A stretch of DNA of 64,000 bases from Tilletia caries (Eukaryota > Basidiomycota > Exobasidiomycetes > Tilletiales > Tilletiaceae). A program made the position numbers and the translations under genes. Of this stretch, positions 1 to 64,000 are shown one piece after another; the first letter of the stretch is position 1; every line of letters starts with the position of its first letter. The notes beneath the pieces are model-generated. The model saw only the letters and a program-made list of their open reading frames with translations, was not told the origin of the DNA and did no database searches. The DNA lies in assembly GCA_032718865.1 (NCBI GenBank), contig JALUTQ010000041.1:496001-560000 (forward strand), given 5' to 3'.

Positions 1-950
1 ACGGATCGCATGGTGTGTCGTCTTTATATTGCATTCTCGCCAACGGGTGCGACGTGCGACATGCGACGGCTGGTCGCCGAATGGAAACTTTACGAACGCT
101 CGCTCAGAATGATGAATGATCCGAAGTACGAATGAGATGATCCGTGCTCTTAAGCAGCTCCCCGCATCAAGGCAATCAATCATCCTTTGCCTGCTTTGCT
201 GGATATGAGATGCGTTGGACCGTCAAGCTCACATGTCGTCGGAAGCAGATGAGCTTTACCTCTTTTCTGTTTGCATATGGTCATGCGGTATACATCCACA
301 CAAAACGTATGTACATATTGTATGTACGCAGCACGTCCCTTCCTCGATGGTATCTGTGAGCTGGCAATTCCTTTCTTGAACGCCTGACCGATCAGAAGCC
401 GCAGAACACCTGATGTCCTGATCAATAACGGTCCACACAATGACAGCCCTGGCAGTGCAGAGAACTTCTCATCTCCGAGCTCGGATGTTCCAGGCGATTG
501 GCCGAGGCGACCTCTTCGGACTTTTTGCCGTATCACTTTATCAGCCGGATCTCAAATCTTGATCCATCATCGCATCATCGATCATCATCTTAGCTTGGGA
601 CCTGGCAGTGCGCGCTGGAAATGGAGGTTCGGGGTGCGGAGAGCGGCACACCGCTTCGCTTGCGCCTTTCCCAAATGAAAGCGTGACGGTAGCCGATCTA
701 GGTCACCGGCTGGACGGTATGTCGTGATGTGTGCGGAATCGTCGCTCCCTTGATAACAGAACCTCGCTGAAAACGTCCCTCCCCCCGTCCTGCCCGTCTC
801 CATCTCTCTGACTTGTTCTTCTTCTCCTTCTCTAGGTAGCTGGTCTACGATATTGTCTCCCACATTTTCTCCCACATCACCCTCCTATCCCTTCTATCAA
901 ACACTTCCACTCCCACACCTCATCAACTTCACCTCCCATCCTCCGGCTTG
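1..950. other. Intergenic region upstream of the first gene
   Basis: No convincing gene is seen. Short open frames on both strands lack splice context and recognisable protein character. The last 150 bases are CT-rich and look like the 5' leader of the gene starting at 951. Confidence 0.4.
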
Positions 951-1780
951 ATGCAGATGAGAAAGCAGAAGGTAGCTTTCCTGGCCGTGCTCATTGCCTT
1001 GGTCCTCGCAGTAACAGCAGACGGCCGTCCTCAACGTATGTCATCCTCGCAGGTGAGTAGTCGCTGATCGACGGGCATGAACATCCGAGTGACTGAAGAC
1101 CCTACATCTGGACCAGCTCGGAGAATCGTCCGCGCATCAGCCCCTGGCGCAGCACGCTCCCGCGCACTTTGATGCGAAGAAGGACACGACCAGCCTCAGC
1201 TTGGAAGCCAGGGTACGTCATGGGCTCAAGGTTTAGGGGGGTAGATACGTCTGATACATACTGACATCCTTTATACACAGGCAACCGCGGCTGAAGAGTT
1301 CAGGTTCGGCACAGCCGTCATATTCTTCGCAACAACTCTCGCCAACGTGAGAGCAGCAGGTCTCGTCTATCAAAAGAACTACGGCCGAGATATAAGCCAG
1401 CACGAGGCTCCTGAAAAAAGGGTACGTCGAATATCATCATTCGAAACAATAACCGACCGAGCTGATCAGCCACCCCTGCTCGACTCCTCCCACAGGAGAA
1501 CCCCAAATGGTTGTCATCGGCTCTTTGGGCATTTTACAGCACCGCCGGGCTTTACATCACGCTCGAAGCGCACACCAAACTCTTGGCCATGGCCGCCCAG
1601 CGTAAACTTAATGGTACGGCCCCCTACCCTCGCGCCACACACGAGCTACATACTCGAATCACCAAAGAAAGTGCCGCTGAAACTTTGGAGCTCAGTGCGG
1701 CTATCGTTGGGGTGGTGGGCATACCGTGGGCTATAGCAAATGTCCTACACATAGGAAAGCCTATTGCAAAGCCTCAGTGA
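951..1780 (+). CDS. Small secreted or membrane protein, hypothetical (207 aa, 4 exons)
   Basis: Exons 951-1052, 1117-1212, 1281-1421 and 1496-1780 join in frame with GTGAGT/GTACGT donors and CAG acceptors. The start Met is followed by a basic MQMRKQK and a hydrophobic run (FLAVLIALVLAV) ending ADG, a typical signal peptide. Three further hydrophobic stretches (AVIFFATTLANV; ALWAFYSTAGLYITL; SAAIVGVVGIPWAIANVL) suggest a small membrane protein or an amphipathic secreted one. No known domain is recognised. The intron phases and the clean splice series make it a real gene. The function is unknown. It ends about 200 bp before the broken TruB gene. Confidence 0.7.
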
Positions 1781-1936
1781 AGGCTGGATGGTGGGAAATA
1801 TGACGTTACTCGCAATCAGCCGTAGTATCTCTTCAGCTTCCATTTTAACATGCGTGCGAAAGTGAACTGCATTCGACCCAGTCTGGGGTGAGACTGTTCG
1901 TCCGTCAAGCGCGGAGCTACATATGGGTGCGCCACG

Positions 1937-1957
1937 ATACTACTTGTCCAGCAAGGC
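1937..1957. repeat. 21-bp exact repeat, copy 1
   Basis: The 21 bases here recur exactly at 3726-3746. Copy 2 encodes, on the minus strand, the last residues (ALLDK and stop) of the 2H phosphoesterase gene. Copy 1 lies just upstream of the first readable TruB exon, where the TruB N-terminus should be. Confidence 0.85.
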
Positions 1958-1982
1958 CTCTTATTTTGAAAATGGAATGCAG

Positions 1983-3220
1983 GCAAGAAGGGCGAACCTC
2001 TGCCTCCCAAGATTGGTCAAGGCGGTACATTGGATCCTTTGGCCAGTGGAGTCTTGGGTCAGTACTTCTTTTCATACTTGCTGCCCATCCAGTGGAATTT
2101 CAAAACATGTCTGATCTCTGATCCTCTTTTCCAGTCATTGGCGTTGGCGATGGCACGAAGAAGCTCCAGGCATATCTTGACGGAGCAAAGGTGAGTGGTT
2201 CTCCTGTGACGAGGCCTTCCTTCGCATACTCAACCATTTTCCACCAACTCACAGGAATACCTGACCGTCGGTCTTCTCGGATCTTCCACAACATCCTACG
2301 ACGCCCTCGACCCCATCCTCTACCGCGCCCCACACAGCCATGTCACTGCTCAAACTCTGGCAGAACAACTGCCGAAGTTCAGAGGTAGCATCCTTCAAGC
2401 TCCCCCGCTCTATTCGGCTATCCGCATCGACGGCATGAGATTATTCGAATACGCACGACAGGGCAAGGAGTTGCCCCGCCCCATCGAGAAGCGCAAGGTC
2501 GAGATCAAGGATCTCAGGCTGAATGCTTGGCACCCTTCTGGCAGTCACGCGTGGAAAGAGCCTCTCGACGAGGTTCCCGATGAGGAGAAGGCGCTCGTCG
2601 GCAAAGTACGACAGTTGGCCGGTGAAATCAGTGCGAAGGCGGAGGAAGCGACGTCGGAGACCGCCGCTGAGGATCAGCAAGAGGCCAAGGACGAAGTACA
2701 GAAACCGATGGAGGCCGAAGTGAGCGAACCATCTGCCTTCAGTCTGAGAATGTCAGTCGGTGGCGGCACCTACGTCCGCTCCATCGTCCACGACCTCGCC
2801 CGAGAAGCACAGAGCGCGGCCCACGTCGTTGCCCTCCGACGAACACGGCAGGGCCAATGGCATACCGACCGCTGGCTTCGCACTCGTCCAGTTGAAGCCG
2901 CAAAGGACGACTGGGCAGAAAAGGAAGAGCTCTTCGACGCTCCTCCAACTCCAACAGACCTCCAACAAGCTGGTGACGCTGCTCCTTCCAGTCCGGATTC
3001 CGATGTCGAGCATGTCAAGGGCAACTGCATCTCCTGGTCCGTCTTCGAGCGAGCCATTCGGGAGATGAACGAGCCGGAGACCGAGGGCGGGCAGGATGGA
3101 CAAGATGGAGAAGGGCCGGCGACCAAGAAGCGGAAGGTCGAGGACGGAAGTGCGTCTGCGTCTGCGGAGGCTGCCGACGATGGTCTGAAAGCTTGGGAAA
3201 GGGTACTCCTAGAACAGTGA
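1983..3220 (+). pseudogene. tRNA pseudouridine synthase TruB/Pus4 family, 5'-truncated
   Basis: Exons 1983-2057, 2135-2190 and 2255-3220 join in frame (donors GTCAGT and GTGAGT). The product shows TruB signatures: GQGGTLDPLASGVLVIGVG with the catalytic Asp, GSILQAPPLYSAIRIDGMR, and SVGGGTYVRSIVHDLA. The family isomerises U55 in the T-loop of tRNA. What is missing is the N-terminal ~60-100 residues with the KP-G-TS motif. In the first exon's frame a stop lies at 1967-1969, and no frame between gene 1 (ends 1780) and 1983 encodes the motif. An upstream exon further away is possible but none was seen back to position 1. The C-terminus has an acidic/Lys-rich tail. I infer a gene that lost its 5' end in a rearrangement. 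Confidence 0.7.
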
Positions 3221-3728
3221 GTCTGACGTTGTCTACGGAGATACATCGGGCTTTATTGTTCCGTCTTGCGGGCTGAACACGTCTTGATTCACATTTGGCA
3301 GTATTGAAGCATGTTAAGTGTCTGTCATCGATCATTCGTTCCCATAAACAATTCTGGACGGAGTCAACTGCGCAACATCATCACATCCACCTCAAAGGCA
3401 GCTCGTGAAAAGGAAGACTAACTCAATGAATGAGCGATGTGATTTAACGAGAGAGCAGCTCCCAAGTTCCCTAACCACATCAACGCGATGTATCTTCGCC
3501 GCGCGGCACGGCAAACTCAGCTCCCTTTTTACTCGTACATCCCAGGCGATTTGGTGCGTATCCAGGTCGTTTGCAGGAGATCTGTCCGCTGACAACGATG
3601 GACCTTGAGCAGCTATCGGTGCGATGAGCCACGGGCCGCACTGGACTGCATACAGGCGGGAACAAGCTGAGAAATGAGCACGGCATAGACAGAGAAGCGC
3701 ATTGAAATTGTCTCTCACAGAGTGAATA
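3221..3728. other. Convergent intergenic region between TruB remnant and 2H gene
   Basis: No gene is recognised. The region holds the 3' flank of the TruB remnant and, at its right edge, copy 2 of the 21-bp repeat (3726-3746). Confidence 0.4.
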
Positions 3729-3746
3729 CTACTTGTCCAGCAAGGC
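3726..3746. repeat. 21-bp exact repeat, copy 2
   Basis: Identical to 1937-1957. Here it spans the stop codon and last codons of the 2H phosphoesterase reading frame. Confidence 0.85.
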
Positions 3747-4593
3747 GAACTCTCTCCAGACAAGATACGGTCCAGCTTTGCTCTTGTTTTTGAAGAGAAG
3801 CTGGAAGCGTTCGACTTTGCAAGAGAGCGGCTCGGTCTCAATGATCGCCCTGGCCCGGCTCGTCACGTTTTTCTTTCTCGTCGGCCGTCACACCCTGGCC
3901 GAGCGTGAGATGTGGACTGAAGTCGTTGCGCCGCTTATGCCGCTTCGACTTGTCGGACTGTTGTGTGTCCTGGACGCCACTGGCATCAACGGCAGTCCCG
4001 ACGGCAGACCAGAGGTTATGCAATGGTGTCGGGACGGCCTCGCTGGTTTCCTTTCCCTTCGCTGTCGGCTTTGACGGCCGTAGGTGGATAGTGTCGTATG
4101 CTCGCAATTGGAAGCGGCCGACTTGATCGAGGACTACCTTCCCTGGCTGGACCGTCGACACCGCTTGCTCGATGTGCTCCTCTAACCGTTGAAGTGCGTC
4201 TCGGAGACCTTGAGGGTAGCCGGCGCGGATGTGGTCCGGTAGACTGTATTGCTCCGATGGGGGACCGGCCGGCCGGAGATCCAAGGATGTGAATGGAGTG
4301 GCTGTGGAAGGCTCGGCAGCATCGTTTCCCATTCCAAGTTCGCGTGAAGGCTGCGTCGGGACTCGTGGGTCATCGGCATCCTCAGCGATGCTCGCTTGGA
4401 CCTTCACGTCAAAGGGTGGCACGATCGTGATGTGCGGCGCCCAGCGATCCGCCGCTCGGTCGCATGCATGCCGTAGCTCTTGGATGGCGGGAATGTGACC
4501 CTCGTCTTCAGGTCCGGCTGGGTCGAAGGCGACAGTGACGACGGCGATGAACCGAGCGCTGGCGGGCTGTTGTTGAACTTTTTGAGACATCAT
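3729..4593 (-). pseudogene. 2H phosphoesterase (LigT/2'-5' RNA ligase-like) with one apparent frameshift
   Basis: Two H-x-T motifs typical of the 2H superfamily are present: APHITIVPPF near residue 54 and SPHLTLGQG near the C-terminus. In this family the two histidines cleave or ligate 2',3'-cyclic or 2'-5' phosphodiesters. The first frame ends shortly after the second motif (stop at 3838). The expected C-terminal segment (AIIETEPLSCKVERFQLLFK then ALLDK and stop at 3729) continues in another frame. One extra base in the T5 run at 3868-3872 would explain the switch. I start at the MMSQKV methionine (4593); the frame stays open to 4818, and a longer N-terminus with a hydrophobic MAPLLLATRI stretch cannot be excluded. 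It is either a young pseudogene or a homopolymer sequencing error. Confidence 0.7.
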
Positions 4594-5798
4594 CAGGAAT
4601 TGAGCGTGATGAGGTGACGACCGGATGAGAGACTTCAGTGGCGGACTGCTGATCGGACTTCGAATTCCGATGCGGGTGGCAAGGAGGAGCGGTGCCATCA
4701 AGAGTTCTCCCACCTCGCTCTGGAATGTGCGTGATGGTGAATCGATTCGTATCGAATCAGGTAGCCTCGCAGCTCTTCTGTGCTGGTTGTGGTTCGGAGA
4801 GGATCGCTGGCTGGCCAAGAGGCCAAGCTTCCGGGTTCGTCGCCTTGCTGGATTTCACTGGATCCGTCTTTACGCACGTTCCTTACAGCGAGTAGTAGAC
4901 CGATTCTCAACGACCATGGCTCATCGACAGCGTCCATAAGCCATAAGGCAGAGAGGAATTTGTGGCAGGAATTGGATCGAAATTCGAGGCGAGTATGCGG
5001 TTCGGTGCAGTCCGCTTGGCTCCCCGGTCTCACCCGAGAGACGCAAAACCGTTCGCCAGCGCGCCAGCAGCAGGCTCGGGCTCGCGCAGGACGATGACCT
5101 GCACGCAGAAGGCAGGCAGGCAGGCAGGCAGGCAGGCCGAGGTCAACTCGCGCCTGGGCACCAACGAGACAGCGGGTTGGCTGCCGACGACGTCGATTGT
5201 ATATTGGCAGCAGAGTAATAGGTCTCTCCGAGTCGACGTTTCGGCGCGCCGTAAGGCTTTGTTTTGTGAGCTCGCTGGCTGGCTGACCTTCTTGACCGCT
5301 CGATTCCAACGCAGTCATCAGCTCACACTTCACAGACACCTCGCAAGCATGACTTGGCGATGCTCCTAACTCTCATACCTCCCGGCTCTCTAGTCTCTTC
5401 TGCAGTTTCAGAGATGGTCGGAAAACAGCGAATGGATTGTACACTTGCGCTTATCTGCTCACTCTTCCTTCCCTTCCTCGTTCTCCAACCTCATTCCTGC
5501 AGAATTTCGCTTCCACTTCCCAGGCATGCAACGTTCTCATGCATGCCCAGCACTGCACCTATGCGCTGACATCTCCATTTTCCATCATGCAGAACTACAG
5601 GCTGTACTCTCGACCGCTGCACTCTTCCAGCGTCTAACACTGCCAGCATGGCGAAGGTATCGGAACGCACCCAGCATCTGGTCAGTATCATGGGCTCTTT
5701 CTCTCCCCTGTACAACAGATCACGCTACGCTGACCTGTAGCATCGTATGTTCCTATCTTGATGACTCTGGAACAGGCAATCTGACCGGCCCACGAAGG
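4594..5798. other. Intergenic region with short frames only
   Basis: No supported gene. A (GGCA)n microsatellite lies at 5111-5137. Short frames around 5350-5720 have CT-rich, UTR-like composition and no recognisable domain. Confidence 0.4.
5111..5137. repeat. (GGCA)n microsatellite
   Basis: Nearly seven tandem GGCA units lie between the 2H gene and the next predicted ORF. Confidence 0.9.
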
Positions 5799-5805
5799 TA
5801 TAAAA
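5799..5805 (+). promoter_or_regulatory. TATA-box-like element
   Basis: TATAAAA sits about 210 bp upstream of the ATG at 6015. The sequence between them is almost purely CT-rich with short CTTCCACT-type repeats, as expected for a fungal 5' leader. Confidence 0.5.
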
Positions 5806-6014
5806 CGAGGCTCTCCGGAGACCTTTCCTTCCCACTTTTTCCCCTCACCCTCTTCGTCTTCACCGAGCCACACACTCTCTTCTCTCATCATCAACCTTTC
5901 ATCTACAATTTCATACACTCTTCCACTCTTCCACTCTTCTCCTCTTCCACTCATTCACTCCTTCACTCTTCCACTCCTTCACTCCTCCACCCTCTCACTT
6001 ATGGCCTCTCACTT

Positions 6015-6566
6015 ATGGAGCCTCCCTTCAGCGTCGCCGTCATCACTCCCACTCGTGGACGATCGGCCCGCCCTTCAACCATCGCTGCTCGGCATCGACC
6101 TACGTCCGCCACCTCATCTACCCTCTTCATCACAATCTCGAACATCTCTCCAGACCGACCCGGTCCTCGACGGCTCCAATGCTCAGTCTGTCTTGCCCCT
6201 CGCACCCCTCATCAGACCTCCCTCATGACCTCCCTCACGGCCTCTAACCTCATGGGGCCGGCACCACGGAGCGTCACAACAATCAAGTCTTCGAGGAGGG
6301 GGTGCGTCGGGTACAGCGATTTCCAGGACACGGGTCGGCTCGAACTGGAGGAAGGCCACCCACGACTCAGAGCGGGATCGCGAAGCGGACGAGCTCGACA
6401 TCGACCCCGGAAGGAGAGCGCTCCGGCGGCGTGGGCGGCCGGCTGCCCTTCAAGACCTCAAGGATCGGACAGTGTTGCGGACGGCTCTCTTCGTGTGTCT
6501 CATACGATGGCGCAGACACCAAGATCCGTCACCCAACGCTCACTGGCCCTGTTCTTCGAGGTCTAG
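6015..6566 (+). CDS. Lineage-specific ORF with duplicated 3' segment, function unknown
   Basis: An open frame of 183 codons starts MEPPFSVAVITPTRGR after a TATA-like box and a pyrimidine-rich leader. No known domain is recognised; the product is rich in R, S, T and P. Near its end it encodes SDSVADGSLRVSHTMAQTPR, and the same peptide is encoded again 169 bp downstream in the next frame (about 6630-6730), followed by a similar FFE ending. An unseen intron or a frameshift could join both copies in one protein. The 75-codon frame starting at 6001 is an alternative reading. Coding status is uncertain. Confidence 0.35.
   Translation: MEPPFSVAVITPTRGRSARPSTIAARHRPTSATSSTLFITISNISPDRPGPRRLQCSVCLAPRTPHQTSLMTSLTASNLMGPAPRSVTTIKSSRRGCVGYSDFQDTGRLELEEGHPRLRAGSRSGRARHRPRKESAPAAWAAGCPSRPQGSDSVADGSLRVSHTMAQTPRSVTQRSLALFFEV
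6464..6560 (+). repeat. Direct repeat unit 1
   Basis: About 75 bp identical (then looser to GTTCTTCGAG) to 6633-6729, offset 169 bp. Both copies encode the same SDSVADG...SVTQR peptide, but in different frames relative to each other. Confidence 0.85.
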
Positions 6567-6632
6567 TGGGTTGGCCGTGCCTCCTCTGCCCCTGACCGAC
6601 TCGGCCGCCCTTCAAGACCTCTCACCTCAAGA

Positions 6633-6729
6633 ATCGGACAGTGTTGCGGACGGCTCTCTTCGTGTGTCTCATACGATGGCGCAGACACCAAGATCCGTCA
6701 CCCAACGCACACTGATCCAGTTCTTCGAG
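6633..6729 (+). repeat. Direct repeat unit 2
   Basis: Second copy of the unit at 6464-6560. Its frame continues to FFEIEEGFIGW before a stop at 6760-6762. Confidence 0.85.
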
Positions 6730-6900
6730 ATCGAGGAGGGTTTCATCGGTTGGTCAGGGTAGGTCAGGGATTCTCCCTTATCCGTGGACCGATTCGTCCG
6801 CTTCGCCAATGTGAGTCCTTCTCTGGGTCGTCTTCGGGTTCGGCTTTCTCCTTCTCAGAGCGCAGTGGCTGGGGGGCTTCTCCTGCGCTCTACCTCTCAT

Positions 6901-6997
6901 CCCTCCTCCTCCTAAACCCACTTCAGCTGGTCGGGCTCGTTATGGGTTTGTCATACGAGCCCGGCCAAGCCCCCCAAGTGGGTAGGAGGAGGGGACG
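6901..6997. repeat. Long imperfect hairpin
   Basis: The left arm (CCTCCTCCT...CCCACTT, then GGTCGGGCTCGTTATG) is matched in reverse by the right arm (CATACGAGCCCGGCC, then AAGTGGGTAGGAGGAGG), with only a few bases of loop around 6945-6950. The arms run about 45 bp with a few mismatches. It lies downstream of the duplicated ORF and could be a 3' processing structure or a decayed foldback element. Confidence 0.7.
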
Positions 6998-7302
6998 ATC
7001 ATGTATTTAGATTTACTTCTGGACCCTGCAATACTACTCTTACTTTTCTCTGATGTCCACTTGCTGTGCATGCTTCTCTTCACTGCTTCAATCGTCCCAC
7101 CAGACTGGGCAGGCTAGAAAAGATCAAGCTTAGTGTTGGGGGATGATACCGTGATGTGATACAGAGTAGGAATCCTTGCGAGCGACCACCAGACCCGGCC
7201 TCTGCTTCAAAGCTTGGTGTGCAGAGACGCTGTCGGTGGGCTCCGGGTGTCGAGGTTGTGTCAGTAGTGTGTGACGTGATGCCGCGGGTCCTGCCCGCCC
7301 CT
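6998..7302. other. Intergenic, nothing recognised
   Basis: No gene or clear repeat is seen between the hairpin and the alpha-glucosidase remnant. Confidence 0.4.
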
Positions 7303-8310
7303 TCAGCTCAGTATGTAAAGCCGTGCTTCGAAAGGTTCCAGAACCTGTAAAGACCGTTCCTCCTTGTCGCCCTCGTACAGTTGCACGCCACGAGCTTGGA
7401 CGGAAGATCCATCGCCTCGCCTGCTGCTTCCGTAACGTATCGGCCGAGGTTCCACTTCGAGGCGCGCGCGAGCAAAGTTCCCGACAAAGACCGCCGTCAC
7501 GCCGTCGAGCTCCCTCACGAAACTGAAAATAGGCGAACCCGTCTGGCCTTCTTCCGGCGCTGGTACAGGGACATCGAGGACGCGGTAGGAGCCGGAGACG
7601 AGGACGTCGTGTGCCTTGCGGAGTTGGATCGAGCGTTTCCAGAAGTGGAAGACGCTGGTGGGTTCGATGCGCTTGGCGCGGACGGTGCAGGTGACGTTGT
7701 CTGGGATGGCCTTCATCCAGAACTTGGCGGGCGGGTCGGAAGAGAAGCCCACGTCGGCGTGACGTCCCACTATGAACGAGAACAAGAGTACTGGAAATGA
7801 ATCGATGGTACGCGGCGAGAGAGGGATTTCACAACGAGACTCACCCGGCATAGGAGTTGCCCATCATCGCCTGCTTCTCGGAGCCGGCGGACACGAAAAC
7901 GCCCTTCTACACACACTCCTCCTTCTTCATCTTCATCACGTCCTCGTGATACCTGAGGTGGTCCAGAATGAGAAGCGGTCAGTTCAGAGAGGCGACCGAG
8001 AGGGAATCATGCGTACTGCTTTGAGACGATATTGTCGTGCTGATCGGCCAGTCCGCGGGTATACAATGCCCAGCTCCTCACCCTAGTAGATGAAGAGCGT
8101 TCCGGCGAGGGAGCAGGAGAATAGGCGAGTAGCTTGGCACCATCCCACCAAGGGCATGGGTCCTCAGCATTCACGCCGCTGTGGGCAAAGGCTGTGTATA
8201 AAGCATTGTTAGCGTGGTTGCGCATATCCATGAAGTGAATCCGAGCTTACTCACAGCATGTTGGAGAGACGGCGAGGTCTGGAAGGGCGAGGAGGTTATG
8301 CCATGTCAAT
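7303..8310 (-). pseudogene. GH13 alpha-glucosidase (maltase) remnant, 5'-truncated and frameshifted
   Basis: The C-terminal ~165 residues read cleanly (TGA at 7303-7305): GFSSDPPAKFWMKAIPDN, then SVFHFWKRSIQLRKAHDVLV, then LEPFEARLYILS, matching the end of GH13 maltases. Further upstream, family motifs appear in shifting frames: GAKLLA, AGTLFIY followed by TAG where Gln is normal and then GEELGI, an ADWPIS fragment, and YHEDV. A second in-frame TAG occurs near 7915. The catalytic barrel N-terminus is absent; the next gene's 3' end lies at 8431. GTGAGT...TAG intron edges survive near 7820-7845. The intact gene would have hydrolysed alpha-1,4 glucosides such as maltose. Confidence 0.75.
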
Positions 8311-8430
8311 GTGGTGTAACAAATGTTGAATCAGATCAAGCAGCACTACTACATCCTCAAGAAGTTCCCCAGCCAGCTAGAGTTAGTATACAGAACCTGG
8401 GTCAGCCCAGGCATATTCATTGCGAGAAGT

Positions 8431-9414
8431 CTAATCGTCAAAAGGTATAGGTCTCCACAGCATCCTAGCAATCGAGAGCCGTCTCGAAGAATCCAAGGTC
8501 GAAGTGGGAGTGTCCACCCCTCCTTCGCTGCTATACGAAGCCGAGTCTCTTGAAGAAGACGAGGATGACGATCCTGTACTTTTGTAGTGTGTTAGAATCG
8601 GAGGACGGGTATGGAACGGCGGAGAGATGTCTGGTAACATCTGCTGCGCAAGGCGGCCTCTGTCACTCAGAGCGTCGGCGGGACGAGCTTCTCGAGTTTG
8701 CTTGTGAAACGAGTCCTGTTGATAGCCGTGCACTGAGGAGGCCGCGCTGTGGTAGCCGGGGAAAGATCCGCCCATGCCCATGGCTACGCCCAGGCGTGCT
8801 GGGGAAGAATGTCCGTCGGACCCCAGGCGCGTCCGAGAATGGTGGTCGGTCCTGTACTGGGAGGATCGTGAAGTGGAGTGATCCGACGTCGTGCTGAAAG
8901 GAGCGTGCCTTGAATCGGAGTGGTAGGATCCATCATGACTGAGCGTTTCCGACGATTTCCGTCGCTTCCTGGATGCGGATCCGTCGTCGTCTTCCTCTTC
9001 ATCTCGCGTTCGGTACGTGGCCTTGCCCTTGGTGTCGTGCTGCGAAGTTGACGAATGGGATGCACGCGCTGGTGGTGATGGTGGTGATGCCGCTGCCGCC
9101 ATAGAGGACGCCTGCTGAGTTGAACTCGGGCCGGCTGTGCTTTGAACGGCAGACAGAGGTGAGACTTGAAAGAGACCACCAGCGTCGCGAATGATGGTCC
9201 CATTCCACAATTGCCGACGCAGGCTGTTCGCAATAGCTTCCTGGAGGTTGTGCGGGTAGGCCCGGGCGACACATTCGTTGGCTTGAAGCTCGCGACGGAG
9301 GTCCGCGATGAGAATGCCACTCCCTGAGCTCCCGCGGCTGATGGAGTTGTACAGGATCTGACCCAGGATGCGGTGATCGGGCAATCCGGGGGTGTCGATC
9401 TTGGAGTTCTTCAT
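8431..9414 (-). CDS. Hypothetical nuclear-type protein with N-terminal winged-helix-like segment (327 aa)
   Basis: A single open frame starts at MKNSKIDTPGLPDHRILGQI. Residues ~15-85 (ILYNSISRGSSGSGILIADL...LRRQLWNGTIIRD, ending GGLFQV) look like a compact helical/wing DNA-binding-type fold. The rest is low complexity: Ser/His/Arg-rich with an acidic patch (RDEEEDDDGS) next to a basic RKRRKSS, which could be a nuclear localisation signal. The frame stays open upstream to 9690; an upstream MKRAFL start spliced through GTGAGC...TAG is an alternative. No named family is claimed. A G14 run lies at 9652-9665 in the upstream region. Confidence 0.6.
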   Translation of the reverse strand: MKNSKIDTPGLPDHRILGQILYNSISRGSSGSGILIADLRRELQANECVARAYPHNLQEAIANSLRRQLWNGTIIRDAGGLFQVSPLSAVQSTAGPSSTQQASSMAAAASPPSPPARASHSSTSQHDTKGKATYRTRDEEEDDDGSASRKRRKSSETLSHDGSYHSDSRHAPFSTTSDHSTSRSSQYRTDHHSRTRLGSDGHSSPARLGVAMGMGGSFPGYHSAASSVHGYQQDSFHKQTREARPADALSDRGRLAQQMLPDISPPFHTRPPILTHYKSTGSSSSSSSRDSASYSSEGGVDTPTSTLDSSRRLSIARMLWRPIPFDD

Positions 9415-10526
9415 GGTCTTCTTGTTCGTAGCAGATGTGACAAGGAAATTGAAGTGCGGCGTCAGCTTTGGAGGGGGGGTGCAGCTACATATATCAGGAG
9501 GGGAGGAGGGGAGGCTCACCAGAAACGCGCGCTTCATATAAGTCCTCACGACGATGGGAGCAGCCGGGAAGAAAGTGAAGCGGATTCGGCAGTCGAAACT
9601 GCGCCAGCCGGCCAGTCTTGCTATGTACGTTGGCTGTGGATGATGAAGGAAGGGGGGGGGGGGGGAGAAATGTAAGGACGACCGCATCAATTCTGATACA
9701 TTTGATCCCTCGCACTTCCTTGGCCCTTTGCGAGAGATAGCCGACCGGCCGGGTGGAATTGATGAGGCTTGGAAGATCTCGCCGGAGTCTGCAACGAATT
9801 GCCTTCATTTCTTCAGCATTGTGATCGCTTCATCGTTAGGTCAAATTGGCGTTTGGCAAGGACGGAATTGTTTCAACTGCCTAATATATATGGCAGGCGG
9901 GAAGTGCTCGGTTTCAATGATCCAGACCTCGCGGCGAATTCTTGGCTCTCGCTGAAGCGCTGAAGGAGTTAAGCAAGGAGGCTGTGAGATGTCAGATGCG
10001 AGATGTCAGATGTCAGAACTCAGATGTCAGAAGGCGGGCCGGACCAGAGTTCAGAGTTGCCACTTGCCAGCAGATCGGTAGATCAAGCGAGAGGCCATGG
10101 TCCAGACCATGCTGTAGGCGAGTGGCAAGCGCGACTCGCGAGGTTTAGGGCAGTGGGTGGGTAGTGGTGGGCGGTGGCGGATGGTGCCAAACTGCCAAGT
10201 CGGCAGTCTTCTCCTTATGGATTGTGGCGTCCTTTTATCCATAGCGCTTTTATCCGCCGTGCCTTGAGAATTGAGAACCGCGTTGGTGATCGGAGGTGGA
10301 ACCGGAGACGAGGTCTTCGGAACGGGTCGAGACCCTTCAAAGTGTCGGCCAAGGCAACCGACCAAGCTATGGCCGTCATCATCATCCACATCCCAGGTTG
10401 CCTTGACCACCACCTCAGCAGCTCCTTCACACAGCATTGTACCCTTCTCCTCTAGCATTTCCAATCAAACATCTCACCAGTTCGTGGCCTACACATCCGT
10501 TCGGCATACCCGCATACCTCTTGAAC
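9415..10526. other. Divergent intergenic region with short tandem motif
   Basis: No gene is supported. It holds a G14 homopolymer (9652-9665) and clustered GATGTCAG repeats at about 9986-10032. The region lies between the minus-strand gene at 8431-9414 and the Gag-like frame of the retroelement. No terminal repeat of the retroelement was identified here. Confidence 0.4.
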
Positions 10527-11849
10527 ATGTCATCCGCAGCGAACGATTCCGTGCTCGAGGCTCGCGAACGAGCAATCCGCGACCAGGTCACAGCCGAACG
10601 TCGACTCGCCCTGGGCGCAGTCCCAGAAGAAGAAGATCAAAGCGCCTTCGCCTTCCAAATGAAGGTTGCCATCAACTCGTACTGGGACAAGATCCAGAAC
10701 GAGCGCCTCGAGTAATGCCGAGCCGAGCACGCACAACAAGCCGACGAGGACGCCCGAGTTCGAGAAGCGCAGCAACAAGCAGAGCGGGTACGAAGAGAGG
10801 AGGAGGAGCGACAGTTTGCGGCTGTCCAGACTGCAGCCAAGATGAAGGAGCTGCTCGGCACAACAAGCCCATCGACGTCGATCGACAAGGACAAGGGCAA
10901 GAAGGTTATCGAGATGGCGGAGGGTCGAATGATCAGCGCCTCGGTCAACATGTCTCGGCCAGGCGAATCCATCCTCAAGAAGATCGAGCAGGGCGAATAC
11001 AGCATCCCGCTTTGGCACCTCACGAGGGAGGGCACCGATCATGCTCAGCGAGCACGCGAACGTGGCAAGTCGAAGGTGGCCATCAAGGATGGAGAATTCG
11101 CCGTGGAGGAGGACACGTCGGCTAAGCTCACAGACGAGGAGCTTTCTGAAGCTGCCTAGATAGGAGCATCCAACGCCCTCATCCACTGGGCGCAACAACT
11201 CGGTCGACCCAAAGCCGAAGTCGAAGGGCTCAGCATCCTGCACGAAACACTCACAGCTCATGCCCTTTATCCGCATTTCCCACGCGCCTTCCACACCTGG
11301 CATCGAGTCCATCGTCAAACTTGGTGCACCTCCCATCTCGGATCGCCGGACGGCAAACGCGATGACTTGCGGCTCATCCGGATGGACTGGTGGAACGAGC
11401 TGCGCCTCAATGACGAGGTTCGCCAATGGACCGAAGCTGCCAACAAGAAGGTCGATGAGACCATTCAGGCATCACTGCTTCAGCGCATGGGACCTCGTAA
11501 GCGTTCCACACCCGACGACGAAACCGCAGGAGGCAGCAGCTCTGGACCAAGCTCTTCTCGTCGCACGTCCTTTCGAGCAGCGGGCGCATCGCCCCCTCGA
11601 TGCCTCATCTGCGGAGTGCGCGAGCCTCGCCACCCCTTTGCCACCTGCAATGCTACCACCCGAGTCGACAACCGACAGCAGATCATTCAACGCACTTCGG
11701 AGGGCCGCATCACCTTCAAGGACGACAACACCGAGCCGTGCACCAGCTACAACACAGGCCGGTGCAACTTCAAGGTCTGCAAGCGCATCCATCGCTGCAC
11801 GAACTGCGGCACTCGTGGACACGGAGACGCCTCCTGCCCACAACTGTGA
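10527..11849 (+). pseudogene. Gag-like protein of DIRS element 1 (two in-frame stops)
   Basis: One frame runs from MSSAANDSVLEARERAIRDQ to the stop at 11849, interrupted by TAA at 10713-10715 and TAG at 11157-11159. The first third is coiled-coil-like (EARVREAQQQAERVREEEER). The C-terminus has a C-x2-C pair (CLICG), a CCCH-type finger (C-x7-C-x4-C-x3-H: CTSYNTGRCNFKVCKRIH) and a perfect CCHC zinc knuckle (CTNCGTRGHGDASC), typical of nucleic-acid-binding Gag proteins. Both stops could be CAA/CAG codons mutated at C. Confidence 0.75.
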
Positions 11850-13843
11850 GCTCCCAACTCAGCCAACGTCTACCCTGAATGCCGAAGCCTTTCATTCAGC
11901 ACTCCAACGATGCGACCTCCTCGCACGATACCCGAACTTAGTGCAACATCTCACACATGGCTTCCACATCGGCATTCCAGCGCTTCATCACACATACACG
12001 CCCCCCAACCATGCTTCAGCAAAGACTCAGCCAGAAATCATACGCACCCTCATCTCCACTGAGATGTCTATCGGCCGCTACCGAGGTCCCTTCACACATA
12101 CGCAACTCGAATCGTTAATCGGTCCATACCAGACTTCGCCCTTGGGAGTCATTTCAAAGAAGCCAACGGGTCATCGCTTGATCCAAGATTTCTCTTTCCC
12201 TCATGATACCCAAACACCCAGTATCAATTCCCTTCTTGATTCGTGAGTATCGACTCTGCCAGTGATTCCTTTGCCAGCATGGCACACAAGCAATGCAGCA
12301 TGCATACCTACATCAGCATGATGTTATGAAGTCATCCAGTTCAGCATGGACTGTTGAGCCAGCATGGCTTGAGCATGTGCCAGCATGGCATGGATTAGCC
12401 AGCATGGCTTTTCAATCATTGAGCACGCATGCTCATAAGTCATTCCTTACTTTGTCCATTCACAGCAATGAATGGCCTACTACTTGGGGAGCCGCCAAAG
12501 ACGCATGTCATGCTATTCTCCGCTTGCCCGAATCCACGCAGGGAGCAACACGCGATATACATTCCGCCTACAGGCTCATCGCGCTCCATTCGTCGCAGTG
12601 GCCTGGAGTCGTGGTCAAGGACACGTCCGATGCCCTTTATGTCGATCTTTGCCTTGGATTCGGTCTCGCCACCGCACCCGGCATATGGGGAATGATAGCT
12701 GACGCGGTCGCCGACATTTTGCGCCGCTCTGGCTTCGGTACCCTCATCAAATGGGTAGACGATTTCCTCTTCCTCACCGTTCCCCTTTCCGATCCCAACC
12801 AAGCAAACGACATGCTTGCAACGCATCGCAGTATCGTCTCAGCCGATACACAGCATGATGGCGGCACAACAAGCTTCCCCGATGCCAACGGCATCTTGCA
12901 CCCTGATGACGGCCGAGGGCACTACTCCAACAATGCATCCGCTTCAGCTCCAGACTCCCTCGTTACATCGCTACAAGCAATCAACAAGATCACCGATCCC
13001 CTCGGCTTGCCATGGAAATCGACCAAAGACGTCGACTTCTCCACCACTATCACCTACGTGGGCTTCTGCTTCGACATTCCGACCCGAACCGTCTCACTCC
13101 CAGACGACAAACGCGAGCGCTATCGAGCACAGTTGACCGACTGGCTACACCGATCGCGATTCACGCTGGACGAGGCCGAACAGCTGCATGGCCGTCTACA
13201 ACACGCCACCTTCGTGCATTCAGCTGGTCGCAAACGGCTGGCCTACTTTCGCCTCTTCCTTCGCCAATTCAGCTCTCCCACAGTCAGCAACTACAGCCTT
13301 CGCTACCCGCCACGAGGAATTTACAGCGACCTGCGGTGGTGGTCTTCTGCACTTTCAAGTCCAGGTCGGTCTCGTAACTTCAGCCAGGACACCACGCTCA
13401 CCGACCTCCAACTCTCCACCGACGCCTCACTGCAGTGGGGAATCGGCGTCGTTTGCGGATCGGACCAACTCATCCTTCAGCTGAAGCCTCAGGTTATTCA
13501 GGGGAACCAAGGCATTCTTTGGGCCGAGACCATTGCTTTGGAAATCGGCTTACGGGTCGCAATCGACAGAAGGATACAAGACACTCCCTTGGCCATCTAC
13601 TGTGACAACGCAGCAGTCATTGCCGGAGGATCATCTGGGCACATGCGAGACGAAGCGGCGATGGAAAGTCTTCTGCGCATTCGCGAACTCGAAGCATCCC
13701 ACAACATCGACGTCCATCCGGTCTACGTCCCATCAGCAGAGAACCCCGCAGACTCTCCTTCTCGCGGCATCTACACATCCACCGGCCGCATTCAGTGCCC
13801 TACTTTGCCGCCACAGCTTCAAAATATCTTCACTTTCATCTGA
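11830..13843 (+). CDS. Reverse transcriptase-RNase H of DIRS element 1, with an intron
   Basis: Starting in the +1 frame across the end of Gag, the protein shows SPLGVISKKPTGHRLIQDFS, then SINSLLDS, RDIHSAYRLIALH, and the polymerase box KWVDDFLFLTV (VDD). RNase H follows with LSTDASLQWGIGVV, AIYCDNAAVIAGG and YVPSAENPADSPSRG. The frame is broken only by a 223-nt GT..AG segment (12243-12465). Removing it joins LLDS directly to NEWPTTWGAAKDACH in frame, so it is a spliceosomal intron or a segment that mimics one. The start codon is uncertain (frameshift from Gag or internal initiation). Confidence 0.8.
12243..12465 (+). repeat. Intron in RT carrying four GCCAGCATGGC copies
   Basis: GT at 12243 (TC|GTGAGT) and CAG at 12463-12465 bound it. 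Perfect 11-mers GCCAGCATGGC start at 12273, 12358, 12379 and 12398, with further CAGCATG variants between. Each has a 4-bp GCCA/TGGC stem around GCA. The rest has no coding potential. Confidence 0.8.
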
Positions 13844-13871
13844 GCTACTTCAGATCCGGCTTAACGCTCTA

Positions 13872-15125
13872 CAACAGGCACATGCCACCAACTACTCCTC
13901 CCCACCAACTGCCGCCCAACCGCCATCCCCTGCGACCCCATCACCATCTCTTATCTCTCAATCAACGCTCCAGGTCTACAATCACCCTCGGCCCATCGAA
14001 CTTCCTCGCAGACCCCGAGTCTCAGCCAAGCTCCTCCCATCTCATCCCAGTCGCTCAGATTGCCCAGCCGTCAATCGTCTTCTGCTCTGGGATCTCCCGC
14101 ACACCACCCCTTCGCCACCCACCATCGAATCGCAGCGCATATCACAGGTCATTGCGGCTTCTTGGGCTCCCAGCACACGAACCACCTACGCGAGCGGCAT
14201 CCTACATTGGCACCTATGGGCACTCCGCAGTTTGCCTCCTGACCAGTGCCACCTTCCCATCCCCATACACCAGCTTCTGGCCTTCATCGCTGCGCATGCA
14301 GGGGACTATGCCGGTTCCACCATCAAGAACTGGGTCGCTGGCATTCGGGCATTTCACCTCGCCAAAGGCCACCTGCTCAACACTAAAGACGACCGCGTTC
14401 AGCAAGCATTGACTGGAGCGGCTCGACTCACCCCTGCCTCATCAGCCCGCCCACCTCGACCTCCATACACCGCTTCGCTCCTAGCTTCTCTCAAGCCTCA
14501 CTTCAATCTCCACGACCCTTTCGACGCTGCCGTCTGGGCCCTCATGCTTTCCGCTTTCTGGGGACTCGCACGCCTCGGAGAGCTTACGACAAAGTCGCTC
14601 GCTGCATTCACACCCCGCACTCATCCGACACGCGCTCACGCGATTCCACACATAATCAACAATGCACTGCACTTCAATCTCCACCTCCCTTGGACCAAGA
14701 CTTCTGCCTCGGGAGGCAATCTCATCATCTCCACGCAGCTCGAACCCATTTGCCCGGTCTCAGCGCTTTAGCACCACTTCAGACTCAACCCCGGCACCCC
14801 AACTTCTCATATCTTCTCCCACGGTCCAAACTCAGCACCAATGACTCGATCAATCCTCACGCAGCGCATCCAGCAGGCCGCCATTGCAGCCAATCAGCCT
14901 ACACTTCCCGGCCACAGCTTCCGCATCGGTGGCTGCACCGAGTTCCTCCTCAGAGGAACAAGTCTCGATGCCGTCCGCATCGCAGGACGATGGTCGTCCG
15001 ACTCATGGAAGCTCTACATTCGACGGCACGTCGAACTACTCGTTCCAGCACTCGCAAACGCTCCCAACCATGCCGCAGCAGCGGTCGTAACAGCAGGCGC
15101 TCCTGGCCAACACGGGATGCTCTGA
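13872..15125 (+). pseudogene. Tyrosine recombinase of DIRS element 1 (one in-frame stop)
   Basis: An N-terminal SAM-like region (SWAPSTRTTYASGILHWHLW) is followed by the catalytic domain: first Arg in FWGLARLGELTT, then the H-x-x-R box GHSFRIGGCTEFLLRGTSL, then AGRWSSDSWKLYIRRH with the nucleophile-region Tyr. The frame is continuous except for TAG at 14769-14771 (CTT TAG CAC, possibly from CAG). It would catalyse integration of the circular DNA intermediate. The start overlaps the RNase H end region and is not fixed. Confidence 0.75.
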
Positions 15126-15696
15126 GAGCACGGCCAAAGGCCTCATGGCACAGAGTCGCCATCCTGGGCTGGCTCTCGCATCGCATCTCGAGCATACCCA
15201 GCTCGCGCCCAATGTGGGCATCAATCTCACGCTCACATTTCTGCTGCTTTCCACGTGTGAAGGAGATCAAGTGACGAAGACTAAGAGTTTCTCCGAATCC
15301 GGTGGCTTTTGTTTCACTTTCACAGGTTCACCCGGGGTCTGGTCACACCAGACCTTGTAACTCCCAAATAGTTCACCCGCCCCAAGCGCCTTCCTTCCTC
15401 ACGCGCACGCCTCATGTGAAGAGACAGCGCCCCCTCGGGCCTCTCGCCGCTTCGTTGTGAGCACATTTGACAGAGGGGTTCTGATTGATGGTCGTTGTTG
15501 CCTGAAGACGACGACGACAGCACCAGGTCCTCGTCCGGTGAAGAGATTGCCACCATAGCCGGCCCTCGAAGCAACGCTTCCGATGAACCACCCTTCTTCC
15601 CTTGTTCTCCGTTCACGCCCTCTTCTTTCTCCCTAGCTCCAATCGAACACAGCAACATCCCTCCTTCGAGCTCCCAGCTCCACTTCGAAGGATAGC
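15126..15696. other. Region between DIRS element 1 and ZGRF1-like gene
   Basis: No gene is supported. It contains the 17-bp palindrome and probably the untranslated end of the retroelement. The minus-strand frame at 15320-15658 lacks domains and splice support. Confidence 0.4.
15337..15353. repeat. Short perfect palindrome near retroelement 3' end
   Basis: GTCTGGT-CAC-ACCAGAC forms a 7-bp stem with a 3-nt loop, about 210 bp past the recombinase stop. It may be a termination or element-end structure; no partner was found upstream. Confidence 0.5.
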
Positions 15697-16760
15697 CTAC
15701 CGCCTCAGAGTTGTGCCGAGTCGTCTTCGTTTCGTGTTGCTGGGGATTGAGGGGCCTTGCGATGTCCCAGCTTCGTTTGAAACTCGCTCCGTTTGGGCCT
15801 TGGACGCGAGTGAAGATCGTTGCGTCCCGAATGATGACATGCCGAGAGCCTCGTTCAAGGCGGTGGCGGGCGGGCCGAAAGAAGCTCCCGCTGCCGACTG
15901 TGAACTGAACACGACAGAGCTTCAGCTTTGAGATGTGTACGGTCGTGTCTCCACTCTTTGTGGACAGATGCTCACGCTGTTATCAAACTCGGCGCTTCAT
16001 CGTCTCCTTCGATAGGAATGGCGAAGTGGCCTCTGCTTGCGGGAGCCCGTGGTGCCTGCGACGCCTGGTACCCAGCCTCGTCATCGTCTTGACCTGGGAG
16101 CACAAATCGCCCATAGCTGGGAGCCGAGCTTGAAGTTGCCTGGACAGTCTGATTCAGGCCCGGCTGAATGCTGCGACTGCCAAGAGGACGAACAAAGGAG
16201 CGAATATCCTGTGACATTCATTGAGCGAACCTGTCAGTGCACGTTTGGAACAAGTCTAGTCAACTTACTTGTCGACTTGCACGAATGAAACCGACAACCT
16301 CGACGATGCATTTCGAATCAAGCTCCAGTGAGTGGCCTTGTGACCACACTTTGTGGGATGCTGTTCCGACCGGGACAGATGGACGACCGACCGGCACCGT
16401 AACTCAGCTATGAGGCAACATGCACACGTTTGGACCAGAGAAAAGCTCACCCTGGATGAATTTGAAGTCCTCTGCGATGGACTCTCCGGCCTCGTCGCTG
16501 AGAACGACCTGAACATGCCAAACGACCAGTTCTTGAGTGAAAAGCTTCAATCTTAACCGTGAAGTCCTCTGACCGATGGACACACCTTGCCGTTCATCAA
16601 GTGGTGATCCAGCGCTGAAGGCGGGTGTGAGGTTGGGATCAGTCCGCGAGTATAATTCAGGGAGAGGAAACGGGAGGGCCAACTCACTGCCATCATGCCA
16701 GACCCGATTGGTGTGCTCGACTTGCAGTGAGTACAGTACTTTCACGGAGGCAAGCGTCAT
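15697..16760 (-). CDS. ZGRF1/Mte1/Dbl2-like N-terminal domain (DUF2439) protein (222 aa, 6 exons)
   Basis: Exons (minus): 16760-16688, 16614-16586, 16508-16451, 16336-16269, 16208-15976, 15904-15697; all phases agree. The spliced N-terminus reads VKVLYSLQVEHTNRVWHDGT, LDHHLMNGK, VVLSDEAGESIAEDF, then GHSLELDSKCIVEV, the pattern of the ZGRF1-like N domain. Known members (budding-yeast Mte1, fission-yeast Dbl2, human ZGRF1) act with DNA helicases at recombination intermediates. The rest is low complexity, with GRFVLPG and GHFAIP short motifs and a basic KRRRLGTTLRR tail that could be nuclear targeting. No helicase domain follows, as in Mte1. It shares a ~330-bp divergent promoter with the Nudix gene. 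Confidence 0.75.
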
Positions 16761-17091
16761 CTCTACTGGTCAGCCCTGATCCCGACATGGTCTGCGTGAT
16801 GTGGATCCCATGCATGCACCTTGATAATGCTGCATATTGAGTAATTGAGTGGGACATGCATCAGCGACGCGAGCTCTCAGCTGTGTGTGGGTGTGGAAGA
16901 TCTGAGTCCCCAGCTCACATGAGTCACAGCATAGCGAGTCGAAGGGTCGGGTGCGTTTGACATCTTGAGTTCGTCGACGCTGAAGCGCTGAAGTGGCAGA
17001 ACGGTGGTCGAGGTCGAAGTCGAGGACGGGAGAGAACGGGAAATGAAGTGGAAAATGTTCTTGACGCCTGACGACGATCATCTCCAAAGTC
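16761..17091. promoter_or_regulatory. Divergent promoter region, ZGRF1-like and Nudix genes
   Basis: The two genes start back to back with 331 bp between ATGs. No TATA box is obvious. Short minus-strand frames here have no domain support. Confidence 0.4.
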
Positions 17092-18355
17092 ATGGGTGGT
17101 ACGAGTGTTCATCGGGGACAGGTCGGCGGCGAGGGCGGCGGCAAGAACCTCCTCAGTCTGCTCGAGGTCGTCCATCTCTGTCACAACTGTCATGAACCTC
17201 AGCTCGACCCCAACTTGCACTCTTTCCTCGTCGACGGCGTCCGATTCGGGTACATCATCCCTTCAGTCTATGCCCAGATCCAGAAAGAAGTCACTTCTTC
17301 ATCCTCGCCATCCGAGAGTGCCATTCGACTGATCGCCCCCTCGTCGGCGACAGCATCGTCAACAGGGACCCAGTCTGTCCTCGGCGCGGTCACTTTCTCC
17401 GACTGGTGTCAAACTCCCGATCAGCGCTCGACGGCCCTCCAATCTCTGGCCGAGAAATGGAAAAAGGAAGGGCTGTTCCCATACCAACTCGGGGGATGGC
17501 GGAACGAGCTCTACGCAATCTGGGGTCCCGGACATACCGTCGCTTTCCGACTGGAGCGAGCCGCATGCGCGTTGTGGGGCGTCGCCACGTTTGGTGTTCA
17601 TCTGAATGGGTACACGCCTGACATGCGGGTGTGGATTCCGAGAAGGGCGGCGAACAAGGCCACTTGGCCTTCGTACTTGGACAACACGGTCAGTTCGAAC
17701 TCTTCCTGAGCCATTGTCCCACAGCATGTACAGCTGAAGCATGCATCTCTTCTTTGTCCAGGTCGCCGGTGGCATCACGGCCGGAGACTCACAGGGAGAA
17801 TCGATCGTAAGGGAATGCTGGGAGGAGGCCGGGTTTCCCGAAGACCTCGTAAGGAAACACATCAAGGTCAGTGCCTGAATACTTCCCGTACTTTCTACTA
17901 GGTGAGACTCACTCGCGGGGTTCTCGCTCTACAGGCTACGGGTGTGATCACCTATGTCCACAAAACAGACGATGGATTCGTCCAGCCAGAGATCGAGTAC
18001 ACCTACGATCTTGCCTTGCCCTCGGCGGATATCCTTCCTCAGCCAGTCGACGGTGAGGCAGAAGCTTTCGAGCTCATGTCCTTTGAGCAGATCATCACGC
18101 TCCTCCGCCAGGCTAGGTTCAAGCCCAACTGTGCACTAGGTGAGGAATGCCGCTGTTACCGAACCTTGCAAAAGGAGCGGTTGAAGTTCGGAGAGAGTGA
18201 ATATTACTGACAGCCTTATGTTCTGTTCCCGGCGAGTCTGAACAGTCCTTATCGATTTCTACATCCGACATGGTCTGATCACTGCGGAAAGCGAGCCAGA
18301 TTACGTCGAGATCGTGGCCAAGCTTCACAAGTCGCTCGGCCTGCCCATGCCTTGA
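17092..18355 (+). CDS. Nudix hydrolase with DUF4743 N-terminus (Tnr3/YJR142W type), 338 aa
   Basis: Exons 17092-17688, 17762-17866, 17935-18139 and 18246-18355. The N-terminal DUF4743 region carries VHLCHNC, FPYQLGGWRNELYA, FRLERAACALWGVATFGVHL, and MRVWIPRRAANKATWPSYLDN. The Nudix box follows in exon 2 as GDSQGESIVRECWEEAGF. Length and order match fungal thiamine-related Nudix proteins; yeast YJR142W and the Tnr3 Nudix part hydrolyse damaged thiamine diphosphates. The C-terminus ends IVAKLHKSLGLPMP. It is predicted cytosolic, with no signal. The ATG at 17092 is the first in the open frame after the divergent promoter. Confidence 0.85.
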
Positions 18356-18404
18356 AAAGGTATCCAGGACTGCCACTTCTCTATGGACTACATGCGAACA
18401 TATC

Positions 18405-20199
18405 TCATAGAATAGATTGCAACTGTTGGATGTAAGTATCTACATCGTCTCCTAGATATGGTGCCTCTGGTCGGCTCTGAAAACGCTCAAGAAGCTGTCT
18501 GATAACTTGCTTCACCACTTCATCCTCTGGCTTGTACTGAGCCTGCCGGAGAAAGGTGCTGAGCATTCAGCTTGTACCACTGACACTCTGGACTCCGAAA
18601 GAAGCTCACCTCAGTCGGTGGCACGGTCAGATTGTGCAATACCATTTCCCAGAATCCTGACCACGCCCAGCCGGCGTCCTGGCGGGCGACCTGTTGCACG
18701 ATGCCGACCCACTCTGTTCTCCACTCGTCTTCCTTCGATGATCCTTGCTCGAGCGTGACTCTGACGTCTTCTAACGACGCCTCTACGTCTTCGACCTACC
18801 CGAACCAGAACAAAAATGGAGAGGGGATTAGTCGAGGGAGGCGTTCGAGTCACAGCAATTGAGGCTGGTCATAAACGGATCGCCTACCTCTTCTACCATG
18901 GAGTCGAACATGGACTCGAGGTTGTACGTGTTGCACCAGTTGTGATTGATCGAAATGCAGTCGGTCAGATTCAGGACCTCGTGATACCAATTCGACGGTA
19001 CGAAGATCGTCTCGCCAGGCTGCAGAAGAGATTGATCAGTTCAGCTTCGACAGTCCTGTCTGCATCAGATCAGGGGCACTTGCGCCTTACCTCTTGTACA
19101 AGCTCGAGCGCTTCTGATCGAGCTTCCTCCCATAGCGGCCAACCTGCTTTGCCCTCAGCGACGGTACCGAGTTCACCTCTTCGTGACCGCTCATCCATCT
19201 CATCGCAGTTGCTCGCCAGCTCGGAAGTGCGGATGTTCGGGAAACCTGCAGGAGAAGAGCAGATCAAGGTCGGTGGTCCTTCTCAAACCGTGCCGGTCAA
19301 CGATGATAACTCACGACGAAGTTTTCTAACGCATGTAGGCGGAAAGAGCCGCCAGCGTTTCTGGCCAATGATATTCGTCGACCAAGAGTAGGAAGTATAC
19401 ACTTTCGAGGCAGAAGTACAGAGAGGAAGCATCAGGACTGACTCAGCTCGGACGGGGCCTCAGTACCGTGTACGACCCAGAAGACAAAGACTCACCGTCG
19501 CGATGCAGACCCGTCGAAGAACCCTTGGATCCCGCGTAGCAGAAGGCAAAGTCGTCCGCCTCTGAATCCCGTACATTGTTCATCCAGTCGTCTTTGAACA
19601 GGCTAGGTGGGTCGTACAGCTCCGCTGCGGCCTTCACCTCCGTCTCAACGATACCGCCTTCCGAGGAGTTGTCGTTACGTTCTTTTCGAAGCCAGAGACG
19701 TTCTTGTCGGAAAATATGCCAGTCCTTGACGTAGACGACTGTTCCTGAGCGTGAGAGCTTGTGGGTCCGCATGAGCTCGACGGCATCCGAGAGCATCATA
19801 TCCGTTCTCTCCTGGGAGGAAACGGAGGACAGCACGACGGGTACGCGATGATGTTGTCCATATCGCTCCTGAAGCATATCAAAGGCGGGATGGAGGGACG
19901 TTTCGTCGAATTGAGCTTGAGCGTCGCGGTCGGCATTATCGCCAGCGGTGGCCAGGAGGCGGAAGATCGGCCAGCCTTTCACCAGATCCTGAGGCAGCAG
20001 GCAAGGCCGATTCGGGCGCAGATACTGATCCTACTTTTCAGCATTTGTGGACAGGAAGTAACATGCGAGAAAAGTGAGCCCGTGAGGTAAGTTCTGGGCT
20101 GGGAGGCCGACAATTTCTCACCGCAAAGTCAGCATATGAAGGAACCTGCTGAAGCCTCGCCACGGACGAGACAGGTTCACTGGACTCTGGACGAGCCAT
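18405..20199 (-). CDS. JMJD4-type JmjC 2-oxoglutarate oxygenase (436 aa, 7 exons)
   Basis: Exons (minus): 20199-20122, 20030-19496, 19401-19315, 19245-19091, 19019-18888, 18795-18610, 18542-18405; every junction keeps frame. Motifs in order: VPSYADFA/DQYLRPNRPCLL, VYVKDWHIF, LFKDDWMNN, FAFCYAGSKGSSTGLHRDV (the HxD iron ligands), YSWSTNIIGQKRWRLFPP, GETIFVPSNWYHEVLNLTD (distal His), SINHNWCNTYNLESM. Human JMJD4 hydroxylates a lysine of eRF1 and aids translation termination; the same role here is inferred. The acidic Glu/Asp-rich linker after the fold is fungal-specific. It converges on the Nudix gene with only ~50 bp between stops. Confidence 0.85.
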
Positions 20200-20570
20200 T
20201 CGATTCTGGCTCTTATGTGTGTCTTCAGGTTGAGAAAGGAAAAGGGTGGTGGTGGTACGCAATATGATTGTCGTGAGTGATGAGAAAAAGTATAGCTACA
20301 GATGTTCAGGGCAAAATGATGTACATATCACGCCGTCTCTCTATCGGAGGAGCAGGAAGCAAAGGCAGCTTGATGTTCCGTCAGAGGTCCCAGCGAGCTC
20401 CGCGTCTGGTGGCTGCGGTCTTCCGCAGAGCCAGTGTATTCGTGTATTCGCTCTGCATACAGTATTTCGGGTGCGCGGCCATCGAGGCTGAAGGATCGAA
20501 GCTGCCGACCTTCAATGCGGCCATCAAGGTCGGTGAGCGGGAGTGTCGCGAGCGCTAGCGAATCTTGGGC

Positions 20571-20944
20571 TCATCCCTGTGTGCGAGCGAATACACGGCT
20601 TGCCACTGCAATGTGGACCCACGTTGACGCGAAGCCGAAAATCTCGATGAATGTCGCCTTTCTCCTGAGCAAGGAGTCGAAGGCCCGAAGCTTGTCACAG
20701 ACAGGTGGCAAAGCCTTGTCCAGAGAGATGTAGTATCTGGCCCGTCTCGTTGATGTCCGGGACGGGTTCGTTGATGGGGAGTGACGCAGTAACCACTCTT
20801 CACAGAATGCGAGACGCGATGGTCCAGCAGGGGCAGGGATGGAATCATCGACGGTGACGCCCAATACTTCTGCCTGAGTATGAGCAAAGAGCGCGAGACT
20901 TCGGTCCCGAAAAGGCGCAGTCTTGATCTGTTGGGAGATTCTGT
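20571..20944 (-). CDS. Hypothetical protein, C-terminal exon
   Basis: After a CTCCTTCAG acceptor the frame reads RISQQIKTAPFRDRSLALFA, HTQAEVLGVTVDDSIPAPAG, ARYYISLDKALPPVCDKLRA, then FIEIFGFASTWVHIAVAS to the stop at 20571. The reading is protein-like and free of low complexity. A possible first exon begins at 21167 (MDYWQTLTDFADTVLFIPSF), head to head with the dual-PH gene, but no good donor links them. No family is recognised. Confidence 0.4.
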
Positions 20945-21531
20945 CTGAAGGAGGGAAAGCGAGAATTGAGAGAGAGGAACGAGGAAGCAGTTAGCGGTCA
21001 GCGCATATAGAGCAAGCAGACCCGTCAGTTCTCTTGATCATCGGCTTATCCTCTCCATCAGAAACGCAGCGAAAAGGCCGGAGCAGCGCAAGACCAAGGG
21101 AGGACGGAAAGCTGGGAATGAACAGGACCGTGTCAGCGAAGTCAGTCAGTGTCTGCCAGTAATCCATTCTGTCCGGTGATGAGAGGCTTCGCCAGACCGC
21201 CCTGTGACCATGTACACCATAAGAGCGGTAGCATAGGGAGCACGTTCAGCAGAGCTCGTCAGCAGCCGGAGAGCAGCGCGGAGAGAACAGCATGTCGTGG
21301 TTGGAAGGCAGAAGCATGTGCAGTGCGAGGTGATGGTCTCTTGTCCCCCCAATACGGCCGTATGAGTGAGTGTGAGTGGTCATCGACACGGACCCTGGCC
21401 GGTCTCCTCTTTGCCTCATCTCGCTCCCCTCCCATCTCTCCCGCAGTCTCGCCCAGCGCCCGCATCATCACCGCTGCCAGCATCACTACTTGCTACTCGC
21501 TCGGATCTCCTGGCGAACCGCGAACCGGACC

Positions 21532-23689
21532 ATGATGCAGTCAGACGCGACCGCCGCCGAGAGCGATCCCAAGATGCCAGCACCAGTCTCGCCCGCGACA
21601 TCACCCGCCATGCGTGCCGCAAATCTCGCAACATCCCCCCAGCTCGCAGGGCCATCAGCAACGGGCAGTGCGACTCCAGCCGAAGGAGCAGCTGCAGCAG
21701 CACCAGCACCGGCGCCACCGCCGCCTTCAGCAAGTGCAGCCTCAGTCTCCTACGACGACGGGTACGAAAACGACCCCGACGCAGACTACGACGACGATGA
21801 CGAGTGCGAGGACGGCGCCGCCCAGGGACAAGGCGCGTACGAGATGCTCAACGAACACATCGTACGCTCCGGCTACCTCTACAAGCGGGGAGAGAAGCGC
21901 AAGAACTGGAAGAAGCGCTGGTTCGTCCTCCGCTCCAGCAAGCTCGCCTACTACAAGAACGAGAAGGAGTACCAGCTTCTCCGCTTCATCGACATGTCCA
22001 GCGTTCACACCGTCGCCGCCGTCGAACTCAAGGGAAAGAACTACACCTTTGGCATCGTCACTCCCACTCGGACCTTCTACGTCAACGCCGGCTCCCGTCA
22101 GGAAATGCAGGCCTGGATCGATGACCTGAATGCCGTCAAGCAGCGCATGTCGCAGACGTACTCGGCCGAAACCGAGACCCCGAACCAACAGTCACCGCAA
22201 CAGCAACAGCAACAACAAGTACCCGCTCAGCCCCTCTCATCGCTCCCGCTGTCGCCCTCGGCGGGCCAACCGAGCAGCCTCGCTTTTACCCAGGACGACC
22301 TCGCCTCGCTCCCCCAGCCTACACCCATGTCCGCCGCCACCAGTGCCATGTCCGCCCAGGGCGGTGGCGGCGGCGGTGTCCTCAGTAGCTCAGACGAAGA
22401 CGAGCACGATGACGACTGGGACGAGGACGAGATCGCCGATCAAGCCATGCCCTTACCCGGCCCGGCCCTCGGACTCAGCACCAGCGTCAACACCAACTCC
22501 CAACTGTCCACCAGTCCCTCCGCATACTCCTCTTCCAACCCAGAGGCCGCTCAGCAGCAGCAATCTTTCCAGCAGCAGGTCCTGCAACAGCCGAAGCCCG
22601 GCGCGAGCTTGCTTAGTAACCCGAATAAGGTCATCATGCAGGGTTATCTGATGAAGCAGAGCAAGGGCCGGAAACACTGGCGGAAAAGGTGGTTTGTCCT
22701 TAGTGGTTCCAGATTGCTGTATGCTAAAGATCACATGGTCAGTTCCGACGATTTCCCTCTCTCCCTCTCTCTCTGGACTTCGCTCTGACACGACTTCCCC
22801 CACTCTTTCACAGAACACGAAGGCCCACCGCGTGATCCCGATCAGCTCCATCTTGGACGCCATCGAGTACGAACACCGCGAGAAGGAGAAGGACCGAGAG
22901 CGTGAACGGGACAACACCACCGGCCTCGCCTCCGAGTCCTCCGCCCTTCTGAGCTCATCTCCCTCTCACACAGGAGCAGGCGCCGGCGCATATACCTCGC
23001 TCTCTGCGGCCATCCCGATCCAGCAACAGCAGCAACAGAGTGACCGTGCGGCTCGCGGAGCGGTCGCTGGTCTGACGGACTCGGGAAGCGAGAGGGAGCG
23101 CGAGAAGGGGGAGCGGGAGCCTGTTATTCGTTCGCGGCATCGGTCCCAGTCTCGCGATACGAGCGACGGTGGGCTGTCTGCTTCGGGCGCGGCTCCCACC
23201 GGATCGGGGACGAGTGGCGGACCCTCGACGGCCCCGCTCAGCACGTCGGCTACGTCGTCTTCAATCACGCATGGATCTGCGAGCGGTGATGGATCTGCTT
23301 TGGGATCTGGGACCGCAGGCACAGGAGCGGGAGTGGGGGCGGGGAACAGTGCACCGCCTCAACAGCAGCAGCAGCAGCAGCAGCAACAACAACAACAACA
23401 ATCACGGGATCCGCAACAACAACAACAACAGCAACATGTTGCCTCCAGTCCGATCCTGATCCCGTTCTCCTCGCCCCGCCCACCGACTGTACAACTGTCA
23501 TCGATGACGCTGAGCCCAGCCATGGGGCCCGAGGGGACGAGCGAGAGCGGGAAACCACGGACGAAGAGAAAGGAGAACTGTTTCAAGATTATCACTCCGA
23601 AGCGGGTGTACCTCGTCTGTGCGCCGTCGGAGGAGGAGGAGATCAAGTGGTTGTCTGCGTTGAGGGCGTTGCTTTCGACGAGGCGGTGA
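21532..23689 (+). CDS. Dual pleckstrin-homology protein (Opy1-like), 693 aa
   Basis: Exons 21532-22737 and 22814-23689. PH domain 1 spans roughly residues 110-205 (VRSGYLYKRGEKRKNWKKRW ... MQAWIDDLNAVKQ). PH domain 2 starts near 370 (MQGYLMKQSKGRKHWRKRWF), is cut by the intron after KDHM, continues NTKAHRVIPISSILDA, and ends FKIITPKRVYLVCAPSEEEE ... WLSALRALL. Between these halves lies a ~220-residue insert with long Gln runs and RE/KD repeats. Basic residues in the beta1-beta2 loops suggest phosphoinositide binding at the plasma membrane; yeast Opy1 is a dual-PH PI(4,5)P2 sensor. The N-terminus is Ala/Pro-rich and acidic. Confidence 0.85.
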
Positions 23690-24674
23690 GATGGAGGAGG
23701 GAGGGTGGGAGAATCCATTGATCACAATACGTCCATCTTTCTGCGAGATCCCCTCCCCTTCCTTTTCTTTTGGACCATTGCGCTTTCCCGACTCTTGACA
23801 ATCCTGGTTCAGCAACTTGGCCTTTCCATTTCTTCAACCGGCGCGTCTCGTTCCCGCCCGGCTTCCAACTTTTGGATCGGCACGAAATTCTCAACCCGAC
23901 TCCCCCTTCCCCCCCGCCCTTTTACCCCGCCACACTGTTTCTCCCGCTCAACGCCCTTACCGCGCCGCCTATACCCAGATCAACCCAAGCAATTTCCTTG
24001 GCGCCGGCCCCCAGGCTTCTTCCCTCGCTTTGCCTATCATGCTCATCCATTCTATCCCAGTTCCCCCTTTCTTCCTCCCCCTCTCGCCTGTCGACGGTAC
24101 AGGGGGGTCACTGTCGTCCTGATGTCGCCCCGAGTTTCGCGTCCCAAGTGTCATGCCGTATTCGTTGAATAAAACCCCTGTCCTACTTTCACTCCTCTCT
24201 CAGTTCAGACGTCCTAAAACACTTCCCCAATGTCCGGCTTACTTTCTTGTTTGTTCATTCTCTCCTCGTCCGCGACCCCAAAATGCACTGCATCCCGACC
24301 TCCGCTCGCGTGCGTTGCCGGGGTTCCAATCCGCGAGTCGGGTGTAGGACAAACCCCTTGACGGTCAGAGAGTGATGGGCAGCCGTCCTTGAACGCTTGA
24401 ACGTCAGGGCGAAAGGATGGGAGGACCGAAATGAATGAGGAGGAAGATACCCAAAAGTTTGCAGAAGGGTTGCCTTTCGAGGTAGTCTGGTTGGTACTAG
24501 TACAGCTATTGGAAGAAGAGGAGGAAGGAAGAGAGAGAGAGAGAGGAGAAAACAGGGGAATCGAAGGGCCGACTGTGGAAGGCTTTTGAGAAAATCGTGG
24601 CCTCTACCGCGAGGGAGTTCGTGGCGTGTCGTTGATAGAAAAAAACAGCCCTGTGGACTCCTGCTGCGGCTCTT
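23690..24674. other. Convergent intergenic region
   Basis: About 1 kb between the stops of the PH gene and Got1. It is CT-rich on its left and GA-rich around 24515-24560. No domain-bearing frame is seen. It probably holds long 3' UTRs. Confidence 0.4.
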
Positions 24675-25411
24675 TCAGACTGCGGATTGTCTTACGCCGG
24701 CCAAACGATCTAGGACCTTGAGGAGAGAAGAAAGGAGGCGTTTGATTCAGTCAAGGAGCGGGTGTTAGGGATTCGTTCTTTCGCGCATCGACTACTGGGA
24801 ACGGGAAACTCACGTCTCGTACGACAGGTAAGGATAGGAAGTTGCCGACTATTGGTAGTTGTCGCAAAAAGGTGAGGATGACGGGGAAGAAGTCGCTGTT
24901 GGAAGCAGATATGGAAAGAAGGTTCAGCTCGCGCCTGCGCAGTAAGAGAGCCACCCGATTCGAACTGTCCAAGGACTCACCCGAAAAGATTCAAGAAGCC
25001 AAAGAGCTCGACAAGCATGCCTACGAAAGTCCACTTGATAAAGACGAGAAACATGCCAGCGAAGAAACAGGCGGTGCCCCTGATCTTCTGTTTCCGCGCG
25101 AAGAAGTAGAAGGTCTTCTGGGGCCCGATGAGGAGGGTGATGCCCGCTGTGAAGAGGACGTTGCCGAGCGCGAGGAGGGCGTGGTCGAAGAAGAGCATGA
25201 TGCCGAGGAAGAGGAAGAAGGTCCCGAAGGACACGAGACCGGCGCCGATCTCTGTTGGAATGCCGCGGGAGAGGAGAGAAGCATTTGCGCGCGCACACAC
25301 ACACGAGCGTGGTACGATAAGGATTGGAAAACGAGCAAGATTTGTGAGCATTTTGAATTCCTCCCCGACGCGCAGACTGAAAGGCTCACTCTGTTGATCT
25401 GTGAGCCACAT
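24675..25411 (-). CDS. GOT1: Got1 vesicle transport protein (138 aa, 4 exons)
   Basis: Exons (minus): 25411-25390, 25251-24981, 24895-24814, 24716-24675. Splicing gives MWLTDQQKIGAGLVSFGTFF, with four hydrophobic segments (FFLFLGIMLFF; LLALGNVLFTAGITLLIG; ACFFAGMFLVFIKW; FVGMLVELFGFLNLF) and the conserved end RDVLDRLAGVRQSAV. Length is 138 aa, the same as yeast Got1. Got1/Sft2 family proteins act in ER-Golgi vesicle fusion and COPII quality control. The long minus-strand open frame that reads through intron 1 is not the real N-terminus. Confidence 0.95.
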
Positions 25412-25753
25412 GGTTGCTGACGGACGCGCTGGGCGGAGAGGACACGCGCGCGTTCGGGAGGGGAAGACGCGTTCGGATCCGAGGCTGAAAGACGAGAGCT
25501 TCCTGCGTGTGTTCTGCTTGCGCTGCTGTGACTTGTGAGGCACGCAGACGTCGTGGAACGCTCGCCTTTCTTCGGAAATGCACGGGCCCGCCGGCCACGC
25601 GCCGTCAAGCTGTGTATCGCGTCGCACACGTGACTGGCGGAGATACCTCAAGCGGAGATATGTAAGGCGTTCCTTCTGGAAGTGTGTTCCATCTGGCGCG
25701 CGGCGCGTGGCAACTGGCAACAGGCGAAGCAAATCACGTCACCACTCAGCCGC

Positions 25754-25765
25754 GAAAAGTATAAG
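25754..25765 (+). promoter_or_regulatory. TATA-like element upstream of thioredoxin
   Basis: A TATAAG motif lies about 90 bp upstream of the thioredoxin ATG, followed by a (CA)n leader at 25806-25821. Confidence 0.4.
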
Positions 25766-25853
25766 ACGGACTGCTTTCAAGGACGTGCACCCTCAGATTC
25801 CCTTCACACACACACACACACCTGCTTATCCCCCCCTTCCAATCAAGCCCATC

Positions 25854-26357
25854 ATGTCTGTCACACCTCTCGGCTCGCTCTCCGAATTCCAGAGTGCCAT
25901 CAAGGACAACAAGGTCGTCCGTGAGTGATGCCTTCCTTGCCTCCATGCTTGATCACTGGGAAGCTGATTTGTGCGCGCATACTTCCTTCCCTCGAAACAC
26001 AGTCATCGACTTCTGGGCCGAATGGTGTGGTCCCTGCCGCATGATCTCGCCCATCTTCGAGAAGCTCGCTGAGCAACACGGCGAGAAGGTCAAGTTCTTC
26101 AAGGTCGACGTCGACGCCGCCCCTGACGTCAGCCAGGAGCTTGGCATCAAGGCCATGCCAACATTCCTGCTCTTCGTCAACGGCGAGAAGGCCGGTGAAG
26201 TCGTTGGTGCCGTCCCGGCAAAGCTCCAGGTGAGTCCTTTATGTTGAACTCGTGAGGGGTTTCACGCGTGCGACCTGGATACGCGACTCACTCCCCATAC
26301 GCGTCTTTTTTCCCCTTCCCTCAGACTCTCATCTCCCAAGCCGTCGAGGCCGCTTAA
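25854..26357 (+). CDS. Thioredoxin (108 aa, 3 exons)
   Basis: Exons 25854-25920, 26003-26229 and 26325-26357. The active site is WAEWCGPCR, with the buried Asp in VVLIDFW and the cis-Pro loop GIKAMPTFLLF. At 108 aa with no targeting peptide it is a cytosolic/nuclear thioredoxin that reduces protein disulfides with NADPH through thioredoxin reductase. Gene structure and frame are clean. It is divergent from Got1 (starts 443 bp apart). Confidence 0.97.
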
Positions 26358-26827
26358 AGACGCGTCGTCTGGATCAGTGCACGCCTACTGTATACGAATG
26401 AGCCATTTCGATGTCGTCTGCCTTCTCTCGGTGGACAAATAGATCGGCGTCCTGCCCTACGAAATCAAGTCTCTTCTCTCCGAATTTATGTTCAGGTCAA
26501 CCCTAGATTCCAAGTGTGAAACTGTGCTTCCGCATCGCTGCCAGCATCCCAGAGAAAGTCCAGGAAGCTACGACACGCGATTCGAGGATCCATACCTTGA
26601 TCAGTACTCGTACAGGCGCGTGACAGTGTGAAATGCACAGAGGACGAAGACCATACACGCTTGCCGAGAAATGTACTGAGCAGACGACGATCGATGGAAA
26701 GAAGGGAAGCTGTGTTGTCATTGCTGAATGCTGGCCACCAGCAGGACTACTGCGGCATGAACGTACCCTCAGTTGTCTGGTTTCTGTGTATGTATGTGTA
26801 GGTCGCGTACAAGAAACGCGTCCTGAT
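26358..26827. other. Downstream of thioredoxin, no gene
   Basis: 3' flank of the thioredoxin gene. The frames here lack coding character. It ends at the first TIR element. Confidence 0.4.
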
Positions 26828-26830
26828 GGT

Positions 26831-27142
26831 AGGGGTATTCAGCTCAACCCTGAGGCGTTCAGGAGTCTTCTGACCCAGAAAACTTCTGGAAGATGCCGTC
26901 TCATTTCACATACAAATTTTCCTGTGAGCGGTCAGAAGTTTCCAGAGCACCTTGGAGCCCTCAGAAAAGTTCTGAACGTCAGAAAGATTCTCTCTGGGTT
27001 TGGAATCTCATGGAAAAATGATCGGACCTGTTTTGAAGGTACGGTCTGAAGGGGCTCTCTGTGGGGGTATTCAGTTCAAGGCGCTCAGATGAGTTTCTGC
27101 AAAAGCCGCCCTGAACGCCTCAGGGTTGAGCTGAATACCCCT
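26831..27142. mobile_element. MITE-like element 1 with perfect 33-bp terminal inverted repeats
   Basis: Bases 26831-26863 (starting AGGGGTATTCAGCTC) are the exact reverse complement of 27110-27142 over 33 bp. GGT flanks both sides (26828-26830 and 27143-27145), fitting a 3-bp target duplication. The element is 312 bp and has no ORF. An internal GGGGTATTCAG copy occurs at 27064. Perfect TIRs indicate recent movement. Confidence 0.88.
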
Positions 27143-27170
27143 GGTGTGAGCAAACGCGTCGTGTTCCATA

Positions 27171-28056
27171 AGGGCAGTTCACGCGTCGTGAAAAATCCAC
27201 TCCCAGAGCCGCCCATTTCTGCCCATTATTAGGGGGTTTCGTCAGTGCGGTGAGCATGCGTGCTCGAACATTCTGGCTCATTTCGCTGCTCGAAACTTTG
27301 ATCGAACATCCGGCGTTTCGGTGATTCCTCAATGAGCGATGTGCCAGAATGTTCGTGAGCCAAAACGCGCTTCGAGGCCGCGTTTTGGTCCATGTACATT
27401 CTGGCACACCTCATTTCAATTCATTCTCCTTCTTATTTTCTTGACACTCGGTGAAGGGTCGCGCACGGGGTCTTCATTTGGAGCGGTCAAAACTGCACAT
27501 TTCAATGACCAAAATGAAGAACATGTATGAATGCACACCTCTGACGAAACCCCTTATTCTCGCCCAGATCCGCCCAAACCCGCCCAGAAAGTCTGATGAA
27601 GAATGGACTCGGCGGGTCGATTTTGACCCGCCCAGTACTCCCATTTCATCCCAATCCTCGCTCATTCACTCCCAGTCACTCCCAGAGCCGCCCAGACCCG
27701 CTGAGCCACTCCGGCAACATTCTGAGTGGTGAAATGAAATAATTTGCCAAAAATGTTTGCATGAGCTGTGGTTCGATCCCACGAGTGTGCAACTGTGTCT
27801 ACCACTGTACTAAACCAAGATTTGTACATTTAGCCACCCATTTGATAAAATATAACCGCTTGCAATTGACAGTTTTCTCGGCATGGACTGGCCTCGCCAC
27901 GCCTTCCGTGAGGGCTCAACGCTCAACGCTCAAAGGCTAGGTTCAATCCAGGTTTGCACTCGCAGTAAAAGGTGCAACACTCCCCAGAACTTATTTACAT
28001 TTGAGCGAGGATGGGCGGCCAAAAATAGCGCAAAAGCCTGACGCGTGAACTGCCCT
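27171..28056. mobile_element. Non-autonomous TIR element 2 (886 bp)
   Basis: The 17-bp TIR AGGGCAGTTCACGCGTC (27171-27187) is exactly inverted at 28040-28056, and ATA flanks both ends (27168-27170; 28057-28059) as a 3-bp target duplication. Inside, a second inverted pair (TTATTAGGGGGTTTCGTCAG near 27226-27245 against CTGACGAAACCCCTTATT near 27540) and direct CACTCCCAGAGCCGCCCA copies make a nested structure. No transposase frame is seen. A B-box-like GGTTCGATCCC lies near 27771. Confidence 0.8.
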
Positions 28057-28223
28057 ATAGTTGTGTGGTGAGGCGGAGAAGCTCTCATCAGGACTCAGCT
28101 CGCCCCCGCGGCCCGCCTCGCCTCGCCTCGCGTCGTTCGCTGCGACCTCCATCGCGCACTCAACCCCCCGGGCCCAGGCGAAGAGCGCAATCCCCAAGAA
28201 GCCCCGACCCACCGCCCGCGGCC

Positions 28224-31200
28224 ATGTCCGTCATCCTGCCCGATTGGGTCGCGCACGTCGACTCCGAGAAGAAGAAGCGGCAGACCATCTTCAGCGTGCA
28301 TGCCCATCCCGACGGCACCCGCATCGCCACGGGAGGCCTGGGTAAGTGCATTTCCCCAATCTCTCTCCTTCGCGCACACGCTCCTGCCTTGTCACTCTCC
28401 CTTGGCGACTGACGTACTACTCGTTTCTTTGCAGATTCTAAAGTCTGCATCTGGGCCACAGCGCCTTTGCTCGACGAGGCTCAGGACAATGACAAGACGG
28501 ACAAGCTCCTCTCCACGCTCTCGCGGCATTCAGGTGCGTCACAGAAGTCAGAACGGTTCGAATCGACCTCGTAATTTTTGAGCCGCATCGAGCTGAACCC
28601 GGAATCCTCACTTTCCACCGCTTCCTATAGGCAGCGTCCTCGTAGTGCGCTGGTCTCACTCAGGCGGCTTCCTCGCCTCCGGCTCCGATGACACCGTCGC
28701 CCTCATCTGGGAGCTCGACCCCACCGGCTCGGGCTCCATGGCATTCGGCTCGACCGAGATGGACATCGAGACCTACCGCTGCGTTCGACGTCTGACCGGA
28801 CACGAATCAGATGTAGCCGACCTGGCATGGAGTCCGCACGACGAATACTTGGCAACAGTCGGCCTGGATTCCATGGTGTGGATTTACTCGGGCTTCTCGT
28901 TTGACCGCTTACACAAGATCGACGGTCATCAGGGCTTTGTCAAAGGTGTCGTCTGGGATTCGGTCGGCCACTTCCTTGCAACGGCCAGCGACGATAAGAC
29001 TGTCAAGGTGTGGCGGGCCCCGGGATGGAGTTTGGAGGCAGAGGTCAAGGCACCTTTCACAACGAGTCCGAATGCACCCTTCTTCAGAAGACCTTCGTAA
29101 GTCACGCTCTCCCCCGTGCATGATTTCCTCATTGGCATCCTGCTCTTACACCAGTCTTTGACTTTGTATCCCACAGATGGTCCCCGGACGGCGCTCATCT
29201 GCTCACCGCGAATGCTATGAATGGCCCAGTCTTCGTTGCGAGTGTCATCATGCGAGGGCCATGGACCAGCGATGTCTCTCTTGTCGGCCACGAAAACGCC
29301 GTCTCTGTCACAGTACGTCGCTACTCTCATCGCTCTGATTTGTTTTCCCCCGTGGCTCTTGTTGATGCTGATAGTAAACCCGGACGGATCCTTCAGGCTT
29401 TCAATCCTCGTCTCTTCCGAGGGACCGACTCACCCACCAGCGTAGCAACTGTTCTTGCCTTAGGGTCGATCGACCAGAGCATAAGTGTCTGGGTCACCGG
29501 CCATCCGCGTCCCGTCCTTGTCTTCAAGGACGTGTTCGAACGTCAGGTCACAGATCTGTCATGGTGCGTCTGTCCTCGGATCCAACAACTGATAGAATTG
29601 ATGAAAGTATGCTAATGTTCCCTTTGATGCCTTACGCGATCACAGGTCAGCAGACGGCTTGGTCCTCTATGCTTCGTCCGCAGACGGCAGTTTGGCCGTC
29701 TTTCAATTCACTCACGACCAATTACCGATGTTTGCCACTGACAAGGAGCTCGAGAACGCCCGCAACGTCTTTGGCTATCGGCGACCACAACCTGTCAATG
29801 GACACGGCGCGCTCGTGCATCGGTCGAATAGCAACGCTCTCTCCACGCCGATCCGGCAATCTGCATCACAAGTTCCGGCGTTATTGAACGGCACCCCTGC
29901 AAGATTACAGCAAGAAATCACGATCAAGAATGGGAAGCGACGGATTCGACCTACTCCTGTGGGCGGGTCTGACTCTCACCAATTTGCAGGTTCATACGCG
30001 CCTGCAGGACAACCTCATGCGTCGACCTCGGCGCTATCCGCAGCGGCAGGGGATCGCAGCCTGGCAAGAACTGTGCTGACGAACGGAATTGCGGGTGATA
30101 ACTTCAGTCGTGGGATTAAGCGGAAGGCAGAAGATGCGATGCCAGATGGGTATGAAGGAAGAGGAGTCGATGCTCGGCTGCCACCCTTGCCTCCCGTTGC
30201 GCGTTCAGTGAGGAGGGAGACGGGAGCAACTCTGGGTGGTCAACTTCAAAGGGAACTCATACCTCCCTCTCACGCGGGCCAAATGATCCACGCAGGTCAT
30301 CTCTCAGTTGGAAGTGGTGTCCGTCTGATACCCGCCCCGGTGGCTGCTTTCTTCCGCGTGGAGGAAGCCGGGTGTATGCTGGACATCCGAAATTTCGATG
30401 GAAGTGGTAGCAGTGAGTTTCGTTTCGGGTGTACCTTTGCCAACGCCGCTGCTGAGTATTGACGTTGACCAATTACTTTGTCGGCCGTGCATCCACCCAG
30501 GGCCCGCTGAAATCTCTCAAATCGAGCTGCCCATTGAGAACGGACAGGAGCGATTGCTCTGGATGGATTTCGCACCAGCCGCAGTCGTGTCGGCCACCAT
30601 CACGCCTTCCTTTTCTGCTGTGGTCACAGCGGACCGGACCTTGATCGTATACACCTCCAAGGGTCGGAGAATACTGAACGTCACTCTCGACGCGCTGCCG
30701 TTCATCATGAAGTCGGTCGGGAAGTATCTCATGGTGATCACGACCGTGGGCGACCTGTTCCGATGGAATCTCGACTCTCTCAAGCAGCTGGGTCCTCCGA
30801 CATCTCTCGTACCCATCCTGACCGCCTCCTCTACAGGCTCTGTATCGCCACAGGACCTAACGAGCTCATTGGTCGATGCGCACCTCTTCACCAACGGTGC
30901 ACCGATTCTGATCACCGCTTTCGAAAAGGCGTACACGCTCGATCAGCGCTCGTCCTCGTCTCCGTCTTCGTCACCGCCATCCTCGGCATCCCCATCCGGA
31001 TTCCTGCTGGTATGCATCTCGGATGCATGGTGGGCTGAGCATTCGCCGTTCTGGGACCGGACATCACGTGCCCGTCTGTCCATGCTTGGTGGCACAGCCG
31101 GGGTGGAAGGTGGCGGGCTGACGTTGTGGCAGGAACCGCTCCGGGCGATCGAGTCGGAGATCAACTCCCTCGTTCTCTCCCGCCGGGGTGGCGCGAGTCG

Positions 31201-31733
31201 ATATCCAGCGCCTCCCTCGGGCTCGCAGGCGTCCGGGCTGCAGAGCGTCGTGGCGCTGCGACATCTTGAGACGCGCTTGCTTGCGTGTGAGCTGTTGGAG
31301 AGTCCGGCGGAGTATCGGGCGAACTTGATGCTGTACGCGCAGCGGCTTGCGGACGAAGGCATTCGGAACATGGCGGAGGAATTGATTAGGAGTTTGTTGG
31401 GACCGGTGTATTAGTGAGTGCTTTACCCCATCTTCACTGGACACGGGGAGCTCTTATCTTTGCTGATGCGTTCCGATTACTTTGTAGTCGACCTGGGGCG
31501 GAGGAGAGTTGGGAGCCTGAAGTGCTCGGTTTCTCAAAGGTATGTCCATGTGACCAAAGTGGCGATGTGCTCGCCAGTACATATGCAAAGACTTATATCA
31601 CCCTCTTCGCTTCCTGCCCACGAAGCGCACCCTGCTGGCCCATGTACTGGCGACGATGTCCACCGGACGCCTTCAAGCGCTCGCCGAGCAGTACCAGGAT
31701 GTGCTCCGGGCCGTGACGACACCTGGTCTATGA
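28224..31733 (+). CDS. HIR1: Hir1/HIRA histone chaperone subunit (941 aa, 9 exons)
   Basis: Exons 28224-28341, 28435-28533, 28631-29096, 29177-29312, 29397-29563, 29646-30412, 30501-31413, 31488-31539, 31626-31733; all phases agree. N-terminal WD40 repeats include LVVRWSHSGGFLASGSDDTV, GHESDVADLAWSPHDEYLAT, DGHQGFVKGVVWD and ATASDDKTVKVWR, then the HIRA-typical FFRRPSWSPDGAHLL. After a linker with a B-domain-like KNGKRRIRPTPV motif, the C-terminal Hira domain (LLWMDFAP, GRRILNVTLDALP, DAWWAEHSPFWD) and a helical tail ending LAEQYQDVLRAV follow. The protein is the scaffold of the HIR complex, which deposits H3-H4 independently of replication. Extra Ser runs are fungal-specific. Confidence 0.93.
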
Positions 31734-31980
31734 CTCGAACCCACCACTCTTTTTGTTCTTCGCATTTCTCTACTTGGGCTCGCTCCGGTCGAGCTGCTGC
31801 GAACTTAACTCGACTTCCACTCCTGCGACTCTGCTTTCTTTGTCACTTGTTCTTAACATACCTTGGTCTTCATCGTTGCATAATCGAGGGGTATGTATGT
31901 ACATGTCATTCTTCGCGAGAAATATGATCCTTTTGAGGGCGAAGTACCCGCTACATGCGATAGAGTGCTGTGCTCGACGC

Positions 31981-33756
31981 TTAGGAAGGCAGCATGGTTA
32001 GATAACACGTCGGAAACCAGTCCGGGACGGTCCAGCGGTCCAAGCAGCCGCGCTCTTCGGCGATGACCATCTGTGCGACGATGCGGGCACAAGCGAAAGC
32101 GCGAGTCATGCCATGACCTGAGTAACCTGCAGATACGTAGTGCCTCTCCACCCGCCCGCCTGTTCCTTCTTCGGTGGAAGGAGAAGGTAAAGGTCCGACG
32201 AGGGGATCCTTCGAGTGTGTCATGCCGATGATCCCTGTCCACTCGTGCGAGACAGGAGCGAGGAGCGGTGTCGCTTCTGTCGAGGAGGAGGAGAAGGAGC
32301 GTGGGAAGGTGGAGGGCAGGAAGGAACGTAGGAAGTGGGAGATGGCTGGGTGGACGGAGCCGTCGTTGCTGATGTCGTATTCCATGGTGTCAGAGAGGTA
32401 TCGTCCCCCACCGAAGATGAATGGCGAGGCCTCTCCCTCATGCGCCGAAGAAGAAGGAGACAGAGGGACCTTGGATGGAGGTCGCTGATGGAGATATTCA
32501 TAACCGGAATGGAGACTTATGCCCTTGTCCCACGAAGTATTGGTGGTGGCAGTAGCAGCGGGAGAAGGAGAAGGGATGGAGGGTAGAGCGGAAATGCACT
32601 GCGCCCGAGTTGGGACAACGCCGTGCTTAGGCCCGGCTAACTGGGGTGCAAGGTGAGAGATGTACGCATTGGTGGCGTGAACGACAAATCGTGCTCGAAA
32701 TCGCTTCCCCTGTGTCGTGTGGAGTACGGAATGGGTCGCTTGAGAAGTGCTGTCCGGGTACGAAATGCGCTCGATGGGCGTGTGGGTGTACATCTTCAAC
32801 GAGACTTGTCCTGAAGACGAGGCACGGCGGAAGGCGGCGCGCCACAGCGCAGCGACCAGTCTGCGTGGATGAAGGGTGGACCCCGGGATCTCAAAAGCGC
32901 ACAGTACCCCAATAGGTCGGCTGAGAGCCCTGTTGCATTCCTCTTGAGACACCTTTCGAATCAGGTGGACGAAGTCGGAGAGACCTGCTTGGGTTGCGGC
33001 TTGGAGGGAGGATTCGAAAGCCGCTTCTTCGGAAGGTGTAAAGCAGAGGTGCCAATTCTTTTTGTTAACCAATTCGACGTCTTCATTCTCCTCTTCTTCG
33101 CTGCCTTTGCCGTGCTTTGCCTCCTGTTGGACGAGACTGATCAGTTCCGAGGCAGTTCGCTGTTCGAGCGTCAGAATGCGTCGCACGACATCGTCCGTCC
33201 GGCTTAGAGGAGCCCCGTTTGCGCCTTTCGACTGTACATTGACAGTAGTACTGATGTTCCGACTGAGATGGGCTGGGTTAGAGGCGATATCCGTATAGGC
33301 CAGGGCCGAGACAGGGGTTAGATGTCCGCCGTTCCGACCTGTCGCTCCCGAGCCTGTTAAAATCCAGAAAACGGTCAGAAAGGCCATATAGATAGAAACA
33401 ATGAAGAGCGAAATTGAGATGTGACAGGACTCACAGAATTCCCGTGCTTCGAAGACGACGATGGACTTGATGGAAGAGGTCGTGCTGGTCCCTAGCTCAT
33501 GAAGGAGATGATAGGCGGCACTGACACCGGTGATGCCGGAGCCTATGATAGCGACATCAACAGCGGTGTCGTCTTCGGTGCTGGGAACAGACTGAATACC
33601 ATATCGAGACGAAGGTGCGGAGGAAGTGTCAATCCAGTAAGACAACGTTGGATCAGTGAGCGGGTGAGGCAGGCGTGAGGAGGACGGGGACGAGGAGGAG
33701 CGTTCAAAGTGAGCTTCATCGGCTGCCGTTGTTGACAGAACTGGGAACTCAGTCAT
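31981..33756 (-). CDS. FAD-dependent amine/amino-acid-type oxidoreductase (DAO family), 564 aa
   Basis: Exons (minus): 33756-33435 and 33353-31981. The Rossmann FAD motif VDVAIIGSGITGVSAAYHLL is followed, across the intron, by CSGATGRNGGHLTP, the usual second DAO motif. Later segments include ALSRPIGVLCAFEIPGSTLH, FVVHATNAYISHLAP, HEWTGIIGMTHSKDPLVGPL, and the closing VSAGYSGHGMTRAFACARIV. The family oxidises secondary amines or amino acids with O2; the substrate is not predictable. No signal peptide or PTS1 is evident. It is convergent with HIR1, ~250 bp between stops. A T11 run directly abuts the start codon. Confidence 0.85.
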   Translation of the reverse strand: MTEFPVLSTTAADEAHFERSSSSPSSSRLPHPLTDPTLSYWIDTSSAPSSRYGIQSVPSTEDDTAVDVAIIGSGITGVSAAYHLLHELGTSTTSSIKSIVVFEAREFCESCHISISLFIVSIYMAFLTVFWILTGSGATGRNGGHLTPVSALAYTDIASNPAHLSRNISTTVNVQSKGANGAPLSRTDDVVRRILTLEQRTASELISLVQQEAKHGKGSEEEENEDVELVNKKNWHLCFTPSEEAAFESSLQAATQAGLSDFVHLIRKVSQEECNRALSRPIGVLCAFEIPGSTLHPRRLVAALWRAAFRRASSSGQVSLKMYTHTPIERISYPDSTSQATHSVLHTTQGKRFRARFVVHATNAYISHLAPQLAGPKHGVVPTRAQCISALPSIPSPSPAATATTNTSWDKGISLHSGYEYLHQRPPSKVPLSPSSSAHEGEASPFIFGGGRYLSDTMEYDISNDGSVHPAISHFLRSFLPSTFPRSFSSSSTEATPLLAPVSHEWTGIIGMTHSKDPLVGPLPSPSTEEGTGGRVERHYVSAGYSGHGMTRAFACARIVAQMVIAEERGCLDRWTVPDWFPTCYLTMLPS

Positions 33757-34157
33757 TTTTTTTTTTCTCAGAAGGGCGATGCAGCAGATCTGATGTTTGA
33801 GGTCGTGGCAGAGTCGAGCGTCCAGGAGCAGGACGGTGGCGAGGCGGGAACGAGATGGACGGGCGAGGCACGCTCCCCAAGAAGTCCCAGCCGCTTCCAG
33901 GACGCGCCCACCGCCGCGACACGATGATCAACACGCGTGGACGCGTTGCTGCCGGCTTTCGGCTTCCGGGCCGGATGTGCCGCAACTCCACCTTCAAACT
34001 TTTCTAATTTTTCCTTGCCTCAATGCGCAGCCGCTTCGTCCGCAGCATCCTGCTCCTCAACCACGACATCCACGTCTTCAACACTCACACTCACACTCAC
34101 ATCTCTTACTCACACTCACCTCTTACTTACACTCACGCTCTCACACTCCTACACACA

Positions 34158-35141
34158 ATGGCCAAGAGTCTGCGTTCCAAGAGCAAGGTCGCCGCGCGAC
34201 GAGTCAAGCGGTCTGACCCTACCTCCATCTACAAGATCACAGCCGAACAGCGCATCCAGAAGGCATCCGCCCGGCTCGTCGCACTCAGCAAAGCTCCCAA
34301 GATCTCGTCCACCTCAATAACACAATCATCAGCCGAAGACGACGACGACAACGAAGGATCAGAATCAAATGGCGCAGGTTGGTATCATGGCTTCCCGTCC
34401 TCTCAACATCTTCTTCCTCCCTCCTTGTCTCGTTTTGCACAGCGCCACCGCCGCAGTCATGCGTCTGCTGGTCGCAGATCCGCAGCCTCCTCTCGTCGTG
34501 ACCGCACCCAGATGCGTCGCTGCTCCTCTGTTGACACACGGCATCGGCAGCTATCACTGCGCTCGTCGCTTTCTTCTCATGAGGAAGGTGCCGAGAGCCA
34601 CGCAGTTAAGTTGACGAGGAGGGCGCGGTTGAGCACTGCAGACTTTGCACTTTTGGGATTGGTTGACCCTGACACGCTGGGGGATGCAGACGCTGGAGCT
34701 GGAGGGAGCGAGACCAAGAGTCAGTCATTGGGCTGGCTGTTTGGCTGCTCCGACGAAGAGCTTCTCAGTTGAATGGAGCCTCTCGCAAGGAGGCTTCTGG
34801 ACCAATGGGAATATGGGGGGGATCTATTGGACTGCATACATGCATTCGTAAGCCCCTGATCTAGTGCACAGGATACCTGTCGCTGACCCATGGATCTTCC
34901 GCTCCATACACCCGCCTTTGACCTCGACACGATCACTATCCGACCGATCGCTAACGCCAACTTTCGAAACACAACAGCACTGATGGAGCAAGACGGCGAC
35001 GATGCCGCTTCATCATCGACTGGGAACAAGGTCAGCACCTCGGGTACACGAGGTTCTCGGCGGGAAACATGGCGCGCAGCACGCGGATGGAAGGCACGTG
35101 TTGGCAGCAAGAACAACGGCAAGACCAAGCGGCGACGATGA
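34158..35141 (+). CDS. LLPH/YBL028C-like (DUF2423) nucleolar protein
   Basis: The N-terminus MAKSLRSKSKVAARRVKRSD is the DUF2423 signature, and the end TSGTRGSRRETWRAARGWKA followed by KTKRRR is the basic C-terminal tail of this family. Yeast YBL028C and animal LLPH are nucleolar and linked to ribosome biogenesis. Exon 1 runs from 34158; the last exon is 34978-35141, joined from a donor at 34719|GTCAGT. A 75-nt in-frame segment at 34382-34456 (GT..AG) may be an additional intron, so length is 241 or 216 aa. The leader contains CACACT repeats. Confidence 0.75.
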
Positions 35142-35493
35142 TGCGCTTGGCTTCCCTCCCACGACTCTTTCGATAATCTCACGCACCTTCCGTCACGGTC
35201 TTCTCCCCTTGCCACACACGCATACACACACACACATCCACCCACCCAACCACTCACACCCACATCTCTGTCACTCTGTACTTGTACCTCTGGCTCCTTC
35301 CCACCCTTTCTCATCCTTCGCGAATGCCACACCATTGAAGAATGAATCTCTCCTGAACGAAGTCGTGATTACCACTGTGCGAAGAACGAATTGAAAGCGC
35401 GTCATTTTCTGCCAATCCCCAGCTTGACATTATTTTCTCTCTCTGCCCATCATCGCCGACCCTGGGCTCGACACCGACAGCATCGATCGCACG

Positions 35494-35517
35494 CATACAT
35501 ACATACATACATACATA
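35494..35517. repeat. (CATA)n microsatellite in carrier-gene leader
   Basis: Tandem CATA units end about 40 bp upstream of the ATG at 35555. Confidence 0.85.
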
Positions 35518-35554
35518 GATAGAATAGATCCCGAGTGAGCAGGCGCACGCGAAG

Positions 35555-37182
35555 ATGGCAGCAGTTCCACTACAAGCACAGCAGCAGCAGCAGCAGCAGC
35601 AGCAGCGGCCAGAAGCGGGACCATCGGCGCCAGCAACAGCAGCGAAGGCACCAAGAGCGACAGCGGCATACACCTCCATAACAGACGAACTAAGAGGCAA
35701 GCATCGCATCGACGAAAAGCGCAGCTGGACCTACGTCCTCCGCTCCGGCATCGCAGGCGGAGTCGCAGGCTGTGTGGCCAAGACGGCCATCGCGCCCCTC
35801 GACCGAGTCAAGATCCTCTTCCAGGCCAACAACCCCGAGTTTGCGAAGTACAGCGGCCGCGCGCTCGGGGTCTTCTATGCCATTGGCGACATCTTCCGCA
35901 CGCAGGGACCCTTCGCCCTCTTCCAGGGCCACTCCGCCACCCTGGTCCGCATCTTCCCCTACGCGGCCATCAAGTACATGGCCTACGACAAGTTCCACTT
36001 CCTCCTCATCCCTTCGAAGGAGTACGAAACCTCGGCCCGGCTCTTCCTTGCTGGATCCGCCTCGGGCGTGCTCTCCGTCTTCGTCACCTACCCGCTCGAG
36101 CTCATTCGCGTCCGATTGGCGTATGAGACCAAGCGCGCGTCCCAGTTGAATGGGATACGGGACATTGTTCGGAAGATCTATTGCGAGGGCAGCACGCAGG
36201 CGCCTTTCAGCAGCGATGCGCGTCGGAGGACGCGCCGAGGCCCAGAAGGTACTGGCGGTGGTGGAGCGGGAGGCTCTTCATCAACATCAACAACAACAAC
36301 AGCGGCCGGGGCGGCGGGAAGAAATGGCGTCGTCAGCTCAAATTCCATCTTGAGGTCCGTCTCGTCAATATCAACCTCTGCTATTGCCTCCCTGACACCC
36401 ACCTCGATGGCCGCTATGGCTGCGTCTGGGTCGTCTACGGCCTCTCCCTCCACGTCTTCAACATCATCGTCATCATCATCGCGACCCGGCCCTTCGAGCG
36501 GGAATCATCCCACCCTTTCCTCAAGACCAGCATTATTAGAAGCATCCACGTCCGCAGCCACCCTTCGCGCACCATCAGGGGCAGCTACAGCAAATCTCCC
36601 ACCTTTACCATCCCTCTCCGAATCCCCCCTCACATCCTCGCTTCTCACCCGATTCCCGCTCCTCAAATTCTATCGCGGCTTCACCGTCACCGTGCTCGGC
36701 ATGATTCCATATGCAGGAACCTCCTTCGTCGTTTTCGGACGCTGTCGGACCTTGTTGCACGAATTCTTCCCCCCGCCTCTCGAACGCAGCGAGCAACGGT
36801 GGTTCCATTCGAAGGTGTTCCAAGATCTTACTGCGGGCGGGTTGGCGGGTGCGATCTCCCAGACGGCGGCGTATCCCTTTGAGGTCGTTCGGCGACGACA
36901 GCAGGTTGGTGGGGTGATCCGGCCCGGGGCCATGTTGGGCATGGGAGAGACGGCACGGTATATCTGGCAGACCAGCGGGGTGAGGGGCTTCTATGTTGGC
37001 TTGAGCATTGGCTTTTTGAAAGTGGTGCCGATGACAAGTATCAGGTGCGTTCCATCTCATTCTAATCATCAACCCCTTCGACCCTCTGATCGAAAAAAGA
37101 GAGGCATACTGACGAATTGAGATTGACGCCTTCCTACAGCTTCGCAATGTGGCTCGGAATGAAGCGATGGATGGACAAGTGA
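35555..37182 (+). CDS. Mitochondrial CoA carrier, Leu5/SLC25A42 type (510 aa, 2 exons)
   Basis: Exons 35555-37044 and 37140-37182. Three carrier repeats are seen, each with its signature: IAPLDRVKILFQ, TYPLELIRVRLAY and AYPFEVVRRRQQ; the end is SFAMWLGMKRWMDK. VLRSGIAGGVAGCVAKTAIA and LFQGHSATLVRIFPYAAIKY fit the Leu5/SLC25A16/42 subgroup, which imports coenzyme A across the inner membrane. A ~145-residue Ser/Thr/Gly-rich insert sits in the matrix loop after the second signature (about residues 210-350), making the protein much longer than yeast Leu5. The N-terminus has a poly-Gln tract. Confidence 0.9.
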
Positions 37183-39558
37183 TCCCCAAGCAAAACCAAG
37201 TCAGAAGGCGCCGCTTCCAACCCACTCTCGTTCCTATCAAACGACTTTCATGACCCCCTCGTCAGTCTCGAACCTTCACCCTCGAAATCTGACATACAGT
37301 AACCCCTGCCTCGAACTTTCGACACTCAAATACAAAAAGGAGAAATGGACGGAGACAACTGGGACCCCAACTTGTAATTATCGGCATGCAGCGCTCCTCG
37401 CGGTCCCCAGCTCTCTCGCGTCCAAAACGCTCGGAATCCAATTACGATGCCAGAGGTTCGAGGCTGCTATCTCTGGCACTTGAGGGAAGCGTCAACGCTG
37501 TCATTGCATTCATAGATCTCGCACGAGATGGCAATCCGGTAAGCAGAAGTTATTTTACTTGCAGTGGGAAGCTGCGGGTCGGGGCACACTTTTGGAGCGG
37601 TTGGGCTCGGACTGGACTCGCTCGGCAGCGACCTCTTCATGATCGACAAACGGCGTCGCGCTCCCTCAATTCTCGCCAGCTCGCTTGCTTCATCGTAGCT
37701 AAACCCGTTGCGCCCAGTTGACCTCTGCATTTATGATACAGGCAGCCACCCTTTTTCGCCTGCGATCTGACCCGGTTCCCAAGCGCGGCCTCGACTTGAA
37801 TCGTCTAACAGATGGTTCGCCGCGACCATCATTGTGTTTGCCTTGCTGACCTTGAGCTTGCTCTGATGCCTTTCCACCCTCCCTCTCTCCTCGCGACAGG
37901 TTCCTCTGGTCAGTACTTTGTCAACGCGAACGTTTCCTGTACCATCCACCAATACTTTCCAAGTACAGGACGCCAGGATGAAGGGGTTGGGCAGCCCCCG
38001 CCCCGTCTATCCCTTTCCCCGCTGGAAGCGCATGTGAGTAGCAACACGCCCTCCACAATTTCACAGCTCCAACCGTCAGATGCAACCTGATTCATTCCGA
38101 GCCTCACTATCCTCAGTGACCCGGAAAGGGCAGCACATCCAGCACATCGGGATCGAGCTTCACGGACGAACAGTGGTGTCGCGATGCACCAGTCACAGGT
38201 GCAACACTGGATTGCTTTGCGAAACGCGCCACGACGAAGGTCGGAACGTATCTCTCCCTTCGAGGCTCCACCCGGGCGACGTCGCCTTCACTTGCGCCGA
38301 TAAACTTGAGCCGCGGCATCGTCGGCAGATGTTCGAAATGAACTCATCATGATTTCCTTTCCCGGTTGTCGAACCTCACCCTGTCATCAGAATTCTTTTC
38401 AGCACATCTCATCGCTCATCGTTCATCGCTCATCGTTTATCGCTCATCGCTCATCACTAAACCAAAGTCTCGACCCGGCGGCGAGGGAGAAGCTTCGGAT
38501 TTCTGATTTGGAAACCGAATGCTACGTCCTACGGAGCCGAAGGCCTGGAACATTCCGAACCGAAGGCTGCAATACGCTAGAAGTCCGAACACTGGCAGTC
38601 AAGCTTGCCGGTCGCTGTAGTCGAGGGCGTGTACGTGCATCGAGCGCAACGAGGGCTACGATGCGCTAGACTGTCTGGACTCTGAAAGTGAACCCTTGGG
38701 GATCGCTTTGGACAAGGCGTATACATGTGCGACCGAGCGCAGCAGGAGCCGGGTCGGAGGCACAGACTCTCACCTGTGATCGGTTACCTGGTTATACGCA
38801 GGTGAACAAACAGTGGGCGGTGAACGCGACGAGGACATGTTGATTCGCGCGACGACCATCGGCGCCGAGGACATCTTGACTTGCAGGACGACCTTCGGCG
38901 CCGAGGAGCAGCACCATGATCGCATGATCCCCCGGCTAACTCTTACATGTTGCGACAACCACGCCGTCAAGGGAGCGTGCACTGGATGTCTGATTTGAAT
39001 GAGCGCAGCGACGAATAACCTGTATCAGGGTCCGCCCGTTCGGTGACAACCAGAGCTGACTCACTCCTTCTCTAATCCTGTTGCACAGATCTTAGAATGA
39101 AGAAGAAATACTTGGAATGAGCGGCGAGCGGCCCGAAGGCAAGATGCCGCTACAAATGAGCGGTCGAAGATCGAGGGCCCTCATATGTATCGATCAACTG
39201 CACCCAATAAGGCCAGTTCTCAGCGTGAAAGGCAACGGCCAACAACTCGAGCCAATCTTCGGTCTGAACCGGAGAGCCTGCATTCTCGTAAGGTGCCATC
39301 GAGTCCATCGAAGCTAACATCACCCTTGTGTGTCGAGAGTCGAGAGCGAGATTTCGACCAGCTCTCTTGAAGCAACAGTGTCCCAGGGGACCGAGCACGA
39401 CCTTGTCGAAGTAAGTCGTTGCTCAGCAGAGAAGACTCATCAGTGTGTACGTGTTGACCATGATGGATACATAAATAATACATACTTGTTGACCATAATC
39501 CAACATCATTTCTCCCTCCCACTTCCGATCCATCTCCCCCCCCCCCCTCTCCGCAGAC
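37183..39558. other. Non-coding region and upstream half of a tandem duplication
   Basis: No gene is supported. Tandem TCATCGC-like heptads occupy about 38410-38455. From about 38080 onward, blocks resemble 43070-44344 (for example GGGATCGAGCTTCACGGACG near 38146 and its variant near 43140), so this is the 5' flank copied with the seven-helix gene. The last ~170 bp before 39559 are nearly identical to 44160-44344 and include a C12 run (39536-39547) ending in CCGCAG, like an acceptor of a 5' UTR intron. Confidence 0.55.
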
Positions 39559-41469
39559 ATGGATATCTACACTCGGTTTAACCTGCCGCCACCACCGCCT
39601 CCTTCGATCTTCTCGCGGGACCATGGACCTGGTCGAGCCCGATTCCCAGAGTTCACCAGCGTAGACGAAGTCAGGCTCTTCATCTTCCGGATCGTCGTCT
39701 GGCCGGATACCAAGGACGCATACGTGACTCTGCCGATCCAAGTCGCGTACCTCCTGATGCTCGAAGGATACACCGCATACGTGTTCGCGCGCAAGATTAA
39801 AGATCAGAGCTGGTGGCTGTTCCGGGTCTGTCCGCGGGGGAATGGTAACGTAATCATTCCACACATGCACAATGTCAGTTGAAGACCTTCAAGGCCGTGT
39901 TTTGTTAGACGATAACTGACAATACTCTGAATTCGATCTGCAGACATGGACGCTCATTCAAGCATTCTACGGTCTGATTCTGTGCAGCATCTACACTGCA
40001 CTCTTCGTCTGCTACATCAAAAACGAGCTCATCGCACACCGAGGCCTGATCTTCACTCTGATGTGGACACCAATCCCCTTCGCTTGCTTCTACCAGGCAT
40101 GGGCGATCTCGTACGCGGACTTTGACGGACCAGGAGCAGCAAACTCCGCAATCAGCACCTCGACTCAGACAGCTTCGCATCGGAAACGAAAACCGCTTCC
40201 AGCTTGGCTGGTGAACTGCTTCTGGGCACTCCTTCCCTTCATCTCCCTCTTTTCCGTCCTGCCGCCGGCACTGCGTACCGAGAAGCACTGGGAGGCCACC
40301 CGGTTCGCATTGGGCCAGTGGATGTTGAAGTATGCGAACGCCACGGAGATCAACCGAGAAATGCTCCTGGATGCTCAGGACATCTGGACTTCGGAGCTGA
40401 GAGGCGCCTACTTCTTCACGATGGCCAGCATCGTCTGGATCTTTATTCTCGTCGGTGGTGCGTTGTTGCATAATACCTCGGCTTGGTTGCTCGTGTTCCG
40501 ACTCCGTCGGCATCTCCAAACCCAACGCTGGTTGCACAGCTCAGTGCACAGCCCGAGCAAAGAGTCAAACCCTTCGCAGCAGGAACTTGGAAACCCGAAC
40601 AGCGAGCTCAATCACAATCGATCCGCCCTCTCTGGCAACGAAGGCAGTCTGCCCCTCTCACCATCTACGCCGAGCAGCAGTTGGAGTCGAGAAGAGAATC
40701 GTCCCAATGGGCCGACTGCGGTGTCTCCCTCTGCCGACGCGGGCTCTTCACAGCGCAAAGCCGGTCCCGCCCAGATCTTCAGTCGGCTCTTCAACAAGAC
40801 TGAGTGCAATACGGACGCAACGAAGAGATTCTTTCCCCCGGTCAAGCCATCGAAGATTGTCGCCACTGTACCCACCCGTCGAGCTGAAAAGGTTCTTTTC
40901 TACTTCATCAGTATGTACACTCTGTGGTGGCGACTTTCCAGACAGCTGAGATCATTAACACGTCTTCTCTCCTCTCCTATTGTGAACCAGTCCAATCCTG
41001 TGAGTATATCACCCCGCTCGTTCTGCAGTCAGACCAAGTGTTGACCCAGGCTTGCCTTCGAACAGTGACCATCACAATCGGGTCGGCTGGGTTTTTAACC
41101 GTCTTGATCTACTGCTCCTTCAGCTGGGTGCCCACGATCGAAGCAGGTCGGCCTGACATTCTGCACAGCGTGATTTGGCACGTGCTTTCGATCACCACTG
41201 TCGTCCTCGGGCTGGCAACGGTGATATCGTCCACCCATACCTACTTCGAAGACACGTTTTCGGCCTTGGTGAACGGGGCGGGCCCCACCTCGTCAGTGTC
41301 TGGGAATTCGCCTAGACGGGCGAGGCCACAACCGCTCATCATACCGGAACGCGCCAAGACCAGAAATAACTCTCAGGCCTTCAGTCAGAGTGCGACGACG
41401 CCGGACAGCGGGAGTGTCAAGCCGAGCACGGTCAGACTGCAGCTGCTGCGACTGACAGAGAAAGACTAG
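39559..41469 (+). CDS. Seven-helix (GPCR-like) membrane protein A, 564 aa, with a 9-nt microexon
   Basis: Exons 39559-39873, 39944-40910, 40991-40999 and 41066-41469. Seven hydrophobic segments are visible: TLPIQVAYLLML, LIQAFYGLILCSIYTALFVC, LIFTLMWTPIPFACFYQAWA, WLVNCFWALLPFISLFSVL, ASIVWIFILVGGALL, VLFYFI-IQS-LTITIGSAGF, and VIWHVLSITTVVLGLATVIS. A long polar loop lies between helices 5 and 6, and the tail is Ser/Thr-rich and cytosolic-like. No signal peptide and no known receptor family is recognised. The third exon is only TCCAATCCT (Ile-Gln-Ser with flanking bases). Paralogues lie at 44345-46265 and 46805-48465. Confidence 0.75.
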
Positions 41470-44344
41470 TCTGCATGGCTCTGTGCCTACGAAGAGGGAA
41501 GCCGCCGACGCTGGTCGATCTGAGGTGTCTCTCTCGTCCCTGGGTCTAGTTTTGCGGAGGCCAAAGCACGATACAAGGAACAGCGCTGGAGCGGAGGATC
41601 TTTCAAGACCCACTATTTACATACCTTCGAGCTGACCAACACTCATTTTATAATCGCAACCACGTTCGCTCTGTACGCAAAACGGAACGAGGATGCTGGG
41701 GCCGGAAAGATCACGACTGAGCGACCTGAACGAAGATTGCTGCTTTGGCCATTTTTCGGCTCGCCCCTGTGCCCTCCTTCCATCAAGAAGCGATGTCCAC
41801 CGTCCTTCAATCGATCAAGTTCCTGAGTATCGCAAAATGCTGTCGGCGTGCCTTTTCTCTCGTCTCCTCAACGCTTAAATGGATGACTTCAAGCCTCACG
41901 CTTGAGAGGCTTGAGGCCTCAAGCTTAAGGATAAGGATGCGTACACTGACTCACGGACGTCAAAGACGCAGGAAGACGATGTGCCAAAACGTTCACCACA
42001 TCGTCAACACATTTTCGCACCCATCCACTCCCTACATCTTCTCCACCCATCGATCGAGCTCGCAACAGGCCCGAGTGATGTGGACAATTACTGACGTTAC
42101 TTGGGTGTCAATACGTACGCCGGCAGGACAGAGCATCTCTCCCGTTCCCGATTCCAGGTGCGACGTCCGAACGTGCTTTAGAGCAAGTTAAGCACCTCGC
42201 TGAACGATCTTTTCCACCCAGCTTACCTGTAGCCTGCCACCTGTCTATTCGGTTTCATTCCCCTCAAGATGCTGCGACTTGCAGAATCGACATCTGCGGC
42301 CGATCTCAGCCTTTTCGAGACGCAGCTCAATCTATACCCACGGTGTCATCGACAGTCCTCACACATCGCTCGCCACCCTCTCTACCTTTGGCACAATCAT
42401 CATGGCTCTCGCACAATACCCTCCTTCGCCTCGCCTCGAGTAATGTCTCCTTCGAAGACACCGACACGTGTACCAATGTAAGTTCGATGGCATGCAAACG
42501 CTCGCGCATCGTTCTGATCTCTCGCATCGTCCGCACTCGAGAACATTCAGCCGTTGAACACCAGAGACGACCACGCCGCGTCAACCGCTGTCCCGTATTG
42601 AGCGAAGTACCGGCTGAGGAGATTTGACGATGATATCACGTCCAAATACAAACGCCAAGCTACTTACGAATTCTGGCCGGTCCACATATGTCGAAGGATA
42701 CACAAGGCCGACTTTCAGCTTTCGGAGCTGCAAGTGAGAAGAGCGTTCAAACAGGCACGTCAAGTGAGTCTGCTCTCCGGCCTTGGACCGCCTCGACCTT
42801 CATTCTTCTTGCCATTTCGCGACTGGACTCTTCTCCGCGCGTGTGCGTATGCCTTCTTCACCTCACACCTACGCTGATGTCTAATCCACTGTCCATCTTT
42901 GTAGACGCCCCACCGCGACGAGTTCAGAAATACTGTTTTGTTTTGTCATTAAGAACATCCCCGGCCCAGGAACGTAGGTGCAAGACATTCACGACGATGT
43001 ATCCGATGCGGCTCTCCGCGCGAAACTTACATGAGAAGCGAAACGTCCACACTCTTCCACAGCTTCAAGCCAGACACCGACCTGATCACATCTCGAGCCT
43101 TGCCTCCGGAGCATCGGCATAGGAAGCAAGACCGAGCACATCAGGATCGAGCTTCAGGGACGAACAGGACATGCCTTAGTGCTTCGGTGCACCACCACGC
43201 GAGCGTCACTTCGTTAGATCGCATTTCGCGCCAGGAACATATGGACGGTACCTCCCCCTCAAGGCTCCAATGGATCCAGTCGTGTGTACTCGTGTGGAAG
43301 CACTCGGGACAGAGTATCGGTACAAATGATGCGAGACGAGCTCACCAAGAAGTCTTTTTGCCTGCTTGTCGAATCTCGGACGACACGTGAAGCGGGAAGC
43401 CTCGTGTCGTCAAAAAAATGGACGTCCGGCGAGGGATGAGAAAACGAAGAGACCTGACACTCGATCCCAGAGGCAACGAAGAGGCCTGAATCTCCTAGCA
43501 GTGAGTTCCGAACATCGGAACGCCGTGATACGCTAGAAGCTCGAACATTCGCAGCGAATTTCGCTGATAGCCTGGGATGAGGTTTACGTGCGACTCAGCG
43601 CAACAGCAGCAAATACATCTGGCCGGACTCACATGCGTATATAACTTCCCCAGATCATGCGCACGGAAGAACAGGCACGACGAGAACGGAATCGAAGGCT
43701 TTGTGATCTTCTCTGGGGTCTCTAGTGCCGAAGAGCAGCACCAGGATCGCTTCATCGGCCGGCCAAATCTTACAGGTTGCGACGACCAAGCCGTCAAGGG
43801 AGCGTGCACTGAGTAGTCGCAGCAAAGAGAGTTATCACAGATCACACGCTCAGGATCCGCGGTCTGCCCCTTCGGTGACAACCAGAGCTGACTCGCTCTT
43901 TCTCTGATCATATTGCGCGGACCTTCAGAACAAAATTCAAGAGTTTGGAACGAGCGGCCCGAGAAATGAGCGGTCGAGGATTGAGGGACCCTCATATCGA
44001 TGAACATGTGAAGCTTGTACCTTTTAGGGCCACGTCAAGTCCTCACCGTGAAACGCATCGACGAGCGACGCAAGCCAATGTTCGTTTCTGAGCCGGAGTT
44101 CACTCGTATGGTCGTCGAAGCTATCCCGTGTCTGTCGAGAGTCGAGAGCGCTCTTGAAGCAACAGTGTCCCAGGGGACCGAGCACGACCTTGTCGAAGTG
44201 AGTCGTTGCTCAGCAGAGAAGATTCATCAGTACGTGTTGACCATGATGGATACATAAATAATACATACTTGTTGACCATAATCCAACATCATTTCTCCCT
44301 CCCACTTCCGATCCATCTCCCCCCCCCCCCCCCTCTCCGCAGAC
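41470..44344. other. Spacer between tandem seven-helix genes
   Basis: The first ~170 bp match the 3' flank of copy B (46266 onward). From about 43070 the sequence is the duplicated 5' flank of copy B, ending with a C15 run (44319-44333; C12 in copy A). The middle (41650-43000) has short frames with no domain or splice support and no partner in the window. Confidence 0.5.
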
Positions 44345-46265
44345 ATGGATATCTACACTCGGTTTAACCTGCCGCCACCACTGCCTCCTTCGATCTTCTC
44401 GCGGGACCATGGACCTGGTCGAGCCCGATTCCCAGAGTTCTCCAGCGTAGACGAAGTCAGGCTCTTCATCTTCCGGATCGTCGTCTGGCCGGACACCAAG
44501 GACGCATACGTGACTCTGCCGATCCAAGTCGCGTACCTCTTGCTGCTTGGAGGATATGGTTCGTACGTGATCCTACGCAAGATTGCAGATCAGAGCTGGT
44601 GGCTGTTCCGGGTCTGTCCGCGGAGGAATGGCAACGTTATCATCCCACACACGCACAATGTGAGTTGAATAGTTGAACAGTTGAGCCGCTTGAAAATGTA
44701 TCATACAAGACAACATCTGACCATCAGTGCGATGTCTTTGACCCGAAGACTTGGACGCTCATTATAGGATTCTACGGTATGCTTTTGTGCATGTTGTACC
44801 TTGCAATCTTCGCCTACTACATCAAAGACGAGCCCTTGGCACACCGAGGCTTGATATTCACCCTATTGTGGACTCCGATTCCATTCGCTTCCTACTACCA
44901 AGCATGGGCGATCTCTTATGCAGATATCGACGGACGAGCAGCAAGCTTCGCAAGCGGCGGTTCGAATCTGGCAGCTTCGCATCGGAAACGAAAACAACTT
45001 CCAGCTTGGCTGGTGAACTGGACATGGGCGCTCCTTCCCTTCATCTCCATCGGTTCCGTTTTGAACACGGCACTACTGAGCGACCAGCAGTGGGAGACTG
45101 CCCGGCACGGATGGTATCAGTGGAGGTCAACGTATGCGAATGCCACGGAGATCAGCCGAGAAATGCTCCTGGACGCTCAGGACATCTGGACTTCGGAGCT
45201 GAGAGGCGCTCACTTCTACACGATCGGCAATATCATCTGGATCGTCAATCTCGTCGGCGGCGGAACGTTGCACGTCACTCTAGCCGGGCTGCTCATCTTC
45301 CGACTTCGTCGGCATCTCCAAACCCAACGCGTGCTACACGACTCAGTCCTCAGCCCTACCAAAGCGCAAAACCCTTCCCGATTGGAACTTGGAAACCCGA
45401 ACAGCGAGCTCAATCACAATCGATCCGCCCTCTCTGGCAACGAAGGCAGTCTGCCCCTCTCACCATCTACGCCGAGCAGCAGTTGGAGTCGAGAAGAGAA
45501 TCGTCCAAATGGGCCGACTGCGGTGTCTCCCTCTGCCGACGCGGGCTCTTCACAGCGCAAAGCCGGTCCCGCCCAGATCTTCAGTCGGCTCTTCAACAAG
45601 ACTGAGTGCAATACGGACGCAACGAAGAGATTCTTTCCCCCGGTCAAGCCGTCGAAGATTGTGACCACGGTACCCACACGTCGAGCTGAAAAGGTTCTTT
45701 TCTACTTCATCAGTATGTATACACTGTGGTGGCGACATTCCAGAAAGCTGAGATCATTAACACGTCTTCTCTCCTCTCCTATTGTGAACCAGTCCAATCC
45801 TGTGAGTACATCACTCCGCTCGCTCTATGCTCAGATCAAGTGTTGACCTAAGTTATTCTCACAGTGACCGTCTGCACCGCAGCGGCTATCTTTCTGTTCA
45901 TTCTACTCTACTTCACCATCGGCTGTGTGCCCATGCTCGAGGCAGGTCGACCTGATATCCTACACAATGTGGCCTGGCACGCGATCATGGTCAACACCTT
46001 CCTTTGCGGGACAGCAACAATAATCTCGTCAACGCACACCTACTTCGAAGATACGTTCGCGGCCTTGATGAACGGGGAGCTCCCCGCATCAGTACTGGCT
46101 GGTAATGCGCTCACACGGCCTCGGCTGCAACAGCCCAGCTTGCAGGAGCACGGGAGGACCAGGAGTTCGTCGGCGGCTTTTACTCAGGGCACAGCGACGC
46201 CGGACAGCGGGAGTGTCAACCCGAGCACGGTCACCCGCGAGCTGCTGCAACTGGCAGAGAAATGA
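44345..46265 (+). CDS. Seven-helix (GPCR-like) membrane protein B, 562 aa, with the same 9-nt microexon
   Basis: Exons 44345-44659, 44749-45712, 45793-45801 and 45865-46265. Start MDIYTRFNLPPPLPPSIFSR, topology and intron positions match copy A exactly. Helix 2 is LIIGFYGMLLCMLYLAIFAY and helix 7 IMVNTFLCGTATIISST. Exon 1 and the loop before helix 6 (45382-45805) are almost identical to copy A, whereas helices 2-5 and the last exon have clearly diverged. Both copies keep open frames and consensus splice sites, so both are likely functional. Ligand and role are unknown. Confidence 0.75.
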
Positions 46266-46804
46266 TAGTCTGCATGGCTCTGTGCCTGCGACGAGGGAGA
46301 CTGCCGACACTGGTCAATCTGCGGTGTCTCCCTCGTCTCAGAATCTAGTTTGCGGAGCCAGAGCGCGATAAAAGGAACAGCGCTGGAGCGGAGGAATCTT
46401 TCAAGACCCACTATTTATACACGTTCGAGCTCCCCAACACTATTTTGAGAATCGCAATTGTGCTCGTTTTGTATGCAGGATCGAACGAGGTTGGGTCAAG
46501 CGGTCAAGTTCGAATCAATGATGAGTACATATCAAGCTCAATCGAGCACCGCAATGAAGATCGGAGGCAGGGAGGCGGCGTCCAATCAATGATGTGGTAG
46601 TACAATCGGAACGGCAGCGATGCGACCGTAATATCAGGATGCACTCACATACTCGCAGCCAGATAGCAATAGATTGTTTTCTCACGTTCACGTCCTCGCG
46701 GCCTCGAGAACAAGCGACAGCCACTCGCGATACTCAGCATTGTTCAAGGTCGCTCAAGTCAGTGAAGTTTGCGTTGGAGACGAGCAACCGGGAAATGGAG
46801 TTAG
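46266..46804. other. Convergent spacer between seven-helix genes B and C
   Basis: The left part repeats the 3' flank of copy A (41470 onward). No gene is seen. Confidence 0.45.
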
Positions 46805-48465
46805 TTACATTGCGTTGTGCGATATAATATCGGTATCGTTCCTCCTGCGAGCATGGCCTGCGTCAGATGGATCTTGCATCTTTGCCGTCAAGCTAGAGCT
46901 GGTCCTCGAAGGCGGCTGCCTGTTCGTCATCTTTATCTGCTCATCATACCGTGACTGGTGGTCGCCAGATCGTCGGTTTTGGTCTTCGAGAGCCATCCCT
47001 CCGACCCGATAGGTCCCGTGCATCAACGTTTGGAACGCTTCGGAGCGATCCAAGAGCGCGTGGCAAACGAAGAGAAAAGTGCCCAGCGAAGTGGCGAGCA
47101 GCTGAGTCACCAGGAGACCGATGCCCAGAGCCCTCTCTGGATCGTTGATTTCGACTACATCTACCGAGATGACGGTGACAGCGAGGGCCAAACCGGCGAA
47201 AATCGCGGCCCCGATGTTGATAATGCCGGTCTGTATGCTGAATAACCAAAGGACCCTTCGGAAGCCCTTGCCGTCTCCTAGTGGTTCATGTCGAGCGGAC
47301 CCGGGAGCGACGTTTGGAAAAAGGCCAACCGTAGGGCTAGTGATCAAGACGTCGTCCTTCTCCTCGACGAGGACGGCAGTAGATGGAGGCAGCTCTGGGA
47401 ACATCTCGTACCATCGCTTCAGCCTTCCGTCAAATGGGGAGACATTGACCGATGTCGAGTATTCGATTCGAACCGTTCCAACGACCTCTCGCGCTTGCTT
47501 GATCCGAAGAAGCGCGGACAGATGTTGATGCAGTTTGATCGCAAGTCGGAAGGAGATTGTGCCGTATACGACAATGTAGCCGAGAAGGATGATGTACCAA
47601 ACCATCGTACCGATGACCATTAATTCAAGGGCGTTCCGTCGTCGCAGCCAAAGCTATTGAAGTATCGAGAGGCTCTGCTCAGCCATGACGAAATCCCACC
47701 ACGTCAATAGCATTCAAGACTCACCTCTTGTATCGATCTGATCAGCTCCTCCGAAAGTTCTGTGGTCCTAGACATCTCCGCCATCTTGAGGATAGCGTCC
47801 CGCCTCGCTGACTGATTCACAGCGTCGCTGAGAAATGCCGGGATGGCGACGATCACGGCCAGCACGGTTGGAGCCACGATCCAGACGCAATTGGCAGCAA
47901 AAGGCGACATTTTTGATCCTCCTGATTCCCGTTGAAAAAGCTCGTAGCGCTGCGAGCCCGGGACACGACCGTGATAGCTCGCCCAGCTCGACCAGCTCAT
48001 GGCATACGACAGTGGAATGAACTGAAGAATAATCCAAAGGGGCAGGTGCGGAGCCGGAAGATCTCGATGCAGGTAAGCGAGCTCGACAAAGGCCTGGGTG
48101 CAGTTGAGTAACAGGTAGATCGCCCCGAGAGTCGACCATACGGCGTTGTTGTTCGGTACGATCATGATCCCTTCCGGCGTCTTGAAGATTCGAAAGAACC
48201 ACCGACGTCTCTGCGCGTACAAAGAGACCTCCCAGCCCACGACGAAGATACACAAGACCGCGACAAGAGAGGCGAATGTTGTTCGTGCACCAGTCAGCAG
48301 GCTGTTATGGTGACAGACGAACATTTTGTCGAGGAAGTCCCTGGCATCTTGCACGGTCTGAAAGTCGGGCAGGCGCATCCGGACGGCGGGTCCATGATGC
48401 GAGAATACTGTTGGCGGAGGTGTCGGAAGCAAGTTAAATCGATCATAAATCGATTCGGAGGACAT
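46805..48465 (-). CDS. Seven-helix (GPCR-like) membrane protein C, diverged paralogue, 529 aa
   Basis: Exons (minus): 48465-47725 and 47653-46805. The N-terminus MSSESIYDRFNLLPTPPPTV parallels IYTRFNLPPP of copies A and B. Helices include FASLVAVLCIFVVGWEVSL, LPLWIILQFIPLSYAMSWS, CVWIVAPTVLAVIVAIPAFL, MVWYIILLGYIVVYGTISF and LLVTQLLATSLGTFLFVCHA. Where A and B have introns around the microexon, C reads straight through as VLWLFSIQTGIINIGAAIF, and the junction corresponding to their first intron (NNAVWSTLG) is also uninterrupted. The loop before helix 6 lacks the long Ser-rich stretch of A/B. Confidence 0.7.
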
Positions 48466-49278
48466 TTGCCGCTGTCACGTTCGGGGAACCTGGGAGCTGG
48501 CAAGGACACAGAGAGGGAGAATGAGAAAGAACGGGAGAGAGGGAGGGAAGGAGGATGAATGAGAGAAAGAGGAAGGGAGGAAGAATGCGAGAGAGAGGAA
48601 GGGAGGGAAGAGGTCGATCAGCGTTGAACAAGAAGGGTCAGCATTGTCTTTAAGACGTTCACTGTTCAGGGCAGGACATCAACTCAGCAATGGCCCATGC
48701 TCTGGACCTCACTTTCTGAACCGAGAGGCCCAAGCTCGTGACCGAGAGGCCCAAGCTCGCCAGGTGGACGGGATGTGTGCCTCGCCCTTGGATTAGTGAG
48801 TGGACTGTGAGCATGTAGTTGATTCGAGACACGGATGCCTCGTGCCTCCCAGCAGTCAACAGGTCTTAAGGAGAGACACGGACTCAGCAGAGGTCAATTG
48901 GGCAGAGGAGCGTCTCAAAGGCGATAAATGTGTCCCTCCGTTTGTGTGCTCCTTGAGAAAAGCGGTCAACGCGCACCTGAACCATTTCATGTTGTTGTTG
49001 TACCAAGACGTATGATGTTCGTTGTTGATATCTCCGATGTTCATGCAGCGGAAGATAATCGGTCGCGGGAAGAAGGCTTGCAAAATTTAAGTATTCTCAG
49101 TCGTCGTGGCTGCTGCTGTGACTTTTCGTCGGCGACCTTCACCGCATCTTGCTGCCGTCCATCCGGACTGACCTTGCCATTGTGACGGAAGGGGAAGGCT
49201 GCGAGCGGAGTTCCGACTGTGAATGGGCGGTGTCCAACCCCACGGCCGTCGTTTGGCGGAGAACGCAGAACCTCTTGG
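48466..49278. other. Upstream region of gene C with GA-rich tract
   Basis: A purine tract of GAGAGGGAGG-type repeats spans about 48510-48620, just upstream of gene C. No gene is supported in the remainder. Confidence 0.45.
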
Positions 49279-49565
49279 TCAATGCCCATGGGAGTTTCGA
49301 TCGGGTCCGCCAGCGCTGACGTCGGCGACAGCAGTGGTTGTATTTCCTCGTCGCCGCCGACGGATCTTGCCGTGCGGCCAGTAAGAACGGGGTGGTCGAC
49401 ATCTCGTGCGGTAACAGAGCTCGGAGAGGAGATAGCCCAAGGAAGATGGCAGTTCGTCGTGAAAGGTTGATTGCATGTGGTGGTAGAGAAGAAGATACAA
49501 CTTTGGGTTGAGAGAAGGGGAAAACTCGGACACTTTGCACGTCACCCTCCATCCCGCATGAATGC

Positions 49566-50492
49566 TCATACAAGGCGGAAGGTCTCAGCGCGCGTACGAG
49601 CCAGCGTCGGTGGTGTATCCGAAGGGGTGAACGCATTTCCGTCCAACTGTTGTGGACGCTCTCTCGCGCGAGATGCATCCGGCCCTCTGTCCTTGCCCCG
49701 GCCGAAAAGACTTGGAAGTCGGAATCGTACCTTTACGGTAGCAGAAGGTTCTCGGCTGGGCACGAACGCGGTCGACCATCGTCGGCGGTTGGGAAGGCAA
49801 GCTGCCGGCGCAGTGGTTCTGGTCGACGAGCAACGAGAGGTATCGAGACTCTGTCCACGCACGTTGCTGAGCTCGTACGGCGGCGGATCATCACTGACCG
49901 TGTCGAGATTTGCGGTGGTCCGACCTAGAGCTCCAACCGATAAGCGTCGCAGCTGGGACGAGATCAATGGGCGTATCCCGTCCAGACTCCATCGAGGCTG
50001 AGCTTTATCCGGCTCCGCTGTCCCGACGAGCATTGACTGCCGTGCCGGCTGGATTGGGGGTGGGATTATCACCTCCTCTGACCAACGCTGTTTGCGAGTC
50101 AGGTGGGGTACGTGCCATCGCTGTCCAGGCGCAAGGGGAAGTTCTTCCGGAGGCAATCGCACACTTGCCCGGCGCAAGACCGAGGCTGGCGTGTTTGCGC
50201 TTCTTGACGAATCTTCTCCCGTGAGGATGGCGGTGGTCGAAGGCGCAGCGGCGGCTGTCGATTGTGCGGTCAGAGCGCCGCTCGGCTGAGGATTTATCAA
50301 GGAGACCAGCCGAATAGAAAGAGGCAGCTGATGCCGCACTGCTGAGGTCGATTCAGGACCATCATCATCGTGCTGACCAAGTGTTTCATCGTGGTCCAAG
50401 CTCTGAGGACGGGGAGAGTCAACCTTGTCGTTTTGCATACTTGAGGGAATGTTTCGCAGCGGCGTCGTGGTTGAGTAATGTAGAGGAAGCAT
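49566..50492 (-). CDS. Hypothetical Pro/Ser/Arg-rich protein (up to 308 aa)
   Basis: An uninterrupted frame reads MLPLHYSTTTPLRNIPSS, then QLPLSIRLVSLINPQPSGAL, LPPEELPLAPGQRWHVPHLT, SDDPPPYELSNVRGQSLDTS and RRRWSTAFVPSREPSATVKV. It contains a PPPYE motif of the PPxY type and repeated R/K-x-S sites, suggesting a disordered regulatory or adaptor protein. M at 50438 (MQNDKVDSPRP) is an alternative start. The stop at 49566 follows FRL|GTATGAG, so splicing to a further exon (49279-49490 region) is possible. No known domain. Confidence 0.5.
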   Translation of the reverse strand: MLPLHYSTTTPLRNIPSSMQNDKVDSPRPQSLDHDETLGQHDDDGPESTSAVRHQLPLSIRLVSLINPQPSGALTAQSTAAAAPSTTAILTGEDSSRSANTPASVLRRASVRLPPEELPLAPGQRWHVPHLTRKQRWSEEVIIPPPIQPARQSMLVGTAEPDKAQPRWSLDGIRPLISSQLRRLSVGALGRTTANLDTVSDDPPPYELSNVRGQSLDTSRCSSTRTTAPAACLPNRRRWSTAFVPSREPSATVKVRFRLPSLFGRGKDRGPDASRARERPQQLDGNAFTPSDTPPTLARTRAETFRLV

Positions 50493-50649
50493 GGGTGGGA
50501 GATGTCAGAAAACAAATAAAGAACGTCAGTCCGCTCTGAGAAGAAAGAACATTGCGAAGGGCGTGCAACTTCATCTCATCTTGGAGACGCTTGGCTGGCA
50601 GTCGTGGTTCCTCTTGCAATTTCGTTCTGATGGACCATGTACCGGTTTC

Positions 50650-50713
50650 TATGGAACGCCGTTTTCACCACCTTCGCTTTTCCCTTTTCCCTTTTCGCTT
50701 TTCCCTTTTCGCT
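50650..50713 (+). repeat. Left terminal inverted repeat of the 9.1-kb element
   Basis: Tip TATGGAACGCCGTTTTCACC followed by TTTTC[C/G]C heptads. It is the inverse of 59668-59746 apart from two fewer heptads and one T/C change. Confidence 0.88.
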
Positions 50714-50837
50714 GCTTCAGCTTCAGCTCAGTTGGAATCTCCCGGGCCCCTCGGAACGGAGAGGAACGGGACTCAGTCAAGAGGTTTCCGACGCCAAAGG
50801 GAGTGTAGATTCATCGGGGATTAGGTAGTCAGTCGCA

Positions 50838-50956
50838 CGGGGGTGCGCGAGCACCGTGCGAGGACCCCGCACACTGACTCCGTGCGAGGTCTGCGCGCCG
50901 CAGCGTTCGTGCGGTGGTCGCGCACCCCCGCGCGAGCCCTGGGGCGCGCGCAGACC
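50838..50956. repeat. GC-rich nested inverted repeats (cruciform)
   Basis: CGGGGGTGCGCGAGCACC (about 50838-50855) is inverted as GGTGGTCGCGCACCCCCG (about 50913-50930), and GGTCTGCGCGC (50888-50898) is inverted as GCGCGCAGACC (50946-50956). The block is far richer in CG than its surroundings and sits ~200 bp inside the left end of the transposon. Confidence 0.7.
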
Positions 50957-51506
50957 GCGCGCAGGGCTCACCCATACCCCTTCTTCCATTGCAGCTCGCA
51001 CTCAGGCCTCGCACACAAGTCAGTAATGAACGAATGAATGAATGAATCAGATTCTATTCAATGTCAACTATGTATTGAGGGAAGAGATGCAACCACAGTC
51101 TATGGAGTATGGACTGGGGTGCTGGGTGGCGGGTGCATGATCGCATCAGAGTAAGTCGAGCGGAAAAAAAGGGAGCCGAGTCGAACAGGGATACCAGCCG
51201 AGCGTGCCGCAAATATGGTCGATGGAACATGCTGTGGAGTATGGCCTGTGTGCTGTGGGTGAGGGTTGAGGGGCTTGAGGGCTTGCCTCAAGTCATGGAG
51301 AAGACGCAACAGCGATGGCCCATGTCTGTCGGCTGTCCCGGGTCCACGTCCACGCCCACCTGTAACTGCTGAAGATGAAAATGACAGTCAGAGCCCAGAC
51401 TCCAGATTGAAGAGTTGCTACAGACAAACAGGATTCGATCAACACTGGTGCATCTGAGCCCTGACTCCTAAGGGAAATTCAGCATTCAGTCAGATTTTGA
51501 AAGAGG

Positions 51507-52035
51507 TCAGCGAGCAAGCACAAACGCGGGCACAATCTGCAGGTCTCCAATATCAAGAGCAGCTGCTGTCTGCTGAGCCCTGAGGTATGCAATCCGTTGG
51601 CCGTTGCAGTACTGTATCAAATCATGGTCACAGCGGCGAAGATAGAAAGAGAGAGGGTCAACGGTGATTACGGTTTGTGAAGAGAAAACAGTCAGCGAGT
51701 GCAGAGTGTAGCGTGCAGAGTGTTGCTGTCAAGAACTGAAAAGTGAGAAAAGGGCTGGAAACTCGAAGGAAGAGTTGAGAACGGGGCAGGAGGAAAGGGT
51801 TGGGGGAGTGTTGGACGTGTCACTTCACGACTCTTTCGTTTTCGTAGCACATACCTCCTCTCAGCAAATTGTCGTTCCCAATGCATTCCCAGGTTCCCAA
51901 CACCCGGACACGTAAGGTTGTAAGAATCTGGTAATCAGCAACAGAAACAGGAAAGGAGAGGATGTGAGTGAACGAGAATCTCAGCGTGAGCTCTGCGGGA
52001 GGGTTAACAGACAGCTCAGCGAGGCACTGTCGAGA
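51507..52035 (-). CDS. Unrecognised protein inside the 9.1-kb element (C-terminal two exons)
   Basis: Exon 52035-51829 follows a TACTAAC branch point and a CTCAAG acceptor: SRQCLAELSVNPPAELTLRF, then FTHILSFPVSVADYQILTTL, then VLGTWECIGNDNLLRGGMCY. A GTGAAG donor joins it in phase 0 to exon 51725-51507: QQHSARYTLHSLTVFSSQTV, ITVDPLSFYLRRCDHDLIQY, IAYLRAQQTAAALDIGDLQI, ending VPAFVLAR. The text is protein-like with no low complexity. An alternative donor GGAG|GTATGT would break the frame. The 5' exons are not resolved (a candidate LLLFLVVRVRPE segment lies at about 52115-52165). No family is recognised. Confidence 0.5.
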
Positions 52036-52352
52036 CTTGAGCACAAAGGAAAGGTGATGGTTAGCCAGTCAGTTAGTAGCCAAGAGCTATCTGCAAAATC
52101 AATCAATGAATCATAAATCAATGCAACCTCAGGTCGGACGCGAACGACGAGGAACAGAAGAAGGTTAGCACTCAGCAGGACGCATGCAGTACAGCGGTAG
52201 ACTCCAGCGGTTCACCGTTCAACCTACGGCATCGAAGCTGATTACGGTGTGATCTGCGGGGCCAGAAAGAACAAAAGGAAAATCAGCCGGTGGGTGGAGC
52301 TCAGTAAGCACTCAGCGATGGTCGATGGACGAGAGTGTGATGTGTATGTAGA

Positions 52353-52361
52353 AGTCCTTAT
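52353..52361 (+). promoter_or_regulatory. TATA-box-like element
   Basis: TTATAAAGG lies about 110 bp upstream of the ATG at 52467, between two divergent gene models inside the element. Confidence 0.5.
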
Positions 52362-52466
52362 AAAGGAACCGCTCTCACCTGATGCCCCCTTTACCAAATC
52401 CCCACTCTCTTGCTCCCAAGACCCAATCCCTCACCTGCTCGCCTCTCTGGCTCAATCACAGACACA

Positions 52467-52870
52467 ATGAGTCAGAAAGGAGTGGCGCGCAAAGGTACGT
52501 TCCATAGATCATAGGGTAAACTCACCAAAAGTGTTAGTGGCCTGTGCTGATTATTATTTTTGCGACTGTGTCCTGTGAAGGTGGACGAGGAAGAAGAGGC
52601 GGTAAGCAAGTTGCTGCTGCTGGGCGCCGCGGTGCCGACCTGGAACCTGCTTCCACTGCCGCTGGCGCTGCCGGTGTCGCGCCTACCCGAATCGAAACGA
52701 GCGCGCCTGGTGCGTCTGGTGCGCCTGGTGCTGCTGGTGCGCCCGATGCTGCTGGTGACGCTCGTGCTGCTGGTGCGCCTGGGGCCTCTGGTGCTGCTGG
52801 TGCGCCTGATGCGCCTGATGCGGCTGGTGCGGCTGGTGCTGCTGGCGAGAACGGCAAAGTAATGAAGTAG
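52467..52870 (+). CDS. Gly-Ala-x repeat protein inside the 9.1-kb element (105 aa, 2 exons)
   Basis: Exons 52467-52494 and 52581-52870 (GTACGT donor, GTGAAG acceptor). The product begins MSQKGVARKGGRGRRGGKQV, a basic RG-rich head, and then runs in three-residue steps (GAS GAP GAA GAP DAA GDA RAA ...), ending GENGKVMK. The regular Gly every third residue recalls collagen-like sequence, but Pro is sparse. The repeat at DNA level (GCTGCTGGTGCGCCT units) leaves long frames open on the other strand as well, so the coding strand is inferred from the spliced start, TATA box and basic head. Confidence 0.45.
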
Positions 52871-53017
52871 GGACGTCAGTGCCAGTTGTGGACCCATCGG
52901 AAGCACACATCAGAGTCTTCAAGCACATGGGTCGGTCTGGTGCCCGGTACAAGTGTGTTTTTCGGTTACTAGAGGCTTGCCGCTTGGACATGAGAGAAGA
53001 GGGGATGGAGAACGCAG

Positions 53018-53826
53018 TCATCGATCATCAGTCATAGGCGGGTCACCTGCGTCTTTGCTGACTAGGGGGGGTGTGAGGAATGTCCTGCGGGTACCATAAT
53101 CTAACCTGCCGCAGATGCGGTGGTAGTTAAGCATAGCCTCGGCGTGGTGGTCGACGGGCTGAAAGGTGCGAATGGTTTTTATTGAGCTGATGACGATCTG
53201 CGCCAACCTTTAGCCTGTGGTGCACGTCGATCAGGGTTCGACAATTGGATAAATTATGATTATTGTCAGCCTCGTCCCAATTTGAAAGTCAGAGGACTTA
53301 GATGGTTAACTTACGAGAGAGACTTGGTGTATGCTGCCCTTCGGTTGACAGATGGGCCGACTTCGTTGTCTGGAACCACAAACCCCTCCAGGTGCTGTTT
53401 CTGAGGCCGCCTGAGTCGAGGCTTGATGCGCACCTCGGATCCGTCGGGCGCTTCAACCGCTGCTTCCGCCTCCACATATTTTTTGGCAAGAAGCCGGGCC
53501 TGTTTAACCTCCTCTCGCTGCGCCGCCCGAAGCGCCTTTTGCTGGGCTTCGATCCGTTTGCTACGTAGCTCGTTGAGTGCCGTATGTCGTCGGTCGTTGA
53601 GTTGTCCGCGCCGATTGCGGAGCCGTAACATCTTGCGCTTTGGGCCACATGGTCGCCGATCCAAGCGTGATTCAGGCTGAACCCACGTGTGTGCTGCTTC
53701 CGTGACCGTTCCGGTTGACTGGGCTGCCGTTTCCGCTGCTGCCGCCGCCGCTGCCGTCGCTGCTGCTGCTGCTTTCTTTGCCGTCGCCGCTTGCTCACGC
53801 AGACGCTGCCGTCTTTCTTTCCGCAT
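53018..53826 (-). CDS. Unrecognised basic/coiled protein inside the 9.1-kb element (233 aa, 2 exons)
   Basis: Exons (minus): 53826-53315 and 53207-53018 (GTAAGT donor, AAAG acceptor). It starts MRKERRQRLREQAATAKKAA with a poly-Ala run, continues QLNDRRHTALNELRSKRIEA, then QREEVKQARLLAKKYVEAEA (helical, charged), then HLEGFVVPDNEVGPSVNRRA, and after splicing AQIVISSIKTIRTFQPVDHH and AEAMLNYHRICGRLDYGTRR. The N-terminal half is probably a long basic helix able to bind nucleic acid. No named domain. Confidence 0.45.
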
Positions 53827-55702
53827 TGTTTCAACTTGGGCGCAGGTTTGGACTGATGTTCACCTATCACATCGGACATCCAATCCATATACATATATTC
53901 CGGCGTAGGTTCCGCTGCCCGATCAGCCCCCGGCGCTCATCGCACTGAGAAGTGAGAACAGTCCATACTCCATAGGGCACGGGCTCCCGCATTTCGGTGA
54001 CCGGAACATATGAGGCTTGATACATACACTGGTCCGCCGTCCGACGGATTGATGAGGGGGACTTACGCGGTTTCGCGGTTACGCCCGCGTCGCACCTCCT
54101 GAGTTCTGATTTTACATACTCTGTTTCAATAATGAATTAGACTACTGTGAACTGTAGTCTTCCCCGGTCAGCCCTACCAGCTGTTGCGATGCCATTTGGG
54201 CTTTGGCAAGCGCCAGCGACTGCACGGCTGGTACGCTGGTTACAGGCACCAAAACAGGGGTTATCGTCTGAAGCTGGCCAATGCGAAATAACAAATGAGG
54301 CATGGGTTCATGGGTGAAGCCCGAACGACGACCGCTTGTCACCTCACTGGTGTGGTGACTCAGTAAGTCTCAGTGTGTTAACTTTCAGCCGGCAGCCCCG
54401 CGTAAAGATCTCATTATTCGCATCTTCTCGTTTGACCGCCGACGTGACAGCCGACGTGAGGCCGCGCCCCGCGTCGGCCGGCCGTGTGGCGTGATTAACA
54501 ATTCGCATATTCAAGTTTCAGGAACCAGGGTTTTCATTTTTCTAAGCTAAGGCGCCCGAATGGCCAGGCCAAGCCACACTTCTTCGAAGGCTGACGCCAA
54601 CTGGCCGTGCGGCGTGCCTCCTTCCGGTAGAAGTGTATCACTGTGCTCATCTGTGCGGATTGACGCCTGTCGGTGTGCAATAATGTATAATGGTGGCTGC
54701 CAGCTACCCGCTTCTGTCTCTAAATTAATTGTCTCATCTATATTGCAAAGCACTCTAGTTTATTGCGCCTCAGTTCCTGAAACGCTACATATGGAGACCG
54801 ATCACCGAGGTCCGAGACTCGAGAGAGTGCAAGACCGCATTCTAATGAGGTGAAGCAACCAGCTCAACCTTCTGCCTTCGACAGTGACCGATGATCAGCG
54901 ATCAGCGACTGCTGAGTTAATATAGTCATCCTCGAGGCCCGACCTCCGAGAGTCCGAGCCCGATAATCGACCGAACAGAAATCAGGGTCCAGCCAAACAT
55001 TCTTTTTTTAATGTAACTCAATAACATTCTTCCGCTCGTCATCGCCTCGCTACATCCGTTCCGGCTTTCCGGGTCTCTTGCCTTTTTTTCATGTACCTTA
55101 TTCAAGGAATGCATCACGCAGGTCGCAGACGAAGAACAAGGTCGTATATGTGGCACTTTTCCTTCTTCCAGCCCGTGCTCTGAAGCACCCCCTCCCCCTC
55201 TAGTTTCCTCTCTTCTACCATCTCCTCTGAGCTCTGCCCTTTCACCTCTTACCTTCCTCTACCTCCGACGCCTTCTGCCACACTCACACTACCGGCCATA
55301 CTCGCCTCTCCTCTCCATCGGCTCTCTGCGCGTATCTTCTCCTCTCCTCTCCTCCTACCTCGCCGCTTCGGCTCGTCAACGTCGCGGCACTCCTCGTCGC
55401 CGCTAGTCTTGAGCTGTGTGGACCATCTAGCGCATTGTCCGTCTGGCGCTCTTTGGGCTCAGGCCTGTGATACTCGCTTCTTTTGGTCCCCTCTCGAGCA
55501 GTGCGGTGGCACCTGTGCAACGACGTCGGCGAGTTCGGTGCGACAAGACTCGAGGACGATCGGACTGCGCGAACTACATTGCTGTAAGTTACTTCCACAC
55601 CCCAATGCTCTCGCTGCGGTCTTGGCCCCTTGCTGACATGCGCTACTCTCTTCCTTGTCTCGTATCTTCGTAGTATTTTGGCACGATCAGGCGCTTGTTA
55701 TC
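53827..55702. other. Interior of the 9.1-kb element with possible minor exons
   Basis: Two minus-strand segments read like protein but are not linked into a gene: 54751-54547 (ETEAGSWQPPLYIIAHRQAS, ending FEEVWLGLAIRAP and stop) and 54342-54142 (HEPMPHLLFRIGQLQTITPV, ending LTGEDYSSQ and stop). The last 500 bases are a CT-rich leader (TCCTCTCCTC runs near 55200-55370) for the plus-strand gene at 55703. Confidence 0.35.
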
Positions 55703-57698
55703 ATGGATACGCGCAGCACACAGCCTGCGTCCAGCGCGGCTGGTGATTCGACAGGGCAGCACAGCAACAACGTGAGTTCATTCCATCCATTCTTACCGTC
55801 GCAGACGTCCATGTTGATCGTATGACTGACATCTGTATTCTTTTGGATAGGATATCAACGCCACGCTCGCGGCAATTCTCAAGCAGGTTAACCACGTTGG
55901 TACCAACGTGGATGATGTCTCCGGCAAGCTCGGCAAGGTCACCGAGCGACTTCAGTTGCTGGAAGCCCACTCAGGTCTCTATGGCCAGTCCACAGCTCCT
56001 CGGCCCTCTGACAACGGCAGTACTACTAGTGAGTAGCTCCTGCTTCGGTCCAGAAGAGCCTGACATAACCAGTTACTGATTCACTTTGCTCTTCCTCAGC
56101 TCCAGTCCAGTCACAGCCAGTCCGTGGATCGATGTTTGCGGGACCGGGACCTTCGACGTCCTACGCCTCAGGTCTGCCGCAGCATTCATTCCCGGCCGCA
56201 GCGCCTACGACGAGCGCCGGCATCCCCGATATGCGCTTCCAGTCCACGTCCTCGGGAGGCACTGCGGACGACATCGAATTCCAAATGCTCCGAATGAGCT
56301 CGCCAGCCACGTCGACCTCGCAGCCGTCTCAGCACTCTCAAGGTCCAGGCCACTTCGCAAGCAGGGGGTTTCCTTCTGTCCGGCATCCGTCTTACGGGCA
56401 GCTTCGACCTTCACCGGCAACAGCAACCAGCTTAGCGGCAAGACACGTGACAAGGCACGGCAAGCTGATGGCAATCTCAAGGGGCACCGGCGCAGGTTCG
56501 AAGTCGGAACAAGGATCCTCGGGTCGAACAGCACCAGTTCAACCGATTGTCTTCAAGAAACGCAAGGGCGACCAGAGCAGCTCGGGTATCGTCCTCCTCA
56601 AGGACCGTCGGCTTCTTGACGAGAACCTGCGCATGGGCAAAGCCGGAAAGCAATTCGAAACCCTGGTCGACAAGCATCGGCTTCGGATCTGGCCGGTCAT
56701 TCCAAAGACTGCGGACGCTAAGGAAGTGTTCAGCATCATCGTGTCAGAGTTCGAAGCTCACGGACATCGACTGTGCACTGAAGGTCAATGCGGATACGAG
56801 TGAGTACTAACAACCTCACTTCTCTCGCTACATGCTTGAGCTCGCATTAACTTACGCATACATCTCTTAACTTAGATTTGCGTGTCTCAGCACCTCCGAC
56901 CTCAAGTTTCGCACGCTTGGGAGCGACGAGCAGCATGCCGTCGACTTCATCAACGCTCAAAGCCTTCAGGCTAAGTTCACCGGCCGCGAATGCTTCATCG
57001 TTGTCAAGAGCGACCTCAAGGCAGAAATCTACGACAATCTTCTGTCGAAGATCTCCAAGCGCCACCGCCACGAGGACGAGTACGACTCCAACATCAGTGC
57101 CATGAGCGGCGAAGATTCCGATAGTCGATCAGCGCAGGACAAGGAGTTCGACCAGTGTTACCGCTGTAGGAACACCTTTCCTACGTCCGTTCTGGCAGCT
57201 CATGAAGTGGGTTGTCGGCCGAAGAAGGTGAGTCTCATGTTACGTCTGGGATGTTGGATAGCTGAGCCAGCGAATGTTCCGATGAGCGTGGCTAACATGA
57301 TAGCCTTCCTTTCCTTAACACAGAAACGGTGCGAATACAAGTACGTCAACCACATCGACGACAGCGACATTGAGCTCGTGATGCCAAAGACGGAACAAGT
57401 AGAGGATGACCCCCTCGACGGGCCTTTCTTCGAGTCGGACGATGACCTTGACGGCAACGCAAACGACGGCGACCGTACCATCTCGAGCGACAACACCAAG
57501 GGCGGCGGCGGCACTACCAGTTCCAAGAGCATTGCCCAGTCTGACGTCAAGATCATCGATAATTCAGTCAACGCTTCCGACGGCTCATCTTTGACATCTC
57601 TTCAACCAGAAGATGCCAGCGACGATACCGCGCATCAACGACAGTCTCCTGACCACTCGCAACGCAAGGATCGTTCCGTTCCGAGGCGTGCATGGTGA
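55703..57698 (+). CDS. C2HC zinc-finger-like protein of unknown function inside the 9.1-kb element (557 aa, 5 exons)
   Basis: Exons 55703-55771, 55851-56028, 56100-56799, 56876-57227 and 57324-57698, all in phase. A short helical segment (DINATLAAILKQVNHVGTNV, VSGKLGKVTERLQLLE) near residues 24-65 looks like a coiled coil. A disordered Ser/Pro-rich stretch follows, then a folded-looking region (VLLKDRRLLDENLRMGKAGK; FETLVDKHRLRIWPVIPKTA; FSIIVSEFEAHGHRLCTEGQ). The motif CYRCRNTFPTSVLAAHEVGC (C-x2-C-x12-H-x4-C) is a likely zinc finger. The C-terminus is acidic. Its stop is 72 bp from the convergent stop of the integrase gene, an arrangement fitting one element. No family is recognised. Confidence 0.65.
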
Positions 57699-57769
57699 GT
57701 ATCTGTATGAGTCTCAGCTTTTGGCTGGCGATGCTAGATGCTAACAAATCTGTCTTGTGTTTGTGTGAT

Positions 57770-59576
57770 CTACAACACCTCGTTGATGGCATCCAGCACA
57801 TCCAAGTAGGCACGCAGGCCGAAGTCTTCGGGAGGCGGGAACGACGGAGAAGGCAGCAGCTGCGATAACCCGTGTCGAGTCTCCTCCAGATTCAGAACCG
57901 GAGGAACGCGGTCTTCTATCCGGTCCACGTGGACGTGCGGGCCATCGTACTCATCCAAACCCCCCTCCCCAACAACATCATCGACGCCATAGTCTTCCGC
58001 ACCACCCATCTCCACGCCCGCCGCCTCCAGATCCTGCCTCTCCTCACGATCCATCAGCCCGAAATCGAATCCCCGACGTGCAGCATCCCAAGAACCTTTC
58101 CATCCCCACCAGACACCAGTACGATTCATAACCATATCAGTGAGTACCCCAAGCTGTGCTTCGACGTACAATTACGCGCATGGACTCACCCAAAGTGTAC
58201 ATCTGCTCTGGCGACAGGTTCCCCATTCCTTTAGTTCGAACCTTGTGGTGGTTCCACATTCCAACAAAGTGGTCGAGCGCGCCATTCAACTGCGGCAAGA
58301 AGACAAAGTGGAGCGCCCACAAGTGGATATCCGACTCGATATCCAGCACACCGCAGTCCTCAAGATATTCGAACCAAGACTTGTACTTGGACACCGTCCA
58401 CTTGCGGAGGTCCACCCAGAGACGCTCGATCCTTTGATTGTGAGTAGAGGTGCCTTGGATGAAAGAGCCCCGGTCGAGACCTGAACACAATCTGATGAGC
58501 TTTCCTTTAACCATCGCAGAGAACAACCCGAATCTCGACACCACTCACCTCTTTTCGTCTCCATCAACCTCTTAACCCCCAAGTTCTCTCCTCCATGATC
58601 TCCTCTGACTCGACTCGGCCACCCTCGTTTTTCCACGGCCTGCAAGAACAGCTCCGACACTGTCTCCGCTCGGTTGTTGCCGGATGCTTGTAGAAAGGTA
58701 ACTAGTCTGCTCTTGCCATCGATGGCACCGTGAATGACAATCTTCCACCTTATCAGCTTGTGATGCCCGTCTATGTGCCACAGGGAGTTGACGAAGGGCA
58801 CATAGTATTCCCGACGCTTGAGATACTTGGTCCATCGAGAAGTAACCCCGATCGGGTCGAGGGCCTTGATCGCAGTCCTCAACTTCGACCTGCTGACCCG
58901 GATGCCAAGACTGTTTAAGGCACCCATCGTTCCTCGCTCGCCAACCGTGTCGCTGTGCATGCTGCGTAATTTTACAAGATGCTAAAATAGTAGATGAAGA
59001 CAGTCGCGATTTGTGAGAATGTTGAGGATGTGACGTTCATAGTTCAAGGGAATAGGGGCACGGACTGACCTCGATCAGAGCTTGCTCGTCAATGGAAGTG
59101 TTCCACTTCTCGATGCCCATCTCTTTGCGACGGCGATATATCGTTCCAGGAGAGCAGTCCAACATGATGGCGATGTCGGCATCCCGGAAACCCAGCTCTA
59201 CAAGCTCCAGCAAGAGCTCGCCGGGGATGCTGAGTTTCCACTGACCAGAGTCCGCCTTGACCCACTCTTGCACGCTAGACATGGAACTAGGATCTGAGGT
59301 TCCGGCAGACGTTTGTTGCTGTAAAGAGGACAGCTGCTGAGCCAAGTCTTGAAGTGGAACCCACAAGCTGTCAAAAATTAGAGGATGGAGACGAGGGGAC
59401 AAGTAGCGAAGAGACGTGGACAGCTCCTCAATGGTCAACTCATAGATGAGAAGCATATCGCTGTTGACAGGAGAGGTGGTCTGAGAAAGGGAGTGGGAAA
59501 TGGGAGAGGTAGCCCGCGAAATGTCTTCACGGAGAGCCGTAACCTCTTCGACGGTGAGGAGTGAAACCTCCGTCAT
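57770..59576 (-). CDS. HTH plus rve-type (DDE) integrase of the 9.1-kb element
   Basis: Exons (minus): 59576-59070, 58981-58549, 58480-58190, and a last segment 58158-57770. The N-terminus has a helix-turn-helix (LLLELVELGFRDADIAIMLD, CSPGTIYRRRKEMG). The core reads NSLWHIDGHHKLIRWKIVIH (first Asp), GWPSRVRGDHGGENLGVKRL (second Asp) and GTSTHNQRIERLWVDLRKW (Glu). The last two acidic residues are 34 apart, the DD35E spacing, joined correctly only after splicing. The tail has WALHFVFLPQLNGALDHFVG and SPEQMY. The final junction needs an intron of only 31 nt (58189-58159) or a frameshift; without it the protein ends RVIVRRSTAWGTH. Similar unnamed integrase-core proteins are frequent in basidiomycetes. 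Confidence 0.8.
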
Positions 59577-59667
59577 GGCAGAAACCAGAATGCAGACTGT
59601 GGTGGACGGTGGGAAGGATGTACATACGATGAATTATAGAGCGCTGATGGAATTGGAAATATTAAAG

Positions 59668-59746
59668 CAGCGAAAAGCGAAAAGCGAGAAGGGAAAAGCG
59701 AAAAGGGAAAAGGGAAAAGCGAAGGTGGTGAAAACGGCGTTCCATA
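59668..59746 (-). repeat. Right terminal inverted repeat of the 9.1-kb element
   Basis: Inverse copy of 50650-50713 with seven heptads. Flanked outside by GGTTTC (59747-59752), identical to 50644-50649. Confidence 0.88.
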
Positions 59747-59752
59747 GGTTTC

Positions 59753-61023
59753 GGACGCACGGACGATCCGTCGGCTGCGCCCAAGTCGGACAGTGGGGAG
59801 AGTCGACGGCGGTACAATATCGGAGCCAGTTGACTCGATGGTGATTGCTGGCAACACGCATCGAGCAACGCTCCGCCTCATTCTCATTTCGAGGCCCTGC
59901 AAATTTCCTTCCTTCGCAGCAGGAAGCTCGCAGGACTGGACCACCATCTTCTCCCCCTTTGCACTCTCACCGCTCGTCGCTTTCCTACTCACTCTCGAGT
60001 GTGTACGAACGTTCGTTGCCTTCTCTTCAGTCTCGTTGCTTTCTTTTTCTTTCCCCACCCTCCGCACCCTCTTCTGGTTCTCGCATCTCGTTTCGTTTCT
60101 CAGAACATTTCCTCTTTCCTCTCCGCGTTTCACTCAACGCTTTTCTCGATGCTCCACTCTCTCCATTGTCCTTTCTTCTGGCGCCGGCTTGTAGTACGTT
60201 TCCCATTCGGTCCTGCATCGCTCAGTGGTCCCGCCCGCCCAGGGCGACCCACGATCGCACTCGGCACGAACGTAATCGAGCCCGCGCCCACCCACCTGGG
60301 GTGGGTCTTTCCCATGTTCCTTCATGGTTGCTATCAGACTGAAGCCACCTCGGAGACTGCGGGTGTGCAGCTGGGAACAGCCGACAAGGAAAATCAGAAT
60401 CTTCTCTCGCAAGATATGTGATGTAAGTACGTCAGCGCCTTGCTCTCTCAGTTCGTACGTTTGTCTCTGTATGGTAATGCCCTGCGCACAGCGTGTACCT
60501 CAGGGTTGGGTCTGAGCACGGAAGTGCTCGCACGTCGTTGCAGTCGGGGCCCGGAGCGTACCCCATTGCGATAGCCCGCTGGGCGCCGACTGCCACTATG
60601 TGAACCCCCCTCAGGCGCGCCCTGTGGGCGAAAGCATCCGATGCCAAAAGCTGGTGCCGGGAGAACTGAAGTCTGAATCTGAAGAACAATGGAAGAGTGG
60701 TGAGATTAAATGTGGACTGCAGATCTGTGGACCCGAGAGAACGGAGAAGACCTGCGCCAGTGATTGGAAGCTAAAAAGAGAACTGCCAAAGATGATGCAC
60801 ATCGACATGCCTGATGTTGGGCAGTGCGCATGCGGACGCCACGACAACGACCTGTGAGGACGGGAGTCGGGAAGGGAAAAAGATGACCGTATTGGAAACT
60901 GTTTGACGGGGATGAAGAACAGAAGCATAAGTATGCCGCGCTGATGAGCACGATGGGGTGTGAGTGTGTGACCAAACACATACAGCCTAATACGGACCAG
61001 CGTGGGTGCCGGACCTGCCGGGC
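59753..61023. other. Region between the 9.1-kb element and DIRS element 2
   Basis: CT-rich leader-like sequence at about 59940-60180 resembles a 5' UTR, but the plus-strand frame at 59999-60421 has no recognisable domain. The part from about 60600 is probably the untranslated end of DIRS element 2; its terminal repeats were not found. Confidence 0.35.
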
Positions 61024-62667
61024 TCAGGCGTAAAAGAGGTCCGTCGGATCCAAATCGCCAAAGGTGGCAGCCTGCCGCGCATAGTTGTCGCGCAGGTACA
61101 CCAGATAGGCGTCCGATTGCCACCCTCCTCGGGTCTTGATCTCGTCCATGCCTCTACCCGCCGCAAAGAACAGAGTGGCCCCTCCGATGCGGAAGCAGTG
61201 ACCAGTGACGGGGTCACGACCGGCGTCTTTGAGCCATGAATTGACGGTACGAGCAAACAAGCTCTCGGTGAGTTCATTCCGAGAACCAGAGCGTCCAAGG
61301 TAGGAAAAGGCGCCAATGGTAGTCGCGTCCTCATCTGCACGAGGTGCATTCACGTGTCGGTGCCGCCCGACCGCCACTACCGGGCAAAGCGCCGGCATGT
61401 GCCGCTGCTGAGGAGCAATGCGATCCAGGCCAGCCGTACCGCGCGCCTTCTCGGTGGGAAGAGCAAGGATGACAGACGACGGCCCTCCGGCTTTGAAAGA
61501 AAGTTGGTCCAAAAGATGCACCCAACATGCCCGGTCCGTCGGTGGGTCTGATGCCGACCGTACTGTGACCTCTCCCGGGCGACTCATGGAATAGAACGCA
61601 AAAATGGCTGCTGCTGTTATGGCCACATGGGCCCGATCCTCTGATTGTGCCGCCGCTGCCGCGATGACTGTGATGTCGTTGAGGCGCACCGGTCTTCTCT
61701 TCTCCAGAGGAGGAAGGCAGTTGATTGTGAGCGCCTTTTCGAAGGCGCGAGTGTCGGCTTTGTCGAGAGCCCATGAGAGACGATGAATGCGATGCCAGTA
61801 CGCAAGCGCAAACTGGCGCTGGCTGACCGTGCCTGCCCGTAGGGTCGTCATACCTTTGCGCAGGTACATGAGGAGAATGTTCTGGGCAGCCGGAAATCGA
61901 TAGTGGGTCGGGAGACCGAGCTCATCGCACCACGACAAGTAGGCAATGATGTGGCCCGCATACTTTTTCCTGGTGCCGAGTTTCACCGACGACCACAGGA
62001 GCTCCGAAGCCTTATGCACGACCCGCATGTCTGCTGATCCGTGCGCGCGCACCACCAAATGGCGTGCTGGCGTGAGGAGAAGGGGAACGTTCGCTTTCGG
62101 ATTGATGGCTTGCGCCGCGTCCGCGGTCATGACGCACGTTGGAACATTATCCGGGCTCAACGATGCCCATACCTCCGAGGCGGTGGTCACACGTGCAGGA
62201 ACCATGAGCCCCAGAGATGGTGATGTAGCCGGAACGCCCGGTGCCAACGAGCGCGGCGAGGCGGGCTCCGACCCTGGCACCGGAGTGGAGTCGGGTGCCG
62301 ACGCGCTGCGATCAGCAAGGGAAGATGGGAGTGGGCGCGGAGCCGAAGACAGGGAGGCCGATGAGCCGTACCCCGAAGAGGGAGAAGCCGAAGGAAGATG
62401 CGAAGTGGCCCGCCAGCGCCGATCGCGAGTGGGGGACTGTCCCGCTGTGGGAGCCGAAGCTGATGATGACGTGGAAATTGAGGACGGGGAAGCAGAGAAA
62501 GAAGGAGCCGAGATCTCTATGCGCCACCGACGATCCCGCCGAGCCGCGACCGTGCTCATGGGCTCAGAGCCTGGCGCTGCCGGAGACACTGGAGAAGTGG
62601 GAGACGAGAGAGGTTGTGTCACTGCCGCGATGCGCCAGCGCCGATCCCGTCGGGCGCCAGCAGCCAT
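61024..62667 (-). CDS. Tyrosine recombinase of DIRS element 2 (547 aa, open)
   Basis: The N-terminal ~90 residues hold three copies of an RRDRRWRI-type motif (ARRDRRWRIAAV, ARRDRRWRIEIS, TRDRRWRATS) in Ser/Pro-rich sequence. The recombinase core follows: LGTRKKYAGHIIAYLSWCDE, IFAFYSMSRPGEVTVRSASD (first Arg), GHCFRIGGATLFFAAGRGMD (H-x-x-R), and TRGGWQSDAYLVYLRDN (Tyr). It ends FGDLDPTDLFYA. This frame is intact, unlike the RT. A G9 run upstream (62837-62845) may have broken its original link to the RNase H frame. Confidence 0.8.
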   Translation of the reverse strand: MAAGARRDRRWRIAAVTQPLSSPTSPVSPAAPGSEPMSTVAARRDRRWRIEISAPSFSASPSSISTSSSASAPTAGQSPTRDRRWRATSHLPSASPSSGYGSSASLSSAPRPLPSSLADRSASAPDSTPVPGSEPASPRSLAPGVPATSPSLGLMVPARVTTASEVWASLSPDNVPTCVMTADAAQAINPKANVPLLLTPARHLVVRAHGSADMRVVHKASELLWSSVKLGTRKKYAGHIIAYLSWCDELGLPTHYRFPAAQNILLMYLRKGMTTLRAGTVSQRQFALAYWHRIHRLSWALDKADTRAFEKALTINCLPPLEKRRPVRLNDITVIAAAAAQSEDRAHVAITAAAIFAFYSMSRPGEVTVRSASDPPTDRACWVHLLDQLSFKAGGPSSVILALPTEKARGTAGLDRIAPQQRHMPALCPVVAVGRHRHVNAPRADEDATTIGAFSYLGRSGSRNELTESLFARTVNSWLKDAGRDPVTGHCFRIGGATLFFAAGRGMDEIKTRGGWQSDAYLVYLRDNYARQAATFGDLDPTDLFYA

Positions 62668-62913
62668 CGAGGCTGTCGAACGGAGGATGTGCTGAGTGGT
62701 AGAGACGGAAGCATAGAGAGCGGAGATTGATGAGCGGCAGCGCCGATCACGACGAGGACCGTCGGTGGGCGCGCTTGGAAGGAGAGGAGAAGGAGAGACC
62801 GTAGCCGAGGAAACTGTAGCTGAGAGAACTGAAGAAGGGGGGGGGCATGTTGTCGATTGGCGATGAGGCCGTCTCCCGTCGCAAACGACACCGACGAGAG
62901 ACCTGCGACGCGA

Positions 62914-64000
62914 TCATGGGTGAAGGGCAGCGCCTAAGACTCCTTGCCACGGCGCGGCCCAATCGAACTCGAGGGGGGCAAACAGCGAGCAGTCGCCCCT
63001 AGAGGGAGCGTCGGCCGGGTTGTCCGCCGACGCGACGTAGGACACGGACATGGTGATGTTGCGTCCCGATGCCAGTTCCGCAATCGATGCCAAACACCGA
63101 TTCGTCCACCGGCTCCGTGACCGTCCTTTGCGCACAGCATACACCACCCCCATGTTGTCCACCGCAAATTGCACCACACATTCCTTTGCCCCCGCCGCCA
63201 CGCAGGCCTGCAGAGCCAAGTGCAGGGCCCAGGCTTCCATTACCCCGATGTCAACATCATCGTTATCGATGGCGCCCGGGAGTGGCCAGAAGCAGGCACG
63301 ACCGTCCAAGACCACGCCGCAGCCCAGGTCGGAGGCGTCCGAGTAGAGGGTGTGCTCGTACGATGTCGTAGGGATGTGGAATGAGCGTGCGAGTGAAGGT
63401 GTCTGGAGGAATCCCAGCCATTCCCGGACTTCGGCATGCGCGGCCGTTGACAACGCCAAGCTGTGCCAGGGGAAAGAGCGGTCAAAGCGAGAGCGCAGCG
63501 CGTAGAGAGCGTTGAGGTGGCTGCGCCGCTCGGAGAATATTGCGCAAGTGTGGACGAGAGTGCCGAGAACGCTGGAAGTTTGGCGGTAATTGACCTGCTT
63601 AGGTTGGAGGAAAGCCGACAGCTTGCGAAGGTACTTTTTCCCTTTTTCTCTTCGGTGAGGGCGACTGTGCCAGCGTCAAGATCCCATTCAAACCCCAACA
63701 GCGTGAAACGACGCGTCCATCCGAAGCGCTTCGTCGCGTGAACTTTCCACCCGAAGCAGTTGACCGCCGCGTATACGTCCGCCTCCGGGGGGGGGGGGGG
63801 GGAGGCTGACCCAGCTCTGCGTCGTGCAAGACCATGTGGTCATCCGCGAAGTGGCGCGCCCGTAGGGATGGTAACTGGTGCTCCAGCCAAGCGCAGGAGA
63901 CGTCGCACAGTTGGCCAAAGATGGCCGACATCGTCGCGATCCCGAACATGCCGACAACCCACACGAAGAGTTGGCCGGCGACCCCAAACACAAAGCGACG
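62914..64000 (-). pseudogene. Reverse transcriptase-RNase H of DIRS element 2, frameshifted, truncated by window edge
   Basis: From the right edge the frame reads MFGIATMSAIFGQLCDVSCA and the polymerase box RARHFADDHMVLHD (ADD). It then hits a G16 run (63787-63802), after which DVYAAVNCFGWKVHATKRFG and FTLLGFEWDLDAGTVALTEE appear in another frame. A second shift occurs in an A-rich tract (63637-63650), then HLNALYALRSRFDRSFPWHS leads into RNase H: TLYSDASDLGCGVVLDGRAC, VQFAVDNMGVVYAVRKG and YVASADNPADAPSRGDC. The 5' part lies outside the window. Confidence 0.8.

What the first reader, a model, noticed from the sequence alone, without database searches (positions are those of the whole stretch)
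50644..59752. Complete 9.1-kb integrase transposon with cargo genes, possibly a new superfamily
Seen directly: inverted termini with an identical 23-bp tip, heptad subterminal arrays, a perfect 6-bp flanking duplication GGTTTC, and no similarity outside. Inside, right next to one terminus, is a spliced gene with a helix-turn-helix and a full D,D-34-E catalytic set. Known families with rve-like integrases in DNA transposons are Polinton/Maverick (6-bp TSD, 15-20 kb, PolB, ATPase, protease) and Ginger (4-bp TSD). This one has the 6-bp TSD but a far smaller size and none of the Polinton replication or packaging genes I can recognise. Instead it has at least four unknown spliced genes. The open integrase and intact TSD suggest recent mobility.
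Basis: partly seen in the sequence, partly recalled or inferred. Interest (0 to 1): 0.92.

Follow-up and report, generated by a model that had tools for sequence, protein, structure and literature searches.

The report
IS3EU transposon with captured gene fragment
A complete jumping DNA element in a wheat bunt fungus belongs to a known transposon superfamily (IS3EU) rather than a new one, but it carries an unfamiliar zinc-finger partner gene and a recently copied piece of another gene from the same genome.

Summary
The element spans 50650-59746 (9,097 bp), with 64-bp inverted termini and a perfect 6-bp duplication, GGTTTC. It is one copy of a multi-copy family: 10 of 13 distinct sites have perfect 6-bp duplications, and other copies of the repeat it landed in act as empty sites.

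"New superfamily" is not supported. Termini TATGG..CCATA, 6-bp duplications and a DD34E rva_4 transposase fit IS3EU as published (PMC12730594, PMC10045372; passages). Cargo-bearing IS3EU is known: Styx of Zymoseptoria (PMC10853768, passages) and TET/JBP-carrying families.

Of the "at least four unknown spliced genes", one is supported. Gene B lies tail-to-tail with the transposase, shows purifying selection in 3 of 3 tests and has relatives near other IS3EU transposases. It has a CX2CX11HX3C finger; some relatives add a PHD-like finger.

Newest part: the block 50812-52846 is about 98% identical to a locus on contig C21, with matching borders, and occurs in copies at four sites. Capture is the best reading.

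The parts
50644..50649 (.). left copy of the 6-bp target site duplication GGTTTC
59747..59752 (.). right copy of the target site duplication GGTTTC
50650..50713 (+). left terminal inverted repeat (TATGGAACGCCG...), with heptads from 50678
59683..59746 (-). right terminal inverted repeat; heptads run from 59670
50812..52846 (+). block A: segment about 98% identical to C21:815836-817875, read as captured; present in copies C36, C23a, C3 and (left part) C23b, replaced by another block in C39 and C5
   Evidence: the right border lies in a repetitive stretch
52467..52870 (+). truncated gene D: start and Gly/Ala-rich beginning of a longer gene still present at C21; stops just beyond the right border of block A
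53311..53826 (-). ORF 'gene C', 171 codons; no evidence of purifying selection, broken frames in some copies; not supported as a gene
55703..57698 (+). gene B, 5 exons (55703-55771, 55851-56028, 56100-56799, 56876-57227, 57324-57698), 557 aa, CX2CX11HX3C finger
57770..59576 (-). transposase, 4 exons (59576-59070, 58981-58549, 58480-58190, 58095-57770), 518 aa, DD34E, Pfam rva_4
50638..50649 (+). first 12 bp of the dispersed repeat that the element interrupts
59753..60371 (+). rest of that repeat, as far as it matches the copy in L049

Best explanation
One copy of an IS3EU-superfamily DNA transposon family in Tilletia caries. Shown: paired TATGG..CCATA ends; 6-bp duplications at independent sites; a spliced DD34E rva_4 transposase resembling IS481/IS3 transposases; 2-kb relatives with the same tips and no transposase match. 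Inferred: the transposase binds the termini and inserts with a 6-bp stagger, and moves the 2-kb elements in trans. Shown: a second gene (B) in convergent orientation, with a deficit of nonsynonymous changes, and with relatives near other IS3EU transposases, some bearing a PHD-like finger. Inferred: gene B is a DNA- or chromatin-binding helper of transposition. Shown: a 2.04-kb segment like a C21 locus sits between fixed borders where other copies have a different block. Inferred: it was copied in during repair of a break inside an element and then moved with it.
For: Tips and duplications at 13 sites, 10 perfect. Paralogous empty sites: 18 of 40 matches span the junction at 89% or better, one read by letters. 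rva_4 E 2.3e-72; NCBIfam IS481 E 1.9e-9, IS3 E 6.4e-5. Published IS3EU features match. Gene B: selection; compact two-gene sister element L046 with its own duplication; profile match in L048, E 6.3e-6, score 49.3 against at most 18.9 in 40 shuffles. Block A: borders and C21 match; B-type sequence also left of the right border in the 92%-identical copy C27a (134 bp).
Against: No tree with reference IS3EU proteins could be built here. The IS481 and IS3 scores are far below NCBIfam's own cut-offs. Gene B has no Pfam match and no confident structure; our copy lacks the PHD finger; L056 and L057 show neither motif; in L048 Pfam gives no PHD match above cut-off. Copies lacking gene B are flanked by duplications, so they moved, perhaps in trans. 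Transposase dN/dS is low against C27a (0.29), C23a (0.30) and C39 (0.39) but 0.81-0.93 against C5, C23b and C3. C5 has no duplication and C3 a displaced one. The C21 locus could be a relative of the source rather than the source.
Confidence: 0.87

Rival explanations
1. A new transposon superfamily.
For: Large size, orphan second gene.
Against: Ends, duplication length and transposase all fit IS3EU; cargo-bearing IS3EU is published.
Confidence: 0.03
2. A small or decayed Polinton/Maverick.
For: 6-bp duplication and an integrase-like core.
Against: No polymerase, ATPase, protease or capsid match in gene B, gene C, gene D's ORF or 10 further ORFs scanned with Pfam; transposase is rva_4, with rve below cut-off.
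Confidence: 0.01
3. Gene B is a passenger without a role in transposition.
For: No function shown; C3, C23b and the 2-kb elements lack a full gene B and have moved.
Against: Same place and orientation beside transposases of other families; deficit of nonsynonymous changes. Mobility without it can be in trans.
Confidence: 0.3
4. Block A was not captured from a C21-like locus: C21 received it from the element, or block A is a separate mobile repeat that entered both.
For: The segment also occurs in part at C15 at 94%, and its first 200 bp at several further places.
Against: At C21 no IS3EU end was found and the gene D frame runs on about 170 codons beyond the border; in the element it is cut short; no own termini or duplication seen at the borders.
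Confidence: 0.12

Closest known systems
Fungal IS3EU carrying TET/JBP (Kojima 2025, PMC12730594)
   Same: 6-bp duplication, TIR over 30 bp, TAYGG..CCRTA ends, a second gene opposite in orientation to the transposase
   Different: their second gene is an alpha-kinase with a TET/JBP gene between; here neither was found and the second gene is B
Styx of Zymoseptoria (PMC10853768)
   Same: IS3EU-type DDD/E transposase, 6-bp duplication, 36-bp TIR, 7.9 kb, several genes including one with a CCHC motif; proposed to derive from a two-protein IS3EU
   Different: GATA and DUF3577 genes not seen here; whether its CCHC gene is related to gene B is untested
GingerRoot (PMC10045372)
   Same: 6-bp duplication, mostly TA..TA ends; one lineage with IS3EU
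   Different: described from a clubmoss; no sequence comparison made here
Pack-type gene-capturing elements such as Pack-MULEs (recalled)
   Same: a gene fragment with sharp borders is duplicated between the termini and then mobilised
   Different: other transposase superfamilies; here the capturing element keeps its own transposase

Membership tests
IS3EU | TA..TA termini (fungal: TAYGG..CCRTA) | tested here: met
   TATGG..CCATA in this copy
IS3EU | 6-bp target site duplication | tested here: met
   10 of 13 sites perfect, one 5 of 6, one displaced, one absent
IS3EU | TIR longer than 30 bp (fungal families) | tested here: met
   64 bp
IS3EU | DDD/E transposase similar to IS3/IS481 | tested here: met
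   DD34E; NCBIfam IS481 E 1.9e-9, IS3 E 6.4e-5, both under the equivalog cut-offs
IS3EU | transposase groups with Repbase IS3EU in a tree | not testable with these tools
   no reference IS3EU proteins at hand
TET/JBP-carrying IS3EU | TET/JBP gene between transposase and alpha-kinase genes | tested here: not met
   gene B lies 71 bp from the transposase end and has no Pfam match; neither family found in the genome, but the controls rang nowhere, so the genome-wide absence is weak
Styx | CCHC, GATA and DUF3577 genes beside the transposase | tested here: inconclusive
   a CX2CX11HX3C finger in gene B; no Pfam match to the others in the ORFs scanned; Styx proteins not compared
Polinton/Maverick | PolB, packaging ATPase, protease, capsid genes | tested here: not met
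   no Pfam match in 15 element translations scanned: transposase, gene B, gene C, gene D's ORF, ten other ORFs and the right-end ORF outside the tip
Ginger | 4-bp (Ginger1) or 4-5-bp (Ginger2) duplication | tested here: not met
   6 bp; lengths from PMC10045372
Pack-type capture | captured segment with surviving genomic counterpart and no own termini | tested here: met
   direction inferred

The most novel reading that the evidence does not exclude
Tilletia IS3EU elements encode a dedicated two-protein system: an IS3/IS481-type transposase plus a chromatin-reading partner (coiled coil, core domain, CCHC finger, in several families a PHD finger) that targets or licenses transposition; and these elements capture and spread gene fragments. 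The same partner may underlie the CCHC gene of Styx.
Probability: 0.3. Interest if true: 0.6.

Novelty: new variant of a known kind. Interest (0 to 1): 0.42.

Why it matters
It gives IS3EU a well-resolved family in one wheat-pathogen genome: full copies, internally deleted copies, 2-kb relatives without a transposase, a compact two-gene sister, paralogous empty sites, and an apparently captured segment whose counterpart is still in the genome. Two questions become testable: whether IS3EU transposition uses a chromatin-binding partner, and how transposons of this type gain extra DNA, which the passages I saw on Styx and the TET/JBP elements infer without a surviving source.

Tried and rejected
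Polinton and Ginger membership. Gene C as a real gene: no deficit of nonsynonymous changes (4 comparisons), broken frames in C23a, C11a and C5. Gene D as intact cargo: a truncated copy of a longer multi-copy gene. Alpha-kinase and TET/JBP: no match in the genome, but the control genomes rang nowhere. Structure of gene B: mean pLDDT 46.7, pTM 0.27, so no fold search was run. Solved-structure relatives of the transposase by sequence: none at E up to 1. Copy C11b looked very divergent at protein level, but at DNA level it is 98% identical with many short gaps; C11a, C11b and C23a share flanks, so contig C11 looks like a fold-back duplicate of the C23 locus, and the three count as one site. C27b is a 2-kb relative with a Helitron-like insert, recognised by eye from its ORFs. 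Places C28 and C40 had no pair of tips and were dropped from the duplication count; single tips at C25:1140815 and C1:1748828 were not fetched. Empty sites were sought for the C36 site only.

Full report
WHERE IT IS. The window lies on contig C36 of a genome of 38,104,258 bases in 40 contigs. C36 is 1,798,756 bp and C7 2,689,501 bp, exactly the N50 and the largest contig reported for Tilletia caries TC1_MSG (PMC10684912, passages); that paper gives 38.18 Mb in 46 contigs, so a few contigs are missing here. Gene B is 99% identical to a T. caries protein. The repeat table in the passages names hobo-Activator, Tc1-IS630-Pogo and Tourist/Harbinger among DNA transposons, not IS3EU.

THE ELEMENT. 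50650-59746, 9,097 bp. The inverted repeat pair is 65 nt at 98%, 64 of them the element's own. GGTTTC flanks it on both sides.

COPIES. The left terminal region has 57 matches in the genome. I fetched 16 places in 20 stretches; 14 have two recognisable tips, C40 has one and C28 none. With the window's copy that is 15 places; C11a, C11b and C23a share flanks and count once, leaving 13 sites. Ten have a perfect 6-bp duplication (C36, C23a, C23b, C7, C25, C32a, C32b, C39, C27a, C27b). C22 agrees at 5 of 6; C3 has its duplication displaced by six extra bases at the right end; C5 has none and a mutated left tip. Sizes run from 2.0 to 11.8 kb. C36 and C23a share the 9.1-kb structure; C3 and C23b are internally deleted; C22, C7, C25, C32a and C32b are about 2 kb with no transposase match at E 1e-4; C27b is a relative of these with a Helitron-like insert.

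EMPTY SITES. I joined 300 bp of each flank with one GGTTTC and searched the genome. Of 40 matches, 2 are the site itself, 18 other places match at 89% or better over at least 150 bp across the junction, 14 more cross it at 79-89% over shorter lengths, and 6 do not reach it. In the one place I read by letters (L049), TGTACCGGTTTC runs straight into GGACGCACGG. The element landed 12 bp inside a dispersed repeat of about 630 bp. The left side of this test rests on those 12 bp.

TRANSPOSASE. 518 aa, four exons, minus strand, D240 D297 E332, DD34E. Pfam rva_4 E 2.3e-72; rve and HTH_23 below their cut-offs. NCBIfam: IS481 E 1.9e-9, IS3 E 6.4e-5, below the equivalog cut-offs. 1,420 proteins at E 0.001 or better among 7,992 scored; in the 120 listed, named ones include Tilletia, Tremellales, Tulasnella, Naganishia, Sporobolomyces, Rhizophagus, a mussel and fishes (run with the uncorrected model). 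In this genome the core gives 90 exon-level matches. dN/dS between copies: 0.29 against C27a (28 nonsynonymous of 55 changes, p 2.6e-5; that copy is broken by inserts and stops), 0.30 against C23a, 0.39 against C39, but 0.81, 0.85 and 0.93 against C5, C23b and C3.

SUPERFAMILY. Published IS3EU has TA..TA termini, usually a 6-bp duplication, a Repbase entry since 2013, and one lineage with GingerRoot (PMC10045372, first part and passages). TET-carrying fungal IS3EU has a 6-bp duplication, TIRs over 30 bp, TAYGG..CCRTA ends and an alpha-kinase gene opposite to the transposase (PMC12730594, passages). The superfamily features I could test are met. Styx of Zymoseptoria is of IS3EU type, 7,927 bp, with four genes, one with a CCHC motif, and is proposed to derive from a two-protein IS3EU (PMC10853768, passages). 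A large IS3EU with extra genes is therefore a known kind.

GENE B. Five exons, 557 aa, 71 bp from the transposase end, tail to tail. No Pfam match. Only P0121 (T. caries) and P0122 (T. controversa) were found at E 0.01 or better among 7,994 candidates scored per search; the search needs shared five-residue words, so remote relatives can be missed. Nonsynonymous changes are fewer than expected: 3 of 11 against C39 (p 0.0008), 8 of 17 against C5 (p 0.008), 38 of 62 against C27a (p 0.005); these tests share copies and are not independent. Against C23a, not tested, the counts are 6 and 3 (dN/dS 0.61), and that copy has frame-breaking gaps. Of 48 matches in the genome, 44 lie in family copies and 4, at 27-36%, lie in three other loci: two 2-3 kb from another IS3EU transposase in the same tail-to-tail arrangement, the third about 13 kb from one. 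One of them (L046) is a compact 5,084-bp element with nearly the same tip and duplication AACGCC, in which the transposase and the gene B relative are the only genes I recognised; its near-identical partner L045 has no duplication. The L046 protein has a coiled-coil-like stretch, the core, the CX2CX11HX3C finger and a PHD finger (E 0.0012, below cut-off). In L048, beside a transposase 56% identical in the core, pieces of a gene in the same place and orientation match the gene B profile (score 49.3, E 6.3e-6; 40 shuffles at most 18.9) and carry both motifs, though Pfam calls no PHD there above cut-off. Of five loci not chosen for gene B (L048, L054-L057), three have a PHD-like motif in the expected orientation and two of these both motifs; the motifs of L048 and L055 are nearly identical, so these two may be one family; L056 and L057 have neither. 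Shuffled controls gave no PHD-like motif in 420 and 0.005 CCHC motifs per locus. Our own gene B lacks the PHD finger. A role in transposition is inference.

CAPTURED BLOCK. C36 agrees with C39 and C5 in the right 6,903 bp at 98%, and with C5 in bases 2-162; in between they differ. The borders are sharp..GTGTAGATT|CATCGGGG versus |GTACTCAG on the left..GCTGCTGGC|GAGAACGGC versus ..AACGTCTGA| on the right. The block of C36 matches C21:815836-817875 at 97.9%, starting and ending within 3 bp of these borders; the right end lies in a stretch of 9-bp repeats, so its exact place in C21 is uncertain. At C21 the gene D frame runs on about 170 codons beyond the border, in a gene with 22 matches in the genome; in the element it is cut short. 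Whether that gene family is a host family or belongs to another repeat is not known. C23a and C3 have the same two junctions, and C23b the same left one (its right border is deleted), at three further sites. C27a, 92% identical, shares 134 bp of the C39 type left of the right border, so the C39 type looks ancestral. By my reading three bases (ATT) are shared at the left border. Block A against C21: 16 mismatches in 1,951 aligned; A copies among themselves 5-12 in about 1,950-1,995; backbone C36 against C39: 71 in 6,903. One recent capture followed by transposition fits best; repair of an internal break with a C21-like template is inference.

GENES C AND D. Gene C shows no deficit of nonsynonymous changes in four comparisons (p 0.28 to 0.84) and was found only inside family copies (14 matches).

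IN PRINT. Searches for IS3EU with transposon, Basidiomycota, accessory/fungal terms and gene capture, for Tilletia with transposable elements, for Styx and for gene capture in fungi listed no paper whose title or abstract start describes IS3EU in Tilletia or a PHD-bearing IS3EU partner. Passages were seen of PMC12730594, PMC10045372, PMC10853768, PMC11645255 and PMC10684912; the other papers were seen as listings only, one search showed 20 of 32, and most subscription journals are missing from the library.

Noticed in passing
window 50810-51018: A GC-rich stretch of about 200 bp with inverted repeats inside block A recurs alone, whole or in part, on C1, C32, C40, C30 and C7.
   Followed up: no
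window 50638-50649 and 59753-60371: The element sits in a dispersed repeat of about 630 bp that starts TGTACCGGTTTC; at least 18 similar copies in the genome. Its nature is unknown.
   Followed up: partly
L013 (C3:2120390-2128070): This copy has six extra bases, CTCATA, between its right tip and the second copy of its duplication gacggg; they end like the element tip, as if an earlier flank had moved along.
   Followed up: no
contig C11 (L010, L011): Two inverted copies with the same flanks as the C23 locus, one with many short gaps: probably a fold-back assembly artefact.
   Followed up: partly
L025-L026 (C27:207700-219840): A 2-kb relative carries a long insert with Helitron-like Rep and helicase ORFs, recognised by eye.
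   Followed up: no
whole genome: 90 exon-level matches to the transposase core show several further IS3EU families at about 42-73% identity in this genome.
   Followed up: partly
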